Part shown: positions 1 through 64,000 of the stretch, one piece after another
Position numbering within the stretch: position 1 is the stretch's first letter
Layout: each line of letters starts with the position of its first letter
Assembly: GCF_029953285.1 (NCBI RefSeq)
Contig: NZ_JASAOI010000002.1
Coordinates: forward strand, 1-64,000
From: Yinghuangia seranimata
GTDB lineage: Bacteria > Actinomycetota > Actinomycetes > Streptomycetales > Streptomycetaceae
Direction of reading: 5' to 3'
Length of the DNA: 64,000 nt
Made by a program: the position numbers and the translations under genes
The notes under the pieces: model-generated
Database searches by the model: none
Seen by the model: the letters and a program-made list of their open reading frames with translations, nothing else
What the model was told of the DNA's origin: nothing

Positions 1-1315
1 CCCCGGCGGGCCCCGCACCCCGCCCCCGGCGGGGGGGGCGCCCCCGCGGCACCCCCCCACGACGTCGGCGTACACCTTTTCCGTCCGGGCCAGCCAGGCG
101 CGCGGGGTGAAGTGCTCGGCGAACACCGCTCGGCAGTGCCCCCGCAGGTCGGGGAACGCGGCGGCGGCGGCGCGGAGCGCGGCGCCGAGCGGTTCCTCCC
201 ACGTGACGACGCGGCCGGTGCCGAGCGCCCGCACGGTCTCGGCGACCGACGAGCCGTCGAAGGCGAGCACGGGAAGGCCGGCCGCATAGGCCTCGACCTC
301 GATCAGCGGCGCGCCTTCGAAGCAGCGGCTCGGGAAGACCAGGCCGCGGTAGGCGGGCAGGATTCCGCGCAGCTCGGCGCGCGGCAGCGGGCCGAGGAAC
401 CGCACCGACGAGGGGGCCACGGCCCGTGCGGCGTCGGCGAGTTCGCCGTCGCCGACCACGTCGAGACCCTGGTCGTGCGGCCAGACGCGGAGGAGTTCGA
501 CGACGCCCTTCTCGGCGGAGAGACGGCCGGCGAAGAGCCAGCGGTCGCGCGGTGCGGACGGCGGTTCGGCGGCTGTGCGCCGGTCCGCGGTCGGTACCGG
601 TTCGAGGCCGCCGGGTTCGCCTGGACGTCCTGTCGGCCGCGCCGGATCGGGACCGGCCTCGTCGACGAAGTTCGGGATCAGCACCGTGCGTTCGGCCGCC
701 ACCCCGACGCGCGTGTACATACGTCGGCTCAACTCCGCGATGGTCACCAGGCGGTCGGCCCGGCCCAACAGCGGATCGGCCGCCGCGCCGCGCCGGTTGG
801 CCCACGCGAGCGGCGCCGTCGCCGCTCGCGACCCCCGGTAGCAGCCGTTCCGCAGGCCCGCCCATCGGTCGCCGTCCGGGCACGCCGTGCACGTCGCGCC
901 CGAGCGGTAGAGGTTCGCCCCGGCGCACAGCGGGCGGAAGTTGTGCAGCGTCGCGACCAGCGGACCCGTCCAGTCGCGCACCCAGTGCCGGGTGAAGTTC
1001 GGGAACAGGTTGTGCACATGGACGACATCCGGGCGGAACGCGCGGAGGGCGGCGAGCGGCGTGGGGGGGGGGGGGGGGGGGGCGGGGGGGGGCGGCCCCC
1101 CCCGCGGCTCGCGCGCGCCGGGGGCCCGGGGGGCCCCCCCCACGCAGCGGATAGAGCCGACCGGCGGCGAGGTCGTCGGTGTGTGCACCGACGACCTCGA
1201 CCTCGTGCCCCGCCTCGCGCAGCACCCGCACCTGGTCGACCACGCAGGCGTTCTCCCCGCTGGGCTGCGCCGAGGAGTAGAAGCTGTGCACGACGGCGAC
1301 GCGCAGCGCGCTCAC
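1..1315 (-). CDS. family 4 glycosyltransferase, frame broken by G/C tract, runs off window edge
   Basis: Read on the minus strand from a GTG at 1315 whose GTGA overlaps the stop of the upstream wecG-like gene. The N-terminal part reads VALRV-type GT-B sequence (AVVHSFYSSAQPSGEN, then REAGHEVEVVGAHTDD) down to about 1142. A G/C homopolymer tract (about 1063-1141) interrupts it. The gene then resumes in another frame (first codon base of plus coordinate divisible by 3) with RPDVVHVHNLFPNF, LVATLHNFRPLCAG, a cysteine pair CTACP, a donor-side motif FAGRLSAEKGVVELL and SRCFEGAPLIEVEAYA, the usual E-x7-E region of GT4 enzymes. It continues to about position 60, where another G/C tract begins. Likely role: transfer of a sugar to a surface polysaccharide or lipid-linked intermediate. 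The two frames differ, so the tract has the wrong length or hides missing sequence. I infer assembly damage rather than a true pseudogene. Confidence 0.75.
   Translation of the reverse strand, partial: MSALRVAVVHSFYSSAQPSGENACVVDQVRVLREAGHEVEVVGAHTDDLAAGRLYPLRGGGPPGPRRARAAGGAAPPRPPPPPPHAARRPPRVPPGCRPCAQPVPELHPALGARLDGSAGRDAAQLPPAVRRGEPLPLGRDVHGVPGRRPMGGPAERLLPGVASGDGAARVGQPARRGGRSAVGPGRPPGDHRGVEPTYVHARRGGGRTHGADPELRRRGRSRSGAADRTSRRTRRPRTGTDRGPAHSRRTAVRTARPLALRRPSLRREGRRRTPPRLAARPGSRRGRRRRTRRRRTGRGPLVGAVPRPAAARRAARNPARLPRPGLPEPLLRRRAADRGRGLCGRPSRARLRRLVGRRDRAGARHRPRRHVGGTARRRAPRRRRRVPRPAGALPSGVRRALHPARLAGPDGKGVRRRRGGVPRGRPPRRGRGAGPAG
1063..1141. other. G/C homopolymer tract, probable sequencing or assembly artefact
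   Basis: Twenty consecutive G at 1063-1082 are followed by further runs of G and C up to about 1140. The tract sits inside an otherwise intact glycosyltransferase gene and shifts its frame. A similar G/C-only stretch occupies positions 1-60. Base composition and run length are unlike anything else in the window. Confidence 0.8.
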
Positions 1316-2094
1316 CCCTCGTCGACGGGCCGCAGCCGCGGCGGGCGGAGGACGCTGCGCGCCAGGTACGCCGGGTTGTTGCGCAGGTAGCGGCGCCACA
1401 GCCGGCGCGGCTCCTTCACCAGCCGGTACGCCCACTCCAGGCCCCGCTCCTGGAGCCACGGCGGCGCGGGGCGTGCCCGCCCCGCGTGCTGGTCGAACGC
1501 CGCGCCGACGCCGAACAGCACGTTCGCGGCGAGCCGTTCGCGGTGCGACGCCATCCACCGCTCCTGCTTCGGGGTGGACAGGCCCACCCACACCAGGTCG
1601 GCGCCGCTCGCGTTGATCCGCTCGACGACCTCGGCGTCCTCCGCCTCGGTCAGCGGGCGGAACGGCGGGGAGTAGGCGCCCGCGATCTTCAGGCCGGGGA
1701 AGCGCTCGACGAGGCGTTCGCCGAGCAGCTCGGGAACGCCTTCGGCGCCGCCGTACAGGTAGGAGCTCCACCCGCGTTCGGCGGCGCGCGCCAGGACGTC
1801 GAGCATGAAGTCCGGGCCGTAGACGCGGGCCATCCAGCCCGCGCCTACGCGGTGTCCCGCCCACACCATCGGCATACCGTCCGGCACGGTCAGCCCGGAC
1901 GCGTTGTGGATGCGCAGGAGTTCCGGATCGCGCTGGGCCTCCATGACGCCGTGCACGCCGGTGACGCACACGTACTCACGGCGGCCGGTGTCGATCCAGC
2001 GGGTCACCTCGTCGAGGGCGCTGCGCGGGTTGACCGTGCTGACCCCGACGCCCAGGACGTCCACCCGGTGGAGGGCCTCGGTCAGTTCAGGCAT
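1312..2094 (-). CDS. WecG/TagA/CpsF-family glycosyltransferase
   Basis: 260 residues from the ATG at 2094 (MPELTEAL). This start gives a 13-bp overlap with the upstream epimerase stop, and the family-like sequence begins right after it. Family features seen: VCVTGVHGVMEA, the NASGLTVPDGMP segment with the conserved Asp (about residue 72), FMLDVLARAAERGWSSYLYGG, and the ADLVWVGLSTPKQERWM block near residue 180. Members transfer N-acetylmannosamine(uronic acid) or related sugars to lipid-linked acceptors in teichoic acid, enterobacterial common antigen or exopolysaccharide synthesis. The acceptor cannot be told from sequence. It is the third gene of a tightly packed minus-strand operon; its TGA overlaps the GTG of the next glycosyltransferase by 4 bases. 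Confidence 0.9.
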   Translation of the reverse strand: MPELTEALHRVDVLGVGVSTVNPRSALDEVTRWIDTGRREYVCVTGVHGVMEAQRDPELLRIHNASGLTVPDGMPMVWAGHRVGAGWMARVYGPDFMLDVLARAAERGWSSYLYGGAEGVPELLGERLVERFPGLKIAGAYSPPFRPLTEAEDAEVVERINASGADLVWVGLSTPKQERWMASHRERLAANVLFGVGAAFDQHAGRARPAPPWLQERGLEWAYRLVKEPRRLWRRYLRNNPAYLARSVLRPPRLRPVDEG

Positions 2095-3068
2095 GCCTTG
2101 ACCTGGTCGTAGACCCACCGGTACGTCGCCTCGAGGCCGCGCTGCAGCGGCGTCGACGGAGCCCACGAAAGCTCCTTGACGATACGGGTGTTGTCGCTGT
2201 TGCGGCCGCGTACGCCGAGCGGGCCCGGGATGTGCCGGTACGTCAGGTCGACGCCGGCGATGTCGGCCACGATGGCGTACAGCCGGTTGATGGAGACGAG
2301 TTCGTCCGAGCCGACGTTGAGCGGCTCGACCGTGTCGCTGCGGGTGAGCCGCACCGTGCCGGTCACGCAGTCCTCGATGTACGTGAAGCTGCGGGTCTGC
2401 TCGCCGTCGCCCCAGATCTCGATCTCCCTCGCGCCGGTGAGCGCGGCGACCGCGACCTTGCGGCACGCGGCGGCGGGGGCCTTCTCACGGCCGCCGTCCC
2501 ACGTGCCGTGCGGCCCGTAGATGTTGTGGTAGCGCGCGATCCGCGTGGCCAGGCCGTAGTCCTCGCGGAAGTGCCGGGCCATCCGCTCGGTGAAGAGCTT
2601 CTCCCAGCCGTAGCCGTCCTCCGGCATGGCGGGATAGGCGTCCTCCTCGCGGAGCGGGAGCACGGCGGCCTCGGTCTGCTTGTCGGCGGCGTACACGCAG
2701 GCCGACGACGCGTAGAAGAACCGGTCCACCTCGGCGTCGCGCGCGGCGAGCAGCATGTGCGTCGACGGCAGCACCGACAGCATGCAGGCGGCCTTGTTGT
2801 TCTCGATGAAGCCCATTCCGCCCATGTCGGCGGCCAGGTGGTACACCTCGGCGGCGCCGCCCTCGACGGACTTCGCGCAGTTCTCGGCGAGGCTCAGGTC
2901 GGCGACCACGTTGTGGGCGTCCGGGTGCGCCTGGTACCACTCGTCCAACGGCTTGCGGTCGACGGCGCGGACGGTCTTGCCTTCGGCGAGCAGGGCTCTG
3001 GTGAGGTGCCCGCCGATGAAGCCGCCGGCGCCGGTCACCACCGCGTCGACGGGGTCGGCACAGTGCAT
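2082..3068 (-). CDS. GDP-mannose 3,5-epimerase-like NAD-dependent epimerase
   Basis: 328 residues from ATG 3068, with GGGAGA about 8 bases upstream; an in-frame TTG one codon earlier is less likely. It is an extended SDR with Rossmann motif GAGGFIG (residues 13-19), AADMGGMGFIENN (79-91), SSACVYA with Cys124, YGWEK (Tyr153/Lys157), then ARYHNIYGPHGTWDGGREKAP. That combination is the hallmark of GDP-D-mannose 3,5-epimerase, which makes GDP-L-galactose or GDP-L-gulose through a 4-keto intermediate using a catalytic Cys. Plant enzymes are about 375 residues, so this is a compact bacterial form. It sits between a UDP-glucuronate decarboxylase and glycosyltransferases, consistent with supplying an unusual hexose for a cell-surface glycan. 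Product stereochemistry is inferred, not shown. Confidence 0.85.
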   Translation of the reverse strand: MHCADPVDAVVTGAGGFIGGHLTRALLAEGKTVRAVDRKPLDEWYQAHPDAHNVVADLSLAENCAKSVEGGAAEVYHLAADMGGMGFIENNKAACMLSVLPSTHMLLAARDAEVDRFFYASSACVYAADKQTEAAVLPLREEDAYPAMPEDGYGWEKLFTERMARHFREDYGLATRIARYHNIYGPHGTWDGGREKAPAAACRKVAVAALTGAREIEIWGDGEQTRSFTYIEDCVTGTVRLTRSDTVEPLNVGSDELVSINRLYAIVADIAGVDLTYRHIPGPLGVRGRNSDNTRIVKELSWAPSTPLQRGLEATYRWVYDQVKACLN

Positions 3069-3078
3069 CAAGGTCTCC

Positions 3079-4104
3079 CTAGGAAGCGAGGACGGGGGTG
3101 GCCGCGTTCGCCGCGACCGGTGCTGCGACGGGGACGCCGGCGGTGGCCGGTCCCGCGGTGTGCGCGGCGGGAGCCCAGTGGGCCGAGCACCACGCGAAGG
3201 TCTGGGACAGTGCCTGCTCGAACGGCGTGACCGGCCGCCAGTCGAGGAGCTCGAGCGCGAGCCCGATGTCCGGGCGGCGCACCCGCGGGTCGTCCACCGG
3301 AAGCGGTACGTGCCGGATCTCGACGGCGGACTCCGCGAGTTCGCGGATGCGGTGGGCCAGGTCGAGGATCGTCAGCTCGGTCGGATTGCCGAGGTTGACC
3401 GGGCCGGGCACGTTGGAGCGCGCCATCCGCACGATGCCGTCGACCAGGTCGTCGACGTAGCAGAACGAGCGGGTCTGCGAGCCGTCTCCGGCCACCGTCA
3501 GCGGCTCGCCGTCGAGCAGCTGCCGGATGAAGGTCGGGATGGCCCGGCCGTCCGCCGGGCGCATGCGCGGGCCGAAGGTGTTGAAGATCCGGATGATCGC
3601 GGCGTCGGTGCCGAGCGAGCGGTATGTGGCGGCCGCCGCCTCGGAGAAACGCTTCGCCTCGTCGTAGCAGGCGCGCGGTCCGATCGGATTGACGTTGCCC
3701 CAGTACGACTCACGCTGCGGGTGCTCGGCGGGGTCGCCGTACACCTCCGACGTGGACGCGATCAGGAACCGCGCGTTCTTCTCCCGCGCCAGTTCCAGGC
3801 AGTTCATGGTGCCCACGGACCCGACCCGCAGCGTCTCGAGTGGGTGCCGTGCATAGTCGACCGGCGAGGCCGGCGACGCGAAGTGCAGGACTATGGCGAC
3901 CTTGCCGCTGACGGCGAGGCCGTCGGACACGTCCTGTTCCAGGAATTCGAACCCTGGTTCGCCGGCGAGCCCGGCGAGGTTGTCGAGCGAACTGGTCAGC
4001 AGGTTGTCGGCGCACAGCACCGAATACCCGTCCGCGATCAGCCGCTCGCAAAGGTGGGAGCCGATGAACCCGGCACCCCCAGTGACGACGACACGCTTAC
4101 GCAT
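3079..4104 (-). CDS. UDP-glucuronate decarboxylase-like (UDP-xylose synthase) epimerase
   Basis: 341 residues. Extended SDR with GGAGFIGSHLCERL (residues 9-22), HFASPASPVDY (74-84), the ASTSEVYGDP block, YDEAK (Tyr147/Lys151) and RIFNTFGPRM. The SPASP and EVYGDP motifs are characteristic of UDP-xylose synthase, which decarboxylates UDP-glucuronate to UDP-xylose. The last 35 residues are an Ala/Pro/Val-rich tail not expected in the family core. It is the first gene of a close run (10 bp before the GDP-mannose epimerase-like gene). About 124 bp separate it from the upstream glycosyltransferase, so a promoter could lie there. The related dTDP-glucose 4,6-dehydratases are an alternative but lack the SPASP signature. 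Confidence 0.85.
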   Translation of the reverse strand: MRKRVVVTGGAGFIGSHLCERLIADGYSVLCADNLLTSSLDNLAGLAGEPGFEFLEQDVSDGLAVSGKVAIVLHFASPASPVDYARHPLETLRVGSVGTMNCLELAREKNARFLIASTSEVYGDPAEHPQRESYWGNVNPIGPRACYDEAKRFSEAAAATYRSLGTDAAIIRIFNTFGPRMRPADGRAIPTFIRQLLDGEPLTVAGDGSQTRSFCYVDDLVDGIVRMARSNVPGPVNLGNPTELTILDLAHRIRELAESAVEIRHVPLPVDDPRVRRPDIGLALELLDWRPVTPFEQALSQTFAWCSAHWAPAAHTAGPATAGVPVAAPVAANAATPVLAS

Positions 4105-4228
4105 GGATGCCTTCCTTGCCGACGGAGGACAGCCACCACCACAACGTCTGGTTCATCCGGTTTTGCGAAGACGCGCCGCGATTCGCGCCGATTCCCACCC
4201 GATCAGCGCAGGGCGGTACCACGGCGGG

Positions 4229-5533
4229 TCACCGCCGGAGGTGCCTCCGGTACACGTCCTCCACCGCGTCCGTGACCGACGCCGGGTCCGGCAGGCCGTC
4301 GAAGCGCAGCCGCCCCGCCATGCCCACCCGCCGCCGCTCGCGCGGGTCCGCGACCAGCCGGCCCAAGGCCGCCGCCAGCGCGTCCGGATCGGCCGGAGGC
4401 ACCAGCACACCCGCCCGGCCGTGGTCGAGCTGCCGGGGGATCGCGCCGACGGCCGCCGCCACCACCGGCACGCCCGCGGCCATCGCCTCCAGCACCACCA
4501 GCGGCGCGCCCTCGGTCAACGACGGGACGCACAGCACGTCCAGGCCTGCGACCGCCGCGGGCCCGTCGGTCCGCGCGCCGAGGAACCGGACCCGGTCCGC
4601 GACACCCAGCGTGCCCGCGAGTTCCTCCAGCCCGCGGCGCAGCGGCCCTCCGCCGACCACCGCGAAGCGCGCCCGCGGATGCCGCTCCGCGACCAGCGCC
4701 GCCGCCCGCACGAAGTGCTCGACGCCCTTCTCCGGCTGCAGCCGCGCCACCACCCCCACCGTCGGGGCCTCGCCCCGCGGCACGTCACCCCTCGACACCG
4801 GCGGACGGGCGAACAACGCCGTGCCGACCACGCGCACCCGACCCTCCGGCACCCGGTCGACCGTGCACAGGCGCTCCCGGATCTGCTCCGACACCGCCAG
4901 CACCACCGCGCAACGCCGGTACAACGGACGGCTGTACGCCCGGGCGAGCACCCCGCGCCACGACGCCATGCTGTGCTCCGTGACCACCACCGGCACACCC
5001 GTGACCGTGCCCGCCAACGCGGCCGCCATCGACGCCGCGTGCACGTGCGCGTGAACCACGTCGAACCGCCCCGACCGTGCCAGCCGCGCGATCCGCACCG
5101 CGAACCCGAGACTGACCCGCTTCGCGACCCGCCGTCGTCCCAGCACCACCACCCGCACGCCCGCCCCCGACAACGCCGCCGCCGGCGGACCCGCCTCCGT
5201 GCACGCCAGCACCACCCGGTGCCCGCGCGCCGCCAACGCGACGGCCAAGCCGGTCACTTGCCGCTGCGCGCCGCCGATCCGCAGGTCGTCCACCACGAGC
5301 AGCACCCGCAGCCGTCCGGGCCCGACGGGCTCGGCGCCGACCCCCTCCCACCCCGGCGCGGCATCGGGCTCCGCGACCTGGCCACCGCACGCCAGCCGTT
5401 GCAACGCCCCGAGGACCCGCCGCCCCTCCCGCACCGCCGGCCGCACCCCGCCGACCAGGACGGAACACCCCGCCGTAACCGTGTCGCCACGCACCCGTCC
5501 CCCCACCCGTGTGATCCGTCCGCCTACCCCCAT
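4229..5533 (-). CDS. family 4 glycosyltransferase (GT-B fold)
   Basis: The core begins with RVLLVVDDLRIGGAQRQ and contains FDVVHAHVHAASMAAALAG, VVVTEHSMASWRG, VGVVARLQPEKGVEHFVRAA and SLTEGAPLVVLEAMAAGVPVVA, the standard GT4 acceptor- and donor-side motifs with the E-x7-E pair. It is about 360 residues from first motif to stop, normal for the family. The start is uncertain: the frame is open to 5692 but the N-terminal 100 or so residues are Gly/Arg-rich and unlike any GT. I use the ATG at 5533 (MGVGGRIT) although no clear Shine-Dalgarno precedes it, and the true start may be nearer the core. Retaining sugar transfer to a surface polysaccharide is inferred from family and from the downstream nucleotide-sugar genes on the same strand. 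Confidence 0.8.
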   Translation of the reverse strand: MGVGGRITRVGGRVRGDTVTAGCSVLVGGVRPAVREGRRVLGALQRLACGGQVAEPDAAPGWEGVGAEPVGPGRLRVLLVVDDLRIGGAQRQVTGLAVALAARGHRVVLACTEAGPPAAALSGAGVRVVVLGRRRVAKRVSLGFAVRIARLARSGRFDVVHAHVHAASMAAALAGTVTGVPVVVTEHSMASWRGVLARAYSRPLYRRCAVVLAVSEQIRERLCTVDRVPEGRVRVVGTALFARPPVSRGDVPRGEAPTVGVVARLQPEKGVEHFVRAAALVAERHPRARFAVVGGGPLRRGLEELAGTLGVADRVRFLGARTDGPAAVAGLDVLCVPSLTEGAPLVVLEAMAAGVPVVAAAVGAIPRQLDHGRAGVLVPPADPDALAAALGRLVADPRERRRVGMAGRLRFDGLPDPASVTDAVEDVYRRHLRR

Positions 5534-6198
5534 GCTTGACCAGCGGCCGTCACGACCGATCACGACGTCACCGGGTCCAGTGAACCCCCTCACCGAGACG
5601 CAGTAACGTCCGAACCGATGCTTCGAGCCCACCACAACGCGGGGCGGCGTGTGACCCGAACGACGCGGAAGGCGGCCCCGAAACGGACGCATAAGCCCAG
5701 GCCGCGCATGACGGCGCGGCGTGCGCCGTGCTTGGTGGCGCGCACGGGACGGCGGCGAGCGCGAAACGGGTGCACAAGTCCACGCCGTGCACGACGGGCG
5801 TGCGACGAGCGCCGTGCCGTGTGGCGCTTGCGGGGTGGCGGCGGGCGCCCTGGACGCGTGCCGACGCCGCCCGCGAGGGCGGTCGCGGCTGCGTGGCGGA
5901 TTCGGACGCGGTGAGCGGCGGCGGTATCCGAGCGATTCCGGTCAGGCCCGCCCGCCCGGCCTTCCGGCCCTGCCCGGCTCCCGGCCCGCTCCTCGACCCG
6001 CCCTGCCCGGCTCCCGGCCCGTCGTGCCCCGTCGGGTGTCGGCGGCCGCTTGCGCCGGCCGGCGGCTGCCCGCGTGCGGGGTGACCGGGGAGGTGGCGTC
6101 GGGTCGGATCGGTTCGGGCACGGTGGTGGTGCTTCGTGCCTCGGCGGCGGCGTGTGACCGGTTCACCGGACGCACGCTCCGGAGCGCGGGCGGATATC
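5534..6198. other. 665-bp intergenic region, no convincing gene
   Basis: Divergent promoter space between the minus-strand glycosyltransferase and the plus-strand P-loop gene. All six frames hold open stretches, as expected at this GC, but none shows a recognisable protein or ribosome site. It contains a degenerate 83-bp tandem duplication (5681 to about 5848) and a short repeat of a Gly/Ala-type GC word near 5965-6020. Confidence 0.5.
5681..5848. repeat. degenerate tandem duplication, unit about 83 bp
   Basis: Copy 1 begins AAACGGACGCATAAGCCCAG at 5681 and copy 2 begins AAACGGGTGCACAAGTCCAC at 5764. The copies stay alignable by eye through CGCCGTGC, then GTGGCGC and GGCGGCG, to about 5848. 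Differences are mostly substitutions. No function is visible. Confidence 0.6.
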
Positions 6199-6840
6199 GT
6201 GCGGCTCGTGCCCAGCTCCGATGTCCGACATCCGGCCCCGCTGCGGCCCGTCGGGGTCTGTGACCTGCGCGGCGGGCCGTCGCCTGCTGTGCTCGAGTAC
6301 GGGCCGTCGGCGGTGCTGGTCGTCGCCGGGCTGCCCGGGTCCGGGAAGAGCACGCTCATCGCGCGCTGCGTCCGCGTGCCCGTCGTCGACTCGCAGCACA
6401 CGCGCAAGCGGTACCAGACTCGGCTGCCGCGCTGGGTGCCCTACCGGCTCGTGCGGCCCGTCGTCCGGATCGCCCACCTGAGGCGGCTGAACGCCGCGCT
6501 GCGTGCCGAAGGGCCGTTGGTCTTCCACGACTTCGGCGCCGTCCCGCTGGTACGGCGCTGGGTCGCCCGGTCGGCGCGCCGCCGCGGGCGCGACGTGCAC
6601 CTGCTGTTCCTCGACGTGCCCGCCGACACCGCGCTGGCCGGGCAGCGGGAGCGCGGCCGCGCCGTCCCCGCACAGCGGTTCGCCCGGCACCGGGTGAACG
6701 CCCGCCGCCTGCTGGGCCGACTGGACGCCGACGGGGCGGCTCCGCGCGGGTGGGCGTCCGTCACGCTGCTCAGCCGCCCGTCCGCCGAGCGCCTGCAATC
6801 CGTCGACTTCGCGATGCGGGCAACAACGACAGATCTGTAG
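6199..6840 (+). CDS. P-loop ATP-binding kinase-like protein, copy 1
   Basis: About 213 residues from GTG 6199 (GTG 6208 is equally possible; no clear ribosome site). A Walker A loop GLPGSGKST follows a beta-strand AVLVVA near residue 45. Further conserved pieces are VVDSQHTRKRYQ, LPRWVPYRLVRPVVRIAHLRRLNAALR, FHDFGAVPLVRRWVAR and VHLLFLDVPADTALAGQRERGR. The layout resembles small adenylate-kinase or zeta-toxin-like P-loop kinases that phosphorylate a small substrate. No substrate can be named. The next gene is a clear paralogue in the same orientation 124 bp downstream, so this is a local duplication. The last residues (ATTTDL) differ from the paralogue. Confidence 0.75.
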   Translation: MRLVPSSDVRHPAPLRPVGVCDLRGGPSPAVLEYGPSAVLVVAGLPGSGKSTLIARCVRVPVVDSQHTRKRYQTRLPRWVPYRLVRPVVRIAHLRRLNAALRAEGPLVFHDFGAVPLVRRWVARSARRRGRDVHLLFLDVPADTALAGQRERGRAVPAQRFARHRVNARRLLGRLDADGAAPRGWASVTLLSRPSAERLQSVDFAMRATTTDL

Positions 6841-6964
6841 GATATCGGCCGCCCCTCCGACGACCCCGAACGGTCATGCCGGCGGGGCTGCTTCTTCGGT
6901 ACGGGGCGCGCCGGGTCGGCGGCGGACCGGGCCGGTCCGACGGCCTTGGGGGGCGAACGCGGCG

Positions 6965-7675
6965 ATGCACGGGGATTCCGCACCCGAAGACGGCCTCACC
7001 GTCTGTACCGAGCCACCCCAGGCCACGACCGTCCGCCCACCGCGCCCGGCACCGGCCGCGATACCGGCCGCGATACCGGCCGCCGTCCCGCTCCGGCCGC
7101 ACCGCCTCCACGACCTGCGCACCGCGCAGCCCCAGCCGCGCACGCTCCTGTACGGGGACACCGACATCGTCGTCGTCACCGGCCTTCCCGGTGCGGGCAA
7201 GAGCACGCTGATGGCCCGCTGCGTGTGCGTGCCGCTGATCGACTCCGGGCACGTGCGCGTGTGGTTCCAGGCCCGCACACCGCGTCGGCTGCCGTACCTG
7301 CTCGTGCGCCCGCTCGTACGCCTCGTCCACTACGGCCGGCTGCGCGCCGCGCTGCGCCGCGGCGGGCCGGTCGTCGTCCACGACTGCGGGACCGTGCCGT
7401 TGGTGCGCCGCTGGCTCGCGGGGACCGCGCGGCGTCAGGGCCGCGCCGTTCACCTGCTGTTCCTCGACGTCGGCGCCGAGACCGCGCTCGCCGGCCAGCG
7501 CGCCCGAGGGCGGGCCCTGTCCGCGCGGCAGTTCGCGCGGCACTGCGTCCGCACCCGGCGGGCGCTCGACCGCCTCGCGGCGGCCGGTGCGCCCGCGCCG
7601 GGGTGGGCGTCGGCCGTGGTGCTCAGCAGGACGACCGCGCGAGGGCTGCGCGAGATCCGCTTCGGGACCCGGTGA
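6965..7675 (+). CDS. P-loop ATP-binding kinase-like protein, copy 2
   Basis: 236 residues from ATG 6965, preceded by a GGGGGGCG stretch. Walker A GLPGAGKST, then PLIDSGHVRVWFQ, RRLPYLLVRPLVRLVHYGRLRAALR, VVHDCGTVPLVRRWLAG and VHLLFLDVGAETALAGQRARGRALSARQFARH, each matching the upstream gene position by position. The N-terminal extension of about 55 residues is Pro/Ala-rich and includes a 12-bp DNA repeat at 7051-7086 coding PAAIPAAIPAAVP. Probably an ATP-dependent kinase or nucleotide-binding protein of unknown substrate. A tail-to-tail arrangement with the GNAT gene follows with only 13 bp between. Confidence 0.75.
   Translation: MHGDSAPEDGLTVCTEPPQATTVRPPRPAPAAIPAAIPAAVPLRPHRLHDLRTAQPQPRTLLYGDTDIVVVTGLPGAGKSTLMARCVCVPLIDSGHVRVWFQARTPRRLPYLLVRPLVRLVHYGRLRAALRRGGPVVVHDCGTVPLVRRWLAGTARRQGRAVHLLFLDVGAETALAGQRARGRALSARQFARHCVRTRRALDRLAAAGAPAPGWASAVVLSRTTARGLREIRFGTR
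7051..7086 (+). repeat. three copies of a 12-bp unit inside the copy-2 P-loop gene
   Basis: The unit ACCGGCCGCGAT occurs twice, followed by a diverged third copy, in frame, so length change would add or remove four residues (PAAI). It lies in the disordered N-terminal extension. Confidence 0.65.
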
Positions 7676-7688
7676 GGTTCAGCTCGGC

Positions 7689-8204
7689 TCACATCGGGAA
7701 CGACCGCAGCCTCAGGTCTCCGTCCGGCCAGGCGGCGCCGTCCCGCAGCGGCGTCCACATCGTCGCCAGCGGCATCACGGCGGGCCCGTCCGGCTGCTCC
7801 ACGACGACGTCGTTCTCGACGCGGTGCCAGCCCAGCCGTTCGTACAGCGCGACCAGCGGCGGGCGGCAGAACAACAGCCCGAACTCCGGCCCCAATGTAC
7901 GCGCGTGGTCGACCGCCGCGCCGACCACCAGCCGGGCCAGGCCCTGTCCGCGCGCGTCGGTGGCCACCGCGACGCCGCCGACGCCTATGACGTCGGTGTC
8001 GGTCCCGGCCAGCGTCACCGGTATCCGCAGCAAGCCGGTGTGCGCGACCAGGCGGCCGTCCCACATGACACCGAAGTGCAGCTCCTTGGGCAGCCAGGTG
8101 AACCCGACGTCCGCGACGCCGAACGGGTCCGGGCCGTCACCGAGGATCGCGGCCTGGCCGGCCTTGCCGTAGTGGTCGAGCCGGACGACCTCGGGAGCGC
8201 TCAC
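7689..8204 (-). CDS. GNAT-family N-acetyltransferase
   Basis: 171 residues from GTG 8204, which overlaps the stop of the upstream NIPSNAP gene by 4 bases. The acetyl-CoA loop motif is VGGVAVATDARGQGLARLVV (R/Q-x-x-G-x-G/A form), preceded by a beta-strand with DVIGVGG and followed by LGPEFGLLFCRPPLVALYERLGWHRV, the typical C-terminal GNAT strand-helix. It resembles the AAC(2')-like or general GNAT group. The acceptor amine is unknown. Translational coupling with the NIPSNAP gene suggests co-expression. Confidence 0.85.
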   Translation of the reverse strand: MSAPEVVRLDHYGKAGQAAILGDGPDPFGVADVGFTWLPKELHFGVMWDGRLVAHTGLLRIPVTLAGTDTDVIGVGGVAVATDARGQGLARLVVGAAVDHARTLGPEFGLLFCRPPLVALYERLGWHRVENDVVVEQPDGPAVMPLATMWTPLRDGAAWPDGDLRLRSFPM

Positions 8205-8542
8205 CGGTCGGTGCCCGCGTCGCCCTCTGCGCCCGCCTCCGTGTCGAGCGGGCGCAGGAAGCGGCGTTCGTAGCGGCGGATGCACTTGGTGGTCCGGGCG
8301 AGCTCGATCGCGGCCTGGCACTCCGGGTCGGACGCGCTCGCCTTGCGGTACACCTCGTACTCGGCGAAGCCGGGGAACGTGAACAGCGCATACGCGATGT
8401 CGCTGTCGCCCTCGCTCGGCAGGAAGTATCCGTGGTGGTCGCCGCCGAAGTGGTTGACCAGCCGGACCCAGCGTCGGCCGTACTCCTCGAAGTCGGCCAG
8501 TTTGTCCGGGTCGATCTCGTACTTCAGGTGGATCGTGATCAC
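8201..8542 (-). CDS. NIPSNAP-family protein
   Basis: 113 residues. MITIHLKYEIDPDKLADFEEYGRRW followed by HHGYFLPSEGDSDIAYALFTFPGFAEYEVYRK matches the NIPSNAP dimeric alpha/beta-barrel domain common in actinomycetes. The biochemical role of bacterial members is not established. The C-terminal 20 residues are Glu/Ala/Gly-rich and probably disordered. It is transcribed with the GNAT gene; a strong hairpin separates it from the MFS gene upstream. Confidence 0.85.
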   Translation of the reverse strand: MITIHLKYEIDPDKLADFEEYGRRWVRLVNHFGGDHHGYFLPSEGDSDIAYALFTFPGFAEYEVYRKASASDPECQAAIELARTTKCIRRYERRFLRPLDTEAGAEGDAGTDR

Positions 8543-8599
8543 GTCTGCCCCGTTCCGTCGCCGCGGCGCCTTTGCCGCTGCCGGACGCCATCCTCGCAG

Positions 8600-8636
8600 G
8601 TGACGGATGTGGCACCGGACGTGCCGCCACCGTCAC
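8600..8636 (-). terminator. hairpin at the end of the MFS gene
   Basis: Arms GTGACGG (8600-8606) and CCGTCAC (8630-8636) enclose a second stem GTGGCAC / GTGCCGCCAC. The hairpin overlaps the MFS stop codon and has no T-run, as is common in high-GC actinomycetes. Confidence 0.5.
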
Positions 8637-9889
8637 TCCGCGGGCTGTGCCGCCGCGTCGCGCACGCCGACCGCGCGGGTCACCGCGTCCGGTGCGGCGG
8701 AGGCCCGGCGGGTGCACAGCACCCGTGCGGCGTACGGTTGCACGGCCGCGAGCATCACGCATACGGCGGCGGTCCCGGCCCACAGCGCGGCCGGCCCGGA
8801 CCGGTCGAGGAGCTGGGTGCCGACCACCGGCGCGGCCACGCCCGCGATGCCCCAGCTGATGCCGAACACCGCCAGGTAGCGGCCGGTCGCGCCGGGCGGG
8901 GCGAGGTCGGCGACCAGGGCGTAGGCCCGTCCGAGCACGATGAGTTCGCCGACGCTCCACACGACCACGGCGCCGACCGAGGCCGCGAGCGAGTGCGCGG
9001 CGGCCAGCCCGGTCAGGCCCGCGGCCGACAGCAGGTAGCCGAGCGCGAGCGCGGCGGGATTCGGCAGGGCCGCGAACCGCGGTACCCGCACGAGGGGTTG
9101 GGACGCCACGACGGTCAGCGCCGACGCCGTGAAGAGCCAGCCCGCGTCGGCCGCGGCCATGCCGCGGATTTCGAGGGCGAGGGGGAGCGCCATGACCACT
9201 TGGAGGTAGACCAGCGCGTAGACGGTGCCGCAGGCGAGCATGAGCAGCAGCGCGCGGTCGTGCCAGGGGCGCACGCGTGTGTCGGCGCTCGGCCGCGCGG
9301 TGTCGGCGTCGCGCGGCGGGTCGGCCGGCAGCGCCCGCCCGACGAGGAGCGCGCACGCCAGGCAGCTCACCGCGTCCACGACGAACAGCCAGCGCAGGTC
9401 CCAGCGTCCGACGGCGGCGGCGATGAGGCCGGCGCCCATGCCGCCGACCGCGAGGGCGGCGTTCAGCAGGCTGTACGCGCGGACCCGCTCGTGCTGGGCG
9501 ACGCTGTCGGCGATCATGGCCTGGCTCGGTGGCTCGTACAGCTCGTACGCGAGGCCGAGCAGCACCGCGAACGCCCCGACGGCGACCAGCGAGTGCGACA
9601 GGGCGATGCCGAGCTGGGCGACGGCGCAGCCGACCATGCCCAGCACGATCGTGCGGCGCGGCCCGATCACGTCGGCGAACCGCGCGCCCGCGAGCCGCGA
9701 CGGGATCGACGCGAGGCCGAACCCGGCGGCGACCAGTCCCGCGGTCGTCACGCCCGCGCCGTAGTCCTCGCTGATCAGCACGGTCAGGAACGGCACGGAG
9801 AACGCGCCGAGCCGGTTGACCGCGCGGGCGACCAGCAGGAGCCGTACGGTGCGCGGCATCGCGGCGCCGCGCGCGGCGAAGACACCCAT
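8633..9889 (-). CDS. MFS transporter
   Basis: 418 residues from ATG 9889 (MGVFAARGAAMPRTV). About twelve hydrophobic segments are visible, beginning LLLVARAVNRLGAFSVPFLTVLI, with the cytoplasmic loop GFGLASIPSRLAGARFADVIGPRRTIVLG between helices 2 and 3, the MFS signature region. The helix-5 area reads AVLLGLAYELYEPPSQAMIADSV, typical of the MDR-type branch of MFS exporters. Divergently transcribed from the CGNR regulator; an inverted repeat lies in the 74-bp gap. Probable drug or metabolite efflux; substrate unknown. Confidence 0.85.
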   Translation of the reverse strand: MGVFAARGAAMPRTVRLLLVARAVNRLGAFSVPFLTVLISEDYGAGVTTAGLVAAGFGLASIPSRLAGARFADVIGPRRTIVLGMVGCAVAQLGIALSHSLVAVGAFAVLLGLAYELYEPPSQAMIADSVAQHERVRAYSLLNAALAVGGMGAGLIAAAVGRWDLRWLFVVDAVSCLACALLVGRALPADPPRDADTARPSADTRVRPWHDRALLLMLACGTVYALVYLQVVMALPLALEIRGMAAADAGWLFTASALTVVASQPLVRVPRFAALPNPAALALGYLLSAAGLTGLAAAHSLAASVGAVVVWSVGELIVLGRAYALVADLAPPGATGRYLAVFGISWGIAGVAAPVVGTQLLDRSGPAALWAGTAAVCVMLAAVQPYAARVLCTRRASAAPDAVTRAVGVRDAAAQPAE

Positions 9890-9899
9890 GTGTACCCCC

Positions 9900-9929
9900 G
9901 TCACTGGTGAATCAGGTAATGTCAGTGAC
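9900..9929. promoter_or_regulatory. inverted repeat between MFS and CGNR genes
   Basis: GTCACTG (9900-9906) and CAGTGAC (9923-9929) are perfect 7-bp arms separated by 16 bases; a third GTGACTGG copy starts near 9951. Position in a divergent promoter suggests an operator for the CGNR protein, by inference only. Confidence 0.5.
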
Positions 9930-9963
9930 GGAGACGCTAGATCGGAAGGGAGTGACTGGTCAA

Positions 9964-10542
9964 GTGTTGTTCGACAGTCACATGACGGTGCTGCTCGACG
10001 GCACCGTGGCGCTCGTGAACGCGCTGACCGACGGCGAGTCCCGCGGCCGGCCGTACACCGCACCGCGCGGCGACGACCTGGTCGCCGCCGTCGTCGACGC
10101 GCTGGCCGAACCCTCCATACTCGTCCGCCCGAACGGGCCCGCCGACGCCGAACACCTCGCGCGCAGCGCCGCCGACCTGCGCCGCGTCTTCGAAGCCGTC
10201 GCCGCCGACCGGATGGACGACGCGGCCGGGGCGCTCAACGCCCTCCTCGCCACCAGCGGCGCCCGCCCGCTCCTCGGCCGTGCCCCCGACGGGCCCTGGC
10301 GCGTTCACTTCCACGGCGCCGACGACTCGTTCGCCACGTCCTGGACGGCCGGCTGCGCCACCGGCCTCGCCATGCTCCTCGGCGGCGAGCTCGCCGGCCG
10401 CCTCGGCGTCTGCCAGGCGGCCCACTGCGACCGCGTCTACGTCGACACCTCCCGCAACGCCGGGCGGCAGTTCTGCTCGACGGCGTGCCAGAACCGCACG
10501 AAGGCGGCGGCGTACCGGGCCCGGCAGGCCGCCCAGGCGTGA
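9964..10542 (+). CDS. CGNR zinc-finger (ABATE-domain) regulator
   Basis: 192 residues from GTG 9964, chosen because a strong GGAAGGGAG lies about 11 bases upstream; earlier in-frame GTG/ATG codons at 9907-9925 lie inside the inverted repeat. The N-terminal two thirds match the stress-induced ABATE domain (TVALVNALTDG, then PADAEHLARSAADLRRVFEAV). The C-terminus carries the CGNR zinc finger: CQAAHCDRVYVDTSRNAGRQ followed by FCSTACQNRTKAAAYRAR. The family is usually annotated as a DNA-binding regulator. Being divergent from an MFS exporter suggests it controls that gene. Confidence 0.88.
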   Translation: MLFDSHMTVLLDGTVALVNALTDGESRGRPYTAPRGDDLVAAVVDALAEPSILVRPNGPADAEHLARSAADLRRVFEAVAADRMDDAAGALNALLATSGARPLLGRAPDGPWRVHFHGADDSFATSWTAGCATGLAMLLGGELAGRLGVCQAAHCDRVYVDTSRNAGRQFCSTACQNRTKAAAYRARQAAQA

Positions 10543-10577
10543 GGGCGCCGTGCGCGCCGTGCTCGACTCCGCGCGGA

Positions 10578-11756
10578 TCAGGGCGCGGGCGTGCCCGGCT
10601 GGTCGTGCGTCGCGCAGTGGATCCCGCCGCCACCGGACGCGATCGTGTCGATCCGCAGCGAAACGACGTCCCGGTCCGGGAAGTGGTCGCGCAGGATCCC
10701 GCGGGCGCGGTCGTCCGCGGCCTTGTCGCCGAAGCGCGGCAGGAACACCGCCTTGTTGCCGATGAAGAAGTTGACGTACGACGACACGAAGTCGTCGCCG
10801 TGGCCGGTCATTTCCTGCGGATCGGGCTGCGGCAGGTCGATGACCTGGAGGGTCTTGCCGCGCGCGTCGGTGGCGTCCTTGAGCACCGCACGGGCCTGGT
10901 CCGCGGAGCGCGACCACGAGTCGGCGGGCTCGCCGGGGAACGCCTTGTCGAGCAGCACCACGCCCGGCGCGACGAAGCGGGCGAGCGAGTCGACGTGCGC
11001 GTCGGTGATGTCCTTGCCGCGCACGCCCTCGAACCAGATCACCTTCGTGACACCGAGGACGCGCTTGAGCTCGTCCTCGATCTGCTGCCGGCTCTTGCCC
11101 GGGTTGCGGTTGTCGTTGACCACGGAGCTCTCGGTGACCATGAGCGTCCCGGCGCCGTCCGTCTCGAACGAGCCGCCCTCCGCCGTGATCCAGGTCTGGT
11201 CGCGCGGGATCCCGTACTTGGCGAGCACCTCGCGCGCGACCAGCGCGTCGTGCCCGTGGGCCTGCTTGTCGCCCCAGCCGTTGAAGTTGAAGTCGACGCC
11301 GTGGACCGCGCCGGCCTCCTCCACGAACACGGGCACGGTGTCGCGCGCCCACAGGTCGTCCACGGGGATCGGCACGACCTCGACGTCGGAGCCGCACGCG
11401 TTCTGCGCGTCGTCGGCCTGTTCGGGGCGTGCGAGCAGCACGACGGGCTCGGTCGCGGCGATCGCGCGGGCGATCCCGGTGATGTCCCGGCGCACCGCGG
11501 CCAGGTCGGGTCCCCAGATGCCGGTCGACGCGGGCCACGACATGAACGTGCGGGCGTGGCTGTCCCATTCGGCGCCGAACCGACGCGTCGACGGGGAGCC
11601 CGACGTCCCGGGGGCGGACGTGCCGGAGGTCTCGGGCCCGGCCTCACCGTCCGTTCCGGAGGAGTCCGAGCAGCCGGCCAGGCCGACGGCGACCGCGCCG
11701 ACGCCGACCATCGACGTCAGGAAGGTCCGGCGGGACGGGCGGGATGACGCTGGCAC
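10578..11756 (-). CDS. agmatine deiminase-family protein with Tat signal and lipobox
   Basis: 392 residues from GTG 11756 with GGAGG 5 bases upstream. The N-terminus SRPSRRTFLTSMVGVGAVAVGLAGC has a twin-arginine motif (RRTFL) and a lipobox LAGC, followed by a Ser/Thr/Gly-rich linker, so it should be a Tat-exported lipoprotein. The mature domain is a pentein-fold agmatine deiminase: EWDSHARTFMSWP, DLWARDTVPVFV, GVDFNFNGWG, WITAEGGSFETDG, DAHVDSLARFVAPG and the catalytic-Cys block SGGGGIHCATHDQP at the C-terminus. The family hydrolyses agmatine to N-carbamoylputrescine and ammonia, or acts on peptidyl-arginine in the PPAD branch. The next gene upstream is a cytoplasmic paralogue. Confidence 0.88.
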   Translation of the reverse strand: MPASSRPSRRTFLTSMVGVGAVAVGLAGCSDSSGTDGEAGPETSGTSAPGTSGSPSTRRFGAEWDSHARTFMSWPASTGIWGPDLAAVRRDITGIARAIAATEPVVLLARPEQADDAQNACGSDVEVVPIPVDDLWARDTVPVFVEEAGAVHGVDFNFNGWGDKQAHGHDALVAREVLAKYGIPRDQTWITAEGGSFETDGAGTLMVTESSVVNDNRNPGKSRQQIEDELKRVLGVTKVIWFEGVRGKDITDAHVDSLARFVAPGVVLLDKAFPGEPADSWSRSADQARAVLKDATDARGKTLQVIDLPQPDPQEMTGHGDDFVSSYVNFFIGNKAVFLPRFGDKAADDRARGILRDHFPDRDVVSLRIDTIASGGGGIHCATHDQPGTPAP

Positions 11757-11902
11757 AGGATCCTCCGGTGGTGCGGTGGTACGACAGGGGGCGCCCGCCG
11801 AGCAGGTGCCCGATCCGGGGCGGTGTAGAGGGGGTTCGCGGCGCGAGTGGCGCGGCGAACGGGTGAAAGTGAGGGGGCGGGCCGTCGCGCGGCGGCTCCA
11901 CG

Positions 11903-11932
11903 TCCGCGCGGAACCGCGCGGAACCGCGCGGA
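11903..11932. repeat. 10-bp GC repeat, three palindromic units
   Basis: CCGCGCGGAA repeats with period 10 and each unit is self-complementary. It lies just downstream of the cytoplasmic agmatine deiminase gene and may form the 3' hairpin of that transcript. No T-run. Confidence 0.45.
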
Positions 11933-11954
11933 CATGCACCGACGTGCGTTGGCG

Positions 11955-13010
11955 TTACGGCCGGACGGCCGCCGGCACCTGCTGCGTGATGCAGTGCACG
12001 CCTCCGCCGCCGTACGACACGACGTTGCCCGGGACGCCTACGACCTCGCGGTCGGGGAACGCGTCGGCGATCTGGGCGAGGGCGGGCTCGTCGAGCGGGT
12101 GGCCGGCGGTCGGGACGATCACGGCGCCGTTGGCGACGTAGAAGTTCGCGTACGACACCGACGTCTTCGTGCCGTCGGGCAGCGTGTGCACGGGGTACTG
12201 CGGCATCTCGAGGACCTCGAACTTCCGCCCGGCGGCGTCCGTCGTCGTGCGCAGGACCTCGAGGTTGGCGGCCATGCGCGCGTGGTCCGGGTTGGCCGGG
12301 TCGTCGCACGACTGGGCGAGGACGACGCCGGGCCGGACGTACGTGCACACGCCGTCGACGTGGCCGTCCGTGTGCTCGTCCGCCGCGTGCCCGAAGGGCA
12401 GCCAGACCACCTTCGTGACCCCGAGCCGCGTCATGAGCTCGGCCTCGATCTCCTCGCGGGTCAGGTACGGGTTGCGGTTGTGGTTCAGGAGGCACTGCTC
12501 CGTGGTGATGAGCGTCCCCTCGCCGTCGACGGTGATGGAACCGCCCTCGAGGACCATGCCCGAGTCGACGCGCTCGATGCCGAGGACCGACAGCAGGCGG
12601 CGGCTGACGGTCGCGTCCTGGTCGTACGGCAGGAACCGCCCGCCCCACGAGTTGAACCTGAAGTCGACCGCGGCGCGGCGTCCTTCGCCGTCGAGGACGA
12701 CCAGCGGGCCGGAGTCGCGCAGCCACGAGTCGTCGATCGCCAGCTCGACGACCGTCACGCCCGCCGTGCACGCGGCCCGGGCCTCCGCCCCCTGGCCCGG
12801 GTTGGCGACCATCAGCACCGGCTCGAACGCCGCGATCGCATTGGCGGTCGCCGCGTACTCGGCCCGCGCCTCGTCGAAGTACGGGCCCCACAGGCTCTTG
12901 CGCGTCGGCCAGGCCATGAGCGTCCGCTCGTGCGGCGCCCACTCGGCGGGCATGCGCCACGCGGTGGGGGAGGAGGACTCGGCGGCGACGGTGCGGCTGG
13001 GCTGCGTCAT
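11955..13010 (-). CDS. aguA: agmatine deiminase, cytoplasmic paralogue
   Basis: 351 residues from ATG 13010 (MTQPSRTVAAES), with GAGG 4 bases upstream. No signal peptide. Family blocks: RMPAEWAPHERTLMAWP, SWLRDSGPLVVLD, AVDFRFNSWGGRF, MVLEGGSITVDGEGTL, DEHTDGHVDGVCTYVRPG and YGGGGVHCITQQVP with the catalytic Cys. The HTDGHVD His/Asp pair and WLRDSGP are those of true agmatine deiminases, which convert agmatine to N-carbamoylputrescine in polyamine synthesis or arginine catabolism. An 18-bp perfect palindrome lies 18 bases upstream of the start. The Tat-exported paralogue follows in the same direction about 200 bp downstream. Confidence 0.9.
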   Translation of the reverse strand: MTQPSRTVAAESSSPTAWRMPAEWAPHERTLMAWPTRKSLWGPYFDEARAEYAATANAIAAFEPVLMVANPGQGAEARAACTAGVTVVELAIDDSWLRDSGPLVVLDGEGRRAAVDFRFNSWGGRFLPYDQDATVSRRLLSVLGIERVDSGMVLEGGSITVDGEGTLITTEQCLLNHNRNPYLTREEIEAELMTRLGVTKVVWLPFGHAADEHTDGHVDGVCTYVRPGVVLAQSCDDPANPDHARMAANLEVLRTTTDAAGRKFEVLEMPQYPVHTLPDGTKTSVSYANFYVANGAVIVPTAGHPLDEPALAQIADAFPDREVVGVPGNVVSYGGGGVHCITQQVPAAVRP

Positions 13011-13027
13011 GCCCTCGACTGTCTCAC

Positions 13028-13045
13028 TGACTGAAATTTCAGTCA
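13028..13045. promoter_or_regulatory. 18-bp perfect palindrome upstream of aguA
   Basis: TGACTGAAATTTCAGTCA is perfectly symmetric and A/T-rich in its centre, standing out in this GC-rich sequence. It lies 18 bases upstream of the aguA ATG and about 130 bases before the divergent repeat-protein gene. Probably an operator; the cognate regulator is not identified here. Confidence 0.7.
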
Positions 13046-13175
13046 AGCGTGTGGGCGGCGCTGCGCCCGGCCCGGGAACCGCCGATACGTCTGGGAGGGG
13101 AGTGGCGGCTGCCGTTCCCCGATAGCGTCGTCCTGCGTTAGGGGACCACGCCTGACCAGGCCGAGGGGAATCGCC

Positions 13176-14639
13176 GTGTCGGACGCCGAGCCGTTGCCGC
13201 CACACCTCGGCGAGGTCGTGGAGGGGCTCGCGCGGAACCCCGCGCTGCCGCCCGAGCTCGTGCGTCGGCTGGTGGCGTACCGCAGGGGCATGGGCACGGT
13301 CGCCAAGCGTCCGGATCTGACGGACGACGTGGTCGCCGAGATCCTCGCGGCGGACCACCATTGGCTCACGCACTCGCTCGCACTCAACAGCCGCACCCCG
13401 CACGCGGTCCGGCTCGTGCTCGCCGAGCACCCGCGTCCGGCGATACGCGCTGCTCTCGCGGTTTCTGGAGGTGTGCCGCGCGAGGTCTTCGAGCGGCTGG
13501 TCGACGACCCCGATGTGCTTGTCCGCCGAAATGTGGCGGAGAGCGACGATGCGCCGGCCGACGTGCGCGCCCGGCTGGCCGACGACCCCGAGCCGGAGGT
13601 CCGCGCCACGCTCGCCCGATGGTGGCCGCAGGCCCCGGAGGCGGTTCGGCGGCGGTTGCTGACCGACGTGGCGGACTCCGTCCGCGCGGCGGCCTGCTCG
13701 ACGTACTACGCCCGCTCGCCCCACCCCGTACCGCCCGCCGACCTGCTCCCGGCGCTGCTGGCCGACCCGGTCACGCGCGCCGGGGCGGTGCGGCACTGCG
13801 CGCTGGGCGCCGAGGCGGCGCGTCGACTGGCCGCGGATCCGGACGACGCCGTGCGCGAACAGGTCGCGGAGCATCCCGACCTCCCGGCCCGGTCGCGCGA
13901 GCTGCTCGCCGAGGACCCCAGCCCGCAGGTCCGGGTCCGCGTCTTCGCCCGCCAAGACACGCCGGAGGCGACCCGAGCCGCGATCCACGCCGGGATCCTG
14001 GCCGACGCGAACCTGCCGACCTGGCCCGAGGTGGACCTGGACGACGAGGTGGTGGAGCGGCAGTTCATGGGCCGGATGGCCCGCTCGGAGCTGGCCTCGC
14101 TGCGCCTGCCGTGGGTGACGGCCGACCCGTTGCCGTACGTCGACTCGCCCTACCCGGGTTTCCGGGCTGCGGCCGCGCAGGCGGACGGCCTCCCGGCGGC
14201 GGTCGTGGCGAGGCTGCTGCACGACGAGGACAGTCGCGTCCGCACGAAGGCGGCGCAACACGCCCGTGATCAGGTCGACCCCGCCACCGCTGAGCGCATC
14301 GACCGCACGTACGACGCGCCCAAGGGGTCGCCGTGGCGTCCGGCAGACGACTTCCCCCTCCCCGTGTCCGTCTTGCGGCGACTGGCCTCCGACCCCGATC
14401 CGCGGATGCGCCTGCTCGCGCCGCGTGACCCCGATCTACCCGCGCAGTTGCTCGGGCTGCTGGCGGCCGATCCCGACTCCACGGTGCGCTGTGAGGTCGC
14501 CGCGCATCCGCGACTGCCGCTCGGCGTTCTGCTCGAACTGGTGGCCGACCCGTCCGCGTGGGTCGCCAAGGCCGCCGCCGGCAACCCGAGCCTGCCGCCG
14601 GCGCAGATGCACCGGCTCCTGGTGCTCGCGGGTCTGTGA
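13176..14639 (+). CDS. leucine-rich-variant (LRV) repeat protein
   Basis: 487 residues from GTG 13176, with GAGGGG about 8 bases upstream. It is built of about 24-residue repeats with the pattern L-A-x-D-P-x-x-x-V-R-x-x-V-A, for example RLVDDPDVLVRRNVAES, RLADDPEPEVRATLARW, RLAADPDDAVREQVAEH, LLAEDPSPQVRVRVFAR and LVADPSAWVAKAAAGNPS. These are leucine-rich-variant alpha-helical repeats, which usually mediate protein-protein contact. No catalytic domain, signal or membrane segment is seen. A partner is unknown. A less repetitive segment (ANLPTWPEVDLDDEVVERQF) interrupts the array near residue 280. Confidence 0.8.
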   Translation: MSDAEPLPPHLGEVVEGLARNPALPPELVRRLVAYRRGMGTVAKRPDLTDDVVAEILAADHHWLTHSLALNSRTPHAVRLVLAEHPRPAIRAALAVSGGVPREVFERLVDDPDVLVRRNVAESDDAPADVRARLADDPEPEVRATLARWWPQAPEAVRRRLLTDVADSVRAAACSTYYARSPHPVPPADLLPALLADPVTRAGAVRHCALGAEAARRLAADPDDAVREQVAEHPDLPARSRELLAEDPSPQVRVRVFARQDTPEATRAAIHAGILADANLPTWPEVDLDDEVVERQFMGRMARSELASLRLPWVTADPLPYVDSPYPGFRAAAAQADGLPAAVVARLLHDEDSRVRTKAAQHARDQVDPATAERIDRTYDAPKGSPWRPADDFPLPVSVLRRLASDPDPRMRLLAPRDPDLPAQLLGLLAADPDSTVRCEVAAHPRLPLGVLLELVADPSAWVAKAAAGNPSLPPAQMHRLLVLAGL

Positions 14640-14689
14640 GGCCGGGCTCCGCGGGCTGCGGAAGGGGCTGAGGGGCGGCCTCGCGGGGG

Positions 14690-15148
14690 CTACTCCCGGC
14701 CCTGACCGCCGCGGCCGGGGCGGGTGTCCACGTTGGTCGTCAACGTCCCGAGCAGGCCCGGTAGTTCGGCCACCGTCCCGGCCGGGAGGCCGGCCACGGT
14801 CTCGGCGGCCAGGCCGCGCCACAGTTCCTTGACCTGTTCCGTCAACGCCCGTCCGCTGTCCGTCAGTTCGACGATGCTCGCGCGCTTGTCGGAAGGGTCC
14901 GGCGTGCGGCGGATGTGGCCGGCGGCCTCGAGTTTGCGGGTCATCAGGGTGACGCTCGGCGGCTCGCAGCCCAGCGCGTCGCTGAGCTGCGCCTGGATGC
15001 GCGGGCCGGTGCGGGCGAGCTCGAGGAGGAGGGCCTCCTGGCCCGGGTGGAGGCCGAGCGGGGCGAGCAGGGCCGCGGTGCGGGCGCGGTGGCGCAGGCT
15101 CAGCAGGCGGATGGCCTGGTTGAGGGCATCGGCTTGGGCGAAGTCCAC
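14690..15148 (-). CDS. MarR-family transcriptional regulator
   Basis: 152 residues. Winged helix with LGLHPGQEALLLELARTGPRIQAQLSDALGCEPPSVTLMTRKLEAAGHIRRTPDPSDKR in MarR order: helix-turn-helix, then the DPxDKR wing near residue 90. It is divergent from a flavodoxin-like gene, and the 82-bp gap holds a near-perfect 36-bp palindrome, so autoregulation and control of the divergent operon are likely. MarR proteins of this layout often respond to quinones or other electrophiles, which fits the WrbA-like neighbour. Confidence 0.92.
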   Translation of the reverse strand: MDFAQADALNQAIRLLSLRHRARTAALLAPLGLHPGQEALLLELARTGPRIQAQLSDALGCEPPSVTLMTRKLEAAGHIRRTPDPSDKRASIVELTDSGRALTEQVKELWRGLAAETVAGLPAGTVAELPGLLGTLTTNVDTRPGRGGQGRE

Positions 15149-15168
15149 GGCGGCTCCTTGACGATCAG

Positions 15169-15204
15169 ATTAGTTATGCGCATAAGCTTATCCGCATAAC
15201 TAAT
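15169..15204. promoter_or_regulatory. 36-bp MarR operator
   Basis: Half-site ATTAGTTATGCGCATAAG (15169-15186) and half-site CTTATCCGCATAACTAAT (15187-15204) are reverse complements with a single mismatch. Two smaller boxes are nested, TTATGCGCATAA and TTATCCGCATAA. The site covers the space between the marR and flavodoxin-gene starts, the expected place for a repressor of both. Confidence 0.85.
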
Positions 15205-15230
15205 TCTACGTGACCCCGGGGAGTCCCGAC

Positions 15231-15869
15231 ATGACCGTGAAGGTCGCCGTCATCTACTACAGCGCCAGCGGCTCCGTGCACGCCCTCGCCGAGGCCGTCG
15301 CCGAAGGCGCCGCCGCCACGGGAGCCGACGTCCGGCTGCGGCGGGTCGCCGAGCTCGCGCCCGACAGCGCGATCGACGAGAACCCGCAGTGGCGGCGCCA
15401 CGTCGACGCCACCGCGTCGCTCGCCGAGGCCGCGCTCGACGACCTGGCCTGGGCCGACGCGTACGCCTTCGGCACGCCGACCCGCTTCGGCGCGCCCGCC
15501 GCACAGCTCAAGCAGTTCCTCGACCAGGCCGGCGGCCTGTGGCGCGAGGGCGCCCTGGCCGACAAGCCGGTCACCGCGTTCACCTCGGCGTTCAACCGGC
15601 ACGGCGGCAGCGAGGCCACGCTGCTGTCGCTGGGCAACGTCTTCTACCACTGGGGCGCGCTGATCGTGCCGCCCGGATTCACCGACCCGGCGGTCTACGC
15701 CGCGGGCGGCAACCCGTACGGCACCTCCGCGGTGACCGGCCCGTCGGGCGCCGGCCCCGACGAGGCGACGCTCGAGGCCGCCCGGTACCAGGGCCGGCGG
15801 CTCGCGCAAACCGCCATCCGCCTCCGCGCAGGCGCCCAGTCCGTCGACGCGGCACTGCAGGACGCGTGA
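15231..15869 (+). CDS. WrbA-like flavodoxin-fold NAD(P)H:quinone oxidoreductase
   Basis: 212 residues from ATG 15231, with GGGGAG about 8 bases upstream. An FMN phosphate loop VIYYSASGSVHALAEAVAEGA opens the protein; AYAFGTPTRFGAPAAQLKQFLDQAGGLW and the FTSAFNRHGGSEATLLSLGNVFYHWGALIVPPG block are WrbA features. Such enzymes reduce quinones by two electrons and limit redox cycling. Its stop overlaps the GTG of a drug-efflux MFS gene (GTGA), so the pair is one operon under the MarR site. Confidence 0.88.
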   Translation: MTVKVAVIYYSASGSVHALAEAVAEGAAATGADVRLRRVAELAPDSAIDENPQWRRHVDATASLAEAALDDLAWADAYAFGTPTRFGAPAAQLKQFLDQAGGLWREGALADKPVTAFTSAFNRHGGSEATLLSLGNVFYHWGALIVPPGFTDPAVYAAGGNPYGTSAVTGPSGAGPDEATLEAARYQGRRLAQTAIRLRAGAQSVDAALQDA

Positions 15870-17521
15870 GCGCCGAGATGACCTCAGACGCCCGCCCCGT
15901 GCCCACCGCCCCCACGTCGCAGGACGCCGCCGCAACGGCGAGGTCCACCGCGCAGCGGGACGCCGCCCCCGCGTCGACGCTCGCGCTGCCCACGCCGGAG
16001 GACGCCGCCGCGCCCGCACCCACGACGTCCCCCGAACCGCAGGACCCCACCTCCGCTTCGACCGTCGCCCACGAGGACGCCGTGCTCACGACGTCCCCCA
16101 AGCCGCAGGACACCACCGCACCCGAGCCCCACGACGCCGCGCGCACCCGCCTGGTCCTCGCGCTCGTCTGCGCCTGCCAGTTCATGGTCATCCTCGACGC
16201 GTCGATCGTGAACGTCGCCCTGCCTTCCGTCGACCGCGACCTCGGTTTCGGTTCGTCCGGTCTCGCCTGGGTCGTCAACGCCTACCTGCTGACCTTCGCC
16301 GGGTTCATGCTGCTCGGCGGACGCGCCGCCGACCTGTTCGGGCAGCGCAGGATGCTGACCACAGGCCTGCTCGTCTTCTCCGCCGCGAGCCTGGCCGGCG
16401 GTCTGGCCACGACCCCTGGGGTCCTGGTCGCGGCGCGTGCCGTACAGGGCGTCGGCGCTGCGCTGCTGGCCCCGGCCACGCTCGCCGTCCTCAACACCAC
16501 GTTCGCCGAAGGCCCCGCCCGCGCCCGGGCGTTCGGTGCCTGGTCGGCCGCAGGCGGAGTCGGCGGCATGGCCGGCGCGCTCGCGGGCGGGGCGCTCACC
16601 AGCGGCCTGTCGTGGCGCTGGGTGTTCCTCATCAACGTCCCCGTCGGCGCCGCGCTGATCGCCGTCGCCGCGACCTCCCTCACCGGCACCCGACCGCAGC
16701 ACCGCGAACCCCTCGACCTCGTCGGCGCCGTCACCGGCACCGCCGGGCTCGCCGCGCTCGTCTACGGCGTCATGCAGAGCACCGACCACGGCTGGACGTC
16801 CGCACACGTCGTCGTGCCCGCCGTCGCGGGCCTGGCCCTCCTCGTCCTCTTCGCGGTCACCGAGGCCCGCTTCGCCGACCGGCCGCTGCTGCCCCCGCAC
16901 CTGTTCCGCATCCGCGGGGTGGCCGTCGGCAACGGCATGCTCCTCCTGTTCGGCGGCATCGCCATCGCGATGTGGTACTTCACGTCCCTCTTCCTCCAGG
17001 ACGTCCTCGGGTACGGCGCCCTGCGCGCCGGCCTCGGCCAGACACCCGCCGCCGTAACGTTCATGCTGGTCGCAGGCCGGGCCGCCGCGCTGCTCCCGCG
17101 CACCGGTGTACGGCCGCTCGTCCTCGCCGGATCCGCCTGCTTCCTCGCCGGCTTCGGCTGGCTCGCCCAGGCCGACGCGCAAAGCGGCTACCTCATCGGC
17201 GTCCTCGGCCCGACCCTGCTCATCGCCGTCGGCATCGGCCTGACCTTCCCCACCCTGATGGCCGCCGCGACCGCCGACGCCCCCGCCCGCGACGCCGGCA
17301 TCGTCGGCGGCGTGGCCAACACCGCGAGCCAGCTCGGCGGATCGATCGGCCTCGCCCTCCTCTCCACCGCCGCCGACACCCGGGCCGCCGCAAGCTCCGA
17401 CACCACCACCGCGACCGACGCCCTCGCCTCCGGCTACGACCTGGTCTTCCTCCTCGCCGCCGGCCTCGCCCTGGCGATCGCCGCCACGAGCCTGCTCCTC
17501 CCACGCCCGCCCAAGCCCTGA
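15866..17521 (+). CDS. EmrB/QacA-type (DHA2) MFS multidrug transporter with N-terminal repeat extension
   Basis: 551 residues from GTG 15866, overlapping the preceding stop; an ATG four codons on is also possible. The first 85 or so residues are an Ala/Pro/Thr-rich cytoplasmic extension with near-repeats TSPEPQD and TSPKPQD. The membrane part begins LVLALVCACQFMVILDASIVNVALPSV, the DHA2 motif, then LGGRAADLFGQRRML (MFS motif A) and GVGAALLAPATLAVLNTTFAEG (motif C region), with about 14 helices. Probable proton-driven efflux, co-expressed with the quinone reductase under MarR control. A GC hairpin follows the stop. Confidence 0.88.
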   Translation: MSAEMTSDARPVPTAPTSQDAAATARSTAQRDAAPASTLALPTPEDAAAPAPTTSPEPQDPTSASTVAHEDAVLTTSPKPQDTTAPEPHDAARTRLVLALVCACQFMVILDASIVNVALPSVDRDLGFGSSGLAWVVNAYLLTFAGFMLLGGRAADLFGQRRMLTTGLLVFSAASLAGGLATTPGVLVAARAVQGVGAALLAPATLAVLNTTFAEGPARARAFGAWSAAGGVGGMAGALAGGALTSGLSWRWVFLINVPVGAALIAVAATSLTGTRPQHREPLDLVGAVTGTAGLAALVYGVMQSTDHGWTSAHVVVPAVAGLALLVLFAVTEARFADRPLLPPHLFRIRGVAVGNGMLLLFGGIAIAMWYFTSLFLQDVLGYGALRAGLGQTPAAVTFMLVAGRAAALLPRTGVRPLVLAGSACFLAGFGWLAQADAQSGYLIGVLGPTLLIAVGIGLTFPTLMAAATADAPARDAGIVGGVANTASQLGGSIGLALLSTAADTRAAASSDTTTATDALASGYDLVFLLAAGLALAIAATSLLLPRPPKP

Positions 17522-17529
17522 CGCGAAAG

Positions 17530-17564
17530 CCGGTCCCGGACGGCACCCAGCCGCCCGGGACCGG
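17530..17564 (+). terminator. hairpin after the MFS gene
   Basis: CCGGTCCCGG (17530-17539) pairs with CCGGGACCGG (17555-17564) around a 15-base loop, 9 bases after the stop; no T-run. Confidence 0.6.
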
Positions 17565-17613
17565 TGGCCGGCCCTCGCCACCGGCGGCCCACCGGGAAGC
17601 TACGATCGGCCCC

Positions 17614-18021
17614 ATGCACGCCTCCGGAACCTTCAGCGTCAAGGCCTTCGTCCCGACGGAACTGGTCCCGACGCCCGCCGTCGTCACCGCGACGCCGGTC
17701 GGGGTCGCCACGATGGAGAAGGAGTACGAGGGCGACGTCGTGGGGCGCTCCTCGACGCTGTTCACCGCAGCGTTCGACCAGGCGAGCGGGGTCGGCACCT
17801 ACGTGGCCATGGAGTCCTTCGAAGGATCCCTGAACGGCCGCACGGGCACCTTCAACTTCGCCCACTCGGCGACGACTTCCGGCAGCGACCGCACCGCCGA
17901 GTTCTTCGTCGTCGTACCGTCCAGCGGCACCGGCGACCTGACGGGCATCTCAGGCACCGGCAGCATGACCGTCGACCCCGACGGCACGCACCGCATCTGG
18001 TTCGACTACGAGGTCGCCTGA
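17614..18021 (+). CDS. DUF3224-like beta-barrel protein
   Basis: 135 residues from ATG 17614. MHASGTFSVKAFVPTELV, then MEKEYEGDVVGRSSTLFTAAF, YVAMESFEGSLNGRTGTFNFAHSATT and GTGDLTGISGTGSMTVDPDGTHRIWFDYEV match the small beta-rich domain usually annotated DUF3224. The function is unknown; an allene-oxide-cyclase-like barrel has been suggested for such folds. No signal peptide. A weak ribosome site (GGGAAG, far upstream) leaves the start slightly uncertain. Confidence 0.75.
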   Translation: MHASGTFSVKAFVPTELVPTPAVVTATPVGVATMEKEYEGDVVGRSSTLFTAAFDQASGVGTYVAMESFEGSLNGRTGTFNFAHSATTSGSDRTAEFFVVVPSSGTGDLTGISGTGSMTVDPDGTHRIWFDYEVA

Positions 18022-18096
18022 CCGGACGCGGTGGGGCGGGGTGCCTTGCGATGCCCCGGCATAGTCTGGACCAGTACTGTGGGGAGGAGATCCCCG

Positions 18097-18450
18097 GTGA
18101 GTGCACAGACGCATGCGTCGGATCCGATCATCCCCCGACCGGAACGCACCGTCGGGGCCCTGCGTGTCGCGTTGGCCCAGGTCGCCCCCTACCGGATCGC
18201 CGAATTCGAGGCGCTGAAAGACGAGGCCTTCGACCTCGCGGCTGCCCAGGGGAGTGTCGCTCCGGTCCGGATGTTCCTGTTGGCATGGTCGCGGGACATC
18301 GAGATCGCGCGGCAACCGGCTACCGCCGCGCGCTACCGCGATGCCGTCCACGCGGCGCAGGTCCTCGACAAGGCCGATCCCGGCTGGCTGGCGGCGATGG
18401 ACGATGTCTCCCGCATTCTGGACGAGGCTATGCGGGCCGTTCGCGACTGA
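18097..18450 (+). CDS. DUF6247-like small protein
   Basis: 117 residues from GTG 18097, with GGAGGAG 7 bases upstream. PERTVGALRVALAQVAPYRIAEFEALKDEAF followed by an all-helical segment with VRMFLLAWSRDIEIARQPATAARYRDAV resembles the DUF6247 proteins frequent in streptomycetes. From memory these often sit next to a small RelE-like protein, suggesting a toxin-antitoxin-like pair, but no function is established. The next reading frame looks like a shortened partner. Confidence 0.65.
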   Translation: MSAQTHASDPIIPRPERTVGALRVALAQVAPYRIAEFEALKDEAFDLAAAQGSVAPVRMFLLAWSRDIEIARQPATAARYRDAVHAAQVLDKADPGWLAAMDDVSRILDEAMRAVRD

Positions 18451-18488
18451 CCGCTCCGGTCTCGCTCGGCCGCTTAGAATCGCCTGTC

Positions 18489-18608
18489 GTGAGCTGGAGT
18501 TGGGAATATCACCCCGACGAGGAGACCCGGGTCGGCGGCATGTTCGACTACCTCCTGATTCAGCGCCAGGAGACCCTCTACATCCTCCAGGTGACGCCCC
18601 CGCTGTGA
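18489..18608 (+). pseudogene. short ORF, probable internally deleted RelE-like partner
   Basis: 39 residues from GTG 18489. The beginning (SWSWEYHPDEETRVGG) and end (DYLLIQRQETLYILQVTPPL) look like the two ends of the roughly 90-residue protein often found beside DUF6247 genes, with the middle missing. Alternatively it is a genuine tiny protein. No ribosome site is evident. The identification rests on remembered family sequences. Confidence 0.4.
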
Positions 18609-18618
18609 TCGGTGGGCC

Positions 18619-19370
18619 TCAGTCGCGGTTTCCGCGGCCCTTGACGGTCGCGCGGAGGTACTCGCGGTTCAGGGTGCCGATCGCCGAGAGCGGGATGCCC
18701 TTCGGGCAGGCGGTCGCGCATTCGCCGGTGTTGGTGCAGCCGCCGAAGCCCTGGGCGTCCATCGTGTCGACCATGTCGAGGACGCGGGACTCGCGTTCCG
18801 GCGCGCCCTGGGGGAGGGCGTTCAGGTGGACGACCTTGGCCGCCGTGAAGAGCATCGCCGAGCCGTTGGGGCAGGCCGCGACGCAGGCGCCGCAGCCGAT
18901 GCAGGCGGCGTGGTCGAAGGCCAGGTCGGCGGCGGCCTTCGGGACCGGGGTCGCGTGCGCCTCCGGTGCGGAGCCGGTCGGGACGGAGACGTAGCCGCCC
19001 GACGCGATGACCCGGTCGAAGGCGGACCGGTCGACGACGAGGTCCCGGACGACCGGGAACGCCTCGGCGCGCCACGGCTCGACGTCGATGGTGTCGCCGT
19101 CGCGGAAGTGCCGCATGTGGAGTTGGCAGGCCGTGGTCCGCTCGGGCCCGTGGGCCTGGCCGTTGATGACGACGCCGCAGGCGCCGCAGATGCCTTCGCG
19201 GCAGTCGTGGTCGAACGCCACCGGGGTGTCGCCGGAGAGGATCAGCCGCTCGTTGAGGTGGTCGAGCATTTCGAGGAACGACATGTCCGCGCTGACGCCG
19301 TCGACCTCGTAGGTGGTCATCGCGCCGGCCGCGGCCGCGTCGCGCTGGCGCCAGACGCGCAGGGTGAACT

Positions 19371-19374
<4 letters not shown>
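18619..19374 (-). CDS. sdhB: succinate dehydrogenase iron-sulfur subunit
   Basis: 251 residues from GTG 19374, which overlaps the sdhA stop (GTGA). The plant-type [2Fe-2S] site is [15 protein letters not shown] (about residues 58-72); the ferredoxin-type clusters are bound by [16 protein letters not shown] and [16 protein letters not shown]. It relays electrons from the flavoprotein to menaquinone. It is the last gene of the minus-strand sdhCAB operon, in the order cytochrome b, flavoprotein, iron-sulfur subunit. Confidence 0.95.
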
Positions 19375-21317
<1,943 letters not shown>

Positions 21318-21321
21318 GGGT

Positions 21322-22044
21322 TCAGCTCACGATTCCGGTCAGGACGGCGACGGGTACGGACACGAAGCCGACGGTCAGCAGCGCCGCGAGCGCGTTCGCC
21401 GCGGCCTTGAACGCCCGGTCGCGGCGCGGCGAGTTCGCGCCGAGGGTCTGCGCGGCGCTCCAGAAGCCGTGCCGGATGTGCAGCCCGAGCGCGAGCATCG
21501 CCGCGATGTAGAAGGCGGCGACGTACCATCGGTCGAACGACGCCACGACGTTGGCGTACGGGTGGCCGTGCTGCGCGTTCGGGTTCACCGTCAGCGTGGT
21601 CAGGTCGAGGATGTGCCACACGACGAACAGCCCGAGGATGACACCGCCCCAGCGCATCGTGCGCGTCGCGTAGCTGGTGCGCGCCCGCGGCCGCGCGTAC
21701 TTGACCGGCCGCGCCGCCAGGTCGCGGCGGCTGAGCTGGTACGCGGCCACCCCGTGCAGCACGACCGCGGCGACCAGCACGACCCGGAGGATCCACAGGA
21801 ACCACTCGTAGTGGAGCACCGGCCCGCCGATGGTCCGCAGCCAGTGCGCGTAGTGGTCGAACTCGCCGGGCCCGAAGAAGATCTTCAGGTTGCCGATCAT
21901 GTGGGCGACCAGGTACGCGAGCATGATCAGCCCGGTGACCGCCATGACCGCCTTCTTGCCGACGGTGGAGCGCCACAGGGAGCCGAGGAGGGACGGGGGG
22001 TGCTGCGGGTGCTGTGCGTGCTGTGTCCGGGTCGCCAGTGCCAT
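21322..22044 (-). CDS. sdhC: succinate dehydrogenase cytochrome b subunit
   Basis: 240 residues with five hydrophobic segments, starting [29 protein letters not shown]; histidines within helices ([45 protein letters not shown]) are the expected haem ligands of the di-haem type. It anchors SdhAB and passes electrons to menaquinone. First gene of the operon; the 87-bp gap to the divergent LysR gene holds a LysR-type box. Confidence 0.92.
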
Positions 22045-22102
22045 GCAGGGACGCTAAAGCCGGGGCTCTCGATGCGTCCAAGACATGATCCGACTCCTTT
22101 CC

Positions 22103-22117
22103 ATAGTCACTGCCTAT
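22103..22117. promoter_or_regulatory. LysR-type box between sdhC and the lysR gene
   Basis: ATAG-N7-CTAT (22103-22117) is the classical T-N11-A LysR recognition palindrome, 15 bases before the LysR GTG and about 60 bases upstream of sdhC. Confidence 0.7.
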
Positions 22118-22131
22118 CGTGACTGGGTATC

Positions 22132-23058
22132 GTGGCGACGGTGCAGCTCCAGCAACTCCGCTACTTCGCGACCGTGGCCGAACTCCGGCACTTCACCCGG
22201 GCCGCCGAGGCCCTGCACGTCGCCCAGCCGTCGCTGTCCCAGCAGATCCGGGCGCTCGAGCACGAGCTGGGCGCGGAGCTGTTCCACCGGGCACGTGGAA
22301 ACATCACGCTCACGGACGCCGGCGAGGCCCTGCTGCCCGTGGCCCGGCGGATCCTCGCCGACACCGACACCGCGCGCCGTGAGGTCCACGAGGTCGCCCA
22401 GCTGCGCCGCGGCCGGGTGCGGCTCGGCGCGCCCCCGAGCCTGTGCGCCAGCCTCGTGCCGGACGTCCTGCGCGTCTACCACGCGCGCTATCCCGGCATC
22501 GAGCTGTTCGTGGACGAGGGCGGCTCACAGGACCTGGTGCGCAGCCTGGCGGCCGGCGGGCTCGACGTGGCGCTGGTCATCACCCCGCTCGGGCCCGGCG
22601 CGCCCGCCCTGACCACGGCCGAGCTCCTCCGCGAGGACCTCGTCGTCGTGTCGTCGCCCGACGAACCCCCGCCGACCCGGCGGGCCGGCGCCCGGATCCG
22701 CGTGGCCGACCTGCGGGGCCTGCCCATGGTGATGTTCCGGCGCGGCTACGACCTGCGCGAGATGACGCTGGCGGCCTGCCGCGCGGCCGGGTTCGAGCCG
22801 TCGTTCACCGTCGAGGGCGGCGAGATGGACGCGGTGCTCGGCTTCGTGCGCGCGGGGTTGGGCGTCGCGGTGGTCCCGGGCATGGTCGCGGCCCGCTCCG
22901 GGCTGCGGGTGACGGCGTTCGCGGGGGAGCCGCTGCGCCGCACGGTCGCGGTCGCGCACCGCAAGGACGCCCCGCCGCCGCGCGCCGCGCGCGAGCTGTG
23001 GGGCGTCCTGCTGGAGCACCTGGACCTGGGCCCGGGGTCAGTCCCGCGCGGGGACTAG
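22132..23058 (+). CDS. LysR-family transcriptional regulator
   Basis: 308 residues from GTG 22132. N-terminal helix-turn-helix QLQQLRYFATVAELRHFTRAAEALHVAQPSLSQQIRALEHELGAELFHR is textbook LysR; the effector domain starts with GRVRLGAPPSLCASLVPDVLRVYHARYPGIEL. It is divergent from sdhCAB with a LysR box between, so control of succinate dehydrogenase is likely. There is no ribosome site before the start, so a leaderless transcript is possible. The 3' end overlaps the convergent MFS gene by 21 bp. Confidence 0.9.
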   Translation: MATVQLQQLRYFATVAELRHFTRAAEALHVAQPSLSQQIRALEHELGAELFHRARGNITLTDAGEALLPVARRILADTDTARREVHEVAQLRRGRVRLGAPPSLCASLVPDVLRVYHARYPGIELFVDEGGSQDLVRSLAAGGLDVALVITPLGPGAPALTTAELLREDLVVVSSPDEPPPTRRAGARIRVADLRGLPMVMFRRGYDLREMTLAACRAAGFEPSFTVEGGEMDAVLGFVRAGLGVAVVPGMVAARSGLRVTAFAGEPLRRTVAVAHRKDAPPPRAARELWGVLLEHLDLGPGSVPRGD

Positions 23059-24552
23059 CTCGGGCTCCTCCTCGGGCTCCGCCTCGGGCTGCCCGGCCTG
23101 CGCGTCGGGCGCCGTCGTACCGGTCCTGGGCAGCACCGCCCGCGCGATCAGCGCCGCCGCGAGCAGCAGCACCGCGCACACGGTCAGGCCCAGCGCGTAG
23201 CCGTCGTTGAGCGCCCCGGGCGTGACGGCGTCGCCGGTACGGTCGTGGGCCGCGGTGCCCAGCGCGGCGAGGCCGAGCGAGGCGCCGATCTGCCGCGAGC
23301 TGTTGAGCAGCCCGGACGCGGTGCCGGCCTCGTGCGGGGCGACGCCCGCCGTCGCGACGGACACCAGCGGGCCGAGGCACATCCCGAAGCCGACGCTGGC
23401 GACGAGCGACGGCCCGAGGACGTCGGTCAGGAACGTCCCGTCCGCGCTGATCAGGCCGAACCACGCGAACCCGGCCGCGGTCAGCAGTGCGCCGACGAGC
23501 ATCAGCGTGCGCGGCGGCAGCCGGTAGCCCAGCTTGACGGCCACCACCGACCCGGCCACCACGCCCAGGGCGAACGGCAGGAACATCAGCCCGGTCATGG
23601 CCGCGCCCGTCCCCAGCACGCGCTGCAGGTACAGCGACATGAAGTAGAACGACGAGGCCATGCCCGCGCCGACCACCAGGTTGAACGCGTTCGCGCCGGC
23701 CACCGAGCGGTTCGTGAACAGGCCGAGCCGGACGAGGGGTTCGCGGGCGGTGGTGTGCTCGACGTACACGAACGCGGCCAGCAGCACGAGCGCGGCCGCG
23801 AGCGTGCCGAGGGTGACCGCGGACGTCCAGGCGTACCGGTCCGTGCGCACGACGCCGAACACCAGCAGCGTCATGCCGGACGCGGCCAGCACCGCGCCCA
23901 GCGCGTCCGGGCGTCCGCCGCGTGCCGCCGCCGTCCCCGCCGGGACGCCCCGCCAGGCCAGCGCCAGCGCGGCCGCCGCCATCGGCACGTTCACGAACAT
24001 GACCCAGCGCCAGCCTGCGTACTCGGTCAGGATCCCGCCGACGAGGACGCCGAGGGCGCCGCCCGCCGCGTTCGTCGCACTCCACACGCCGAACGCCTTC
24101 ACGCGGGCCTTGCCCTCGGGAAACGTCGTGGTCAGCAGCGCCAGCGCGGCGGGCGCGAGCGCGGCGGCACCGACGCCCTGGGCGGCTCGCGCGGCGACCA
24201 GCTGGCCGGGGTCCTGCGCGAAGCCGCCGAGGAGCGAGGCCGCGCCGAACAGGGCGAGGCCGCCCAGCAGCATGCGCTTGCGGCCGTACCGGTCGGCGGC
24301 CTTGCCGCCCAGCAGGAGCAGGCCGCCGAAGGTGAGCGCGTAGGCGTGGATGACCCAGGTCAGGCCCACCGCGCTGAAGCCGAGGCCGGCGGCGATCTCG
24401 GGCAGGCCGACGTTCACGACGGACAGGTCCAGCGACACCATGAACTGGACGACCGCCACGACCGCGAGGATCCGGCCCGGCCGCACTCCCGGGCGTCCTT
24501 CGTCCGGACGCTTCGCGTCCCAACGCCCCTTGCTCTCCAACTTGTTCGTCAT
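23038..24552 (-). CDS. EmrB/QacA-type MFS multidrug transporter
   Basis: 504 residues from ATG 24552 (MTNKLESKGRW). DHA2 motifs: ILAVVAVVQFMVSLDLSVVNVGLPEI, LGGKAADRYGRKRMLLGG and GVGAAALAPAALALLTTTFPEG, with about 14 helices. The C-terminal 30 residues are acidic (AEPEEEPELVP). A TetR gene is divergent 155 bp away, and an inverted repeat in the gap suggests repression. Substrate unknown. Confidence 0.88.
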   Translation of the reverse strand: MTNKLESKGRWDAKRPDEGRPGVRPGRILAVVAVVQFMVSLDLSVVNVGLPEIAAGLGFSAVGLTWVIHAYALTFGGLLLLGGKAADRYGRKRMLLGGLALFGAASLLGGFAQDPGQLVAARAAQGVGAAALAPAALALLTTTFPEGKARVKAFGVWSATNAAGGALGVLVGGILTEYAGWRWVMFVNVPMAAAALALAWRGVPAGTAAARGGRPDALGAVLAASGMTLLVFGVVRTDRYAWTSAVTLGTLAAALVLLAAFVYVEHTTAREPLVRLGLFTNRSVAGANAFNLVVGAGMASSFYFMSLYLQRVLGTGAAMTGLMFLPFALGVVAGSVVAVKLGYRLPPRTLMLVGALLTAAGFAWFGLISADGTFLTDVLGPSLVASVGFGMCLGPLVSVATAGVAPHEAGTASGLLNSSRQIGASLGLAALGTAAHDRTGDAVTPGALNDGYALGLTVCAVLLLAAALIARAVLPRTGTTAPDAQAGQPEAEPEEEPELVPARD

Positions 24553-24586
24553 CACAGACGTCACCCCCAGGTGCTGTTCGCCGACT

Positions 24587-24605
24587 TTTCGAACATGTTC
24601 CGAAA
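24587..24605. promoter_or_regulatory. palindromic operator between MFS and TetR genes
   Basis: TTTCGAACATGTTCCGAAA has a perfect 10-bp core GAACATGTTC (24591-24600) flanked by TTTC and CGAAA. It lies 35-53 bases upstream of the MFS start. Confidence 0.6.
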
Positions 24606-24707
24606 GTAGCATCGCGAGGGGCGTGCGTCGACCGGGAAGGGATCCGCGGGTGGCGGGAAGACGCGCCGGGCCGTGGCCGGGGGAGGGCGGCGCGGCATGA
24701 TGGAGCG

Positions 24708-25403
24708 ATGCCCCGACCGTCCGCGGCCTCCGCCGCAGCGCCCGCGCCACAAGGCCGCACCGGCCGCCCGCCCGTCACCTCGCGCGCCGAGATCCTGGCG
24801 GCGGCCCGCCGCCTCATCGACCGCGACGGCTGGGAGAAACTGACGATCCGCAGACTGGCCGCGGAGCTCGGCATCGGGGCGACGACGCTCTACCACCACA
24901 TCCGCAACAAGGACGACCTGCTCGTCCTCATGCTCAACCAGTACACGGCCGAACTCGGCCGCCCCACGCTGCCCAGCGACCCGCGCGACCGCATCGTCGC
25001 GGCCGCCACCGCGATGCGCGACGCCCTCGCGTCCTGGCCGTGGGCCGCGGAGATCCTCACCGCCGACGGTTTCGTCGGGCTCCTGGACGAAAACGCGCTG
25101 TGGATGGTCGAGGCCATCGTGGCCGGCGCCGACGACTACGGCTGCACGCCCGCCCAGTCCGTCGACGTCTTCCGCGGCATCTGGTACTACACCGTCGGCG
25201 AGGTCCTGGTCCGCGCCAACACCGCCCGCCGGCGCGCGCAAGACCCGGACCGCGTCTTCAGCGAGGCCTTCGACCCGGAAAAGCTCCCCCACCTGGCCGC
25301 CGTCTTCGACCGCTGGGCGCAGTTCGCGCAGCGCGACACGTACCCCGAAGGCCTGCGGATCTTCGTCGACGGAATGCTGGCGAAGGCTACAAGCCGCTTG
25401 TAG
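24708..25403 (+). CDS. TetR-family transcriptional regulator
   Basis: 231 residues. Helix-turn-helix region SRAEILAAARRLIDRDGWEKLTIRRLAAELGIGATTLYHHIRNKDDLLVLML, with a C-terminal domain typical of the TetR_C tetracycline-repressor-like group (WYYTVGEVLVRA). A Pro/Ala-rich stretch of 20 residues precedes the HTH. Divergent from the DHA2 exporter, so probably its ligand-responsive repressor. Confidence 0.9.
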   Translation: MPRPSAASAAAPAPQGRTGRPPVTSRAEILAAARRLIDRDGWEKLTIRRLAAELGIGATTLYHHIRNKDDLLVLMLNQYTAELGRPTLPSDPRDRIVAAATAMRDALASWPWAAEILTADGFVGLLDENALWMVEAIVAGADDYGCTPAQSVDVFRGIWYYTVGEVLVRANTARRRAQDPDRVFSEAFDPEKLPHLAAVFDRWAQFAQRDTYPEGLRIFVDGMLAKATSRL

Positions 25404-25544
25404 CACTCGATGAACGGCCGGTGTCAGGCGGCGGACCTTTTCATGTCTTCCGCCCTTAGCGCTCTCCACCGACTTGGCTGTCTACTTCCTTTCACGAGCT
25501 GAACCGGAAATTCCGACCGCCGAAAAGCCGACCGTGGAGGCTTG

Positions 25545-27878
25545 GTGACCGACCAGACATCCCCCGCCCGCACGCCGCAGCGCCTCGACGAGGTGATCAC
25601 GGGCGGTATCGGCACCAGCCCGCTGCGGCCGGACGGGACGCTCAAGGTCCGCGGGGAGTTCGCCTACTCCTCGGACCTGTGGGCGGACGGGATGCTCTGG
25701 GGCGCGACACTGCGCAGCCCCCACCCGTACGCGCGGATCCTGTCGGTCGACACCGGCCCCGCGCTCGCGCACCCCGGCGTCTCGGCGGTGCTGACCCACC
25801 AGGACGTCCCCGGCGAGAACATCTACGGCCTGAAGACCGCCGACACGCCGGCGCTCGCCGAGGACGTCGTCCGCTACAAGGGCGAGCCCGTCGCCCTCGT
25901 CGCCGCCGACCACCCCGAGACCGCCCGGCGCGCGCTGGAGAAGATCGTGGTCGCGTACGAGGTCCTCGAGCCGGTCACCGACCCGGAGCGCGCCGCGCAC
26001 GACGACACGCTGCCCGCGCTGCACCCCGGCGGCAACGTGGTGCGCTACCAGCCGATCGTCCAGGGCGACCCCGACGCGGTGGCCGACGTGGTCGTGTCCG
26101 ACGTCTACACGCTCGGCATGCAGGACCAGGCGTTCCTCGGGCCGGAGTCCGGCCTGGCGATCCCCGACGAGGACGGCGGCGTCGACCTGTTCCTCGCCAC
26201 CCAGTGGCTGCACGTCGACCAGCGCCAGACCGCGCGGGCGCTCGGGCTTCCGCTCGAGAAGGTACGTTTCACCATGTCCGGCGTCGGCGGCGCGTTCGGC
26301 GGCCGCGAGGACCTGTCCATGCAGATCCACTGCTGCATGCTCGCGCTGCACACCGGCCGGCCGGTGAAGATGGTCTACGGCCGCGAGGAGTCCTTCTACG
26401 GCCACGTCCACCGGCACCCCGCGAAGATGTACTACGAGCACGGCGCCACCAAGGACGGCAAGCTCGTCTACATCAAGGCCAGGATGTACTTCGACGGCGG
26501 CGCGTACGCCTCGAAGACCCCGGTCGTGGTCAGCAACGCCACGTCGCTTGGCACCGGCCCCTACGAGGTGCCCAACGTCAGGATCGAGGGCTGGGGCCTC
26601 TACACGAACAACCCGCCGTGCGGCGCGATGCGCGGCCTCGGCGCGGTGCAGCCCGCCTACGCGTACGAGTCCCAGATGGACAAGCTCGCCAAGGCGCTGG
26701 ACATGGACCCGGTGCTGCTGCGGCAGATCAACGCCGTCAGCGAGGGCTCGACCCTGCACACCGGGCAGGTGCTCGACTCCCCGGCGCCCGTCGCCGAACT
26801 CCTCGAACGGCTCAAGCGGTTGCCGATGCCGCTGGAGAACCGGACCGCGCCGGCGGACGTCCGCGACCTGCCCGGCGGCATCTCCAACACCACGCACGGC
26901 GAGGGCGTCGTCCGCGGCGTCGGCTACAGCGTGATCATCAAGAACGTCTCCTACGCCGAAGGCGCCGACGACTACTCCACCGCCCGGGTGCGGCTCGAGG
27001 TCATCGGCGGCGAACCCGTCGCCATGGTGCACACCGCGGCGGCCGAGGTCGGGCAGGGCCTGGTGACCGTGCAGCAGCAGATCGCCCGCACCGAACTCGC
27101 CGTGGAACGCGTCAACATCCACCCGAACGACACCAACGTCGGCGACGCGGGCTCGAGTTCGGCGTCCCGGCAGACGTACGTCACCGGCGGTGCCGTCAAG
27201 AACGCGTGCGAGGCCGTGCGCGACGTGCTCTTCGCCAAGGCCGCCCGGCGGTTCGGCGAACGGCCCGCGGACCTGTCGCTCGTCGGCGGCAAGGTCGTCT
27301 CGTCGACCACCGGAGTCATCGCCGACATCGCCGACGTCCTCGGCGACGACGTGATCGAGGAGACCCGCGAGTACCACCACCTGCGGACCTACGAACTCGA
27401 CCCGGTGACCGGGCAGAGCCCGCGCGTGCACGTCCAACACGCCTACTCCGCACACCGGGCCGTGGTCGACGTCGACACCGAGCTCGGACTCGTCAAGGTC
27501 GTCCGGCTCGACTGCGCGCAGGACGTCGGCAAGGCCGTCAACCCCGACGCCGTCGTCGCCCAGATCCAAGGCGGCTCCACGCAGGGCCTCGGTCTCGCCG
27601 TCATGGAGGAGATCCAGGTCGAAGGCGGCCACATCCGCAACCCGTCGTTCACCGACTACCTGATCCCGACGATCATGGACACCCCGCCCATGACCATCGA
27701 CGTCATCGAACGGGCCGACCCCAACTCGCCCTACGGCGTCCGCGGCGTCGGCGAACCACCCACCATCTCCGCCACCCCGGCGATCGTGAACGCCATCCGC
27801 AACGCGACGGGGCTCGACCTCACCCACACCCCGGTCGGGCCCGAGCACATCTGCGGCCCCGCGTTCGCCCGAGCCTGA
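25545..27878 (+). CDS. xanthine dehydrogenase-family molybdopterin-binding subunit
   Basis: 777 residues from GTG 25545 (GGAGG 4 bases upstream; the preceding TTG is too close). The N-terminal aldehyde-oxidase a/b hammerhead is GEFAYSSDLW and SPHPYARILSVD. The molybdopterin domain has MSGVGGAFGGREDLSMQIH, PPCGAMRGLGAVQPAYAYESQMD, TAAAEVGQGLVTVQQQ and the catalytic-Glu region SPYGVRGVGEPPTISATPAI. It should hydroxylate a purine or related heterocycle at the Mo centre. The FAD and [2Fe-2S] subunits normally encoded beside it are absent here, so it must borrow partners or act differently. The purine link comes from the guanine-deaminase-like gene 35 bp downstream. Confidence 0.92.
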   Translation: MTDQTSPARTPQRLDEVITGGIGTSPLRPDGTLKVRGEFAYSSDLWADGMLWGATLRSPHPYARILSVDTGPALAHPGVSAVLTHQDVPGENIYGLKTADTPALAEDVVRYKGEPVALVAADHPETARRALEKIVVAYEVLEPVTDPERAAHDDTLPALHPGGNVVRYQPIVQGDPDAVADVVVSDVYTLGMQDQAFLGPESGLAIPDEDGGVDLFLATQWLHVDQRQTARALGLPLEKVRFTMSGVGGAFGGREDLSMQIHCCMLALHTGRPVKMVYGREESFYGHVHRHPAKMYYEHGATKDGKLVYIKARMYFDGGAYASKTPVVVSNATSLGTGPYEVPNVRIEGWGLYTNNPPCGAMRGLGAVQPAYAYESQMDKLAKALDMDPVLLRQINAVSEGSTLHTGQVLDSPAPVAELLERLKRLPMPLENRTAPADVRDLPGGISNTTHGEGVVRGVGYSVIIKNVSYAEGADDYSTARVRLEVIGGEPVAMVHTAAAEVGQGLVTVQQQIARTELAVERVNIHPNDTNVGDAGSSSASRQTYVTGGAVKNACEAVRDVLFAKAARRFGERPADLSLVGGKVVSSTTGVIADIADVLGDDVIEETREYHHLRTYELDPVTGQSPRVHVQHAYSAHRAVVDVDTELGLVKVVRLDCAQDVGKAVNPDAVVAQIQGGSTQGLGLAVMEEIQVEGGHIRNPSFTDYLIPTIMDTPPMTIDVIERADPNSPYGVRGVGEPPTISATPAIVNAIRNATGLDLTHTPVGPEHICGPAFARA

Positions 27879-27913
27879 GCAGCACCTCTCATCACCACCG
27901 AGAAGGAGCAACT

Positions 27914-28417
27914 ATGACCACGCACACCCAGGGAACGAGCGTCCAGGACCTCGAGCGCGCCTGGATGGACGAGGCGATCAGACTGGCCACCACCAGCGTC
28001 GCGAACGGCGGCGGCCCGTTCGGCGCCCTCGTCGCCAAGGGCGACCGGATCGTCGCGATCGGGAACAACCAGGTCACCGCCACCCTGGACCCGACCGCAC
28101 ACGCCGAGGTCAGCGCCATGCGCGCCGCGTGCAAGGTGCTCGACACGTTCTCGCTCGACGGGTGCATCCTGGTGACCTCCTGCGAACCGTGTCCCATGTG
28201 CCTCTCCTCGGCACTGTGGGCCCGCGTCGACCGCATCGTCTACTGCGCCGACCGCGACGACGCGGCCGTCGCCGGCTTCGACGACCGCAAGTTCTACGAC
28301 CTCTTCGAGAAGAAGCCCGCCTGGATGTGGCCGACCCCGGTCGAACACCTCGACCTCCCCAACCGCACCGCCCCCTTCGACGCCTGGCTCGCCAAGTCCG
28401 ACCGCATCGACTACTGA
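27914..28417 (+). CDS. guanine deaminase-like nucleoside deaminase
   Basis: 167 residues from ATG 27914 with AGAAGGAG 7 bases upstream. Cytidine-deaminase-fold zinc site: HAEVSAM (His63, Glu65) and CEPCPMCLSSA (Cys93, Cys96). The spacing and the GGGPFGALVAKGD and DFxD-like FDDRKFYDLF segments place it with the bacterial GuaD/TadA-related group that converts guanine to xanthine. Together with the upstream dehydrogenase this would give guanine to xanthine to urate. A strong hairpin ends the unit. Confidence 0.88.
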   Translation: MTTHTQGTSVQDLERAWMDEAIRLATTSVANGGGPFGALVAKGDRIVAIGNNQVTATLDPTAHAEVSAMRAACKVLDTFSLDGCILVTSCEPCPMCLSSALWARVDRIVYCADRDDAAVAGFDDRKFYDLFEKKPAWMWPTPVEHLDLPNRTAPFDAWLAKSDRIDY

Positions 28418-28429
28418 CCGCCGCCTGAC

Positions 28430-28473
28430 GGGGGCCGCCTCAAGGACCACCCAGGTCCGACAAGGCGGCCCCC
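28430..28473. terminator. bidirectional hairpin terminator
   Basis: GGGGGCCGCCT (28430-28440) pairs perfectly with AGGCGGCCCCC (28463-28473) around a 22-base loop, between convergent genes. Confidence 0.75.
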
Positions 28474-28502
28474 GCGGGCTGTCCCGCACAGCCGCGTCAC
28501 GC

Positions 28503-28847
28503 TCACCCCGCCTCCACCACCTCCGCCCGCGCCACCAGCCCGGTCGCGATGTGGTCCCAGTCCGGCCCGTGCATCCACAGGCTCTGGGCCGCCTCACGCA
28601 ACAACGCCGGCTCGTCGGGCCGCTGCAGCAGCACCAGGCGATACGCCAGATTCCGCACCCACACCGGCAGCAGCCCGTCCACGATCTGCGGGCAGAGCTC
28701 CCGCAGCATCGCCAGAATCGCGTCCGCGTCGGCGAACGTCAGCTCCTCGACGAAGAAGTGCTCATCATGCTCACGCCCGCAGTCAGGGGTAGGCCGGTAC
28801 TCGTCACCGAAAAGACACCGGGCGTGCTCCGTGAGGGTGTTGTGCAT
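28503..28847 (-). CDS. hypothetical protein, 114 residues
   Basis: Not recognised. A His/Cys/Asp/Glu-rich N-terminus (HARCLFGDEYRPTPDCGREHDEHFFVEELTF) is followed by a helical segment with ILAMLRELCPQIVDGLLPVWVRNLAYRLVLLQRPDEPALLREAAQSLWMHGPDWD. No membrane segment. No clear ribosome site at the ATG. The amino-acid composition and codon bias look genuinely coding. Convergent with the guanine deaminase gene. Confidence 0.6.
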   Translation of the reverse strand: MHNTLTEHARCLFGDEYRPTPDCGREHDEHFFVEELTFADADAILAMLRELCPQIVDGLLPVWVRNLAYRLVLLQRPDEPALLREAAQSLWMHGPDWDHIATGLVARAEVVEAG

Positions 28848-28885
28848 GCGCGGAGCCTACGACGCCGCTCGCCCGCCGGCCGCAC

Positions 28886-29614
28886 TCACCAGGCCCTCGG
28901 CGCGGCCAAAGGCGCGTCGGGGGCGAAGTAGCAGTCGGGGCAGCGGCGAACGCCTCGGGGGAGCACGGTCAGGTGCGTGCGGGAGCCGGTGCGCTCGTCG
29001 TGGACCACGAGGTCGGTGCGGCCGAGCGTGCGGTTCCTGCCGAACGGGGCCGGCGCGGTCAGCGCGGCCGCGATGGAGGGTGCCGGGTCGAGGGGCAGGG
29101 CCGCGCCTTCGGGGAGGTAGTCCTCGTCCAACACGAACCGGACGCTGGTGCCGTGGCCTTCGGCCGGGCCGAGGTCGGTCAGCGACGCTCTGCGGTACGG
29201 CCCGGCGTCGACGTGGTAGCAGTGCCCGTCCCGCCGGACGGCGGCCGTGACCTGCGAGCACATCGCGGTGCCGACGCCCAGCCCGCCGCGCGGGGCCGAG
29301 TTCGAGCTCTCGAACACGCGGACCACCATAGGGGCCGGGTCGAACGTCCCCCCGGTCGGCGCGGTCGGCAACCCGGGCCCGTCGTCCTCGACCCGGAAAC
29401 AGAGATCGCCCTCCACGACGACCCGCACCGTCAACACCGGGCCGACCGGTCGTTCCCCGACGGCGTCCTCGACGACGTGGATCAGCACCCCGAGGGGCAG
29501 CATCGGGTCGTCGCGTTCGGCGCCGAAGTACATGCGGGGCCGCACGCGTTGGACGTCTGCCTCTTGCAGGACCTGGATCTGGCTCGCGTCGTAGACCGGA
29601 GTCTGTTCCCCCAT
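28886..29614 (-). CDS. stand-alone GyrB-like GHKL ATPase domain protein
   Basis: 242 residues from ATG 29614, with GGAAGA 9 bases upstream. YDASQIQVLQEADVQRVRPRMYFG (7-30) matches the opening of GyrB/ParE; FRVEDDGPGLP (73-83) is the G1 box and PRGGLGVGTAM (108-118) the G2 box. There is no transducer, TOPRIM or C-terminal gyrase domain; it ends with RRCPDCYFAPDAPLA, which has one Cys pair. By hand alignment the gyrase catalytic Glu falls at His46 and the Mg-binding Asn at Asp50, so ATP hydrolysis may be lost. Possibly an ATP-binding decoy or immunity-type protein; this is inference only. Confidence 0.7.
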   Translation of the reverse strand: MGEQTPVYDASQIQVLQEADVQRVRPRMYFGAERDDPMLPLGVLIHVVEDAVGERPVGPVLTVRVVVEGDLCFRVEDDGPGLPTAPTGGTFDPAPMVVRVFESSNSAPRGGLGVGTAMCSQVTAAVRRDGHCYHVDAGPYRRASLTDLGPAEGHGTSVRFVLDEDYLPEGAALPLDPAPSIAAALTAPAPFGRNRTLGRTDLVVHDERTGSRTHLTVLPRGVRRCPDCYFAPDAPLAAPRAW

Positions 29615-29748
29615 CAGGTCATTCTTCCGCACGGCCACCCCTGCGGGCGGTAGCGGCCTGTGCGAGATTGCCGGCAGCGATGTCCAACAGCCGCCGTCTT
29701 GACGGATGTTCCGTTGGAGGGACGCGACGGCGACCATACTGACTGGTC

Positions 29749-30576
29749 ATGTCGACGACTCCTCAGTCCGGACCGCTCTGCACGCGCGAGACGCTCGCCC
29801 GGGACCTGGACGCTCTCGGTGTGCGGCGGTGCCAGACGGTGCTGGTGCACACCTCGTTAAGCGCCTTCGGGTGGGTGTGCGGTGGCCCGGTCGCCGTCGT
29901 GCAGGCGCTCTTGGACGTGCTGGGCGCCGAGGGAACGCTGGTGATGCCGACGCATTCCGGCAACAACTCCGATCCCGCCGCGTGGGGCAACCCGCCGGTG
30001 CCCGAGGCCTGGTGGGAGGAGATCCGGTCGTCGATGCCGGCCTACGACCGGCGTACCACCCCCGCGTACGGCGTCGGTGTCGTCCCCGAGACGCTCCGCA
30101 CCTGGCCCGGCGCGGTGCGCAGCGCACATCCGCAGACCTCGTTCGCCGCCGTCGGCCCGCGCGCGTCGGTGATCACCGACGGGCACGCCCTGGACTGCCG
30201 GCTTGGCGAGCGGAGCCCGCTGGCCCGGCTGGAGGAGTCCGGCGCGCTGGTCCTGCTGCTCGGTGCGGGGTTCGGTTCGTGCACCGCGTTCCACCTGGCC
30301 GAGTACCGGATCGACGCCCCGCAGACCGACAACGCGTTCGCCGCCATGACCCCCGAGGGACGCCGCTGGACGCAGGTGCGCGACACCGCGATCAACGAGG
30401 ACGGATTCGCCGACCTGGGCGCCGACTTCGCCCGGGACCACCCCGTCGTCCAAGGCACGGTCGGCGGCGCCGAGGCCCACCTGTTCCCCCTCGCGGACGC
30501 CGTCGCCTACGCCCAGACCTGGCTCGCCAAGCACCGCCCCGCGCCCGCCCTGTCCACGGGAGCCGACCCGGCCTGA
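29749..30576 (+). CDS. AAC(3)-family aminoglycoside N-acetyltransferase-like protein
   Basis: 275 residues. Family blocks seen: [96 protein letters not shown] and a C-terminal [16 protein letters not shown]. The [10 protein letters not shown] and [11 protein letters not shown] motifs are those of the AAC(3) fold, which acetylates the 3-amino group of 2-deoxystreptamine aminoglycosides. Many chromosomal members have other, unknown substrates. It is a single gene with its own start 136 bases from the divergent GyrB-like gene. Confidence 0.85.
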
Positions 30577-30690
30577 GGAACTCAGACGCGGGATGGTCGG
30601 CGATCAGGCGGAAGCGGCCGGCCGGAGGCGTATCACCACCGGCTGTTCTTTCGTTTGACCGTTGCATCAATTGAATATAGACATGACTCC

Positions 30691-31293
30691 ATGGAAAGTG
30701 AGAGTCGGCGTCCGTACCGCATGGGTGCGCGTGCCGCCGCCATCGAGGTCACGCGGATGCGGGTCCTGGAGGCGGCGCTCGTGCTCTGGGCGCAGCGGTG
30801 GTACGACGACGTCACGTTGCAGCACGTCGCGGACCAGGCGGGCGTGTCGGTGCAGACGGTCGTCAACCACTTCGGCGGCAAGGACGGACTCGCCGAGGCC
30901 GCCGCCGATCTGATGGCTTCTCAGACGGAGCTGGCCCGGCAGGCGCCGGTCGGGGACGTGGAGGCGATCGTCGCGGTGCTGTTCGCGGACTACGAGCAGC
31001 ACGGGGACGCCAACGCGCTCTGGATCGCGCAGATGGACCGGATCCCCGTCGCCGGGCGGGCCGCCGCTCATGCGCGTGGGCTGCATCGGGCCTGGCTGGA
31101 AAAGGTGTTCGCCGACCGGCTCCCCGAAACGGGGCCGGAGCGTGAGCACGCGCTCAACCTGCACTACGCCGCGACGGACCTCTATCTGTGGAAGCTGTGG
31201 CGGCGCGACCTGGGCCTGTCGCGTGAGGACGCCGAGCGGGCGATGCGCGACCTGCTGACCTCGATCGACCCTCGGAGGGGGCACGATGCCTAA
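30691..31293 (+). CDS. TetR-family transcriptional regulator
   Basis: 200 residues from ATG 30691 (MESESRRPYRMGARAAA); an ATG ten codons on is possible. Helix-turn-helix MRVLEAALVLWAQRWYDDVTLQHVADQAGVSVQTVVNHFGGKDGLAEAA. The upstream DNA is locally A/T-rich (TTGCATCAATTGAATATAG at 30662-30680), a likely promoter or operator. Its last codons overlap the start of the glycosyltransferase gene by 8 bp, so the two are co-translated. Confidence 0.88.
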   Translation: MESESRRPYRMGARAAAIEVTRMRVLEAALVLWAQRWYDDVTLQHVADQAGVSVQTVVNHFGGKDGLAEAAADLMASQTELARQAPVGDVEAIVAVLFADYEQHGDANALWIAQMDRIPVAGRAAAHARGLHRAWLEKVFADRLPETGPEREHALNLHYAATDLYLWKLWRRDLGLSREDAERAMRDLLTSIDPRRGHDA

Positions 31294-32587
31294 GAACTTC
31301 CTCTTCGCCACGTGGGCCGGCGGCGGAGCCGTGCCGCCCGTGCTCTCGGTCGCCCGGGCGCTGCGCGAACGCGGCCACGGGGTCCGGGTGTTGGCCGACA
31401 CCTCGCTGCACGACGAGATCGCCGCCGCGGGACTGGAGGCGATCGCTTGGACCACCGCGCCGCAGGGTGACCCGAGTGATCCGGCCAAGGACGTCATCAA
31501 GGACTTCGAGGCCCGAACACCCATCGGCGCCTTCGCCCGGCTCCGCGACCGCATCGTCTGCGGCCCCGCCGCCGACTACGCACGGGACACGCTGGCCGAG
31601 TTGCGGGCCCGTCCAACCGACGTGCTCGTCGCCGAGCACATGCTGCTCGGCGCGTTCACCGCCGGCGAGGCGGCCGGCATACCGCAGGCTTCGCTCGTGA
31701 CGACCCTGTACCCGCTTCCCACACCGGGCGCGCCCGTTCCCGGCGCCGGACTCGCCCCCGCGAAGGGCGCGGCGGGGCGCCTCCGCGACCGGCTCATGCT
31801 CCGACTGGCCGCCATGCCGTGGAAGAAGGGACTGCCGCCCCTCAACGCCGCCCGTGTCGCGAACGGCCTGCCGCCGCTGGCCTCCGGCTTCGAGGCGTTC
31901 GAGCGCGTCGACCGGACGCTGGTGCTGTCCCCGCGCGCGTTCGACTACCCCGCCAGGCTCTTCCCCGACGTCGTACGCCACGTCGGGCCGCGGCTCGACG
32001 ACCCTTCCTGGGCAGGGGAGTTGACGCTGCCCGAAGGTGACGCACCGCTGGTTCTGGTCGGCCTGAGCTCGTCGTTCATGGACCAGCACGCGCTGTTGGA
32101 ACGGATCGCGGAAGCCCTCGGCACGCTGCCGGTACGCGGGTTGCTGACCACCGGCCCGGCCGTCGACCCGGCGGCGGTACGCGCGCCCGACAACGTGCTG
32201 GTCACCGCCTCCGCGCCGCACAACATCGCGTTGCGGCACGCCGCGGTGACCGTCACCCACGCCGGCCACGGGACGACGGTCAAGTCCCTGGCGGCCGGTG
32301 TCCCCCTGGTCTGCGTGCCGCTCGGCCGCGACCAGGTCGAGGTGGCCCATCACGTCGAAACGACGGGCGCCGGGGTCACCGTGGGCAAGAAGAGCTCCGC
32401 CCGCGCCATCGCCCGCGCGGTCGAACGCGTCTTGAACGACCCGACCTTCCGGCAGGCCGCGCAGCGGATGGCGGACGAGATCGCCGCCGAGACGCGGACG
32501 GACCTCGCGGTCGCCGAACTCGAAGCCCTCGCGGGAGTGTCGGAGGCCGACGAACCCTCAGGTCAGGAACACACGTTGGCGAGCTGA
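31286..32587 (+). CDS. MGT-like UDP-glycosyltransferase (GT1 family)
   Basis: 433 residues from ATG 31286. N-terminal LFATWAGGGAVPPVLSVARALRERGHGVRVLAD is the GT1 acceptor domain; the donor signature is NVLVTASAPHNIALRHAAVTVTHAGHGTTVKSLAAGVPLVCVPLGRDQVEVAHHVE (about 305-355), with the HxGxGT and GRDQ elements of the macrolide/flavonoid transferases. It probably glycosylates a small hydrophobic molecule, possibly an antibiotic (macrolide-inactivating type). The overlap with the TetR gene suggests ligand-controlled expression. Substrate not deducible. Confidence 0.88.
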   Translation: MPKNFLFATWAGGGAVPPVLSVARALRERGHGVRVLADTSLHDEIAAAGLEAIAWTTAPQGDPSDPAKDVIKDFEARTPIGAFARLRDRIVCGPAADYARDTLAELRARPTDVLVAEHMLLGAFTAGEAAGIPQASLVTTLYPLPTPGAPVPGAGLAPAKGAAGRLRDRLMLRLAAMPWKKGLPPLNAARVANGLPPLASGFEAFERVDRTLVLSPRAFDYPARLFPDVVRHVGPRLDDPSWAGELTLPEGDAPLVLVGLSSSFMDQHALLERIAEALGTLPVRGLLTTGPAVDPAAVRAPDNVLVTASAPHNIALRHAAVTVTHAGHGTTVKSLAAGVPLVCVPLGRDQVEVAHHVETTGAGVTVGKKSSARAIARAVERVLNDPTFRQAAQRMADEIAAETRTDLAVAELEALAGVSEADEPSGQEHTLAS

Positions 32588-32614
32588 CGCCGGGCCGGGA
32601 ACCCCCGTCCAGCG

Positions 32615-33724
32615 CTACGCCTCCACGGTGCCCATGAGCTGCCTGCCGATCATGTCGCGGCAGACCTCGGTCGAGAACGCCATGAGCGCCCCGGCCTGCG
32701 CGTCGCGGAAGTGGCGTTGGATGGGGGAGGTGCGCAGGTAGCCGGAGCCGCCGCCGACCCGCAGGGCGAACTCGGCGATGTCCTTGGCCACTTGGTTCGC
32801 GTAGAGCTTGGCTTCGACCGCGGCCGGGAGCGTGCCGGGGTCGCCGTGGTCGGCCAGCCACATGGCGCGTTCGGCGAGGGTGCGCGCGGCCAGGAGCTTG
32901 ACGTGGGCGTCGGCGGCGTCGAAGTGGACCCACTGCATGTCGCCGACGGGCCGGCCGGTACTCGGCACGACGCGGCTGCGCGCGTGGTCGGTCAGCGCGT
33001 CCAGGGTGGCCTCGGCGATGCCGATGGACAGCCAGGGCAGCCCGAGCGCGATGATGTTCGGCGCCAGCGGGTCGGTGATCCGGCACCGGTTGTCGCTGCG
33101 CAGCAAGGTCTTGCGGAAGTGCACGAGTTGGCTGCGGGTGCCGCGCAGGCCCATCGAGTCCCAGATCGGCACCATCTCGACACTGTCGTCGCGGGACACG
33201 CCGAAGAACGCCGGGCCGTCGTCGAGCAGGGCGTTGACCAGGAAGTGGTCGGCGATCTCACAGCCGGACACGAACCGCTTCGCGCCGTCGAGGACGTGCC
33301 CGCCGTCCGCCGGCTCGGCGCGCTGGAGCGGCATGAGGAACAGGTTGCCGCCGGTGGGCTCGGACAGCGCGTTCGCGAACCGCTTTCCGGCACGCAGCGC
33401 TTCCGCGTAGACCGGCGGCCCGTAGGACACGAGCGCCTGGGCCGCGCCGAGGTGCATCATCCAGACGCACGCGGTCGACGGGCACGCCTTGCCGACGACC
33501 CGGAAGATCTCCCCGAGCGCCTGGTACGAGAGGCCCGACCCGCCCCGCTCCTCCGGCATCGCGGCCATATCGAGGCCCGCCTCGTGCAGCGCCGTCAGGT
33601 TGCCGACCGGCACGGTGGCCTCGGCGTCGTGCTCGTGCGCTCTGGCCGCGAAGCCCGGCGCGAGGTCGCGCGCCGCGTCGACAAACCGTTGTTCGTTCCC
33701 GGAAACCGCAAACGGTGAGGTCAC
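32615..33724 (-). CDS. acyl-CoA dehydrogenase-like flavoprotein (possible flavin-dependent monooxygenase)
   Basis: 369 residues from GTG 33724. The acyl-CoA-dehydrogenase fold is visible: ALHEAGLDMAAMPEERGGSGLSYQALGEIFRVVGKACPSTACVWMMHLGAAQAL, GNLFLMPLQRAE, VLDGAKRFVSGCEIADHFLV and a C-terminal AEFALRVGGGSGYLRTSPIQRHFRDAQAGALMAFSTEV. The SAxVxMxxHxGAAQ and lack of a clear catalytic Glu resemble the HsaA/HpaC-type two-component flavin monooxygenases more than true dehydrogenases. Single gene on the minus strand, convergent with the glycosyltransferase gene. Confidence 0.82.
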   Translation of the reverse strand: MTSPFAVSGNEQRFVDAARDLAPGFAARAHEHDAEATVPVGNLTALHEAGLDMAAMPEERGGSGLSYQALGEIFRVVGKACPSTACVWMMHLGAAQALVSYGPPVYAEALRAGKRFANALSEPTGGNLFLMPLQRAEPADGGHVLDGAKRFVSGCEIADHFLVNALLDDGPAFFGVSRDDSVEMVPIWDSMGLRGTRSQLVHFRKTLLRSDNRCRITDPLAPNIIALGLPWLSIGIAEATLDALTDHARSRVVPSTGRPVGDMQWVHFDAADAHVKLLAARTLAERAMWLADHGDPGTLPAAVEAKLYANQVAKDIAEFALRVGGGSGYLRTSPIQRHFRDAQAGALMAFSTEVCRDMIGRQLMGTVEA

Positions 33725-33778
33725 CGGGACAGCTTAGGCCGAGGTCGCGTGGCCGGACCGGCACTTCGCCGAGGACGC

Positions 33779-33991
33779 TCAGGTGTCGCTGCGGGGCCGG
33801 TCCGCCAGGTACGCGAGGAACTCCGGGTCGGCCGAGCCGACGCGCTCGACCTCCTCGCCGCCGTCGCAGCGGTAGAGCGCGACGCTCGCGCCGCTGTTCG
33901 TGACGGCCAGCAGCCGCCACACCCCGCCCGCGTCCTCCCAGCGGTGGAGGCGGTCCAACGCGGCGGAACCGGACGGGGGAGTGCTGCTCAC
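33779..33991 (-). CDS. hypothetical protein, 70 residues
   Basis: Small protein LDRLHRWEDAGGVWRLLAVTNSGASVALYRCDGGEEVERVGSADPEFLAYLADRPRSDT. The pattern WxLLxVTxSGASVALYRCDGGEEV is one I have seen repeated in streptomycete hypothetical proteins; the function is unknown. No signal or membrane segment. No clear operon partner. Confidence 0.65.
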   Translation of the reverse strand: MSSTPPSGSAALDRLHRWEDAGGVWRLLAVTNSGASVALYRCDGGEEVERVGSADPEFLAYLADRPRSDT

Positions 33992-34019
33992 GCCCCCAGG
34001 CTAGCGCCGCGCCGGGCGT

Positions 34020-34200
34020 CGCCCACGGAACGGCCACCCCGTCCCGTACACGGCCGGCGTCGCAGCGCTGTACAAGGCCACCGGCGGGGCGTCGTCGGCC
34101 ACCCTTGAGGCGTGGACGAAAGCGGACGCGTCCGCGGGCAAGCTCACCACCGTCCCGAACGGCACGCCGAACCCGCTGCTCAACACCGGCGGGCGCCGGT
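34020..34200 (+). pseudogene. decayed C-terminal fragment of an S8 (subtilisin-like) protease
   Basis: In one frame (34027-34041) the DNA reads GTATP, matching the catalytic GTSMATP motif with Ser-Met deleted. In another frame from 34047 it reads YTAGVAALYKATGGASSATLEAW, then TPNPLLNTGG, the typical C-terminal helix and end of a bacterial subtilase. So the catalytic Ser is gone and a frameshift follows. No N-terminal part is present. It occupies most of the 332-bp gap between the 70-residue gene and the AraC gene. Confidence 0.7.
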
Positions 34201-34323
34201 CCGGCAAAGGTGGGGCCGACCCGGGATGCCCCGGTCGGACGCGGCTTCCCGATGTCCAAAACGCGCCCGCTCCGCCACCTGGGACTAGAACCTGTTCCAA
34301 TCCCGCGATTAGACTCCGCGGCC

Positions 34324-35211
34324 GTGCCCGATCGCCCCCGTCCCGGCCGGGACTTCAGCGTGATCCGGGTCGGGCCGCTGTGGCGGGTCACCCGACCCCT
34401 TCACCCCGTACTGGAGCCGTACGTCCACGAGCGCGCCGCGTACGTGGGCGGCCCCCGTTCCCACTACGCCGTCCGGCTCGTCCCCACCGGACGCGTCGCG
34501 CTCATCGTCAACTTCGGCCCGCCCTACACCCGCTTCGCCCGCTTACGCGACCCGCAGCCGCGCACGCGACCGATCGGATCGCTCTTCAGCGGCCTCGAGG
34601 ACAGCCCCGGCGTGTGCGAGCACCCCGGAGACCACGACGCGCTGCGCGTGGAGCTCACACCGCTCGGCGCGTACCGCCTGCTCGCGATGCCGCTGTCCGA
34701 ACTGTCCAACAGCGTCGTCGAACTCCGCGACGTGCTCGGCCGCGAAGCCGACGAACTCGCCGAACGCCTCGCCGCCACCCGCGACTGGACGCGCCGCTTC
34801 GACCTCCTGGACAACGCCCTCCTCGCCCGCGTCGACGAGGGCCCGGCGGCGGCCCCGCAGGTCGCCCACGCGTGGCGGCTGATCACGACCGCGCCGGGCG
34901 CCGCCCCCATCGCGAAGATCGCGGACGAGGTCGGCTGGAGCCACAAGCACCTGCTGCGCCGCTTCACCCAGCAGGTCGGCCTGACCCCGAAGGCCGTCGC
35001 GCGCGTGGCCCGCTTCCAGCAGGCGCTGTCCATGCTGTCCCGGCCGGGCGCCGCCGGCCTCGCCGAGGTCTCGGCCGCCTGCGGCTTCTACGACCAGGCC
35101 CACCTGAGCCGCGACTTCCGCGAACTCGCGGGCGCGTCGCCGAAGCAGTGCGCGACCTCGCCGTGGGCCGCGAACCGCGCGGTCGACCTGGACGCGAAGG
35201 TGGCCGTCTGA
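34324..35211 (+). CDS. AraC-family transcriptional regulator
   Basis: 295 residues from GTG 34324 (VPDRPRPGRDFSVIRV), chosen because upstream in-frame sequence runs through the subtilase remnant. The N-terminal sensor domain has YVHERAAYVGGPRSHYAVRLVPTGRVALIVNFGPP; the C-terminal double helix-turn-helix reads IAKIADEVGWSHKHLLRRFTQQVGLTPKAVARVARFQQAL and LAEVSAACGFYDQAHLSRDFRELAGASP. The DUF6597-like N-terminus is typical of actinomycete AraC proteins. Target unknown; the nearest gene downstream is nat. Confidence 0.88.
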   Translation: MPDRPRPGRDFSVIRVGPLWRVTRPLHPVLEPYVHERAAYVGGPRSHYAVRLVPTGRVALIVNFGPPYTRFARLRDPQPRTRPIGSLFSGLEDSPGVCEHPGDHDALRVELTPLGAYRLLAMPLSELSNSVVELRDVLGREADELAERLAATRDWTRRFDLLDNALLARVDEGPAAAPQVAHAWRLITTAPGAAPIAKIADEVGWSHKHLLRRFTQQVGLTPKAVARVARFQQALSMLSRPGAAGLAEVSAACGFYDQAHLSRDFRELAGASPKQCATSPWAANRAVDLDAKVAV

Positions 35212-35244
35212 CGGCGGTACGACCGGCCCACGACGGGTCGTGGT

Positions 35245-35274
35245 GCCGCCGACCGCCGCCGACCGCCGCCGACC
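35245..35274. repeat. 10-bp tandem repeat, three copies
   Basis: The unit GCCGCCGACC occurs three times in tandem, 67 bases upstream of the nat start. Confidence 0.7.
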
Positions 35275-35340
35275 GTCCCCGGGCGGAACTCGTCACGCGC
35301 GCCGGGATGACCGCGGCGCAGGGACTGGTTGACTCCTGCC

Positions 35341-36171
35341 GTGACGAACGATCTTTGGCAGGTCGACGAGCTCGACCTCGACGGATACCTGGCCCGCCTC
35401 GGGCTGCCCGCCCGCGAACCGAGCCGCAAGGCGTTGGACGAACTGCACGAAGCGCACGTGCGCACCTTCACCTTCGACAACATCGACGTGGTGCTCGACC
35501 GGCCCCCGGGCGTGGACCTCAAGACCGTGCAGCAGAAGTTCGTCGGCCGAGGTCGAGGCGGCTACTGCTTCGAGCACTCGACGATCTTCTCCGCGGCGCT
35601 GGAGCGGCTCGGGTACGACGTGCGCCGCCACCTGGGCCGGGTCGGCGACCCGGCGGACGGCAGCCAGGCGGGCCGCACCCACATGGTCGTCGAGGTGAAC
35701 CTCGACGGACGGCTGCTGTGCGACGTCGGCTTCGGGATGAGCCTGCTGCGCCCGATCGCGCTCGAGGACGGCGCGAGCGACGACTACCTGGGCTGGGAGT
35801 ACCGCGTCGACCGCAACGACTACGGCGCCTGGGAGATGCGCCGCTGGCGCGACGGCGGCTGGATGATGATGCACACGACGGACGAACTGCCCGTGATCCC
35901 CGTCGACATCGTGATGGGGAACCACTTCACCGCCACTTTCCCGGATTCGATCTTCCGCCGCACGCTCATGCTCACCCGCCACCTCCCGGACCGGCACGTC
36001 ACCGTCACCCACGCCACGGTCGCCGTGCGGCAGCCGGGCGCGCCGACCGAGTACCGGCCGCTGCGTGACGGTGAATTCGCGGACTGGCTGCGGGTGCTGG
36101 AGGTGCCTCTGACGCCGGACGAGGAGGCACTGCTGCTCCGCTGGGTCGCGGAGCGCCCGCCCGAGGAGTAA
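35341..36171 (+). CDS. nat: arylamine N-acetyltransferase
   Basis: 276 residues from GTG 35341. The catalytic triad is visible: Cys76 in GRGGYCFEHS, His114 in GRTHMVVEV, Asp128 in LLCDVGFG, with the opening DLDGYLARLGL and the FTFDNIDVVLDRPPGVDL region typical of the NAT family. It transfers acetyl from acetyl-CoA to arylamines, hydrazines or arylhydroxylamines; in actinomycetes, relatives also close amide bonds in ansamycin synthesis. No such cluster is present, so a detoxification role is more likely. A possible operator and DHA2 exporter follow directly. Confidence 0.95.
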   Translation: MTNDLWQVDELDLDGYLARLGLPAREPSRKALDELHEAHVRTFTFDNIDVVLDRPPGVDLKTVQQKFVGRGRGGYCFEHSTIFSAALERLGYDVRRHLGRVGDPADGSQAGRTHMVVEVNLDGRLLCDVGFGMSLLRPIALEDGASDDYLGWEYRVDRNDYGAWEMRRWRDGGWMMMHTTDELPVIPVDIVMGNHFTATFPDSIFRRTLMLTRHLPDRHVTVTHATVAVRQPGAPTEYRPLRDGEFADWLRVLEVPLTPDEEALLLRWVAERPPEE

Positions 36172-36173
36172 CC

Positions 36174-36235
36174 CGAACACCACTGTTCGACATTTCGCGG
36201 ATGCCGTCGTACGCTAAAGCGAACAGTGGTGTTCG
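36174..36235. promoter_or_regulatory. twin TetR-type operator around the MFS promoter
   Basis: CGAACACCACTGTTCG (36174-36189) and its exact reverse complement CGAACAGTGGTGTTCG (36220-36235) face each other; each is itself an inverted CGAACA-N4-TGTTCG. Between them a TTCGAC (36186-36191) and TACGCT (36210-36215) could be -35 and -10 with an 18-base spacer. Confidence 0.8.
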
Positions 36236-36249
36236 ACTTCTTGGGGGTA

Positions 36250-37755
36250 GTGGTGCACACGCACGCCTCGACCGGGGAACGGCGGCCCGGCGCAGCCCAC
36301 GGGCACGAGCAGGCCGACGACCACGGTCACGGCCCCTCGGAGGCCTCGACCGGATCGGCCGCACGCCGGTGGTGGGTGCTCGCGGCGCTGTGCCTCGCGC
36401 AGTTCATGGTGATCCTCGACGTGACCGTGGTGAACGTCGCGCTGCCGGTCATGGGCCGCGAGCTCGGCCTCGGCCGGGCCGCGTCGACGTGGGTGGTCAC
36501 GGCGTACACGCTGTGCTTCGGCGGGCTGATGCTCTTGGGCGGGCGGATGGCCGACGTGTACGGGCGCCGGAACGTGTTCGTCGTCGGCCTGGTCGTCTTC
36601 ACGGCCGCGTCGCTCGGGTCGGGGCTCGCCGACGGGCCCGAGGCCCTGATCACCGCCCGGGCGTTGCAGGGCGTCGGCGCGGCGATGCTCTCGCCCGCCG
36701 CACTCTCGATCCTGACGACGACGTTCCACGGCCCCGAGCGCAACAAGGCGCTCGGCGTGTGGGCCGCGCTCGGCGGTGCGGGGGCGGCCGTCGGCGTGCT
36801 GCTCGGCGGCGTGTTCACGGACGGGCCCGGCTGGGAGTGGGCGTTCTTCGTGAACGTGCCGGTCGGCGTCGCCCTGGCGGTGGCCGTGCCCGTGCTGGTC
36901 GACGGCGGCTCCGGGCGCGGCGGCGGGCGTATAGACGTCCCCGGCGCGCTGGCGGCCACGGGCGCGGTCGGGGCGCTGATCTACGCGCTGGTGCGCGCGG
37001 GCGACGACGGCTGGGGAGACGGGCTGACTCTCGCGGCGTTCGGCGCCGGGGCCGCGGCGGCCGCGTTGTTCGTCGTGATCGAGCGCCGTGCCGCGGAGCC
37101 GCTCGTCCGGCTGCCGGAACAGGGGCGGCGGGCGGTGCTGTCCGGCAACGCGGTCATGCTGGCCGCGTCCGGCCTGCTGCTGTCCTTCTTCTTCCTGGCG
37201 TCGCAGTACATGCAGCGCACGCTAGGCCTCGACGCGCTGCACACCGGCCTGGTGTTCCTGCCCGTCGCGGTCGCCATCGGCCTCGGCTCGCACCTCGGCA
37301 TGCACGTCGTGGCCCGGCACGGCGGCCGACCCGCCGCGGTCACCGGCTTCGTGCTCGCGGGAGGCGGCGCCCTGTGGCTGAGCCGCCTGCCGCAGGGCGG
37401 GAGCGCGTGGGCGCACGTGCTGCCGGGCTTCGTGCTCGCGGGCGTCGGGCTCGGCGCGGCGTTCGTGGCGGCGACGACGACGGCGCTGGCGTACGTCGGG
37501 CCGCACGACGCGGGCGCGGCGTCCGGCCTCGTGAACACCGGGCACGAGCTGGGCGGCACGCTCGGGATCGCGGTCATGTCGTCGATAGCGGCGTCCAGCC
37601 TGGACGCCGTCGGGGCGGCGCGGATGTCGGCGGACGGCATAGGAACGGCCTTCACCGCCGCGGCCGTCGCGGCCGGTGTGGTGGCGATCGGCGCGGCCGT
37701 CCTGCTCCCGGGCGGACTGCCGCCGGAGACCGACCGGCCGATGTTCGCGCACTGA
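36250..37755 (+). CDS. EmrB/QacA-type MFS multidrug transporter
   Basis: 501 residues from GTG 36250; upstream GTG codons at 36226-36229 lie inside the operator. The His-rich N-terminus (HTHASTGERRPGAAHGHEQADDHGHG) precedes DHA2 motifs WVLAALCLAQFMVILDVTVVNVALPV, LGGRMADVYGRRNVFVVG and GVGAAMLSPAALSILTTTFHG; about 14 helices. The eight-or-so His residues before the first helix are unusual. A TetR gene starts 53 bp downstream in the same direction and the twin operators precede it. Confidence 0.88.
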   Translation: MVHTHASTGERRPGAAHGHEQADDHGHGPSEASTGSAARRWWVLAALCLAQFMVILDVTVVNVALPVMGRELGLGRAASTWVVTAYTLCFGGLMLLGGRMADVYGRRNVFVVGLVVFTAASLGSGLADGPEALITARALQGVGAAMLSPAALSILTTTFHGPERNKALGVWAALGGAGAAVGVLLGGVFTDGPGWEWAFFVNVPVGVALAVAVPVLVDGGSGRGGGRIDVPGALAATGAVGALIYALVRAGDDGWGDGLTLAAFGAGAAAAALFVVIERRAAEPLVRLPEQGRRAVLSGNAVMLAASGLLLSFFFLASQYMQRTLGLDALHTGLVFLPVAVAIGLGSHLGMHVVARHGGRPAAVTGFVLAGGGALWLSRLPQGGSAWAHVLPGFVLAGVGLGAAFVAATTTALAYVGPHDAGAASGLVNTGHELGGTLGIAVMSSIAASSLDAVGAARMSADGIGTAFTAAAVAAGVVAIGAAVLLPGGLPPETDRPMFAH

Positions 37756-37808
37756 CCCGGCGGACGGGGTGCCGGGCCCGCGCGGCCCGGCCCCTAGGGT
37801 GGACGACT

Positions 37809-38435
37809 GTGGCAGGCACCAACACACGTACAGGCGGCGGCGCGGGTTCCTCGGGCCCCCGGCGCCGGGCCGACGCCGAACGCAGCATCGAGGCGATCAT
37901 CGACGCCGCCCAGGCCGGCCTGGCCGGGGACCCCGGGCTGAGCATGGCCGAACTCGCCCGCACCGCCGGCGTCGGACGCGTCACCCTGTACGCGCACTTC
38001 CCGTCCCGCGAGGCACTCCTGGGCGCGGTGCTCGAACGCGCGGTGACCGAGGCCGCGGCCGCCATCGAGGCGGCGCAGCCCGAGCGGGGGAGCGCGGCCG
38101 AAGCGCTGGACCGGCTCATCCGCACCTCCTGGCACGTCCTCGACCGGCACCGCCGCCTCTTCGCGGTCGCCCAGCACGAACTGCCCGCGGCGCAGATGCG
38201 GCAGCACCACCACCGGGCCATGGTCCACGTCGAGCGCCTCGTCGAACGCGGCCGCGAGGAAGGCGACTTCCGCACCGACCTGCCGACGGACTGGCTGCTG
38301 ACCACCGTCTACAGCCTGATGCACGCCGCCGCCGACGACGTCAACAACGAACGCCTCACGGCGGACCGCGCCCCCGAGGTCCTGGTGGCGACGATCCTCC
38401 CGGCTCTGCGGTCCCCCTCCGACCCCGGCCGCTGA
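37809..38435 (+). CDS. TetR-family transcriptional regulator
   Basis: 208 residues from GTG 37809. HTH region SIEAIIDAAQAGLAGDPGLSMAELARTAGVGRVTLYAHFPSREALLGAVLERAV; the ligand domain has SWHVLDRHRRLFAVAQHELP. It follows the exporter gene and is the best candidate to bind the twin CGAACA-N4-TGTTCG sites upstream. Confidence 0.9.
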   Translation: MAGTNTRTGGGAGSSGPRRRADAERSIEAIIDAAQAGLAGDPGLSMAELARTAGVGRVTLYAHFPSREALLGAVLERAVTEAAAAIEAAQPERGSAAEALDRLIRTSWHVLDRHRRLFAVAQHELPAAQMRQHHHRAMVHVERLVERGREEGDFRTDLPTDWLLTTVYSLMHAAADDVNNERLTADRAPEVLVATILPALRSPSDPGR

Positions 38436-38522
38436 CACCGCGCCGCTTGGGCGTGCCCGTGTCCTTCCCGTCGTCGGGGTCGGGGTTGCCGCTGCCCCTG
38501 GGGGAGGCGCCACGATGACGCC

Positions 38523-39383
38523 ATGCGAGATCTTGTGGTCATCGGGGAGTTCGCCGCCCGCAGCCGGCTCAGTCTCAAGGCGCTGCGGCTGTACGCGGAC
38601 AAGGGCCTGCTCGTCCCCGCGTACGTGGATCCCCGTACGCGCGTCCGCCACTACCGGCCCGAGCAGGTGGCGCAGGCGCGGCTGATCACGCTGCTCCGGG
38701 CGATCGGCATGCCCCTGGCGCTCATCGGGCCGGTGCTGGCCGCGGACGGTGAGGCGGCGGCGGACCTGGTTGCCGGGTACTGGCGGACCCGGGACCAGGA
38801 GTACCGGGCGCGGCGGCTGCTCGCCGGGCGGATCCAGAGCGGGTTGAAGGGCGGGGGAGAGCCGGTGTTCGTGATCGCCGAGCGCGAAGTCCCGGAGCGG
38901 AAGGTGGTGTTCACGCAGGCGCACGTGACGGCCGACGGCCTCGCGGAGTTCCTCGGTGAGGCCTCGCAGCGGTTGTTCGCGCATCTGCGGGCGGCGGGCG
39001 CGTGCCTGTCGGGGCCGGTGTTCGCCGTCTACCACGGCGTGGTCGACGAGGACGGCGACGGCCCGGTCGAGGTGTGCGCCCCGACGGCCAACGCGATCGA
39101 GCCCGCCGGGCGGATCGGCGTGCGGTTGGAGGCCGCGCACCGGCAGGCGTACATCGAACTCACCAAGGGGCAAGCCGAATACACCACGGTCGTCGGGGCG
39201 TTCGCGGCGTTGGCGACATGGCTGGACGAACGAGGCCTCAGGCAGAGCGCGCCGCCGCGCGAGACGTACTACCCGAACTGGGCGGACGCCGCCGACGACG
39301 AGCACGTCCTGGACGCGGCGGTGCCCTACCTCCACAGCCGGGACCTGGAACGTACGACGATCACGGGAGACCGTCCGGCATAG
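38523..39383 (+). CDS. MerR-family regulator with GyrI-like effector domain
   Basis: 286 residues. N-terminal MerR winged helix: VVIGEFAARSRLSLKALRLYADKGLLVPAYVDPRTRVRHYRPEQVAQARLITLLRAIGMPL. The C-terminal half (EREVPERKVVFTQAHVTADGLAEFLGEASQRLFAHL, then PVFAVYHGVVDEDGDGPVEVCAP) is the GyrI-like small-molecule-binding domain seen in BmrR/TipA-type activators. Likely drug- or ligand-responsive activator of itself or nearby genes. 139 residues of the effector domain look complete. Confidence 0.92.
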   Translation: MRDLVVIGEFAARSRLSLKALRLYADKGLLVPAYVDPRTRVRHYRPEQVAQARLITLLRAIGMPLALIGPVLAADGEAAADLVAGYWRTRDQEYRARRLLAGRIQSGLKGGGEPVFVIAEREVPERKVVFTQAHVTADGLAEFLGEASQRLFAHLRAAGACLSGPVFAVYHGVVDEDGDGPVEVCAPTANAIEPAGRIGVRLEAAHRQAYIELTKGQAEYTTVVGAFAALATWLDERGLRQSAPPRETYYPNWADAADDEHVLDAAVPYLHSRDLERTTITGDRPA

Positions 39384-39395
39384 CCCTCGACCGGG

Positions 39396-41390
39396 TCAGC
39401 CCCGGTCGGCCGCGCCGACGACGACCGGCACGCCGGCGAAGCCGCGCGCGGCCTGATCGTCGGGGGCGACGACATCGGCCACGACGCAGGTGGCGTTGTC
39501 TGGGCCGCCCGCCCGCAGGGCCAGTTGGATCAGTTCGGCAACCGAGTCCGCGGGCGACATCCGGGTGGCGAGGCAGCCGTAAAGCCTTTCCGGGCCGACC
39601 AGGTCGGAGACGCCGTCGGTGCAGAACAGGTACCGGTCGCCGGGTCGGATCTCGCGGAGGGCCACGTCCGGCTCGGCTCGGCCGTCGCCCGTCAACAGGC
39701 GTGTGACGATGGAGCGTTCGGGGTGCACGGCGGCCTCATCGTCGGTGATCCGTCCTTCGTCGAGCAGGCGCTGCACCGCGGTGTGGTCACGGGTGATCTG
39801 GAACAGCTCGTCGTCGCGGAGCAGGTAGGCGCGGGAGTCGCCGATGTGGAGCAGCGCGGCGCGCCCGCCGGTGCAGTACATGGCGGTGAGTGTGGTGCCC
39901 AGCCCGTCCAGGCCGGTGGCGGAGGACGCCAGCTCGCGCAGCCGTCGGTCGGCTCGTGCCGCGGCCTCATGCAGCGACGTCAACGGGGCGGACGAGGGAA
40001 CGCCGTCCAAGTCGACGAGGCAGGCCACCACTTCGGCCGCCGCGATGTTGCCCGCGCGCCGCCCCGCGCCGCCGTCGGCCACCGCCAGCAGGTGCGGGCC
40101 CGCGTAGCCGCAGTCCTGGTTGACGTCGGCGAGGAGGCCGCGGTGAGAGGCGGCCGCATAGTGCAGCACCGGTCCGGGCGCGCGCGGGGTGGTCGGCGGC
40201 GGTGCGGGCACGGGACCGGTGGCCGCCCCGTGCACCGGCGGTCCGCCACGGCGGTCCGCGGCCGATTCGTGACGCGGCTTGCCGAGGTAGTACTCCGTCC
40301 GGACGATGAACTCGCCGTCCATCGTCTGGACCGCCACGGAACGGCGCAGACTCTCGGGCCAGACCCCGGACGCGACCTGCGCGACGACCCACCGCCGGTC
40401 CGCGCGCCACAACCGGGCCACGGCGAACATCAGGACGTCGTCGTCGAACATCCACGGCTGCTCCTCGTACGTCATCCGGCCGCTCAGGTACTCGAGCACC
40501 AGCTGACGGTCGCCCAGGACGCGCGGGTCGCCGGGGACGAGGCCCAGATCGCTCGCGGCGAGCCCGTGCCCGGGGGTGCCGAGCGGGACGGGCGGCGCGG
40601 CCAGGCGTTCGAGGACGACGTCGAGCGGGGGCCGGGCCGCAGGGTCCTTGGCGAGGCAGGCGGAGAGCAGGCCGACGAGGTCGTACGGCAGGCCGCCGAG
40701 CAGGCGGAGGTCGGGCTCCTCGTGGACGATGCGGTAGAGCACGACGTCCGGGCGGCCCGCGCCGAACGGGCCGGACCCGGTGGCGGCGTACACCAGGACC
40801 GCGCCGAGGCAGAACACGTCGCTCGCCGTGCCGACGGGGCCGTTGCGGATCTGCTCGGGCGACATGAAGCCGGGCGTGCCGATGACCTTCGTGCTGGTCG
40901 AGGCGTCGAGCGCGCGGGCGATGCCGAAGTCGATGACGCGCGGGCCGTCGTCGGCGAGGATCACGTTGCCCGGCTTGAGGTCGCGGTGGACGAGCCCGCA
41001 CCCGTGCACGGCGGCCAGGCCCTCGGCGACGCCCGCGCCCAGGATCCGGAGCCCGTCCTCGCGCAGCGGCCCGTGGCAGGCGACCGCCTCGGACAGCGAG
41101 GGGCCGGGGATGTACGCGGTCGCCATCCACGGCGGGTTCCCGTCGGGGTCGGCGCCGACGACCTGCGCCGTGTAGAAGCCGCCCACCTTGCGCGCCGCAC
41201 CGACCTCGCGGGCGAACCGGCGCCTGAAGTCGGGCTCCCGGGCCAGGTCCGGGCGGATCATCTTGACGGCGACCGGCCTGCCGCCCGGCGAACTCCCCAG
41301 GAACACCTGGCCCATGCCGCCGCCGCCCAGCCGGTGCGTGAGCCGGTACGGGCCCGCCTGCCGCGGGTCGCCGTCCTGCAGTGCCTCCAC
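39396..41390 (-). CDS. serine/threonine protein kinase fused to PP2C-type phosphatase
   Basis: 664 residues from GTG 41390. Kinase domain about 13-265: glycine loop LGGGGMGQVFLG (21-32), VAVK (Lys43), HRDLKPGN (135-142), DFGIA (154-158), GTPGFMSPEQI (171-181). A 150-residue middle segment holds VLEYLSGRMTYEEQPWMFDDDVLMFAVARLW and AVQTMDGEFIVRTEYYLGKPR, not recognised, then a Pro/Thr linker. The PP2C domain starts near 405: SHRGLLADVNQDCGYAG, LLAVADGGAGRRAGNIAA, GTTLTAMYC, LLHIGDSRAYLLRDDELFQITRDHT, GDRYLFCTDGVSDLV and PDNATCVVADVV, covering the metal-binding Asp residues. No transmembrane helix or PASTA repeat is seen. Both activities would sit in one cytoplasmic chain, unlike the usual separate pknB/pstP. 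Confidence 0.92.
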   Translation of the reverse strand: MEALQDGDPRQAGPYRLTHRLGGGGMGQVFLGSSPGGRPVAVKMIRPDLAREPDFRRRFAREVGAARKVGGFYTAQVVGADPDGNPPWMATAYIPGPSLSEAVACHGPLREDGLRILGAGVAEGLAAVHGCGLVHRDLKPGNVILADDGPRVIDFGIARALDASTSTKVIGTPGFMSPEQIRNGPVGTASDVFCLGAVLVYAATGSGPFGAGRPDVVLYRIVHEEPDLRLLGGLPYDLVGLLSACLAKDPAARPPLDVVLERLAAPPVPLGTPGHGLAASDLGLVPGDPRVLGDRQLVLEYLSGRMTYEEQPWMFDDDVLMFAVARLWRADRRWVVAQVASGVWPESLRRSVAVQTMDGEFIVRTEYYLGKPRHESAADRRGGPPVHGAATGPVPAPPPTTPRAPGPVLHYAAASHRGLLADVNQDCGYAGPHLLAVADGGAGRRAGNIAAAEVVACLVDLDGVPSSAPLTSLHEAAARADRRLRELASSATGLDGLGTTLTAMYCTGGRAALLHIGDSRAYLLRDDELFQITRDHTAVQRLLDEGRITDDEAAVHPERSIVTRLLTGDGRAEPDVALREIRPGDRYLFCTDGVSDLVGPERLYGCLATRMSPADSVAELIQLALRAGGPDNATCVVADVVAPDDQAARGFAGVPVVVGAADRG

Positions 41391-41488
41391 CCGTACCCCC
41401 GCCCGCCGAACGACCCGCCGCTGCACAGCGGATGCGATTCTCGCAGGGGCCGGGAGCTCCGGGGAACGATCACCGGGGGTGGAGGCGC

Positions 41489-42211
41489 TTAGGAGGACGC
41501 TGCGTCTTCCTCGTCCTGGTCCCCGGCCTGGCCTTCGTCCTCGTTCCCGGCCTCGGCCTCGGCCGGCGGCGGTGCGTCGACCACGACCAGCGAGACGATC
41601 GTGTCGATGACGCCGCCCATGTCCACGGACGGGTCGATCAGCCACTGGTGCTGGACGCCGTCCACGGCCGCGAGGGCGAGGGCGACGACGGCGTCCAGGT
41701 CGACGCCGGGGCGTATGCGGCCCTGCCGTTCGAGTTTGGCGAGGCCGTTGCGCAGCGCGCCGCCGATGTCCGTGTTGCGGACGTCGAAGAAGTCGTGGGC
41801 GGGGTGTTCGGGGTAGCCGGCCGCGGCGGCCATGCTCACGTGCAGGCGTACCAGGCCCGGGACTTCGGCGTTGCGGCGGAGCATCTCGCCCAGCGGGGTG
41901 AGGGGGTTGCCGTAGCGGACCTTGAGGACGTCGTCGGCGACCACCCGGCCGCGTTCGGCCAGCACCCACAGCAACAGGCCTTCGCGCGAGCCGAAGTAGT
42001 GGAGGACGCCGGCCTGGGACATGCCCATGCGTTCGGCGACCTCCTTGAGCAGGGCGCCCTTTTCGCCGAGCGTCGCGAACACCTCCAGCGCGACGTCGAG
42101 GATCTGCTGGCGTCGCACGACGCCTTTGGCGTACCTGCCCCGTGGGTTGCGGATCATGTCCTTGCGCGACACCCGCTCGCTCGGCCCGGGCTCGCCCGGC
42201 TCGGATTCCAT
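41489..42211 (-). CDS. TetR-family transcriptional regulator
   Basis: 240 residues from ATG 42211 (MESEPGEPG); an in-frame ATG at 42238 is the alternative. HTH region VVRRQQILDVALEVFATLGEKGALLKEVAERMGMSQAGVLHYFGSREGLLLWVLAERG. The last 25 residues are strongly acidic (PPPAEAEAGNEDEGQAGDQDEEDAASS), odd for TetR. It is divergent from the MFS-ATPase fusion 110 bp away and is the likely repressor of the transport locus. No clear palindrome was found in the gap. Confidence 0.88.
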   Translation of the reverse strand: MESEPGEPGPSERVSRKDMIRNPRGRYAKGVVRRQQILDVALEVFATLGEKGALLKEVAERMGMSQAGVLHYFGSREGLLLWVLAERGRVVADDVLKVRYGNPLTPLGEMLRRNAEVPGLVRLHVSMAAAAGYPEHPAHDFFDVRNTDIGGALRNGLAKLERQGRIRPGVDLDAVVALALAAVDGVQHQWLIDPSVDMGGVIDTIVSLVVVDAPPPAEAEAGNEDEGQAGDQDEEDAASS

Positions 42212-42321
42212 GCGCGAAAAGCTAGTCGAGTTCGGCATTTGCGTCTACGCTCCCCGGAGTTCGATCGATTCCCACACGCATACCTGCACGAATACGCGGA
42301 CAACGGGCGACGGGGGCCTGC

Positions 42322-44598
42322 ATGACGCAGCATCACGCCGTGGGGGACGAGACGGTCGCCCGTCTCGCACACGGCCTGATCGAAGCCGACGACGGGCGAG
42401 CGGCAGGACGGACGCCGCGCGGCGACACGCCGTCGGCACCCGGCGGCGACCCGTCCGCCCCCGGCGTCGGCGCGCCCGAGCTCCGACTCCGGGACGGCCT
42501 GTCGGCATCCGGGTCCGCGGCCTTCCTCGTCCTGATGGCGCTCGTCGCGTTCGACGAACTCGAAAGCGCCGCACTGGGCGTGCTCGCCCCCGAGCTGCGC
42601 GACAGCTTCGGCGTCGGCAACGGGGCCATCGTGGTGATCAGTTCCGCCGCGGGCGCGTTCATCGTGCTCGGGACGCTCCCGATGGGCTGGCTCGCCGACC
42701 GCTATCCGCGCGGCCGCATCGCGGGCTGCGCGGGGGTGGCCTTCGGCGTGCTCGTCGCGCTGTGCGGACTGGCCGGGAACATCTTCCAGTTCTTCCTGGC
42801 CCGCCTCGGCGTCGGCGTCGCGAAGTCCGCGAACCTCCCGGTCGGCGCCTCACTCCTCGCGGACACCTACCCGGTCGGGGTGCGCGGCCGCCTCGGGGCC
42901 GCGCACGGCACTGCCGCTCGCGCGGCGGGCATGCTCAGCCCGCTCGCGGTCGGCGGCATCGCGGGCTGGGCGGGCGGCGACGAGGGCTGGCGCTGGGCGT
43001 TCCTGCTGCTCGGGCTGCCGTCCGCGATCGCCGGCCTGGCGGCCCTGCGGCTGCCCGAGCCGGAGCGCGGCCGGCACGAACGCGCCGCCGTGCTGGGGGA
43101 GTCCGCCACGGCATCGCCCGATGCCTCGTCCGCCGAGCCGGTGTCCGTGGAAGCGGCGTTCGCGCGCCTCAACCGCATCGCCACCCTCAAGGGGATGATC
43201 GCCGCCTGCTCGGCGCTCGGGTTCGGCCTCTTCACCGTCCCGGTGCTGGCCAACCTGTTCGTGGAACAGCGCTACGGCGCAAGCGCCTTCGAACGCGGCC
43301 TCGCCTCCGCCGCGGCGGGCGCCGCCGCACTGGTCGTCCTGCCGCTCGTCGGCCGGCGGTTCGACCGCCTCTACCGCCGCGACCCGGCGCGCGCCCTCGC
43401 GGTCGTCGGCTACCTGGTGATGCCCGCCGGGCTGCTGATGCCCGTGCAGTACGCGATGCCCAATCTGGCGCTGTTCACCCTCGCCCTGACACCCGGCGCG
43501 GTGGCGATGTCCACGGCGCTCACGATGCTCACACCGGCGCTGCAGTCCGTCGTGCCGTACAAACTGCGCGGCATGGGCGCGGCCATGGCCTCCGTGCACA
43601 TCTTCTTCGTCGGTGCGACCGGCGGCGCGCTGCTGTCCGCGCTGCTGGCCGACCAGTACGGGCCGCGCGTCGCGACGCTGCTGATCTGCGTCCCGGCGAC
43701 CGTGGTCGGCGGCGCGATGATGCTGCGCAGTTCGGCGAGCATCCGCGACGATCTCGCACTCGTGGTCGCCGAGTTGCGTGAGGAGGAGGCGGAGAACAGG
43801 CGCCTCGCCGAGGCGCCCGGAGACGTCCCGGCGCTGCACCTGTCCGAGGCCGACGTCTCGTACGGGCCGGTCCGCATCCTCTTCGGCGTCTCGCTGGAGG
43901 TGCGGCGCGGCGAGATCCTGGCCCTGCTGGGCACCAACGGCGCGGGCAAGTCCACCGCGCTGCGCGCCCTCGCCGGGCTCGTGACACCCACCCGCGGCGT
44001 GGTCCGGATGGACGGCCGCGACATCACCTTCACCACGCCCGAACGCCGAGGCCGCCTCGGGGTGCGCCTCCTGCCGGGCGGCAAGGGGGTGTTCCCCGAA
44101 CTGACGGTCCGCCGCAACCTGGAAGCCGCCGCGTTCGCCTACCGCCGCGACCCCGCCGACCGCGAGCGGCGCATCGCCCGCGCCCTCGCCCGGTTCCCGG
44201 ATCTGGCGGACCGTCAGGACACTCGGGCGGACGCGCTGTCCGGCGGCCGGCAGCAGCTCCTGGCCCTGGCCATGGTGCTCGTCCACGACCCGGAGGTGCT
44301 GCTCGTCGACGAACTGTCGCTCGGCCTGGCACCGGTGACCGTCCAGGAACTCCTCGGTGTCCTGGAGGAGTTGCGCGACGACGGGGTCGGCGTCGTCATC
44401 GTCGAGCAGTCCCTCGACCTGGCGCTGTCCGTCGCCGACCGCGCGGTCTTCCTGGACAAGGGGCGCGTGCGCTTCAGCGGGCCGGCCGCCGAGCTGGCCG
44501 CCCGCGACGACCTCGCCAAGGCCGTCTTCCTCGGCGCCGCAGTCGGAACCGTCGGGGGCGTCGGGGGAGTCGGGGCAACCGAGGGAGCGGGCCGGTGA
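42322..44598 (+). CDS. MFS permease fused to LivF-type ABC ATPase
   Basis: 758 residues from ATG 42322, with GGGGG about 7 bases upstream. Residues about 60-480 are an MFS permease: AAFLVLMALVAFDELESAALGVLAPELRDSFG, motif A MGWLADRYPRGRIAG, then helices to ATVVGGAMMLRSS. After the linker EEEAENRRLAEAPGDVP, residues about 512-758 form a branched-chain amino-acid type ATPase: LGTNGAGKST (Walker A), KGVFPELTVRRNLEAA, ALSGGRQQLLALAMVLVHDPEVLLVDELSLGLAPVTVQEL (signature and Walker B) and VIVEQSLDLALSVADRAVFLDKG (H-loop region altered, Gln-Ser instead of His). The ATPase matches LivF. Its stop overlaps the next gene (GTGA). Confidence 0.93.
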   Translation: MTQHHAVGDETVARLAHGLIEADDGRAAGRTPRGDTPSAPGGDPSAPGVGAPELRLRDGLSASGSAAFLVLMALVAFDELESAALGVLAPELRDSFGVGNGAIVVISSAAGAFIVLGTLPMGWLADRYPRGRIAGCAGVAFGVLVALCGLAGNIFQFFLARLGVGVAKSANLPVGASLLADTYPVGVRGRLGAAHGTAARAAGMLSPLAVGGIAGWAGGDEGWRWAFLLLGLPSAIAGLAALRLPEPERGRHERAAVLGESATASPDASSAEPVSVEAAFARLNRIATLKGMIAACSALGFGLFTVPVLANLFVEQRYGASAFERGLASAAAGAAALVVLPLVGRRFDRLYRRDPARALAVVGYLVMPAGLLMPVQYAMPNLALFTLALTPGAVAMSTALTMLTPALQSVVPYKLRGMGAAMASVHIFFVGATGGALLSALLADQYGPRVATLLICVPATVVGGAMMLRSSASIRDDLALVVAELREEEAENRRLAEAPGDVPALHLSEADVSYGPVRILFGVSLEVRRGEILALLGTNGAGKSTALRALAGLVTPTRGVVRMDGRDITFTTPERRGRLGVRLLPGGKGVFPELTVRRNLEAAAFAYRRDPADRERRIARALARFPDLADRQDTRADALSGGRQQLLALAMVLVHDPEVLLVDELSLGLAPVTVQELLGVLEELRDDGVGVVIVEQSLDLALSVADRAVFLDKGRVRFSGPAAELAARDDLAKAVFLGAAVGTVGGVGGVGATEGAGR

Positions 44599-47438
44599 TC
44601 ACCACCCAGGTCCTCTTCGACGGCCTCGTCAACGGCATGGTCTTCGGACTGCTCGCGATGGGCGTCGTGCTCGTCCACCGGTCCACGCGCGTGGTGAACT
44701 TCGCGGTCGGCAACGGCGGCCTCGTGGGCTCGGGGTTGTTCGCGCTGCTCGCCGTGCGGTACCACGTGCCGTGGCCGCTGGCGCTTCCGGTCGCCCTCGC
44801 GGCCGGGACGCTGTTCGGCGTGGTCATGGAACTCGCCGTCATCCGCCGCCTGTTCACTGCGCCGCGGGTCGTGGTCATGGTCGCCACCATCGGTATCGCG
44901 CAGATCGCGCTCCTCGTGGCCGTCGCCTACCCGCACCTCGACGAACGTGGCGCGCGGTATCCCGTGCCGTGGTCGGGGACCTGGCAGCCGTGGGACGGCC
45001 TGCGCGTCACCGGCCCGCAGCTGTCCGTGCTGGTCGTCGTCCCGGTGACGGCGGCGCTGCTGGCCTGGGTGCTCGACCGGACCGCGGTCGGCGGCGCGGT
45101 GCGCGCCGTGGCGAACAACCCCGACCTGGCCCGGCTTTCCGGCATCAGCCCCAAGCTGGTGTCCACCGCCGTATGGGGTGCGGCAGGCCTGCTGTCGACC
45201 ATTTCGCTGATCCTCATCAGCGGCCGGCACGGCAGCGTGCACGACCTCACCCAGCTCGGGCCCGGCACGCTGGTGCGCGCGCTCGCGGCCGCGGTGCTCG
45301 CCCGCATGACGTCGTTCCGCGGCGCACTCGTGGCCGGGACGGGCATCGGCGTCGCCGAGGCCTGCGTCAAGTACCGCTTCCTCGACCAGACCGGGCTGTT
45401 CGACCTCGTCCTGATGCTCGGGGTGCTCGTCGGCATCGCGGTGATCGGGCGCCGCGGCAAGAACGGACGTGCCGACGAGCCCGCGGTGTTCGCGTACCGC
45501 ACCGCCAAGCGCCCCGTCCCGCCAGGCGCACCCTGGTGGCTGCGGAACATCGACCGGTTCGGCATGGCCGCGCTGCTCGCCGTCGGGCTGGCGCTGCCGC
45601 TGACAACCGGACTCGCCTCCCGGCAAATGCTGTTCACCACCGGCCTGGCACTCGCGCTGTGCGCGGCGTCGCTGACGATGGTGACCGGGTGGACCGGCCA
45701 GGTCTCGTTGGGGCAGATGGCGTTCGCAGGCCTCGGCGCGCTCGGCGCGGCCACGCTCAACCGGGGGGTGATCCTCGACCTCGGACCGCTGGGCTGGGTG
45801 ACCGTCCAGGGCATGGTCTTCCCGGTCGCCGTCCTCGTCGCGGCGTGCGGAACGGCCGTGCTGGCCGCCGTCGTCGGCCTCGGGGCGTTGCGGGTGCGCG
45901 GACTGATGCTCGCCGTCGGCACCTTCGCGTTCGCCATCGCCTGCGAGCAGTTCCTGTACCGCAAGCGGTTCTTCTCCGGCGACTTCGGCGCGGCGGTGCC
46001 GTTCCCGCGCACGACCGTCTTCGGCATCGACGTGTCCGGCCAACGTGCCTACTACTACCTGGTGTTGGCGGTGCTCGTCGTCGTGCTCGCGGTCGTGGCA
46101 CGGCTGCGCGCCTCGGGCATCGGGCGCGCGGCGATCGCGGTACGCGACAACGAGGACGGCGCCGCCGCCTACACCGTCGCGGCCGGGCGCATCCGCGTCG
46201 GCCTGTTCGCCCTCTCCGGAGGCATCGCCGGAATCGGCGGCGCACTGCTGGGCGCGGCCCTGCAGTCGATCCCGTGGGGCGAAAGGTACTTCCTCGCGAA
46301 CGACTCGCTGACCCTGGTGGCGATCGCGGTCATCGGCGGACAGGGCTCGGTCGCCGGGCCGGTGCTCGGTGCCGCCTGGGTGGTCGGCGTCCCCGCGCTG
46401 TTCCCCGGCAACGCCCTCGCGCCGCTGCTGGTCTCCGGGATCGGGCTGCTCATGCTGCTGCTCTACGCCCCGGGCGGGCTCGTGCAGCCGGCGTACGCAC
46501 TGCGCGCGGCACTGATCCGGCGGTTCGCACCGGACCCGCACGCCGAGGCCGTCCCCGGGCCCGCGGCTGACGACTCCCCGCGGCCCGGACTGCGCGCCGT
46601 CCCCCGGGCGCGACGCCTGGCCCTGCGCCCCGACGGCCCGGTCCTGGAGACCCGCGACGTGCGCGTGGCCTTCGGCGGCCTCACCGCCGTCGACGGCGTC
46701 GGCATCCAGGTCCACCAGGGCGAGGTCGTCGGGCTGATCGGCCCCAACGGCGCCGGAAAGTCCACGCTGATGGACGCGATCGGCGGCTACGTCCCCGCCG
46801 ACGGCACGGTCACCGTCCTCGGCACCGACGTGTCGCGGCTGCGACCCCACCACCGGGCCGCCCTCGGTCTCGGCCGCACGTTCCAAGCCGCAAGGCTCTT
46901 CCCCGAGTTGACGGTCCGCGAGACGCTGCGGCTCGCCCTCGAGTCCCGCGGCCGCACCCCGCTCGCGGCCACCGCGCTGCACCTGCCGCACACCTTCCGC
47001 GCCGAACGCGCCCGCCGCGCGGCCGCCGACGACCTCGTCGGCCTGCTCGGCCTCGGCCGGTACGCGGACACGCCGATCGCCGAACTGTCCACCGGCACCC
47101 GGCGCGTCGTCGAACTCGGCGGCGTCCTCGCCCTCGACGCCCGCGTGGTGTGCCTGGACGAGCCGACCGCCGGCCTCGCACAACGCGAAACCGAGGCGTT
47201 CGCACCGCTCATCCACGAGGTCCGCCGCGAACTCGGCGCCGCGCTCCTGGTGATCGAGCACGACATGCCGCTCATCATGGCGATCAGCGACCGCGTCTAC
47301 TGCCTGCAAGCGGGCCGTGTCATCGCCCACGGCACACCCGACGCCGTACGCGACGACCCCGCGGTGATCGCCGGCTACCTCGGCACCGACCGGCGTGCCA
47401 TCGAACGCAGCCGGGCACCGGCGACCGCCGCGCACTGA
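44595..47438 (+). CDS. fused LivH-LivM-LivG branched-chain amino-acid-type ABC transporter
   Basis: 947 residues from GTG 44595. First domain (about 1-285) is LivH permease: FDGLVNGMVFGLLAMGVVLVHRSTRVVNFAVGNGGLVGSGLFALL, later ARMTSFRGALVAGTGIGVAEA. Second (about 325-625) is LivM: LALCAASLTMVTGWTGQVSLGQMAFAGLGALGAA, then GIGRAAIAVRDNEDGAAAYTVAAGRIRVGLFALSGGIAGIGGALLGAAL. Third (from about 684) is LivG ATPase: VAFGGLTAVDGVGIQVHQGEVVGLIGPNGAGKST, LSTGTRRVVELGGVLALDARVVCLDEPTAGLAQRE, VIEHDMPLIMAISDRVYCLQAG. With the preceding MFS-LivF fusion, all four classical HAP/BCAA transporter parts are present in two chains. Confidence 0.93.
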   Translation: MITTQVLFDGLVNGMVFGLLAMGVVLVHRSTRVVNFAVGNGGLVGSGLFALLAVRYHVPWPLALPVALAAGTLFGVVMELAVIRRLFTAPRVVVMVATIGIAQIALLVAVAYPHLDERGARYPVPWSGTWQPWDGLRVTGPQLSVLVVVPVTAALLAWVLDRTAVGGAVRAVANNPDLARLSGISPKLVSTAVWGAAGLLSTISLILISGRHGSVHDLTQLGPGTLVRALAAAVLARMTSFRGALVAGTGIGVAEACVKYRFLDQTGLFDLVLMLGVLVGIAVIGRRGKNGRADEPAVFAYRTAKRPVPPGAPWWLRNIDRFGMAALLAVGLALPLTTGLASRQMLFTTGLALALCAASLTMVTGWTGQVSLGQMAFAGLGALGAATLNRGVILDLGPLGWVTVQGMVFPVAVLVAACGTAVLAAVVGLGALRVRGLMLAVGTFAFAIACEQFLYRKRFFSGDFGAAVPFPRTTVFGIDVSGQRAYYYLVLAVLVVVLAVVARLRASGIGRAAIAVRDNEDGAAAYTVAAGRIRVGLFALSGGIAGIGGALLGAALQSIPWGERYFLANDSLTLVAIAVIGGQGSVAGPVLGAAWVVGVPALFPGNALAPLLVSGIGLLMLLLYAPGGLVQPAYALRAALIRRFAPDPHAEAVPGPAADDSPRPGLRAVPRARRLALRPDGPVLETRDVRVAFGGLTAVDGVGIQVHQGEVVGLIGPNGAGKSTLMDAIGGYVPADGTVTVLGTDVSRLRPHHRAALGLGRTFQAARLFPELTVRETLRLALESRGRTPLAATALHLPHTFRAERARRAAADDLVGLLGLGRYADTPIAELSTGTRRVVELGGVLALDARVVCLDEPTAGLAQRETEAFAPLIHEVRRELGAALLVIEHDMPLIMAISDRVYCLQAGRVIAHGTPDAVRDDPAVIAGYLGTDRRAIERSRAPATAAH

Positions 47439-47485
47439 CCGCGCGAGTGACCCGACCGCACCACCACCAAGGGGACGAACGCACC

Positions 47486-48772
47486 ATGCGCACAACCAGG
47501 TTGATCGCCGCGACCGCCCTCGCGCTGAGCCTCGCCGTCAGCGGCTGCGTCGCCACCCCGCCGCCGCAGGCCGGGCGCCCGGGACCGCAGTCCGCGCCGC
47601 CGATGCCGAAGACCGCGCCCGGCGTCACCGACACCGAGATCAAGATCGGCGTGCTGTACCCCGACGCCGCGGCCATCAGCGCCTTCGTGCAGATGGGCGA
47701 CGAGGACTTCGAGGGCATGTACCGCGCGCTCATCGACCGCATCAACGCGCGCGGCGGCGTCAACGGACGTCGCATCGTCCCCGTCTTCGTCGCCAACAAC
47801 CCCGTCGGCACCGCTCCGGCGCAAGAGGCCTGCGTACGACTGACGGAGGATCAGAAGGTCTTCGCCGCGATCGGGTTCTTCGTCTTCGAACAGACCATGT
47901 GCTACGTGGAGACACACCGCACCGCCGTGATCGGCGGCCCGCTCACCGAGAAAATGTACGCCCGCGCCCACGCGCCGTGGTTCAGCACCTCGCGCGGCGG
48001 CGACGAGGCCGCCGCCGCGGTAGAGGCACTGGCCGCGGCGGGTCTGCTGGCCGGGCACAAGGTGGCCGTCGTCAGCGCCGCCGTCGACCAGCAGATACGC
48101 GACGACGTCGTGGTGCCCGCGCTGGAACGGGCCGGGGTGCACCCCGTGGCGACGGCGGTCATGGACCCGGCGTCGTTCGACACCGCCGCCGTCGACGCGC
48201 AGTCCGGCATCGTCGCGCAGCGGCTGCGCGCGTCCGGCGCCGACGTCGTCATCCCGGTCGGCTCGGCCGTCACGGTCTTGACCGAGGCGATCGCGGCGAC
48301 CGGGTGGCGGCCCCGGATGATGTACCTCGACTGGCAGATCGGCGCGTACGACGCGAACCACAGCGACGCCTCGGTGTTCGACAACGCGGTGATCGCGGGC
48401 GGGTCCGTCGACTGGGACGAGGCGACCTACAAGGAGTGCGCCGACTCCGTCACCCAGGCCCTCCACGCCAAGAACGCCCAGGCCCACCCCGGAGGCGACC
48501 CCGACGCCGGCGCACCGTCGCCTTCCTCGATCCAGGGCGCGTGCGCCGACCTGTCCCTCTTCACCGCGATCGCGACCAAGGCCGGCCGCGGCCTCGACTA
48601 CGCGACGTTCCAGGACGCGGGCTTCGCGCTCGGCGCCTTCACCGTCCCCGGCGGCAACGGCCCGACGGTCTACGGCCCCGGCAAACCGGCGGGCAGCGGC
48701 GGGCGGACCCAGCTGTGGACGTACGACCCGGCCCAGGGAAGCCTCGTCGCATACGGCGCCGGGAAGGGCTGA
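47486..48772 (+). CDS. ABC transporter substrate-binding lipoprotein
   Basis: 428 residues from ATG 47486 (AGGGGA 9 bases upstream). Signal peptide MRTTRLIAATALALSLAVSGC with lipobox, then a Pro-rich linker. The periplasmic-binding type 1 fold is seen in GVTDTEIKIGVLYPDAAAISAFVQMG, INARGGVNGRRIVPVFVANNPVGTAPAQEACVRLTEDQKVFAAIGFFVFEQTMCYVE and GYHKVAVVSA-like VAVVSAAVDQQIRDDVVVP. Ligand unknown, the FVFEQTMCYVE loop differs from LivK. It follows the fused permease by 47 bp, completing a locus of binding protein, fused permease-ATPase and MFS-ATPase. Confidence 0.93.
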   Translation: MRTTRLIAATALALSLAVSGCVATPPPQAGRPGPQSAPPMPKTAPGVTDTEIKIGVLYPDAAAISAFVQMGDEDFEGMYRALIDRINARGGVNGRRIVPVFVANNPVGTAPAQEACVRLTEDQKVFAAIGFFVFEQTMCYVETHRTAVIGGPLTEKMYARAHAPWFSTSRGGDEAAAAVEALAAAGLLAGHKVAVVSAAVDQQIRDDVVVPALERAGVHPVATAVMDPASFDTAAVDAQSGIVAQRLRASGADVVIPVGSAVTVLTEAIAATGWRPRMMYLDWQIGAYDANHSDASVFDNAVIAGGSVDWDEATYKECADSVTQALHAKNAQAHPGGDPDAGAPSPSSIQGACADLSLFTAIATKAGRGLDYATFQDAGFALGAFTVPGGNGPTVYGPGKPAGSGGRTQLWTYDPAQGSLVAYGAGKG

Positions 48773-48860
48773 CCGCGAAACGAGGCCGGCCCGCGAGCGG
48801 CCGGCCGGCGGACGACCGCGGGGCGGCTGACCTGCGCTCGGATCCCGTTCCGTCAGGCCG

Positions 48861-49136
48861 CTACGTACGCCAGGGAACCGGTCCCGCGCCCACGATCCGC
48901 AGCACCGTGTCGCCCTCGACCTCGGCGACCGTGAAGGGGCCCTCGCCGCCGTCGAGCCGCACGTGCGGGTCCGCGGCGTCCGTGACCGCCCACGCCGTGT
49001 CCGGGTCCTCGACGGAGAGCCGCCCGCCCCACTCGGCGGTCCCGCCGGCGCCGAACTCGGCCGCGACCAGCTCGGCCGTGCAGGGGTACGACGTGCCGCC
49101 CGCGAGGATGGTGGCGGTGCCGGCGTAGTTCTCCAT
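48861..49136 (-). CDS. hypothetical small beta-rich protein
   Basis: 91 residues from ATG 49136, with AAGGA 6 bases upstream. MENYAGTATILAGGTSYPCTAELVAAEFGAGGTAEWGGRLSVEDPD followed by VRLDGGEGPFTVAEVEGDTVLRIVGAGPVPW suggests an all-beta domain. Not recognised. Single gene, convergent with the binding-protein gene. Confidence 0.6.
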   Translation of the reverse strand: MENYAGTATILAGGTSYPCTAELVAAEFGAGGTAEWGGRLSVEDPDTAWAVTDAADPHVRLDGGEGPFTVAEVEGDTVLRIVGAGPVPWRT

Positions 49137-49300
49137 GCGACGTCCTTGATCCGGTGGAACACGAGTCCGGTCCGGGTTCCCGCTGCGCCATACCCGAAAC
49201 CCGCGGCTCCCTTGCCACCATGGCCGTTCGCCGGTCTGAGCTATTCGGTTGCCGCTGCTGTGCCTCTCGTCGATCCTGACTCCGACACAGAGGGGGAGAC

Positions 49301-49681
49301 ATGGGACTGGTTCTCTACCCCGCCGACGGCGACACCGGCAGCCCGGACGTCTCGTGGTCCTACCGCGGCTTTGACGAGTTCCGTCGACGGCTGGCCCACG
49401 CCGAGGGTTTCGACCTCGACGCGATGTACGGGTTCGGCGGCGACCGACCCTGGAACGAGGTGGCGACGGCGCTGGAGCCCCTCCTCGACCATCCCGACGT
49501 CGGCGGGGCCGACCTGTCGCCGGCCCAGTGCGCCGCCGTTCTCGCCCGGCTCGAGGTCGTCGCCGACGCATGGGCGAAGGAGGCCGACCCGCTCGTGGCG
49601 CACCATGTCGAGGACGCCCGCGGCCTCGCGCGTGTCCTGCGGTTCTGCGTCGACAGGAGCGTCCCGCTGGGGTTCCTCTAG
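49301..49681 (+). CDS. hypothetical protein, 126 residues
   Basis: ATG 49301 with GGGGGAG 4 bases upstream. MGLVLYPADGDTGSPDVSWSYRGFDEFRRRLAHAEGFDLDAMYGFGGDRPWNEVATALEPLLDHPDVGG, then an amphipathic helix SPAQCAAVLARLEVVADAW. The pattern looks like a small soluble alpha/beta protein common in streptomycetes; no function can be assigned. No partner visible. Confidence 0.65.
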   Translation: MGLVLYPADGDTGSPDVSWSYRGFDEFRRRLAHAEGFDLDAMYGFGGDRPWNEVATALEPLLDHPDVGGADLSPAQCAAVLARLEVVADAWAKEADPLVAHHVEDARGLARVLRFCVDRSVPLGFL

Positions 49682-49718
49682 TGGCCGCAGCGCCCGTCGT
49701 CGTACCCGTCCGGGTCGG

Positions 49719-50459
49719 TCAGCGGGGGATCGTTCCGGTGCGCGGGTCGCGGCCCGTCAGGCAGTAGGTTCCGCCGGCCGGGTCGTGCATGGTGGTCCAC
49801 CAGGGGCCCGAGCTCACGACGGTGGCGCCGAGGGTTTCGTGGAGGGCGCGGGTGGAGGCGACGTCCGCGCAGGCCACGTCGAGGTGGGCGGAGGTCGGGC
49901 GGGGCTCGCCCAGGCGTTGGACGAGGAGGCGGATCGGCAGGTCCGGTGGGGGCGCGATGCGGGCGAACTCCGGCAGGGCGGCCGCGGTCCGGTCCCAGCC
50001 GGTCAGGGCGGCCCAGAAGTCGGCTTCGGTGTCGTGCAGGTCCGGTGCTACGTCGACGCAGACCTGGTCGGCGCGGCTGACCGAGCCGTCGGGCGCGGTC
50101 ACGACGTCGGGGCGGGTGGCCTCGCCGTACCAGGGGACGAGGCAGAACAGGAGCCCGGCGGGCGAGCGCATCACCGTCCAGCCGTCGTGCGGGGTCTCCA
50201 CGGTCGCGCCGATGGCCTCCGCGCGGGCCTGCTCGGCCTCGACGTCCTCGCAGGCGAGGTCGAGGTGGATGCCGCCGGCCCCGTCGACCGCCTGCACCTT
50301 GAGGCACGGGTCGCCGTCCTTGGGCAGGAGCGTGACGAACTCGCCCTGGTCTCCGCGTAGTTCGGAAAACGATGTCTCGGTCACGGTCGACCAGAACACC
50401 CGGCCCTGGTCGAAGTCGGCGCGCGGCCGGTCGATGAACGCGTATACCCAGCGGATCAC
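49719..50459 (-). CDS. VOC-superfamily (glyoxalase-like) protein, two domains
   Basis: 246 residues. Two beta-alpha-beta-beta-beta modules: WVYAFIDRPRADFDQGRVFWSTVTETSFSE with IHLDLACEDVEAEQARAEAIGATVETPHDGWTVMRSPAGLLFCLVPW, then QVCVDVAPDLHDTEADFWAALTGWD with AHLDVACADVASTRALHETLGATVVSSGPWWTTMHDPAGGTYCLTGRD. Such proteins bind a metal or ligand and include resistance and dioxygenase enzymes; here no role is deducible. Upstream by 18 bp is an SRPBCC gene in the same direction. Confidence 0.88.
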   Translation of the reverse strand: MIRWVYAFIDRPRADFDQGRVFWSTVTETSFSELRGDQGEFVTLLPKDGDPCLKVQAVDGAGGIHLDLACEDVEAEQARAEAIGATVETPHDGWTVMRSPAGLLFCLVPWYGEATRPDVVTAPDGSVSRADQVCVDVAPDLHDTEADFWAALTGWDRTAAALPEFARIAPPPDLPIRLLVQRLGEPRPTSAHLDVACADVASTRALHETLGATVVSSGPWWTTMHDPAGGTYCLTGRDPRTGTIPR

Positions 50460-50477
50460 AGCGGCTCCTCCCAGGGG

Positions 50478-50927
50478 TCAGGTTTCCAGTGTGGTCTTGA
50501 TGTGCTCGTTGCGGTCTCGGATGAGCCTGACCATGTAGCGGTGCAGCACGGCCCGCTCCGCGATGGCGCCCAGCGGGCCGAGCGGTGCCTTGTAGTCGAT
50601 CACATCCGTCATCACCGTCCCCGCACCGTCGGTCTCGAACCGGTGTTCGTGCCGCCAGTGGGCGAACGGGCCGCGGACCTGTTCGTCGACGAAGGCGTAC
50701 GGGCGGTCGTACGACGTGATCTCGGACGTCATCCGCCACCACACGCCGAAGTGCCGGGCGCGCCAGGTCACCGTGTCGCCGAGGGCCAGCCGCCCCTCCG
50801 TGACCCCGCCGACGGCCTGCTCGTCGGAACCGGCCATGGAGTCGGTGTGGACCTCGACCTCGAGCGAGGCGTCGAAAACACGTTCGGCCGAGGCGTTGAT
50901 GCGGGTGACGAGTTCGAAGCGCGGCAC
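50478..50927 (-). CDS. SRPBCC-family (START-like) protein
   Basis: 149 residues from GTG 50927. FELVTRINASAERVFDASLEVEVHTDSM opens a helix-grip fold; later WWRMTSEITSYDRPYAFVDEQVRGPFAHWRHEHRFETDGAGTVMTDVIDYKAPLGPLGAIAERAVLHRYMVRLIRDRNEHIKTTLE is the usual C-terminal helix of the family. Probably binds a small hydrophobic ligand. It is transcribed with the VOC gene. Confidence 0.88.
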   Translation of the reverse strand: MPRFELVTRINASAERVFDASLEVEVHTDSMAGSDEQAVGGVTEGRLALGDTVTWRARHFGVWWRMTSEITSYDRPYAFVDEQVRGPFAHWRHEHRFETDGAGTVMTDVIDYKAPLGPLGAIAERAVLHRYMVRLIRDRNEHIKTTLET

Positions 50928-50962
50928 GTGCGAACACTAGGCGACGACCTTCGACGGTGCCG

Positions 50963-52534
50963 TCAGCGGGGGCAGAGCAGCGCCACGCGCACGTCCAGCC
51001 GGTCGTCCAGGCTGCCCAGGTCGCGCCCGATCAGGTGCTCGATGCGGGCGATGCGGTAGCGGACGGTGTTGACGTGCAGGTCGAGGTCCTCGGCGGTGCG
51101 GATCCACGAGCCGTTGTTGGCGAGGAACAGGGCCAGCGTGGAGAGTAGGGCGGTGTGGGTCGTCGTCGGGCGTGCGACGAGCGGGCCGAGCACGTGGGCG
51201 GCGAACGCGGCGCGGGCGGCGGCCGGGATGCCCGAGACCAGTGCGGCGACCGTGGTCAGGTCATCCGTCGTCACGACGTCGTCGGCGGCGGACGGCGCCG
51301 AGGAGCGCGCGGCGTCCAGGCTGTACCGGGCCTGCTGCAGTGCGTCGGACAGGTGTTCGGCGGTCATGGCGGTCGCGCTGATGCCGACGCGCACGCCGGC
51401 GTCCGGGTCGCAGTGCCGGAGGAGCGGCAGCAGCCGGCGAAGCCCGAGGTCGGCGCCGTCGCCGACCACGACCACAGCGACGGCCTCGTCGGGGCCGGTC
51501 GCCGCGACGGCGTACGGGCGGCCGGGGGAGTGGGCCAGCAGCTCCTCGAGCGCGGCGGCCGCCGGTGACGAACGTTCCTTCGAGGAAAGGTTGTTCGATG
51601 CCGGTGAGGCTTCACCCGGCTCGACGGCCAGGGCGACGACCCGGTACGGCCCGGCCGCCGGCAGCCCGCAGTTCCGCAACGCCGCCCCCACCCACCGCTC
51701 TCCCCGGCCGTTCGACCGCAGGATGCCGACGAGTTCGGCCGCCGCGCCGCGCGCCGTCGAGCGATCCGTCGCCGCGGCGTGCCGGCCCTGCGCCAGCGCG
51801 TCCGCCAGGTCCTGGACGAGCCGCCGCGGGGCACCGGCCGAGCACCTGTCTGCCGGGTCGCCGGTGTGCAGGAACCACGCGTCGTACGGCCCCGCTTCGC
51901 CGTCTATCCGCACGGTGTGGGACGGCTCCGCGCGCCTCGCGGCCAGTTCGGCGGCGGGCAGATCGGGCGCGGCCGGTGTCCGGGCGAGTGTGCGCCCGGT
52001 CGCGGTGACGAGCCGGCACGCCGCCGGCCCGAGGTCGGCGAAGGCCGCGTCCATGAGCTGCTGCGGGGACGCACCGTTCGCGGCCAGGTCGCGCAGGTGT
52101 TCGCGTACGGGCGTGGCCGGCGTGTGCCCGTCCTCGGCATGTCCGGTGATGTCGCCCCACAACCGCAGGTACACGGTGTCGGTGATGGACCGGAACGAGA
52201 TGTGCGCCGGAACGGCGAGCACCGGGATGTCGCGGCGGCGGCACGCGGCCACCACCGGCTCCGGGACGGCGCCGTGGGTCTCCTCGCCTGCCAACAGGCA
52301 GGCCGCGCCCGCGGATTCCAGCGAGGCGGCGAACCGGTCGGCGGTGGCCGGATCGCCCCTCGGGCTCCACCACACCAGGCCCGTCAGGACGGCTTCACCC
52401 GCACGGAGGAAGCGCGCCGGGTCCTCGAGGTCGGTGGCGGTGATGCCGTTGATGCGTCGGTCCAGTTGGTCGTCGTCGGCCCACACGGCGGCCAGGTCCA
52501 ACGCGTCGACGGCGAGGAGGTCCGCGACCTTCAT
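50963..52534 (-). CDS. PucR-family transcriptional regulator
   Basis: 523 residues from ATG 52534 with AGGAGA 6 bases upstream. N-terminal PucR domain KVADLLAVDALDLAAVWADDDQLDRRINGITATDLEDPARFLRAGEAVLTG; a GGDEF-like CdaR middle; and the C-terminal helix-turn-helix LLSTLALFLANNGSWIRTAEDLDLHVNTVRYRIARIEHLIGRDL. PucR proteins activate purine catabolism in Bacillus; here it is divergent from a molbindin gene, so molybdenum- or purine-related control is plausible. Confidence 0.92.
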   Translation of the reverse strand: MKVADLLAVDALDLAAVWADDDQLDRRINGITATDLEDPARFLRAGEAVLTGLVWWSPRGDPATADRFAASLESAGAACLLAGEETHGAVPEPVVAACRRRDIPVLAVPAHISFRSITDTVYLRLWGDITGHAEDGHTPATPVREHLRDLAANGASPQQLMDAAFADLGPAACRLVTATGRTLARTPAAPDLPAAELAARRAEPSHTVRIDGEAGPYDAWFLHTGDPADRCSAGAPRRLVQDLADALAQGRHAAATDRSTARGAAAELVGILRSNGRGERWVGAALRNCGLPAAGPYRVVALAVEPGEASPASNNLSSKERSSPAAAALEELLAHSPGRPYAVAATGPDEAVAVVVVGDGADLGLRRLLPLLRHCDPDAGVRVGISATAMTAEHLSDALQQARYSLDAARSSAPSAADDVVTTDDLTTVAALVSGIPAAARAAFAAHVLGPLVARPTTTHTALLSTLALFLANNGSWIRTAEDLDLHVNTVRYRIARIEHLIGRDLGSLDDRLDVRVALLCPR

Positions 52535-52821
52535 CAGCTGTCTCCTGTTATCGAGGGCCCTCCAAGGAGACACGGGCAAGTGCGTGTTGATCAATCATCA
52601 GGAACCCGCAAATGCGAGGGTGCGATGCCGTCGCGCTTTGGCTGATCCGCCAAAACCGGGCGACACGACGACGCGTGGCCGGGCGCGGCCGGCGCCTGAG
52701 CGACACGGGGTGGGATGAATCGCCCTGAAACGGATCAACGGGCATAGCATGCGGAATGCCGCGGGCCGCCCGGTGTGCACCCCGGCGACCCGTCGACCGC
52801 ACCCCTCAGTGAGGCCTCCCG

Positions 52822-53241
52822 ATGAGCCTGAGCATCCGCAACCAGATCGCGGGCACCGTCAGTTCCGTCAGCCCGGGCGAGGCCATGGCGACCGTCAAGG
52901 TCCGCCTCGTCGGCGGGCAGGAGGTCACCGCCGCGATCACCCTGGAAGCGGCCAAGGAGCTCGCCCTCGCGTCCGGTTCGCCCGTTCGGGTGCTGGTGAA
53001 GTCGACCGAGGTCGCGCTGGCGACCGGGTCCGTCGACGGGCTGTCCATCCGCAACCGGCTGCCCGGCACGGTCACCGACGTCAACGCGGGCGGCGCCATG
53101 GCGTCCGTCAAGGTCGCGGTGGCGGGCGGGGAGCTGACGGCGGCGATCACGAAGGACGCGGTCGAGGACCTGGGGCTGGCGGCGGGGGTCGAGGTGACGG
53201 CGCTGGTCAAGTCGACGGAGGTGTCGCTCGGCGCCGCGTAG
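52822..53241 (+). CDS. di-mop molbindin (tandem TOBE domains)
   Basis: 139 residues. Two Mop repeats: LSIRNQIAGTVSSVSPGEAMATVKVRLVGGQEVTAAITLEAAKELALASGSPVRVLVKSTEVALA and LSIRNRLPGTVTDVNAGGAMASVKVAVAGGELTAAITKDAVEDLGLAAGVEVTALVKSTEVSLG. Single-domain and two-domain molbindins bind molybdate or tungstate oligomers for storage or homeostasis. No riboswitch or ModE-like box could be identified in the 287-bp region upstream that it shares with pucR. Confidence 0.92.
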   Translation: MSLSIRNQIAGTVSSVSPGEAMATVKVRLVGGQEVTAAITLEAAKELALASGSPVRVLVKSTEVALATGSVDGLSIRNRLPGTVTDVNAGGAMASVKVAVAGGELTAAITKDAVEDLGLAAGVEVTALVKSTEVSLGAA

Positions 53242-53404
53242 GGGGTGGCGTCCGCGGGCGCAGTATCAAGAGTCTCCCCCCGATCCATCTCGCTTCTGCG
53301 ATGTCAAGAGACCCTTCTGTATTGCTTTTGCGGAATGCTGATCTACCGTGGACCTTCCGGACACGGAGCGGCGTTCGCGGGGCGGCGGGGGGGTTGGCGT
53401 GGCG

Positions 53405-53875
53405 ATGGAGCGGACCGGAGCGGCGGGACTTGCCGCGGGCGGTGTGATGCGCCTCGGGGGCGAAGTCCGTTCCCCGCGCGTCGTCGCGATGGACGACCTG
53501 CGGTCGCTGCCGCAGCAGGAGCGCGCCGTCACGTTCACCTGCCGCAAGAGCGGCGTACGGCGGCACGCCTTCAGCGGGCCGCTGCTCCTGGACGTGGCGG
53601 CCCTCGCCGGCCCGGCGTTCGTCCCGAACGAGCGCAAGGACCGGCTGCGGTTCCTCATCTCGCTGCGCGGCGCGGACGGTCACCTCGTCGTGCTCTCCTG
53701 GGCGGAGATCGACCCGGAGTTCGGGAACGGGCCGGTGCTGCTCGGCGTCACGCGCGACGGGCTCGCGCTCGACGACGAGGGGCCGCAGCTCGTGGTGCCC
53801 GGGGACGTGTGCGGGGCGCGGAACGTCAGCGGCATCGTGGAACTGCGGATCTTCAGCGAGCCGGCCGGGCGCTGA
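53405..53875 (+). CDS. sulfite-oxidase-fold molybdopterin-domain-like protein
   Basis: About 156 residues from ATG 53405; a GTG at 53348 is also open. LGGEVRSPRVVAMDDLRSLPQQERAVTFTCRKSGVRRHAFSGPLLLDVAALAGPAFVPNERKDRLRFLISLRGADGHLVVLSWAEIDPEFG follows the small Oxidored_molyb domain pattern. The Cys after VTF may be a remnant Mo ligand position, but the full set of cofactor residues cannot be confirmed. It lies 164 bp after the molbindin. The upstream stretch is locally A/T-richer. Confidence 0.7.
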   Translation: MERTGAAGLAAGGVMRLGGEVRSPRVVAMDDLRSLPQQERAVTFTCRKSGVRRHAFSGPLLLDVAALAGPAFVPNERKDRLRFLISLRGADGHLVVLSWAEIDPEFGNGPVLLGVTRDGLALDDEGPQLVVPGDVCGARNVSGIVELRIFSEPAGR

Positions 53876-53914
53876 GGCCGCCTGGCCCGACGTGTCGGGC
53901 CCGCCGCCCGGTGG

Positions 53915-54520
53915 TCAGGCGGGGCGGAGGCTATGGAGCGCCGTCTCGACGACCGAGTCGGCGTACGCGTGGGTCAGCGGGCCGGTGCGCAACAGCCAGC
54001 GGTTGAGCACCGGGCCCCAGATGACGTCGATCGCGGTGTCGAGGTCGACGTCGTCGACGAGTTGCCCGGCCTCCTGGGCGGCGCGCAGGCGATGCCGCTT
54101 GAGCTCGCGGACCGGCTCGTCGAGGCGTTCGGCGTACGTCGCGGCCAGGGCGGGGTCGGTCGCCACCTCCACCGTGAGCGCGCGCATCGGTTCGGCGATA
54201 CGCGGGTCGTTGAGCTCGGTGACCGTCGCGTGCAGGACGGCCTTGAGGTCGGCTTCGAGGTCGCCGGTGTCCGGAAGTTCGGTGTCGCCCGCCTCGGTCT
54301 CACTGAGCAGGAGGAACGCGTCGATCAGCACGGCGCCCTTGGTCGGCCACCAGCGGTAGATCGTCTGCTTGCCCACGCCCGCGCGCGCGGCGATCGCCTC
54401 GATGCTCAGCTTCGCGTACCCGAGTTCGCCGGCGAGCTCGAAGGCCGCGGTGAGGATCGCGCGGCGGGACGACTCGCGGCGGCGGGCGGCGTTCGGGGCT
54501 GGGGCTGAGGTCGGCGTCAC
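53915..54520 (-). CDS. TetR-family transcriptional regulator
   Basis: 201 residues from GTG 54520. HTH SSRRAILTAAFELAGELGYAKLSIEAIAARAGVGKQTIYRWWPTKGAVLIDAFLLL; the C-terminal domain is of the TetR_C_16/AcrR-like type. Divergent from the ABC-F gene with two AGACGG-N-CCGTCT operators between. Confidence 0.92.
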   Translation of the reverse strand: MTPTSAPAPNAARRRESSRRAILTAAFELAGELGYAKLSIEAIAARAGVGKQTIYRWWPTKGAVLIDAFLLLSETEAGDTELPDTGDLEADLKAVLHATVTELNDPRIAEPMRALTVEVATDPALAATYAERLDEPVRELKRHRLRAAQEAGQLVDDVDLDTAIDVIWGPVLNRWLLRTGPLTHAYADSVVETALHSLRPA

Positions 54521-54547
54521 GAGGCCACGGTAGCAGTTGGTGAGACG

Positions 54548-54618
54548 AGACGGTCCGTCTTGACTCGGCCGACCTGGCGCTGCATACTCGAGCACGTCGA
54601 CGAGACGGACCGTCTCGT
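54548..54618. promoter_or_regulatory. two TetR operators
   Basis: Site 1: AGACGGTCCGTCT (54548-54560). Site 2: ACGAGACGGACCGTCTCGT (54600-54618), a 19-bp palindrome around a central A. The shared core is AGACGG-N-CCGTCT with centres 55 bp apart. Confidence 0.85.
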
Positions 54619-54754
54619 CTCGGAGATTCGAAGTCGACGTCGAAGGAGAGTCAGCCTGACCGGTCCAGCCCGCCGCCGAACCCCGCCGCGCACACCGCGG
54701 AGCCTCCACCACGACCGACACCACCGGCTCTGCCGAGAACAGGGGGATGCATCC

Positions 54755-56437
54755 ATGTTCCGTTCACAACTGTCCCTGCACGACGTCTCGCGCTCCTACG
54801 ACGACCACGTCGTCCTGGACGCGGTGTCGATCACCGTCAGGCCGGGGGAGAAGGCCGGGATCATAGGAGACAACGGCGCGGGCAAGTCCACACTGCTCCG
54901 CCTCGTCGCCGGCGTGGACCGGCCCGACGGCGGCGAGGTCACCGTGGTCGCGCCGGGCGGCGTGGGCTACCTCGCCCAGACCCTCGAACTGCCGCCGACC
55001 GCGACCGTCCAGGACGCCGTCGACCTCGCACTCGCCGACCTGCGCGGCCTCGAGGCCGGCATGCGCGAGGCCGAGGCAGGGCTGCGCGGCCTGCACGACG
55101 GCGAACTGGCGGCGGCGCTGGAGGAGTACGGCGCTCTGGTCGCGCGGTACGAGGCCCGCGGCGGCTACGACGCCGACGCCCGCGTCGACGTCGCGCTGCA
55201 CGGCCTCGGCCTGCCCGGCCTGGACCGCGGGCGGCCGCTCGGCGCGCTGTCCGGCGGCGAGCGCTCCCGGCTCGCGCTGGCCGCGACCCTCGCGTCCCGG
55301 CCCGAGCTCCTGCTGCTGGACGAGCCGACGAACGACCTCGACGACCAGGCCGTCGCCTGGCTCGAGGGCCACCTGCGCGCGCACCGCGGCACGGTGCTCG
55401 CGGTCACCCACGACCGGGTGTTCCTCGAGCGCGTAGCGACCACGATCCTGGAGGTCGCGGAGGGCCGGGTCACCCGCTACGGCGACGGCTACGACGGCTA
55501 CCTCGCCGCCAAGGCCGCCGAGCGTCGGCGCAGGCTGCGCGAGTACGAGGACTGGAAGGCCGAACTGTCGCGCAACCGACAGCTGGTCGAGTCCAACGTC
55601 GCGCGCATGGCGGCGATACCGACGAAGGTCCCGCTCGCGGTGTTCGGGCACGGCGCGTTCCGGGCCCGCGGGCGCGGCCACGGGGCGATGGGGCGCATCC
55701 GCAACGCGAAGGAGCGGGTGGCGCGGCTGACCGGCGACCCGGTCGCGCCGCCGCCCGAGCCGTTGGTGTTCGCCGCGCGGATCACGACCGAGGGCGGCGA
55801 AAGGGCTCTCGGGCGGCCGGAGTCGGGAGGCGGGAAGAGCCCGGTCACGCTCGACGGCGTCCGCGTCGGCACCCGTCTGCACATGCCGTCACTGGCCGTC
55901 GGGGCGGGCGAACGACTGCTCGTCACCGGCCCCAACGGCGCCGGCAAGACCACGCTCATGCGCGTCATAGCGGGCGAACTCCCGCCCGACGAGGGGACGG
56001 TGCACATCCACGGGCGGGTCGGCCACCTGCGGCAGGAGGAAACCCCGTGGCCGCCCGGGACGACGGTGGTCGAGGCCTTCGCACAGGGCCGACCGGGCGA
56101 CCTGGACGGGCACGCCGAGCACCTGCTCTCGCTCGGCCTGTTCGCCCCCGCAGACCTGCACCGCACGGTCGGGACGCTGTCCTACGGGCAGCGCCGCCGC
56201 ATCGAACTCGCCCGGCTGGTCGCCGACCCGGTCGACCTGCTGCTCCTCGACGAACCCACGAACCACCTGGCCCCGGCCCTGGTGGAGGAACTGGAGGCGG
56301 CCTTGGCCGACTACCCGGGCGCGGTCGTGATCGTCACCCACGACCGCCGCATGCGCAGCCGCTTCTCCGGCACCCGCCTGGCCCTCGACGCCGGCCGGGT
56401 CGTCGAGTCCGGCACACGGGTCCACGCCGCGGCGTGA
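54755..56437 (+). CDS. ABC-F ATPase (antibiotic-resistance type)
   Basis: 560 residues from ATG 54755. Two ATPase domains without membrane spans: GDNGAGKST / LSGGERSRLALAATLASRPELLLLDEPTNDLD, and GPNGAGKTT / LSYGQRRRIELARLVADPVDLLLLDEPTNHLAP. The charged inter-domain linker (RRRRLREYEDWKAELSRNRQLVESNVARMAAIPTKVPLAVFGHGAFRARGRG) is the P-site-tRNA-interacting element of ribosome-protection ABC-F proteins. The linker is long enough for a resistance type. TetR repression through the twin sites is likely. Target antibiotic unknown. Confidence 0.92.
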   Translation: MFRSQLSLHDVSRSYDDHVVLDAVSITVRPGEKAGIIGDNGAGKSTLLRLVAGVDRPDGGEVTVVAPGGVGYLAQTLELPPTATVQDAVDLALADLRGLEAGMREAEAGLRGLHDGELAAALEEYGALVARYEARGGYDADARVDVALHGLGLPGLDRGRPLGALSGGERSRLALAATLASRPELLLLDEPTNDLDDQAVAWLEGHLRAHRGTVLAVTHDRVFLERVATTILEVAEGRVTRYGDGYDGYLAAKAAERRRRLREYEDWKAELSRNRQLVESNVARMAAIPTKVPLAVFGHGAFRARGRGHGAMGRIRNAKERVARLTGDPVAPPPEPLVFAARITTEGGERALGRPESGGGKSPVTLDGVRVGTRLHMPSLAVGAGERLLVTGPNGAGKTTLMRVIAGELPPDEGTVHIHGRVGHLRQEETPWPPGTTVVEAFAQGRPGDLDGHAEHLLSLGLFAPADLHRTVGTLSYGQRRRIELARLVADPVDLLLLDEPTNHLAPALVEELEAALADYPGAVVIVTHDRRMRSRFSGTRLALDAGRVVESGTRVHAAA

Positions 56438-56619
56438 CAGGCCCGAGCGCGGTGGCGGTAGGGAGCCTTCTCCGCCGCCGCGCTCGGCGGGCCCGGCTGA
56501 CCGCAGGCGGGAGGGGCAGGACACGCGCAACAACCCGGGTGATCCCCGACGTTCGTACGGTGGTCGCGCGCTCCGGACAACGCGCCTGCCGTGTCGGGGC
56601 GGTCCGCGATACTGCGCCG

Positions 56620-57276
56620 GTGCTTGATCACACAGTCCTGTCCGAAGGGGACAAGCCGGCCGGTGTGCGGCCGTGGACGACCGCCGATGCCGAGGTCTGG
56701 GCGGCCGTCCACGTGCCGTGGTTCCTGCGGGCGGGGTGGCCTGTCGCGGCCATGGTCGCGGCCGCGCTCACCGTGCTCTTCACGGCGGAGCCGGAGGGGT
56801 GCCCGTCCGGAGGCACCTGTGCCCCGGGCGCGGCCTTGCCGGTGACCTTTGGGCTCGTCGTGGTGTACGTCGTGTCCCTGGTCAGGCTGGCGGTGCTGGC
56901 GGTGCTGTGTGTGCCAGCCGTCGCGGTCGCCGCCGCGTACGCGGATCCGGTGACGGACGACGCCGCGTGGCGCTGGGGTCTCCTGGCGGCCGGCCTGGCG
57001 TGGGGGCTCGCGGCGTCGGTCGCACGGCTGGTCGCGGCGCGCAGACAGGCCGAGGTGCTGGCCGCCGACGGGCTCGATCAGGCCGCGGTCCCGTCGTCGG
57101 CCCTGCGGGACCGGCGGCGGCTCGTGCGTACGGCGGGCGCTTCCGCGGTGGTGGTCGCGGTCGCGGTGCTGTGCGCGGCGTTCGGTGCGGGCGTGAAGCC
57201 GGACCGATCCGACGCGCCCGTGGTGGCGTACGAAAGCCTGCTGATCCCCAAGGAGAAGAGGGGCACCACGTATTGA
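56620..57276 (+). CDS. polytopic membrane protein, unknown function
   Basis: 218 residues from GTG 56620 (VLDHTVLSEGDKPAGVRPWTTADAEVW). Four or five hydrophobic segments: WPVAAMVAAALTVLFTA, VTFGLVVVYVVSLVRLAVLAVLCVPAVAVAAAYA, WGLLAAGLAWGLAASVARLVAA, and AGASAVVVAVAVLCAAFGAGV. The C-terminal YESLLIPKEKRGTTY is soluble. Not recognised. Its TGA shares bases with the ATG of the next membrane gene (TGATG), so the two are coupled. Confidence 0.7.
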   Translation: MLDHTVLSEGDKPAGVRPWTTADAEVWAAVHVPWFLRAGWPVAAMVAAALTVLFTAEPEGCPSGGTCAPGAALPVTFGLVVVYVVSLVRLAVLAVLCVPAVAVAAAYADPVTDDAAWRWGLLAAGLAWGLAASVARLVAARRQAEVLAADGLDQAAVPSSALRDRRRLVRTAGASAVVVAVAVLCAAFGAGVKPDRSDAPVVAYESLLIPKEKRGTTY

Positions 57277-57849
57277 TGGTGGCCGTCGAAGACGGGTCCG
57301 GGAAGCCACCGCCCCGCCCCGGGGAGGAGTCCGAAAGGGACGGTGCGCTCTACTACCGCGGCTACTCCTACGCCGCCGACCTGACAGACCTCTCACCCCT
57401 GGCCTGGGCGGGCCTGTCGGCCGCCGGGGCCGGGTTCGTCGTCCTGGCCGGCACGCTCGTCACGCCGCGGCGTGCGGCACGCCTGCTCACCGGCACGTCG
57501 CCCGCGCGTCTGGTCCTCGCCCGCGAGCCGCGCCCCGGCCGGACGGTCGTCTACCCGGCGGACGACCACTTCGGCCACACCCCGCTGTTCGTCTGCGACC
57601 TGCCGGGACCGGGCGCCTCGGAGCGCATGTCCGAGGCGGTGCTGTACGGCATGCCGGTGGCGGGCGCGGCCGTCGCACTCACCGTTCCCGGCGGAGCCGA
57701 CGCGACCCGAACCGCCGTGACCCGAACCGCCCTGACCACGACTGGTGCGCCCCACGGAACAGGACCGGCACACGCCCGCCCCGTTCACGGTGTGGCTGCT
57801 GCCCCTCGGAGCCGTCGTGGCGCTGCTGCCGGCGTACGTCCTGCTGTAG
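57276..57849 (+). CDS. membrane protein, coupled partner, frameshifted near 57730
   Basis: ATG 57276. ALYYRGYSYAADLTDLSPLAWAGLSAAGAGFVVLAGTLVTPRRAARLL (one membrane helix), then a soluble region with VYPADDHFGHTPLFVCDLPGPGASERMSEAVLYGMPVAGAAVAL. A 15-bp direct repeat at 57704-57733 (GACCCGAACCGCC twice) is followed by loss of frame; from 57742 in the other frame the sequence reads LVRPTEQDRHTPAPFTVWLLPLGAVVALLPAYVLL and stops at 57849, restoring a final helix. So a one-base error or mutation splits the gene. Function unknown. Confidence 0.65.
57704..57733 (+). repeat. 15-bp direct repeat at the frameshift
   Basis: GACCCGAACCGCC occurs at 57704 and again at 57719, just before the frame change of the membrane protein gene. 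Confidence 0.65.
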
Positions 57850-57891
57850 GCGGCGCGTCGGCGCCGTCGGCCGCCGCGGGGCCGCCCCGCG

Positions 57892-58254
57892 TCAGCGGGA
57901 GACCAGCACCAGGCCGATGAGCCACGGTGTGGTGAGGCCCGCGAGGGCGGCCGCGAGTGCGGTGGCGGTGACCACCGTCACGGCCATGCGCCGCCGCAGG
58001 CCGCGGTAGCGCTGCTCGTATTCGGCGCGCAGTTCCTGCGCACGGGTGGCGAGTTGCCGCACGGTGCCGCGGGCCATCTCGGTGTGCGCGGCGCTGAGGA
58101 CGCGGACGAGGTCCTCACGCTGGGCCGTGGTCATCCACGGGAGGTGGTCGGCGGCGGCCTCGGCGTACGCCCGGCCCTCCGCCAGCTGGTGCTGCCAGTA
58201 CAGGTAGCCGTCCAGGCGGGCGAGTCCCGCCTGGACGTCGTCGTCGGGGGTCAC
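57892..58254 (-). CDS. small C-terminally anchored membrane protein next to ctaD
   Basis: 120 residues from GTG 58254, which overlaps the ctaD stop by 4 bases. A helical soluble part ([47 protein letters not shown], then [13 protein letters not shown]) is followed by one membrane helix [27 protein letters not shown]. Not recognised. Translational coupling with ctaD suggests a role in oxidase assembly or function, by inference only. Confidence 0.75.
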
Positions 58255-59981
58255 GCGCGGTCGTCGCCCTCGGACTCGGTGCGGGTGGCGAGCGTGTCGT
58301 ACTCCCTGCCGTAGGTCACCTCGAGCGCCGAGATCTCGGGGTGGTGCAGGTCGAACGCGGGGGACTCGGAGGTGATGCGCGGCATCGAGGTGAAGTTGTG
58401 CCGCGGCGGCGGGCAGGAGGTCGCCCACTCGAGCGAACGGCCGTAGCCCCACGGGTCGTCGACCGTGACCTTCTTGCCGTACATCTGCGTCTTCCACACG
58501 TTGTACAGGAACGGGAGGACCGACAGCCCCAGCAGGAACGAGCCGATCGTCGACACCATGTTCAGCGAGGTGAAGCCGTCCGAGGCGAGGTAGTCGGCGT
58601 AGCGGCGGGGCATGCCCTCCGCACCGAGCCAGTGCTGCACCAGGAACGTCGTGTGGAAACCGACGAAGAGCGTCCAGAAGCAGATCTTCCCGAGCCGCTC
58701 GTCGAGCATCTTGCCGGTGAACTTCGGCCACCAGAAGTGGAAGCCGGCGAACATCGCGAACACGACCGTGCCGAACACCACGTAGTGGAAGTGGGCGACG
58801 ACGAAGTACGAGTCGGACACGTGGAAGTCGAGCGGCGGCGAGGCGAGGATGACGCCGGTCAGACCGCCGAACACGAACGTCACCAGGAACCCGACCGTCC
58901 ACAGCATCGGCGTCTCGAAGCTCAGGGACCCGCGCCACATGGTGCCGATCCAGTTGAAGAACTTCACTCCGGTGGGCACCGCGATCAGGAACGTCATCAA
59001 CGAGAAGAACGGCAGCATGACGGAGCCCGTGGCGAACATGTGGTGCGCCCACACCGCCACCGACAGACCCGCGATGGCGATCGTGGCGCCGATCAGGCCC
59101 TTGTAGCCGAACATCGGCTTGCGGGAGAAGACGGGGATGACTTCCGAGACGATGCCGAAGAACGGCAGCGCGATGATGTACACCTCGGGATGGCCGAAGA
59201 ACCAGAAGAGGTGCTGCCATAGGAGCGCGCCGCCGTTGGCCGCGTCGAAGATGTGCGCGCCGAACTTGCGGTCGGCCTCGAGGCACAGCAGCGCGGCGGC
59301 CAGCACCGGGAACGCGAACAGGACGAGCAGCGACGTCAGCAGGATGTTCCAGCAGAAGATCGGCATCCGGAACATCGTCAGGCCGGGCGCCCGCATCGCG
59401 ATGATCGTCGTGATGAAGTTGACCGCACCGAGGATGGTGCCGAAGCCGGAGAACGCCAGGCCCATGATCCACATGTCGGCACCGATGCCGGGGGATCGCA
59501 CCGCGTCGTTGAGCGGCGCGTACGCGAACCAGCCGAAGTCGGCCGCGCCCTGCGGGGTCAGGAACCCCGCCACGGCGATGGTCGAGCCGAACAGGTAGAG
59601 CCAGTACGCCAGCATGTTGAGCCGTGGGAACGCGACGTCCGGCGCCCCGATCTGCAACGGCATGATCCAGTTCGTGAAACCGGCGAACAGCGGCGTCGCG
59701 AACATCAGCAGCATGACCGTGCCGTGCATCGTGAACAGCTGGTTGAACTGCTCGTTGGTCAGGAACTGCATGCCCGGGCGGGCGAGCTCCGCGCGCATGA
59801 CCAGCGCCATGATGCCGCCGAACACGAAGAAGACGAACGACGTGATCAGATACAGGCTGCCGATGGTCTTGTGGTCGGTGGTGGTCATCCACCTGACGAC
59901 GGTGTTGCCGGGCGCTTTGGGGCGGGGAGGGATGCGACGCGCGGCGGTGGCGTAGCGCGCCGTGCCGGCCTCAACAGTCAT
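58251..59981 (-). CDS. ctaD: cytochrome c oxidase subunit I
   Basis: 576 residues from ATG 59981 ([16 protein letters not shown]). Twelve helices with the haem and Cu ligands: His in [10 protein letters not shown] (low-spin haem), [19 protein letters not shown] (Cu-B His-Pro-Glu-Val-Tyr with the cross-linked Tyr), [10 protein letters not shown] (paired His) and [11 protein letters not shown] (two haem ligands). Lys-channel and D-channel residues are in typical positions. No ctaC, ctaE or ctaF lie nearby, so this is likely an additional, isolated oxidase subunit. Confidence 0.93.
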
Positions 59982-60107
59982 GGGCGGGTACCTCGCGGGT
60001 GTCGGAGATCCGGATCTCAGCGCATCGTCCCGGAACCCGCCCCTCCGGATGGCCGCGACACCGTCCCCCATCCGGGGGCCAGGCGCGGCAACCGGGTGAA
60101 TCCGCCG

Positions 60108-63100
60108 TCAGCCCCCGGGTTTCCCGAGGGCCGCGAGCCGGGTCTCGCTGCGGGACAGCCAGGACCGCACACCCGCCGCGCGGTGGGCGTCGGCCGCGCG
60201 GGTGAAGGCCTCCGCCGCCGCCGCGGTGTCGCCGCGGGCCTCGGCACAGACGCCCAGGTAGTAGTGGGCGGATCCGAAGCACCCGATGCTGCCGTACATC
60301 GCGATCGTGTCGGCGTACGGGCGGATCCGCTCCTCAGCCTGCGCCATCTCCGCCAACCGCCCCAACCCGGCCAGGACTTCGGCGCGCAGGCAGTCCGTGG
60401 CCAGCGACTGCCAGCTGCCCGCGAAGTCGGCGGGCGGGGCGGGCGGCAGCAGCCGGGCCGCGAGTTCCGGACGCCCCGCGACCAGCGCCGCCCGCGCGAC
60501 CACGGCGTGGAACACCGGGTACGGCGACCCGTCCACCAGTTCGACGAGCCTCGGCAGCACCTCGTGCAGGCGTCCGGTCAGTTCCGCGGCCTGCGCGAGC
60601 GCCGCGCCCTCGCACTCGGAGTGCCCCACGAGCGTCGTCGCGCGGTGCGTGCGGACGGCGTCGGGAAGCAGCGCCAGGACGTCCTCGCCGCGTCCGTCCA
60701 TGAGCATCCGCATGCACTGCCACCACGTCAGCTGGATCGCCGTGCTGCTGCGCCTCAGCCGCGCGGCGAGCGCCTCGCACGCCGCCGCCTGGGCGTCCGC
60801 CTCGGCGACCCGCCCCAGCTCGACCAGCGCCACCGCGCGGAGGAACCGGGCCACCAGTTCGAGGTCGGTGCAGCCCAGGGACCGGACGAGGGCGGTGAGT
60901 TCCTCGACCGCGGCGAGCCGCTCCGGCGCCGTCCCGGGGCGCCAGATCGCGAGGTAGCGGCAGCCGAGGGCGTACATGAGGGTCTCCGGGTCGCCCAACC
61001 GCCGGGCCGCCTCGACCGCCTCCGCCGACAACGCGTCGGCCCGGCGCGCGTCCCACGTGTAGACGAGTTCGACCGCGAGGTTCGCGGTCACGCGGCAGCG
61101 CAGGGGACCGTCCGGGAGCGCCGCGTGGGACTGCTCCAGGACCGCGATCACCTCGGTGTCGTACGCCCCGTACTCGCGCCAGTTCCACAATTCGGGCCCG
61201 CCGTTCGCGACCGCCGCGACGGCGAGCAGTTCGGCGTCGTCCAGCTCGCGCGCAAGCCGCACGGCGTCGGTCAACGCCCGCTGCGCGCCTGCCAGATCGC
61301 CGATTTGCCGACGGGCCGTGCCCAGCCCGTGCATCACGTCGAAGCGCACCCGCGGGTCGAGGCCCGGCCGGGCCGCGACGAGGTCGGCCGTGCGCTGCCA
61401 CCGCGCGCACGCGTCGTCGTACGCGTACTGGAGGCCCGCCTGCCGCGCCGCCGCGATGCCGTGCCGCACCGCCGCGTCGGCGAGCGCGGGACGCATGGCC
61501 GCGCCGAGCGCGAGGTGGTACGCCACGTCGTCGAGCAGCTCGGGCCGCTCCGGCAGCCTGCCCTCCAGCACGGACCCGATGTCGCCGTGCAGTCGGCCGC
61601 GCCGCCCCGCGCCGAGGTCGTCGTACAGCGTCTCGCGCACCAGCGCGTGGGTGAACCGGTAGTGCCCCGCGCCGGTTTCCTCGAGGAGGCCGTGTGCGGC
61701 GGCGAGGTCGCACGCGTCGAGCAGGTCGTCCAGGGCGCCGCCGGACACCTCGGCGAGCAGGTCCGCGTCGACGCCCCGGCCGGCGACCGACGCGAGGCGC
61801 AGCACGGTGCGGCCGGTCTCGGGAAGCAGCCCGACGCGGCGGCGGACGACGTCGCGCACCCCGTCCGGGATCTCGGGGATCTCCGGGACCTCCGGGGACC
61901 GCGCCCCGGTCATGTCGAACCCGGTGTCGCGCGCGAGAAGCCGAGCCAACTCCCGGGCGTAGAAAGGATTTCCGTCGGCGCGGGCGTGGATCATGTTCGC
62001 GATGGCGCAGCCGATGTCCGCGCCGACGCTCTGGCGCAGGAGCTCGCCGATCTCCGCCGGGTCCAGGCCGGCCAGGTGCAGCCGGACGGGATGGCTGCGC
62101 GCGAGGGTCGCCAGGCAGGCGTCCAGCGCGGTGTCGGGGCGGGGATGGTTGTCGCGCATGGTGACCGCGAGCAGGACGGGGTGGCCCGCGAGCATCTCGG
62201 CCGCGTAGCCGAGCAGGTGCAACGACGACGGGTCGGCCCAGTGGATGTCGTCGAGGACGACGGCGACCGGTCCGTGCGCGGCCGCGTGCCGTGCGAGCCG
62301 CTGTGTGACGGCCTCGTACACGCGCCAGGGGGCGCTCGGCATGCCGAGCTCGCCGGTGTCGGGGCCGTCGGCGGCGTGCGCGCCGTCGACGCCGAGGAAG
62401 GCGGATCCGCCCGGTGCGTTGTCCGACCCGGACGGGTCGCCGTCCGCGTCGCGCACGATGGCGCGCCAGGCCCAGAACGCGGGCGCGGCGTCGGTCTCGT
62501 GGCAGCGCCCCCACAGTGTGCGTACGCCGAGCAGCCGGGCCCGGTCGCGGAGCTCGGCCAGCAGGCGGGTCTTGCCGATACCGGGCTCGCCGCTGACGAC
62601 CACGAGCCCGCCGCGGCCGGCGAGGGTGTCGGCGAGCGCGACGTCGAGTGCCGCGAGCTGGGGTCGGCGGCCGATGATGGGGGCGGGGCCGTCGGCGTCC
62701 GAGCCGGGCCGCGGGAGGGCGCCCGTGAGCGGTTCGGCGGGCGGGGCCGCGACGGCAGGCGCGCCAGGGACGGGGGGCGACGGGGCCAGGGCGGCCGTCC
62801 GCCCGGCATGTCGCGCGTCGGCCGCGTCCGGTCGCACGCGAGCGGCCGCGAGGTGGCTCGCGGGCGTGGACGCGGTGGGTGTGTGCGGGGTGATCGCGGG
62901 CGTCCCCGGGGCCACCGGCGCGAGCGCCGGGGACGGCGCCGACACGGACTCCGGCATGCCGACCCGGCCGTCCCCGGCGCCCGGCCCGGCCGGCAGCAGG
63001 TACGTCGCCCGCACCCCCGCGTCCAGTCGCGGTGCCTGCGCGAGAATGTCGCTCTCCAACGACCGCAGCGCCGGGCGCGGATCCACCCCCAGTTCGTCCG

Positions 63101-63953
63101 CGAGGCGCTTGCGCGTACGGGCCAGCACGGCGAGGGCGTCCGCCTGCCTGCCGCTGCGGTAGAGGGCGAGCGCGGCGAGTTCCGTCAGCCGTTCGCGGAA
63201 CGGGTGCTCGCGTACCAGCAGTTCGGCGTCCGGTACGGCCTCGGCGTGCCGGCCGAGGGCGAGCATGGCGTCCAGGCGCAGTTCGTACGCGAGCAGCCGC
63301 AGCTCGTCCAGTCGGCCGGCCTCCTCGCCGGGGCCCACCAGGTCACCGCGGTCCGCGTACGCCGCGCCCCGCCACAGTGCGAGGCCCGCGTCCAGGCGGG
63401 CAAGGGCGGCCACGACATGGCCGGCCGACAACGCGGCTCGGGCGTCGTCCAGAGCGTCGGCGAAGCGGTCGGCGTCCACGGCGTCGTGCGGGAGCCGCAA
63501 CTCGTAGCCGCCCGGCGTGGTCACGATGACCGACGCGGTCCGCGGCCGCCTGCCCGGCTCCAACGTCGAGCGCAGCCGCGACACGCACACCTGGAGCGCG
63601 GCCGCGGCGGTGGCCGGGGGACCGCCCGCCCACAGCTCGTCGATGAGCCGGTCCGCGGCCACCGGGGAGCGGCGGGCGGCGGCCAGCACCGCGAGGACCA
63701 TGCGCTCGCGGCGGCCGGGCAGCGGCACGTCACGGCCGTCGACGGCGGCCGACAGCGGGCCGAGCACGGCCACCGTGAGGCCCGCACCGGCGAGTGTGTC
63801 CGCACCGGCAGTCTGACCCACTCGTTCGACCGGACCGTCGGCGGCGGGGGGTCCCGCCTCCTCGGCGACGCCGGTGCCGGGGCGTGCCGCCACCGAGGCC
63901 TCCCGGCGTGCCGGCACCGTGGCGTCCCCGCGTGCGTCCGTGCCGGAGGACAC
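60108..63953 (-). CDS. AfsR/SARP-type regulator with BTAD, NB-ARC-like ATPase and TPR domains
   Basis: 1281 residues from GTG 63953; the frame stays open to the window edge without an earlier start codon, so the N-terminus could extend. Residues about 58-150: OmpR-like winged helix LTVAVLGPLSAAVDGRDVPLPGRRERMVLAVLAAARRSPVAADRLIDELW. About 155-300: BTAD ARAALSAGHVVAALARLDAGLALWRGAAYA. After a Pro/Ala-rich linker, an ATPase: VVSGEPGIGKTRLLAEL (Walker A, near 456) and VAVVLDDIHWADPSSLHLLG (Walker B, near 564). The C-terminal 500 residues are TPR-like helical repeats. Such proteins switch on secondary metabolism or stress genes. None of those genes is visible here. Confidence 0.9.
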   Translation of the reverse strand: MSSGTDARGDATVPARREASVAARPGTGVAEEAGPPAADGPVERVGQTAGADTLAGAGLTVAVLGPLSAAVDGRDVPLPGRRERMVLAVLAAARRSPVAADRLIDELWAGGPPATAAAALQVCVSRLRSTLEPGRRPRTASVIVTTPGGYELRLPHDAVDADRFADALDDARAALSAGHVVAALARLDAGLALWRGAAYADRGDLVGPGEEAGRLDELRLLAYELRLDAMLALGRHAEAVPDAELLVREHPFRERLTELAALALYRSGRQADALAVLARTRKRLADELGVDPRPALRSLESDILAQAPRLDAGVRATYLLPAGPGAGDGRVGMPESVSAPSPALAPVAPGTPAITPHTPTASTPASHLAAARVRPDAADARHAGRTAALAPSPPVPGAPAVAAPPAEPLTGALPRPGSDADGPAPIIGRRPQLAALDVALADTLAGRGGLVVVSGEPGIGKTRLLAELRDRARLLGVRTLWGRCHETDAAPAFWAWRAIVRDADGDPSGSDNAPGGSAFLGVDGAHAADGPDTGELGMPSAPWRVYEAVTQRLARHAAAHGPVAVVLDDIHWADPSSLHLLGYAAEMLAGHPVLLAVTMRDNHPRPDTALDACLATLARSHPVRLHLAGLDPAEIGELLRQSVGADIGCAIANMIHARADGNPFYARELARLLARDTGFDMTGARSPEVPEIPEIPDGVRDVVRRRVGLLPETGRTVLRLASVAGRGVDADLLAEVSGGALDDLLDACDLAAAHGLLEETGAGHYRFTHALVRETLYDDLGAGRRGRLHGDIGSVLEGRLPERPELLDDVAYHLALGAAMRPALADAAVRHGIAAARQAGLQYAYDDACARWQRTADLVAARPGLDPRVRFDVMHGLGTARRQIGDLAGAQRALTDAVRLARELDDAELLAVAAVANGGPELWNWREYGAYDTEVIAVLEQSHAALPDGPLRCRVTANLAVELVYTWDARRADALSAEAVEAARRLGDPETLMYALGCRYLAIWRPGTAPERLAAVEELTALVRSLGCTDLELVARFLRAVALVELGRVAEADAQAAACEALAARLRRSSTAIQLTWWQCMRMLMDGRGEDVLALLPDAVRTHRATTLVGHSECEGAALAQAAELTGRLHEVLPRLVELVDGSPYPVFHAVVARAALVAGRPELAARLLPPAPPADFAGSWQSLATDCLRAEVLAGLGRLAEMAQAEERIRPYADTIAMYGSIGCFGSAHYYLGVCAEARGDTAAAAEAFTRAADAHRAAGVRSWLSRSETRLAALGKPGG

Positions 63954-64000
63954 GGCCCCACCCGTGTCGGCCTCGTCGCCGACGGCCGTCCACGTCGCCG

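Follow-up and report, generated by a model that had tools for sequence, protein, structure and literature searches.

The locus lies in a stretch of 64,000 nucleotides of Yinghuangia seranimata DNA (hereafter the window). Two long open reading frames on the plus strand, joined by a stop-start overlap, are followed by the gene of a putative lipoprotein substrate-binding protein and flanked by a divergent regulator gene (Table 1). The original prediction had described a 758-residue protein uniting an MFS permease with a LivF-type ATPase, a 4-bp GTGA overlap leading into a 947-residue LivH-LivM-LivG fusion, a lipoprotein binding protein after the two fusions and a divergent TetR gene. Reading frames and Pfam matches confirm this layout; the binding protein carries a VSGC sequence that we take to be a lipobox-like motif, and the TetR gene, with a TetR_N match and two candidate starts (42238 or 42172), sits just outside positions 42322-48772. 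As had also been proposed, all ABC parts reside in two chains, one of which bears a complete MFS domain; this domain is conserved.

Table 1. Positions in the window of the genes and predicted segments of the locus
Feature	Position	Strand	Evidence
TetR-family regulator, divergent, 249 aa	41489..42238	-	PF00440 1e-8; TetR homologue at the corresponding position in L127, the nearest relative
MFS-LivF fusion, 758 aa	42322..44598	+	Pfam, AlphaFold2; full-length one-frame homologues in many genomes
MFS half, Spinster-like, residues 66-471, twelve predicted membrane helices	42517..43734	+	MFS_1 5.7e-36; 6e8j E 2.6e-12
Linker helix, residues 474-497, from membrane helix 12 to the ATPase	43741..43812	+	Confidently modelled helix
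LivF-type ATPase half, residues 504-737	43831..44532	+	ABC_tran 2.6e-28; Foldseek best match 1ji0
GTGA stop-start overlap	44595..44598	+	GTG start over TGA stop
LivH-LivM-LivG fusion, 947 aa	44595..47438	+	Pfam; AlphaFold2 pLDDT 85.1, pTM 0.87
LivH-type permease segment, residues 1-288	44595..45458	+	First BPD_transp_2 stretch; helices 4-288 (AlphaFold2)
LivM-type permease segment, residues 319-644	45549..46526	+	BPD_transp_2 346-609; AlphaFold2
LivG-type ATPase segment, residues 684-935	46644..47399	+	ABC_tran, BCA_ABC_TP_C; NF008449 LivG 4.2e-60, below cut-off
Putative lipoprotein substrate-binding protein, 428 aa	47486..48772	+	ATG start 47486; homologue near the system in 48/64 loci

In the first protein MFS_1 spans residues 77-432 (profile positions 7-344 of 347) and ABC_tran residues 522-664, while the second contains two BPD_transp_2 stretches (6.6e-51), ABC_tran at 700-859 and BCA_ABC_TP_C at 908-932. 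The best NCBIfam matches are UrtE/LivF-like and LivG-like, respectively, with every one of the best 25 matches per protein below its curated cut-off. AlphaFold2 predicts for the MFS-LivF protein (mean pLDDT 85.7, pTM 0.82) twelve membrane-length helices, as read from the helix list of the model, a 24-residue linker helix and an ATPase fold. Foldseek comparison with the PDB returned ABC proteins alone among the best 50 matches and is uninformative for the MFS half. In the linker helix D477 is invariant and E487, E488, E491 and R494 are at least 90% conserved. The binding protein matches MctB in Pfam below the cut-off and gives marginal matches to solved structures; its equivalent in L127 scores just above the cut-off for Peripla_BP_6 (35.4 versus 31.7 bits).

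As in LIV-I/HAAT importers (LivFGHMJK), the locus combines LivH and LivM permeases, here seen as two BPD_transp_2 domains, with LivG and LivF ATPases whose ATP-site motifs are conserved, and with a putative lipoprotein binding protein. LivF has Walker A, an LSGGQ-like signature and Walker B, and these are retained in our alignment of homologues (A3, 53 rows). In contrast to those importers, the four subunits form two chains and LivF bears a twelve-helix MFS domain.

Recurrence and conservation of the fusion

Using the MFS half alone as query, we found MFS and LivF in one frame in 58 of 59 genome-contig loci, and a LivHMG partner in one frame in all 54 of these loci where the partner frame was uncut by the locus end. 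Among certain actinobacteria of soil and sea the two-chain arrangement is widespread; it occurs in Acidimicrobiia, Frankia-type and Streptomycetaceae genomes, with multiple copies within single genomes, and a remoter branch has LivH-LivM together with MFS-LivF-LivG. The probability that the fusion is an artefact of assembly or annotation, or a fortuitous read-through, is negligible, given five copies of the system in the genome itself and stop-free homologous frames in independently assembled genomes. The one apparent split that would speak for an artefact, L141, was rejected as a split relative since the Ns of a scaffold gap fall in its linker, and no real relative split at the same junction was found. 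At another locus (L138) the MFS frame ends early, close to the contig end.

In four genomes each of the 11 MFS members with a high score (666-761 bits) is fused, and a search of these genomes at E 1e-10 or better gave one other MFS match, at 44 bits. Lower-scoring stand-alone MFS regions (L140 and L142-L156, n = 16, the class of G363) are the nearest unfused relatives found and have no LivF joined to them. In a tree with 14 of the 16, L145 and L154 being left out because too little of them aligned, they fall outside the core fused branch.

The original prediction would have been undermined had the MFS half lacked conserved residues among homologues; instead D126, R130, R161, D181, R188, D348 and R416 are invariant in 53/53 rows of A3. 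MFS distances are as large as LivH/LivM distances and correlate with them (r 0.84 and 0.86, 43 loci), and dN/dS of the MFS half is 0.02-0.26 in those pairs where it could be measured (8 of 9). By these comparisons the MFS half evolves under purifying selection, as LivH/LivM do.

TetR of the window's type (cluster c8) is an adjoining, divergent neighbour in the window and in L127 only; counting clusters c8 and c21, c8 occurs among the examined genes of 7/64 loci and the second cluster, c21, in 4 more. Inverted repeats in the window were rejected as a TetR operator: they fall within the start of the coding sequence, and nothing in L127 clearly matches them.

A Spinster-like MFS half with an altered proton switch

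Among solved MFS structures the MFS half is closest in sequence to Spinster proteins (6e8j, E 2.6e-12; SPNS1, 9boi, 1.1e-10), followed by 4lds (6.2e-8), with SPNS2 (3.7e-5) ranking after GlcP, EfpA and EmrB. The chain of 6e8j is that of HnSpns 6E9C. The proton switch of HnSpns is Glu129 (PMC9440201), and the HnSpns residue positions used below follow the same numbering. The position of Glu129 is occupied by Lys in 45/53 rows of A3, by Lys, Gln or Arg in 52/53 and by Glu in 1/53, and that of the substrate-binding Arg42 by Arg in 1/53. At the TM1 position (HnSpns Asp41) the window has E81, with Glu in 44/53 rows and Gln in 9/53, and R161 matches HnSpns Arg122 in 53/53. Thus the Spinster pair of titratable proton switches (TM1 Asp, TM4 Glu) is not retained in A3, while the Asp-Arg-Asp charge relay of motif A is present (D126, R130 and D181 in 53/53). 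With respect to the Spinster proteins (HnSpns 6e8j/6E9C, SPNS1, SPNS2, MsSpns), the MFS half shares motif A and the TM4 Arg but in the window has Lys at the Glu129 and Ser at the Arg42 position. Judging by entry names, no listed Spns structure is naturally joined to an ABC ATPase.

The original prediction had called the permease proton-driven. As the Spinster proton-switch Glu is mostly Lys here, this wording is unsupported. We considered the change from Glu to Lys as a mark of the fusion. This idea is weakened by the unfused relatives, which have Asp at the TM1 position in 16/16 and at the TM4 position Gln in 11, Glu in 2 and Lys (L140), Thr and Ser in 1 each; since these close relatives mostly lack Glu too, its loss is not specific to the fusion.

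Neighbouring genes, cargo and possible roles

Glycosidases of families GH3, GH78 or GH2 are found near 22/64 loci, whereas in 42/64 none of these three clusters is among the genes examined. GH3 lies within 12 kb of 8/15 operons (0.31 expected) and GH78 within 12 kb of 6/15 (0.08 expected). The P values of this enrichment are descriptive, since it was tested once the neighbours were known, the loci overlapped in part, and one orthologous clade accounts for four operons. At 15 other ATPase loci from these genomes, neither GH3 nor GH78 was nearby. A signal-like hydrophobic N-terminus is absent from 14/16 GH3, 8/8 GH78 and 7/7 GH2 proteins. In Frankia nepalensis (L085) one strand encodes, in order, GH2, GH3, MFS-LivF, LivHMG, the binding protein, a MocA-type oxidoreductase and GH3. 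Marine loci carry hydroxyproline-type genes in place of the glycosidases.

Gene neighbourhood thus suggests that glycosides are the cargo at many loci, while hydroxyproline-type compounds may be that of one marine clade, which sets the system apart from LIV-I/HAAT importers. Branched-chain amino acids as cargo are not supported, and because of the neighbouring genes a plain branched-chain amino-acid importer is not the default reading. For the window's own copy such an importer is possible. This copy has neither GH3 nor GH78 within 12 kb and no glycosidase among ten scanned neighbours, which encode an acyl-CoA dehydrogenase, an N-acetyltransferase, another MFS protein, regulators, and glyoxalase-like, cyclase-like, DUF4873 and ABC proteins.

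Our tentative main reading, with a probability of about 0.4, is an ATP-driven importer whose solutes are specific to the clade and often glycosides, linked 1:1 to a Spinster-type path for a partner or product. The two chains and the binding protein would form a complete asymmetric Liv/HAAT-type ABC importer, with LivH, LivM and LivG in one chain and LivF as partner ATPase. As there would be one LivF per importer, the domain count implies exactly one covalently attached Spinster-type MFS domain in each. The binding protein, LivHM and LivGF would take up a solute differing by clade. For the Yinghuangia/Embleya/Frankia branch the cargo would probably be plant-type glycosides that enter intact, which GH3, GH78 and GH2 enzymes would then trim inside the cell. 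The MFS domain may provide a second membrane path beside the importer, its most likely cargo being an amphipathic partner or product, for instance the aglycone set free, and uptake and discharge would thus take place at one site; a coupling of uptake to export is possible. A single role in aglycone export cannot fit all loci, because the marine loci carry hydroxyproline-type genes.

The near-absence of both the proton-switch Glu and the substrate Arg of HnSpns (1/53 each) weakens any claim of active secondary transport. It is in line with a pseudo-transporter that moves no solute of its own and serves as a conserved membrane anchor, assembly factor or gate, positioning LivF and regulating the importer, and so are the constancy of the MFS half while neighbouring catabolic genes vary by clade and the linker helix with its invariant Asp and several highly conserved residues. 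We regard this as somewhat unlikely, as motif A is invariant along with other MFS residues, the constraint on the MFS half equals that on LivH/LivM, and unfused close relatives mostly lack the Glu as well. Less probable still is that the MFS half imports or exports by proton coupling on its own and is tethered solely to secure co-expression and stoichiometry, a view close to the original prediction. Part of the proton network is kept, since E81 takes the place of Asp41 with an acid in most rows and R161 matches Arg122 throughout, but the master-switch Glu is lost in 52/53.

It also appears improbable that ATP energises the MFS domain, with closure of the LivF-LivG sandwich pushing the linker helix, switching the MFS fold and replacing proton coupling. 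The conserved helix from TM12 to the ATPase, the intact charge relay beside an altered proton switch, and the lack of an unfused member of comparable score in the four genomes agree with such a mechanism; however, we know of no precedent, fusion alone does not imply energetic coupling, and both ATPases also serve LivHM. We likewise give little credence to a hybrid in which one LivF-LivG ATP cycle drives glycoside import through LivH-LivM and expulsion of the product by a non-proton-coupled MFS domain, which would amount to MFS transport powered by ATP and to a machine for one-for-one exchange.

Transporters that run on ATP (primary) and on gradients (secondary) are assigned to separate classes, and here one of each type forms a single polypeptide. 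The fusion makes it testable whether an MFS fold can be driven or gated by an ABC motor, or share its cargo, and under our main reading the system is a candidate for the entry of intact glycosides into plant-associated actinobacteria. Among the literature matches listed (titles and abstract openings of open-licence PMC papers) we found no description of an MFS-LivF protein. LplT-Aas fusions offer a parallel as an MFS domain fused to a cytosolic machine that handles its cargo, although their partner is an acyltransferase/synthetase and not an ABC importer ATPase. General annotation pipelines would probably name the MFS-LivF protein after one of its halves only.

Organization and recurrence of the fused transport locus

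The original prediction of two fused transport proteins joined by a GTGA overlap, with their domains, a lipoprotein binding protein and a divergent TetR gene, was confirmed by frame reading and domain searches in the window, which is part of contig 22 of a 9.8 Mb genome in 113 contigs. Roughly 4 kb upstream the window carries a further MFS gene that is not fused, with a second TetR gene after it. Read by eye, a single frame putatively encodes a protein in which a PP2C-type phosphatase comes after a Ser/Thr protein kinase.

Coordinates of the transport locus and of related features in other records
Feature	Sequence	Position	Strand	Length (residues)
Second MFS gene (unfused) with following TetR gene	window	36226-38432	+	
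Putative kinase-phosphatase frame	window	39399-41390	-	
TetR gene, divergent	window	41489-42238	-	
MFS-LivF fusion	window	42322-44598	+	758
LivH-LivM-LivG fusion (LivHMG)	window	44595-47438	+	947
Lipoprotein binding protein	window	47486-48772	+	
Abhydrolase_3-GH3 frame	locus L033, source genome	4763-8212	+	1150
MFS-LivF copy with internal gap	locus L034, source genome contig 1	about 3484-5622		
MFS-LivF homologue	locus L160, NZ_CP108785.1	4149331-4151376		

The fusion protein was searched against 100 related genomes, scoring up to the ten best candidates per genome. Among the matches listed, stop-free homologues spanning both halves occur at 55-61% identity in genomes G000, G001, G002, G005, G020, G030, G037 and G073, and remoter ones (33-37%, some with stops) in G079, G086, G088 and G095. 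With the MFS half alone as query in four genomes, all 11 matches at 666-761 bits lie in fused frames, five of them in the source genome of the window, and the single next match scores 44 bits. An MFS-half scan of the contig collection yielded 59 loci in Yinghuangia, Embleya, Streptomyces, Catenulispora, Frankia-type genera and many Acidimicrobiia MAGs. MFS and LivF share one frame in 58 of these; the exception, L138, has a short MFS frame close to the end of its contig. Of the partner frames with LivH, all 54 that the locus end leaves uncut read LivH-LivM-LivG; six further ones are cut. At least 16 of 296 genomes in a phylum sample, source genome included, match across both halves, a lower bound counted from the best three candidates per genome. 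In a sample of the class of genome G363, MFS matches with E no higher than 1e-20 occur in 46 of 148 genomes, and part of these are stand-alone MFS proteins.

The sister of the window copy in the MFS tree (support 100/95) is L127 from Streptomyces sp. ISL-43, with the same order of divergent TetR, MFS-LivF, LivHMG and binding protein. The L160 homologue spans 90% of the fusion and lies on a 5.7 Mb record labelled as a plasmid of Embleya sp. NBC_00888. The copies L083, L109 and L113, whose records bear the names of Bifidobacterium breve, Terriglobia and Acidobacteria MAGs, group with Acidimicrobiia-type sequences, L083 and L113 by the MFS tree and L109 by common neighbours, and these titles are probably binning errors.

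Nine loci (L046, L048, L060, L061, L063-L066 and L157) carry MFS-LivF-LivG as a single frame adjoined, as far as the locus shows, by LivH-LivM. In L047, LivG stands as a frame of its own beside LivH-LivM and MFS-LivF. Across these variants MFS-LivF is thus the constant element. In a tree built from 86 MFS sequences, ten rows labelled MFS-LivF-LivG, counting L158 whose frame is cut before LivF, cluster together at modest support values (82/18). Two changes are required for the MFS-LivF rows, and all but one of the 14 stand-alone MFS rows form one group placed between the fused groups. Deep placement is unsure because of long branches, and judging from these sequences MFS-LivF may stem from one fusion event or several. 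Three loci (L125, L128 and L135) each hold two MFS-LivF copies, one per strand and separated by a few kb. The TM4 position is Gln in the copy on the minus strand, and the LivH part that accompanies the plus-strand copy matches the LivH profile as two pieces.

Structure and conserved residues of the MFS half and the ATPases

The AlphaFold2 model of MFS-LivF (53 sequences; pLDDT 85.7, pTM 0.82) predicts twelve membrane-length helices, as read from the helix list, a linker helix at 474-497 and the ATPase; the LivHMG model reaches pLDDT 85.1 and pTM 0.87. In a profile search of solved structures, the MFS half is closest to the Spinster (Spns) transporter HnSpns (6e8j, the same chain as in 6E9C; 2.6e-12), then to SPNS1 (9boi; 1.1e-10), followed by GlcP, EfpA, EmrB and then SPNS2.

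HnSpns has a proton network of Asp41, Arg42, Arg122 and Glu129, the last being the proton switch, and a charge relay of Asp87-Arg91-Asp142 (PMC9440201). By alignment, the window protein has E81, S82, R161 and K168 at the network positions and D126, R130 and D181 at those of the relay. Among 53 aligned MFS-LivF members, R161 and the three residues of the relay never vary (53/53), position 81 is Glu in 44 and Gln in 9, position 82 is Arg in one, and position 168 is Lys in 45, Gln in 6, and Arg and Glu in one each. The 16 unfused relatives all have Asp at position 81, with Gln (11), Glu (2), Lys, Thr and Ser (1 each) at 168. As they mostly lack Glu there, the change in the proton switch is not tied to the fusion.

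LivF retains Walker A, an LSGGQ-like signature and Walker B, and has Gln at the H-loop position (VEQS) in all 53 aligned members; LivG has LSTGTRR where LSGGQ is expected and retains EHD. Ordinary LivF and LivG have the same asymmetry, which is therefore not counted as new. By alignment, the L034 copy lacks about 32 residues in frame, a gap that removes the LivF signature and Walker B and leaves the MFS half intact; either the gap is natural and the copy ATPase-dead, or the assembly is at fault.

Glycosidase neighbours and the candidate transport mechanism

Neighbouring genes were called heuristically by codon log-odds, with up to five upstream and seven downstream per locus, after removal of eight of the 59 loci as duplicates of stretches already taken from the compared genomes. 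A binding-protein homologue is found near the system in 48 of 64 loci. Three glycosidase clusters, short members left out, comprise 35 proteins (by Pfam 20 GH3, 8 GH78 and 7 GH2) and lie near 22 of the 64 loci (GH3 17, GH78 8, GH2 7). In seven genomes with 15 operons from the fusion-protein search, GH3 occurs within 12 kb of 8/15 operons versus 0.31 expected and GH78 within 12 kb of 6/15 versus 0.08, figures for families picked after the neighbours were seen, partly in the same loci, with contig ends ignored and four operons (L037, L039, L044 and L045) forming one orthologous clade. In a control, neither family was found within 12 kb of any of 15 other ATPase matches taken from those listed for the same genomes. 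Among Frankia-type loci with long flanks, six of seven have GH3 or GH2 (L085, L086, L089, L090, L098 and L133, not L087). In the source genome, at a distance of 70 kb from the copy in the window, a frame joining an esterase-like Abhydrolase_3 to GH3 abuts an MFS-LivF start, and none of the window copy's own neighbour genes indicates a substrate.

By a crude hydropathy test, a signal-like N-terminus is absent from 14/16 GH3 proteins (four of the 20, cut by the locus end, excluded), 8/8 GH78 and 7/7 GH2, and present in 41/54 binding proteins and 5/5 S15-type proteins. If these glycosidases are cytosolic, glycosides would enter intact.

The domain count implies one LivH, LivM, LivG, LivF and MFS each per importer, and the importer part would work by the known Liv scheme. 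The simplest joint reading, to which we assign a probability of roughly 0.4, is that a solute would be imported at LivHM while a partner or product would pass at the MFS domain. Spinster proteins transport lipids or amphipathic drugs (PMC9440201, PMC13192786). That the MFS half is instead a pseudo-transporter we regard as somewhat less likely, a reading that its altered proton switch favours. Against it, the MFS half is constrained, with a mean pairwise distance over 43 loci of 0.44 (LivH 0.46, LivM 0.42); its dN/dS, 0.02-0.26 across eight pairs and saturated in a ninth, resembles that of LivH and LivM. Given the altered switch, the MFS half may also have a regulatory or ATP-driven role. Among the open-licence papers listed by targeted searches, none describes a Liv importer and a Spns transporter in one chain. 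What would be new here is this union, each part being already known singly, and domain databases may well list it.

Neighbours outside the glycosidase clusters

A LacI-type cluster occurs in seven loci, its family assigned from one scanned member. In marine Acidimicrobiia, clustering places a Pro_racemase protein directly upstream in seven loci and a pyrroline-2-carboxylate-reductase-like protein directly upstream in eight, with the L106 member of each scanned; the former is closest to trans-3-hydroxyproline dehydratase, and both fall below the NCBIfam cut-off. This suggests that the marine systems carry a different cargo. In L103, L105, L106 and L109-L112 both hydroxyproline-type genes lie directly upstream of MFS-LivF, and beyond them comes a large Fe-S/CCG protein.
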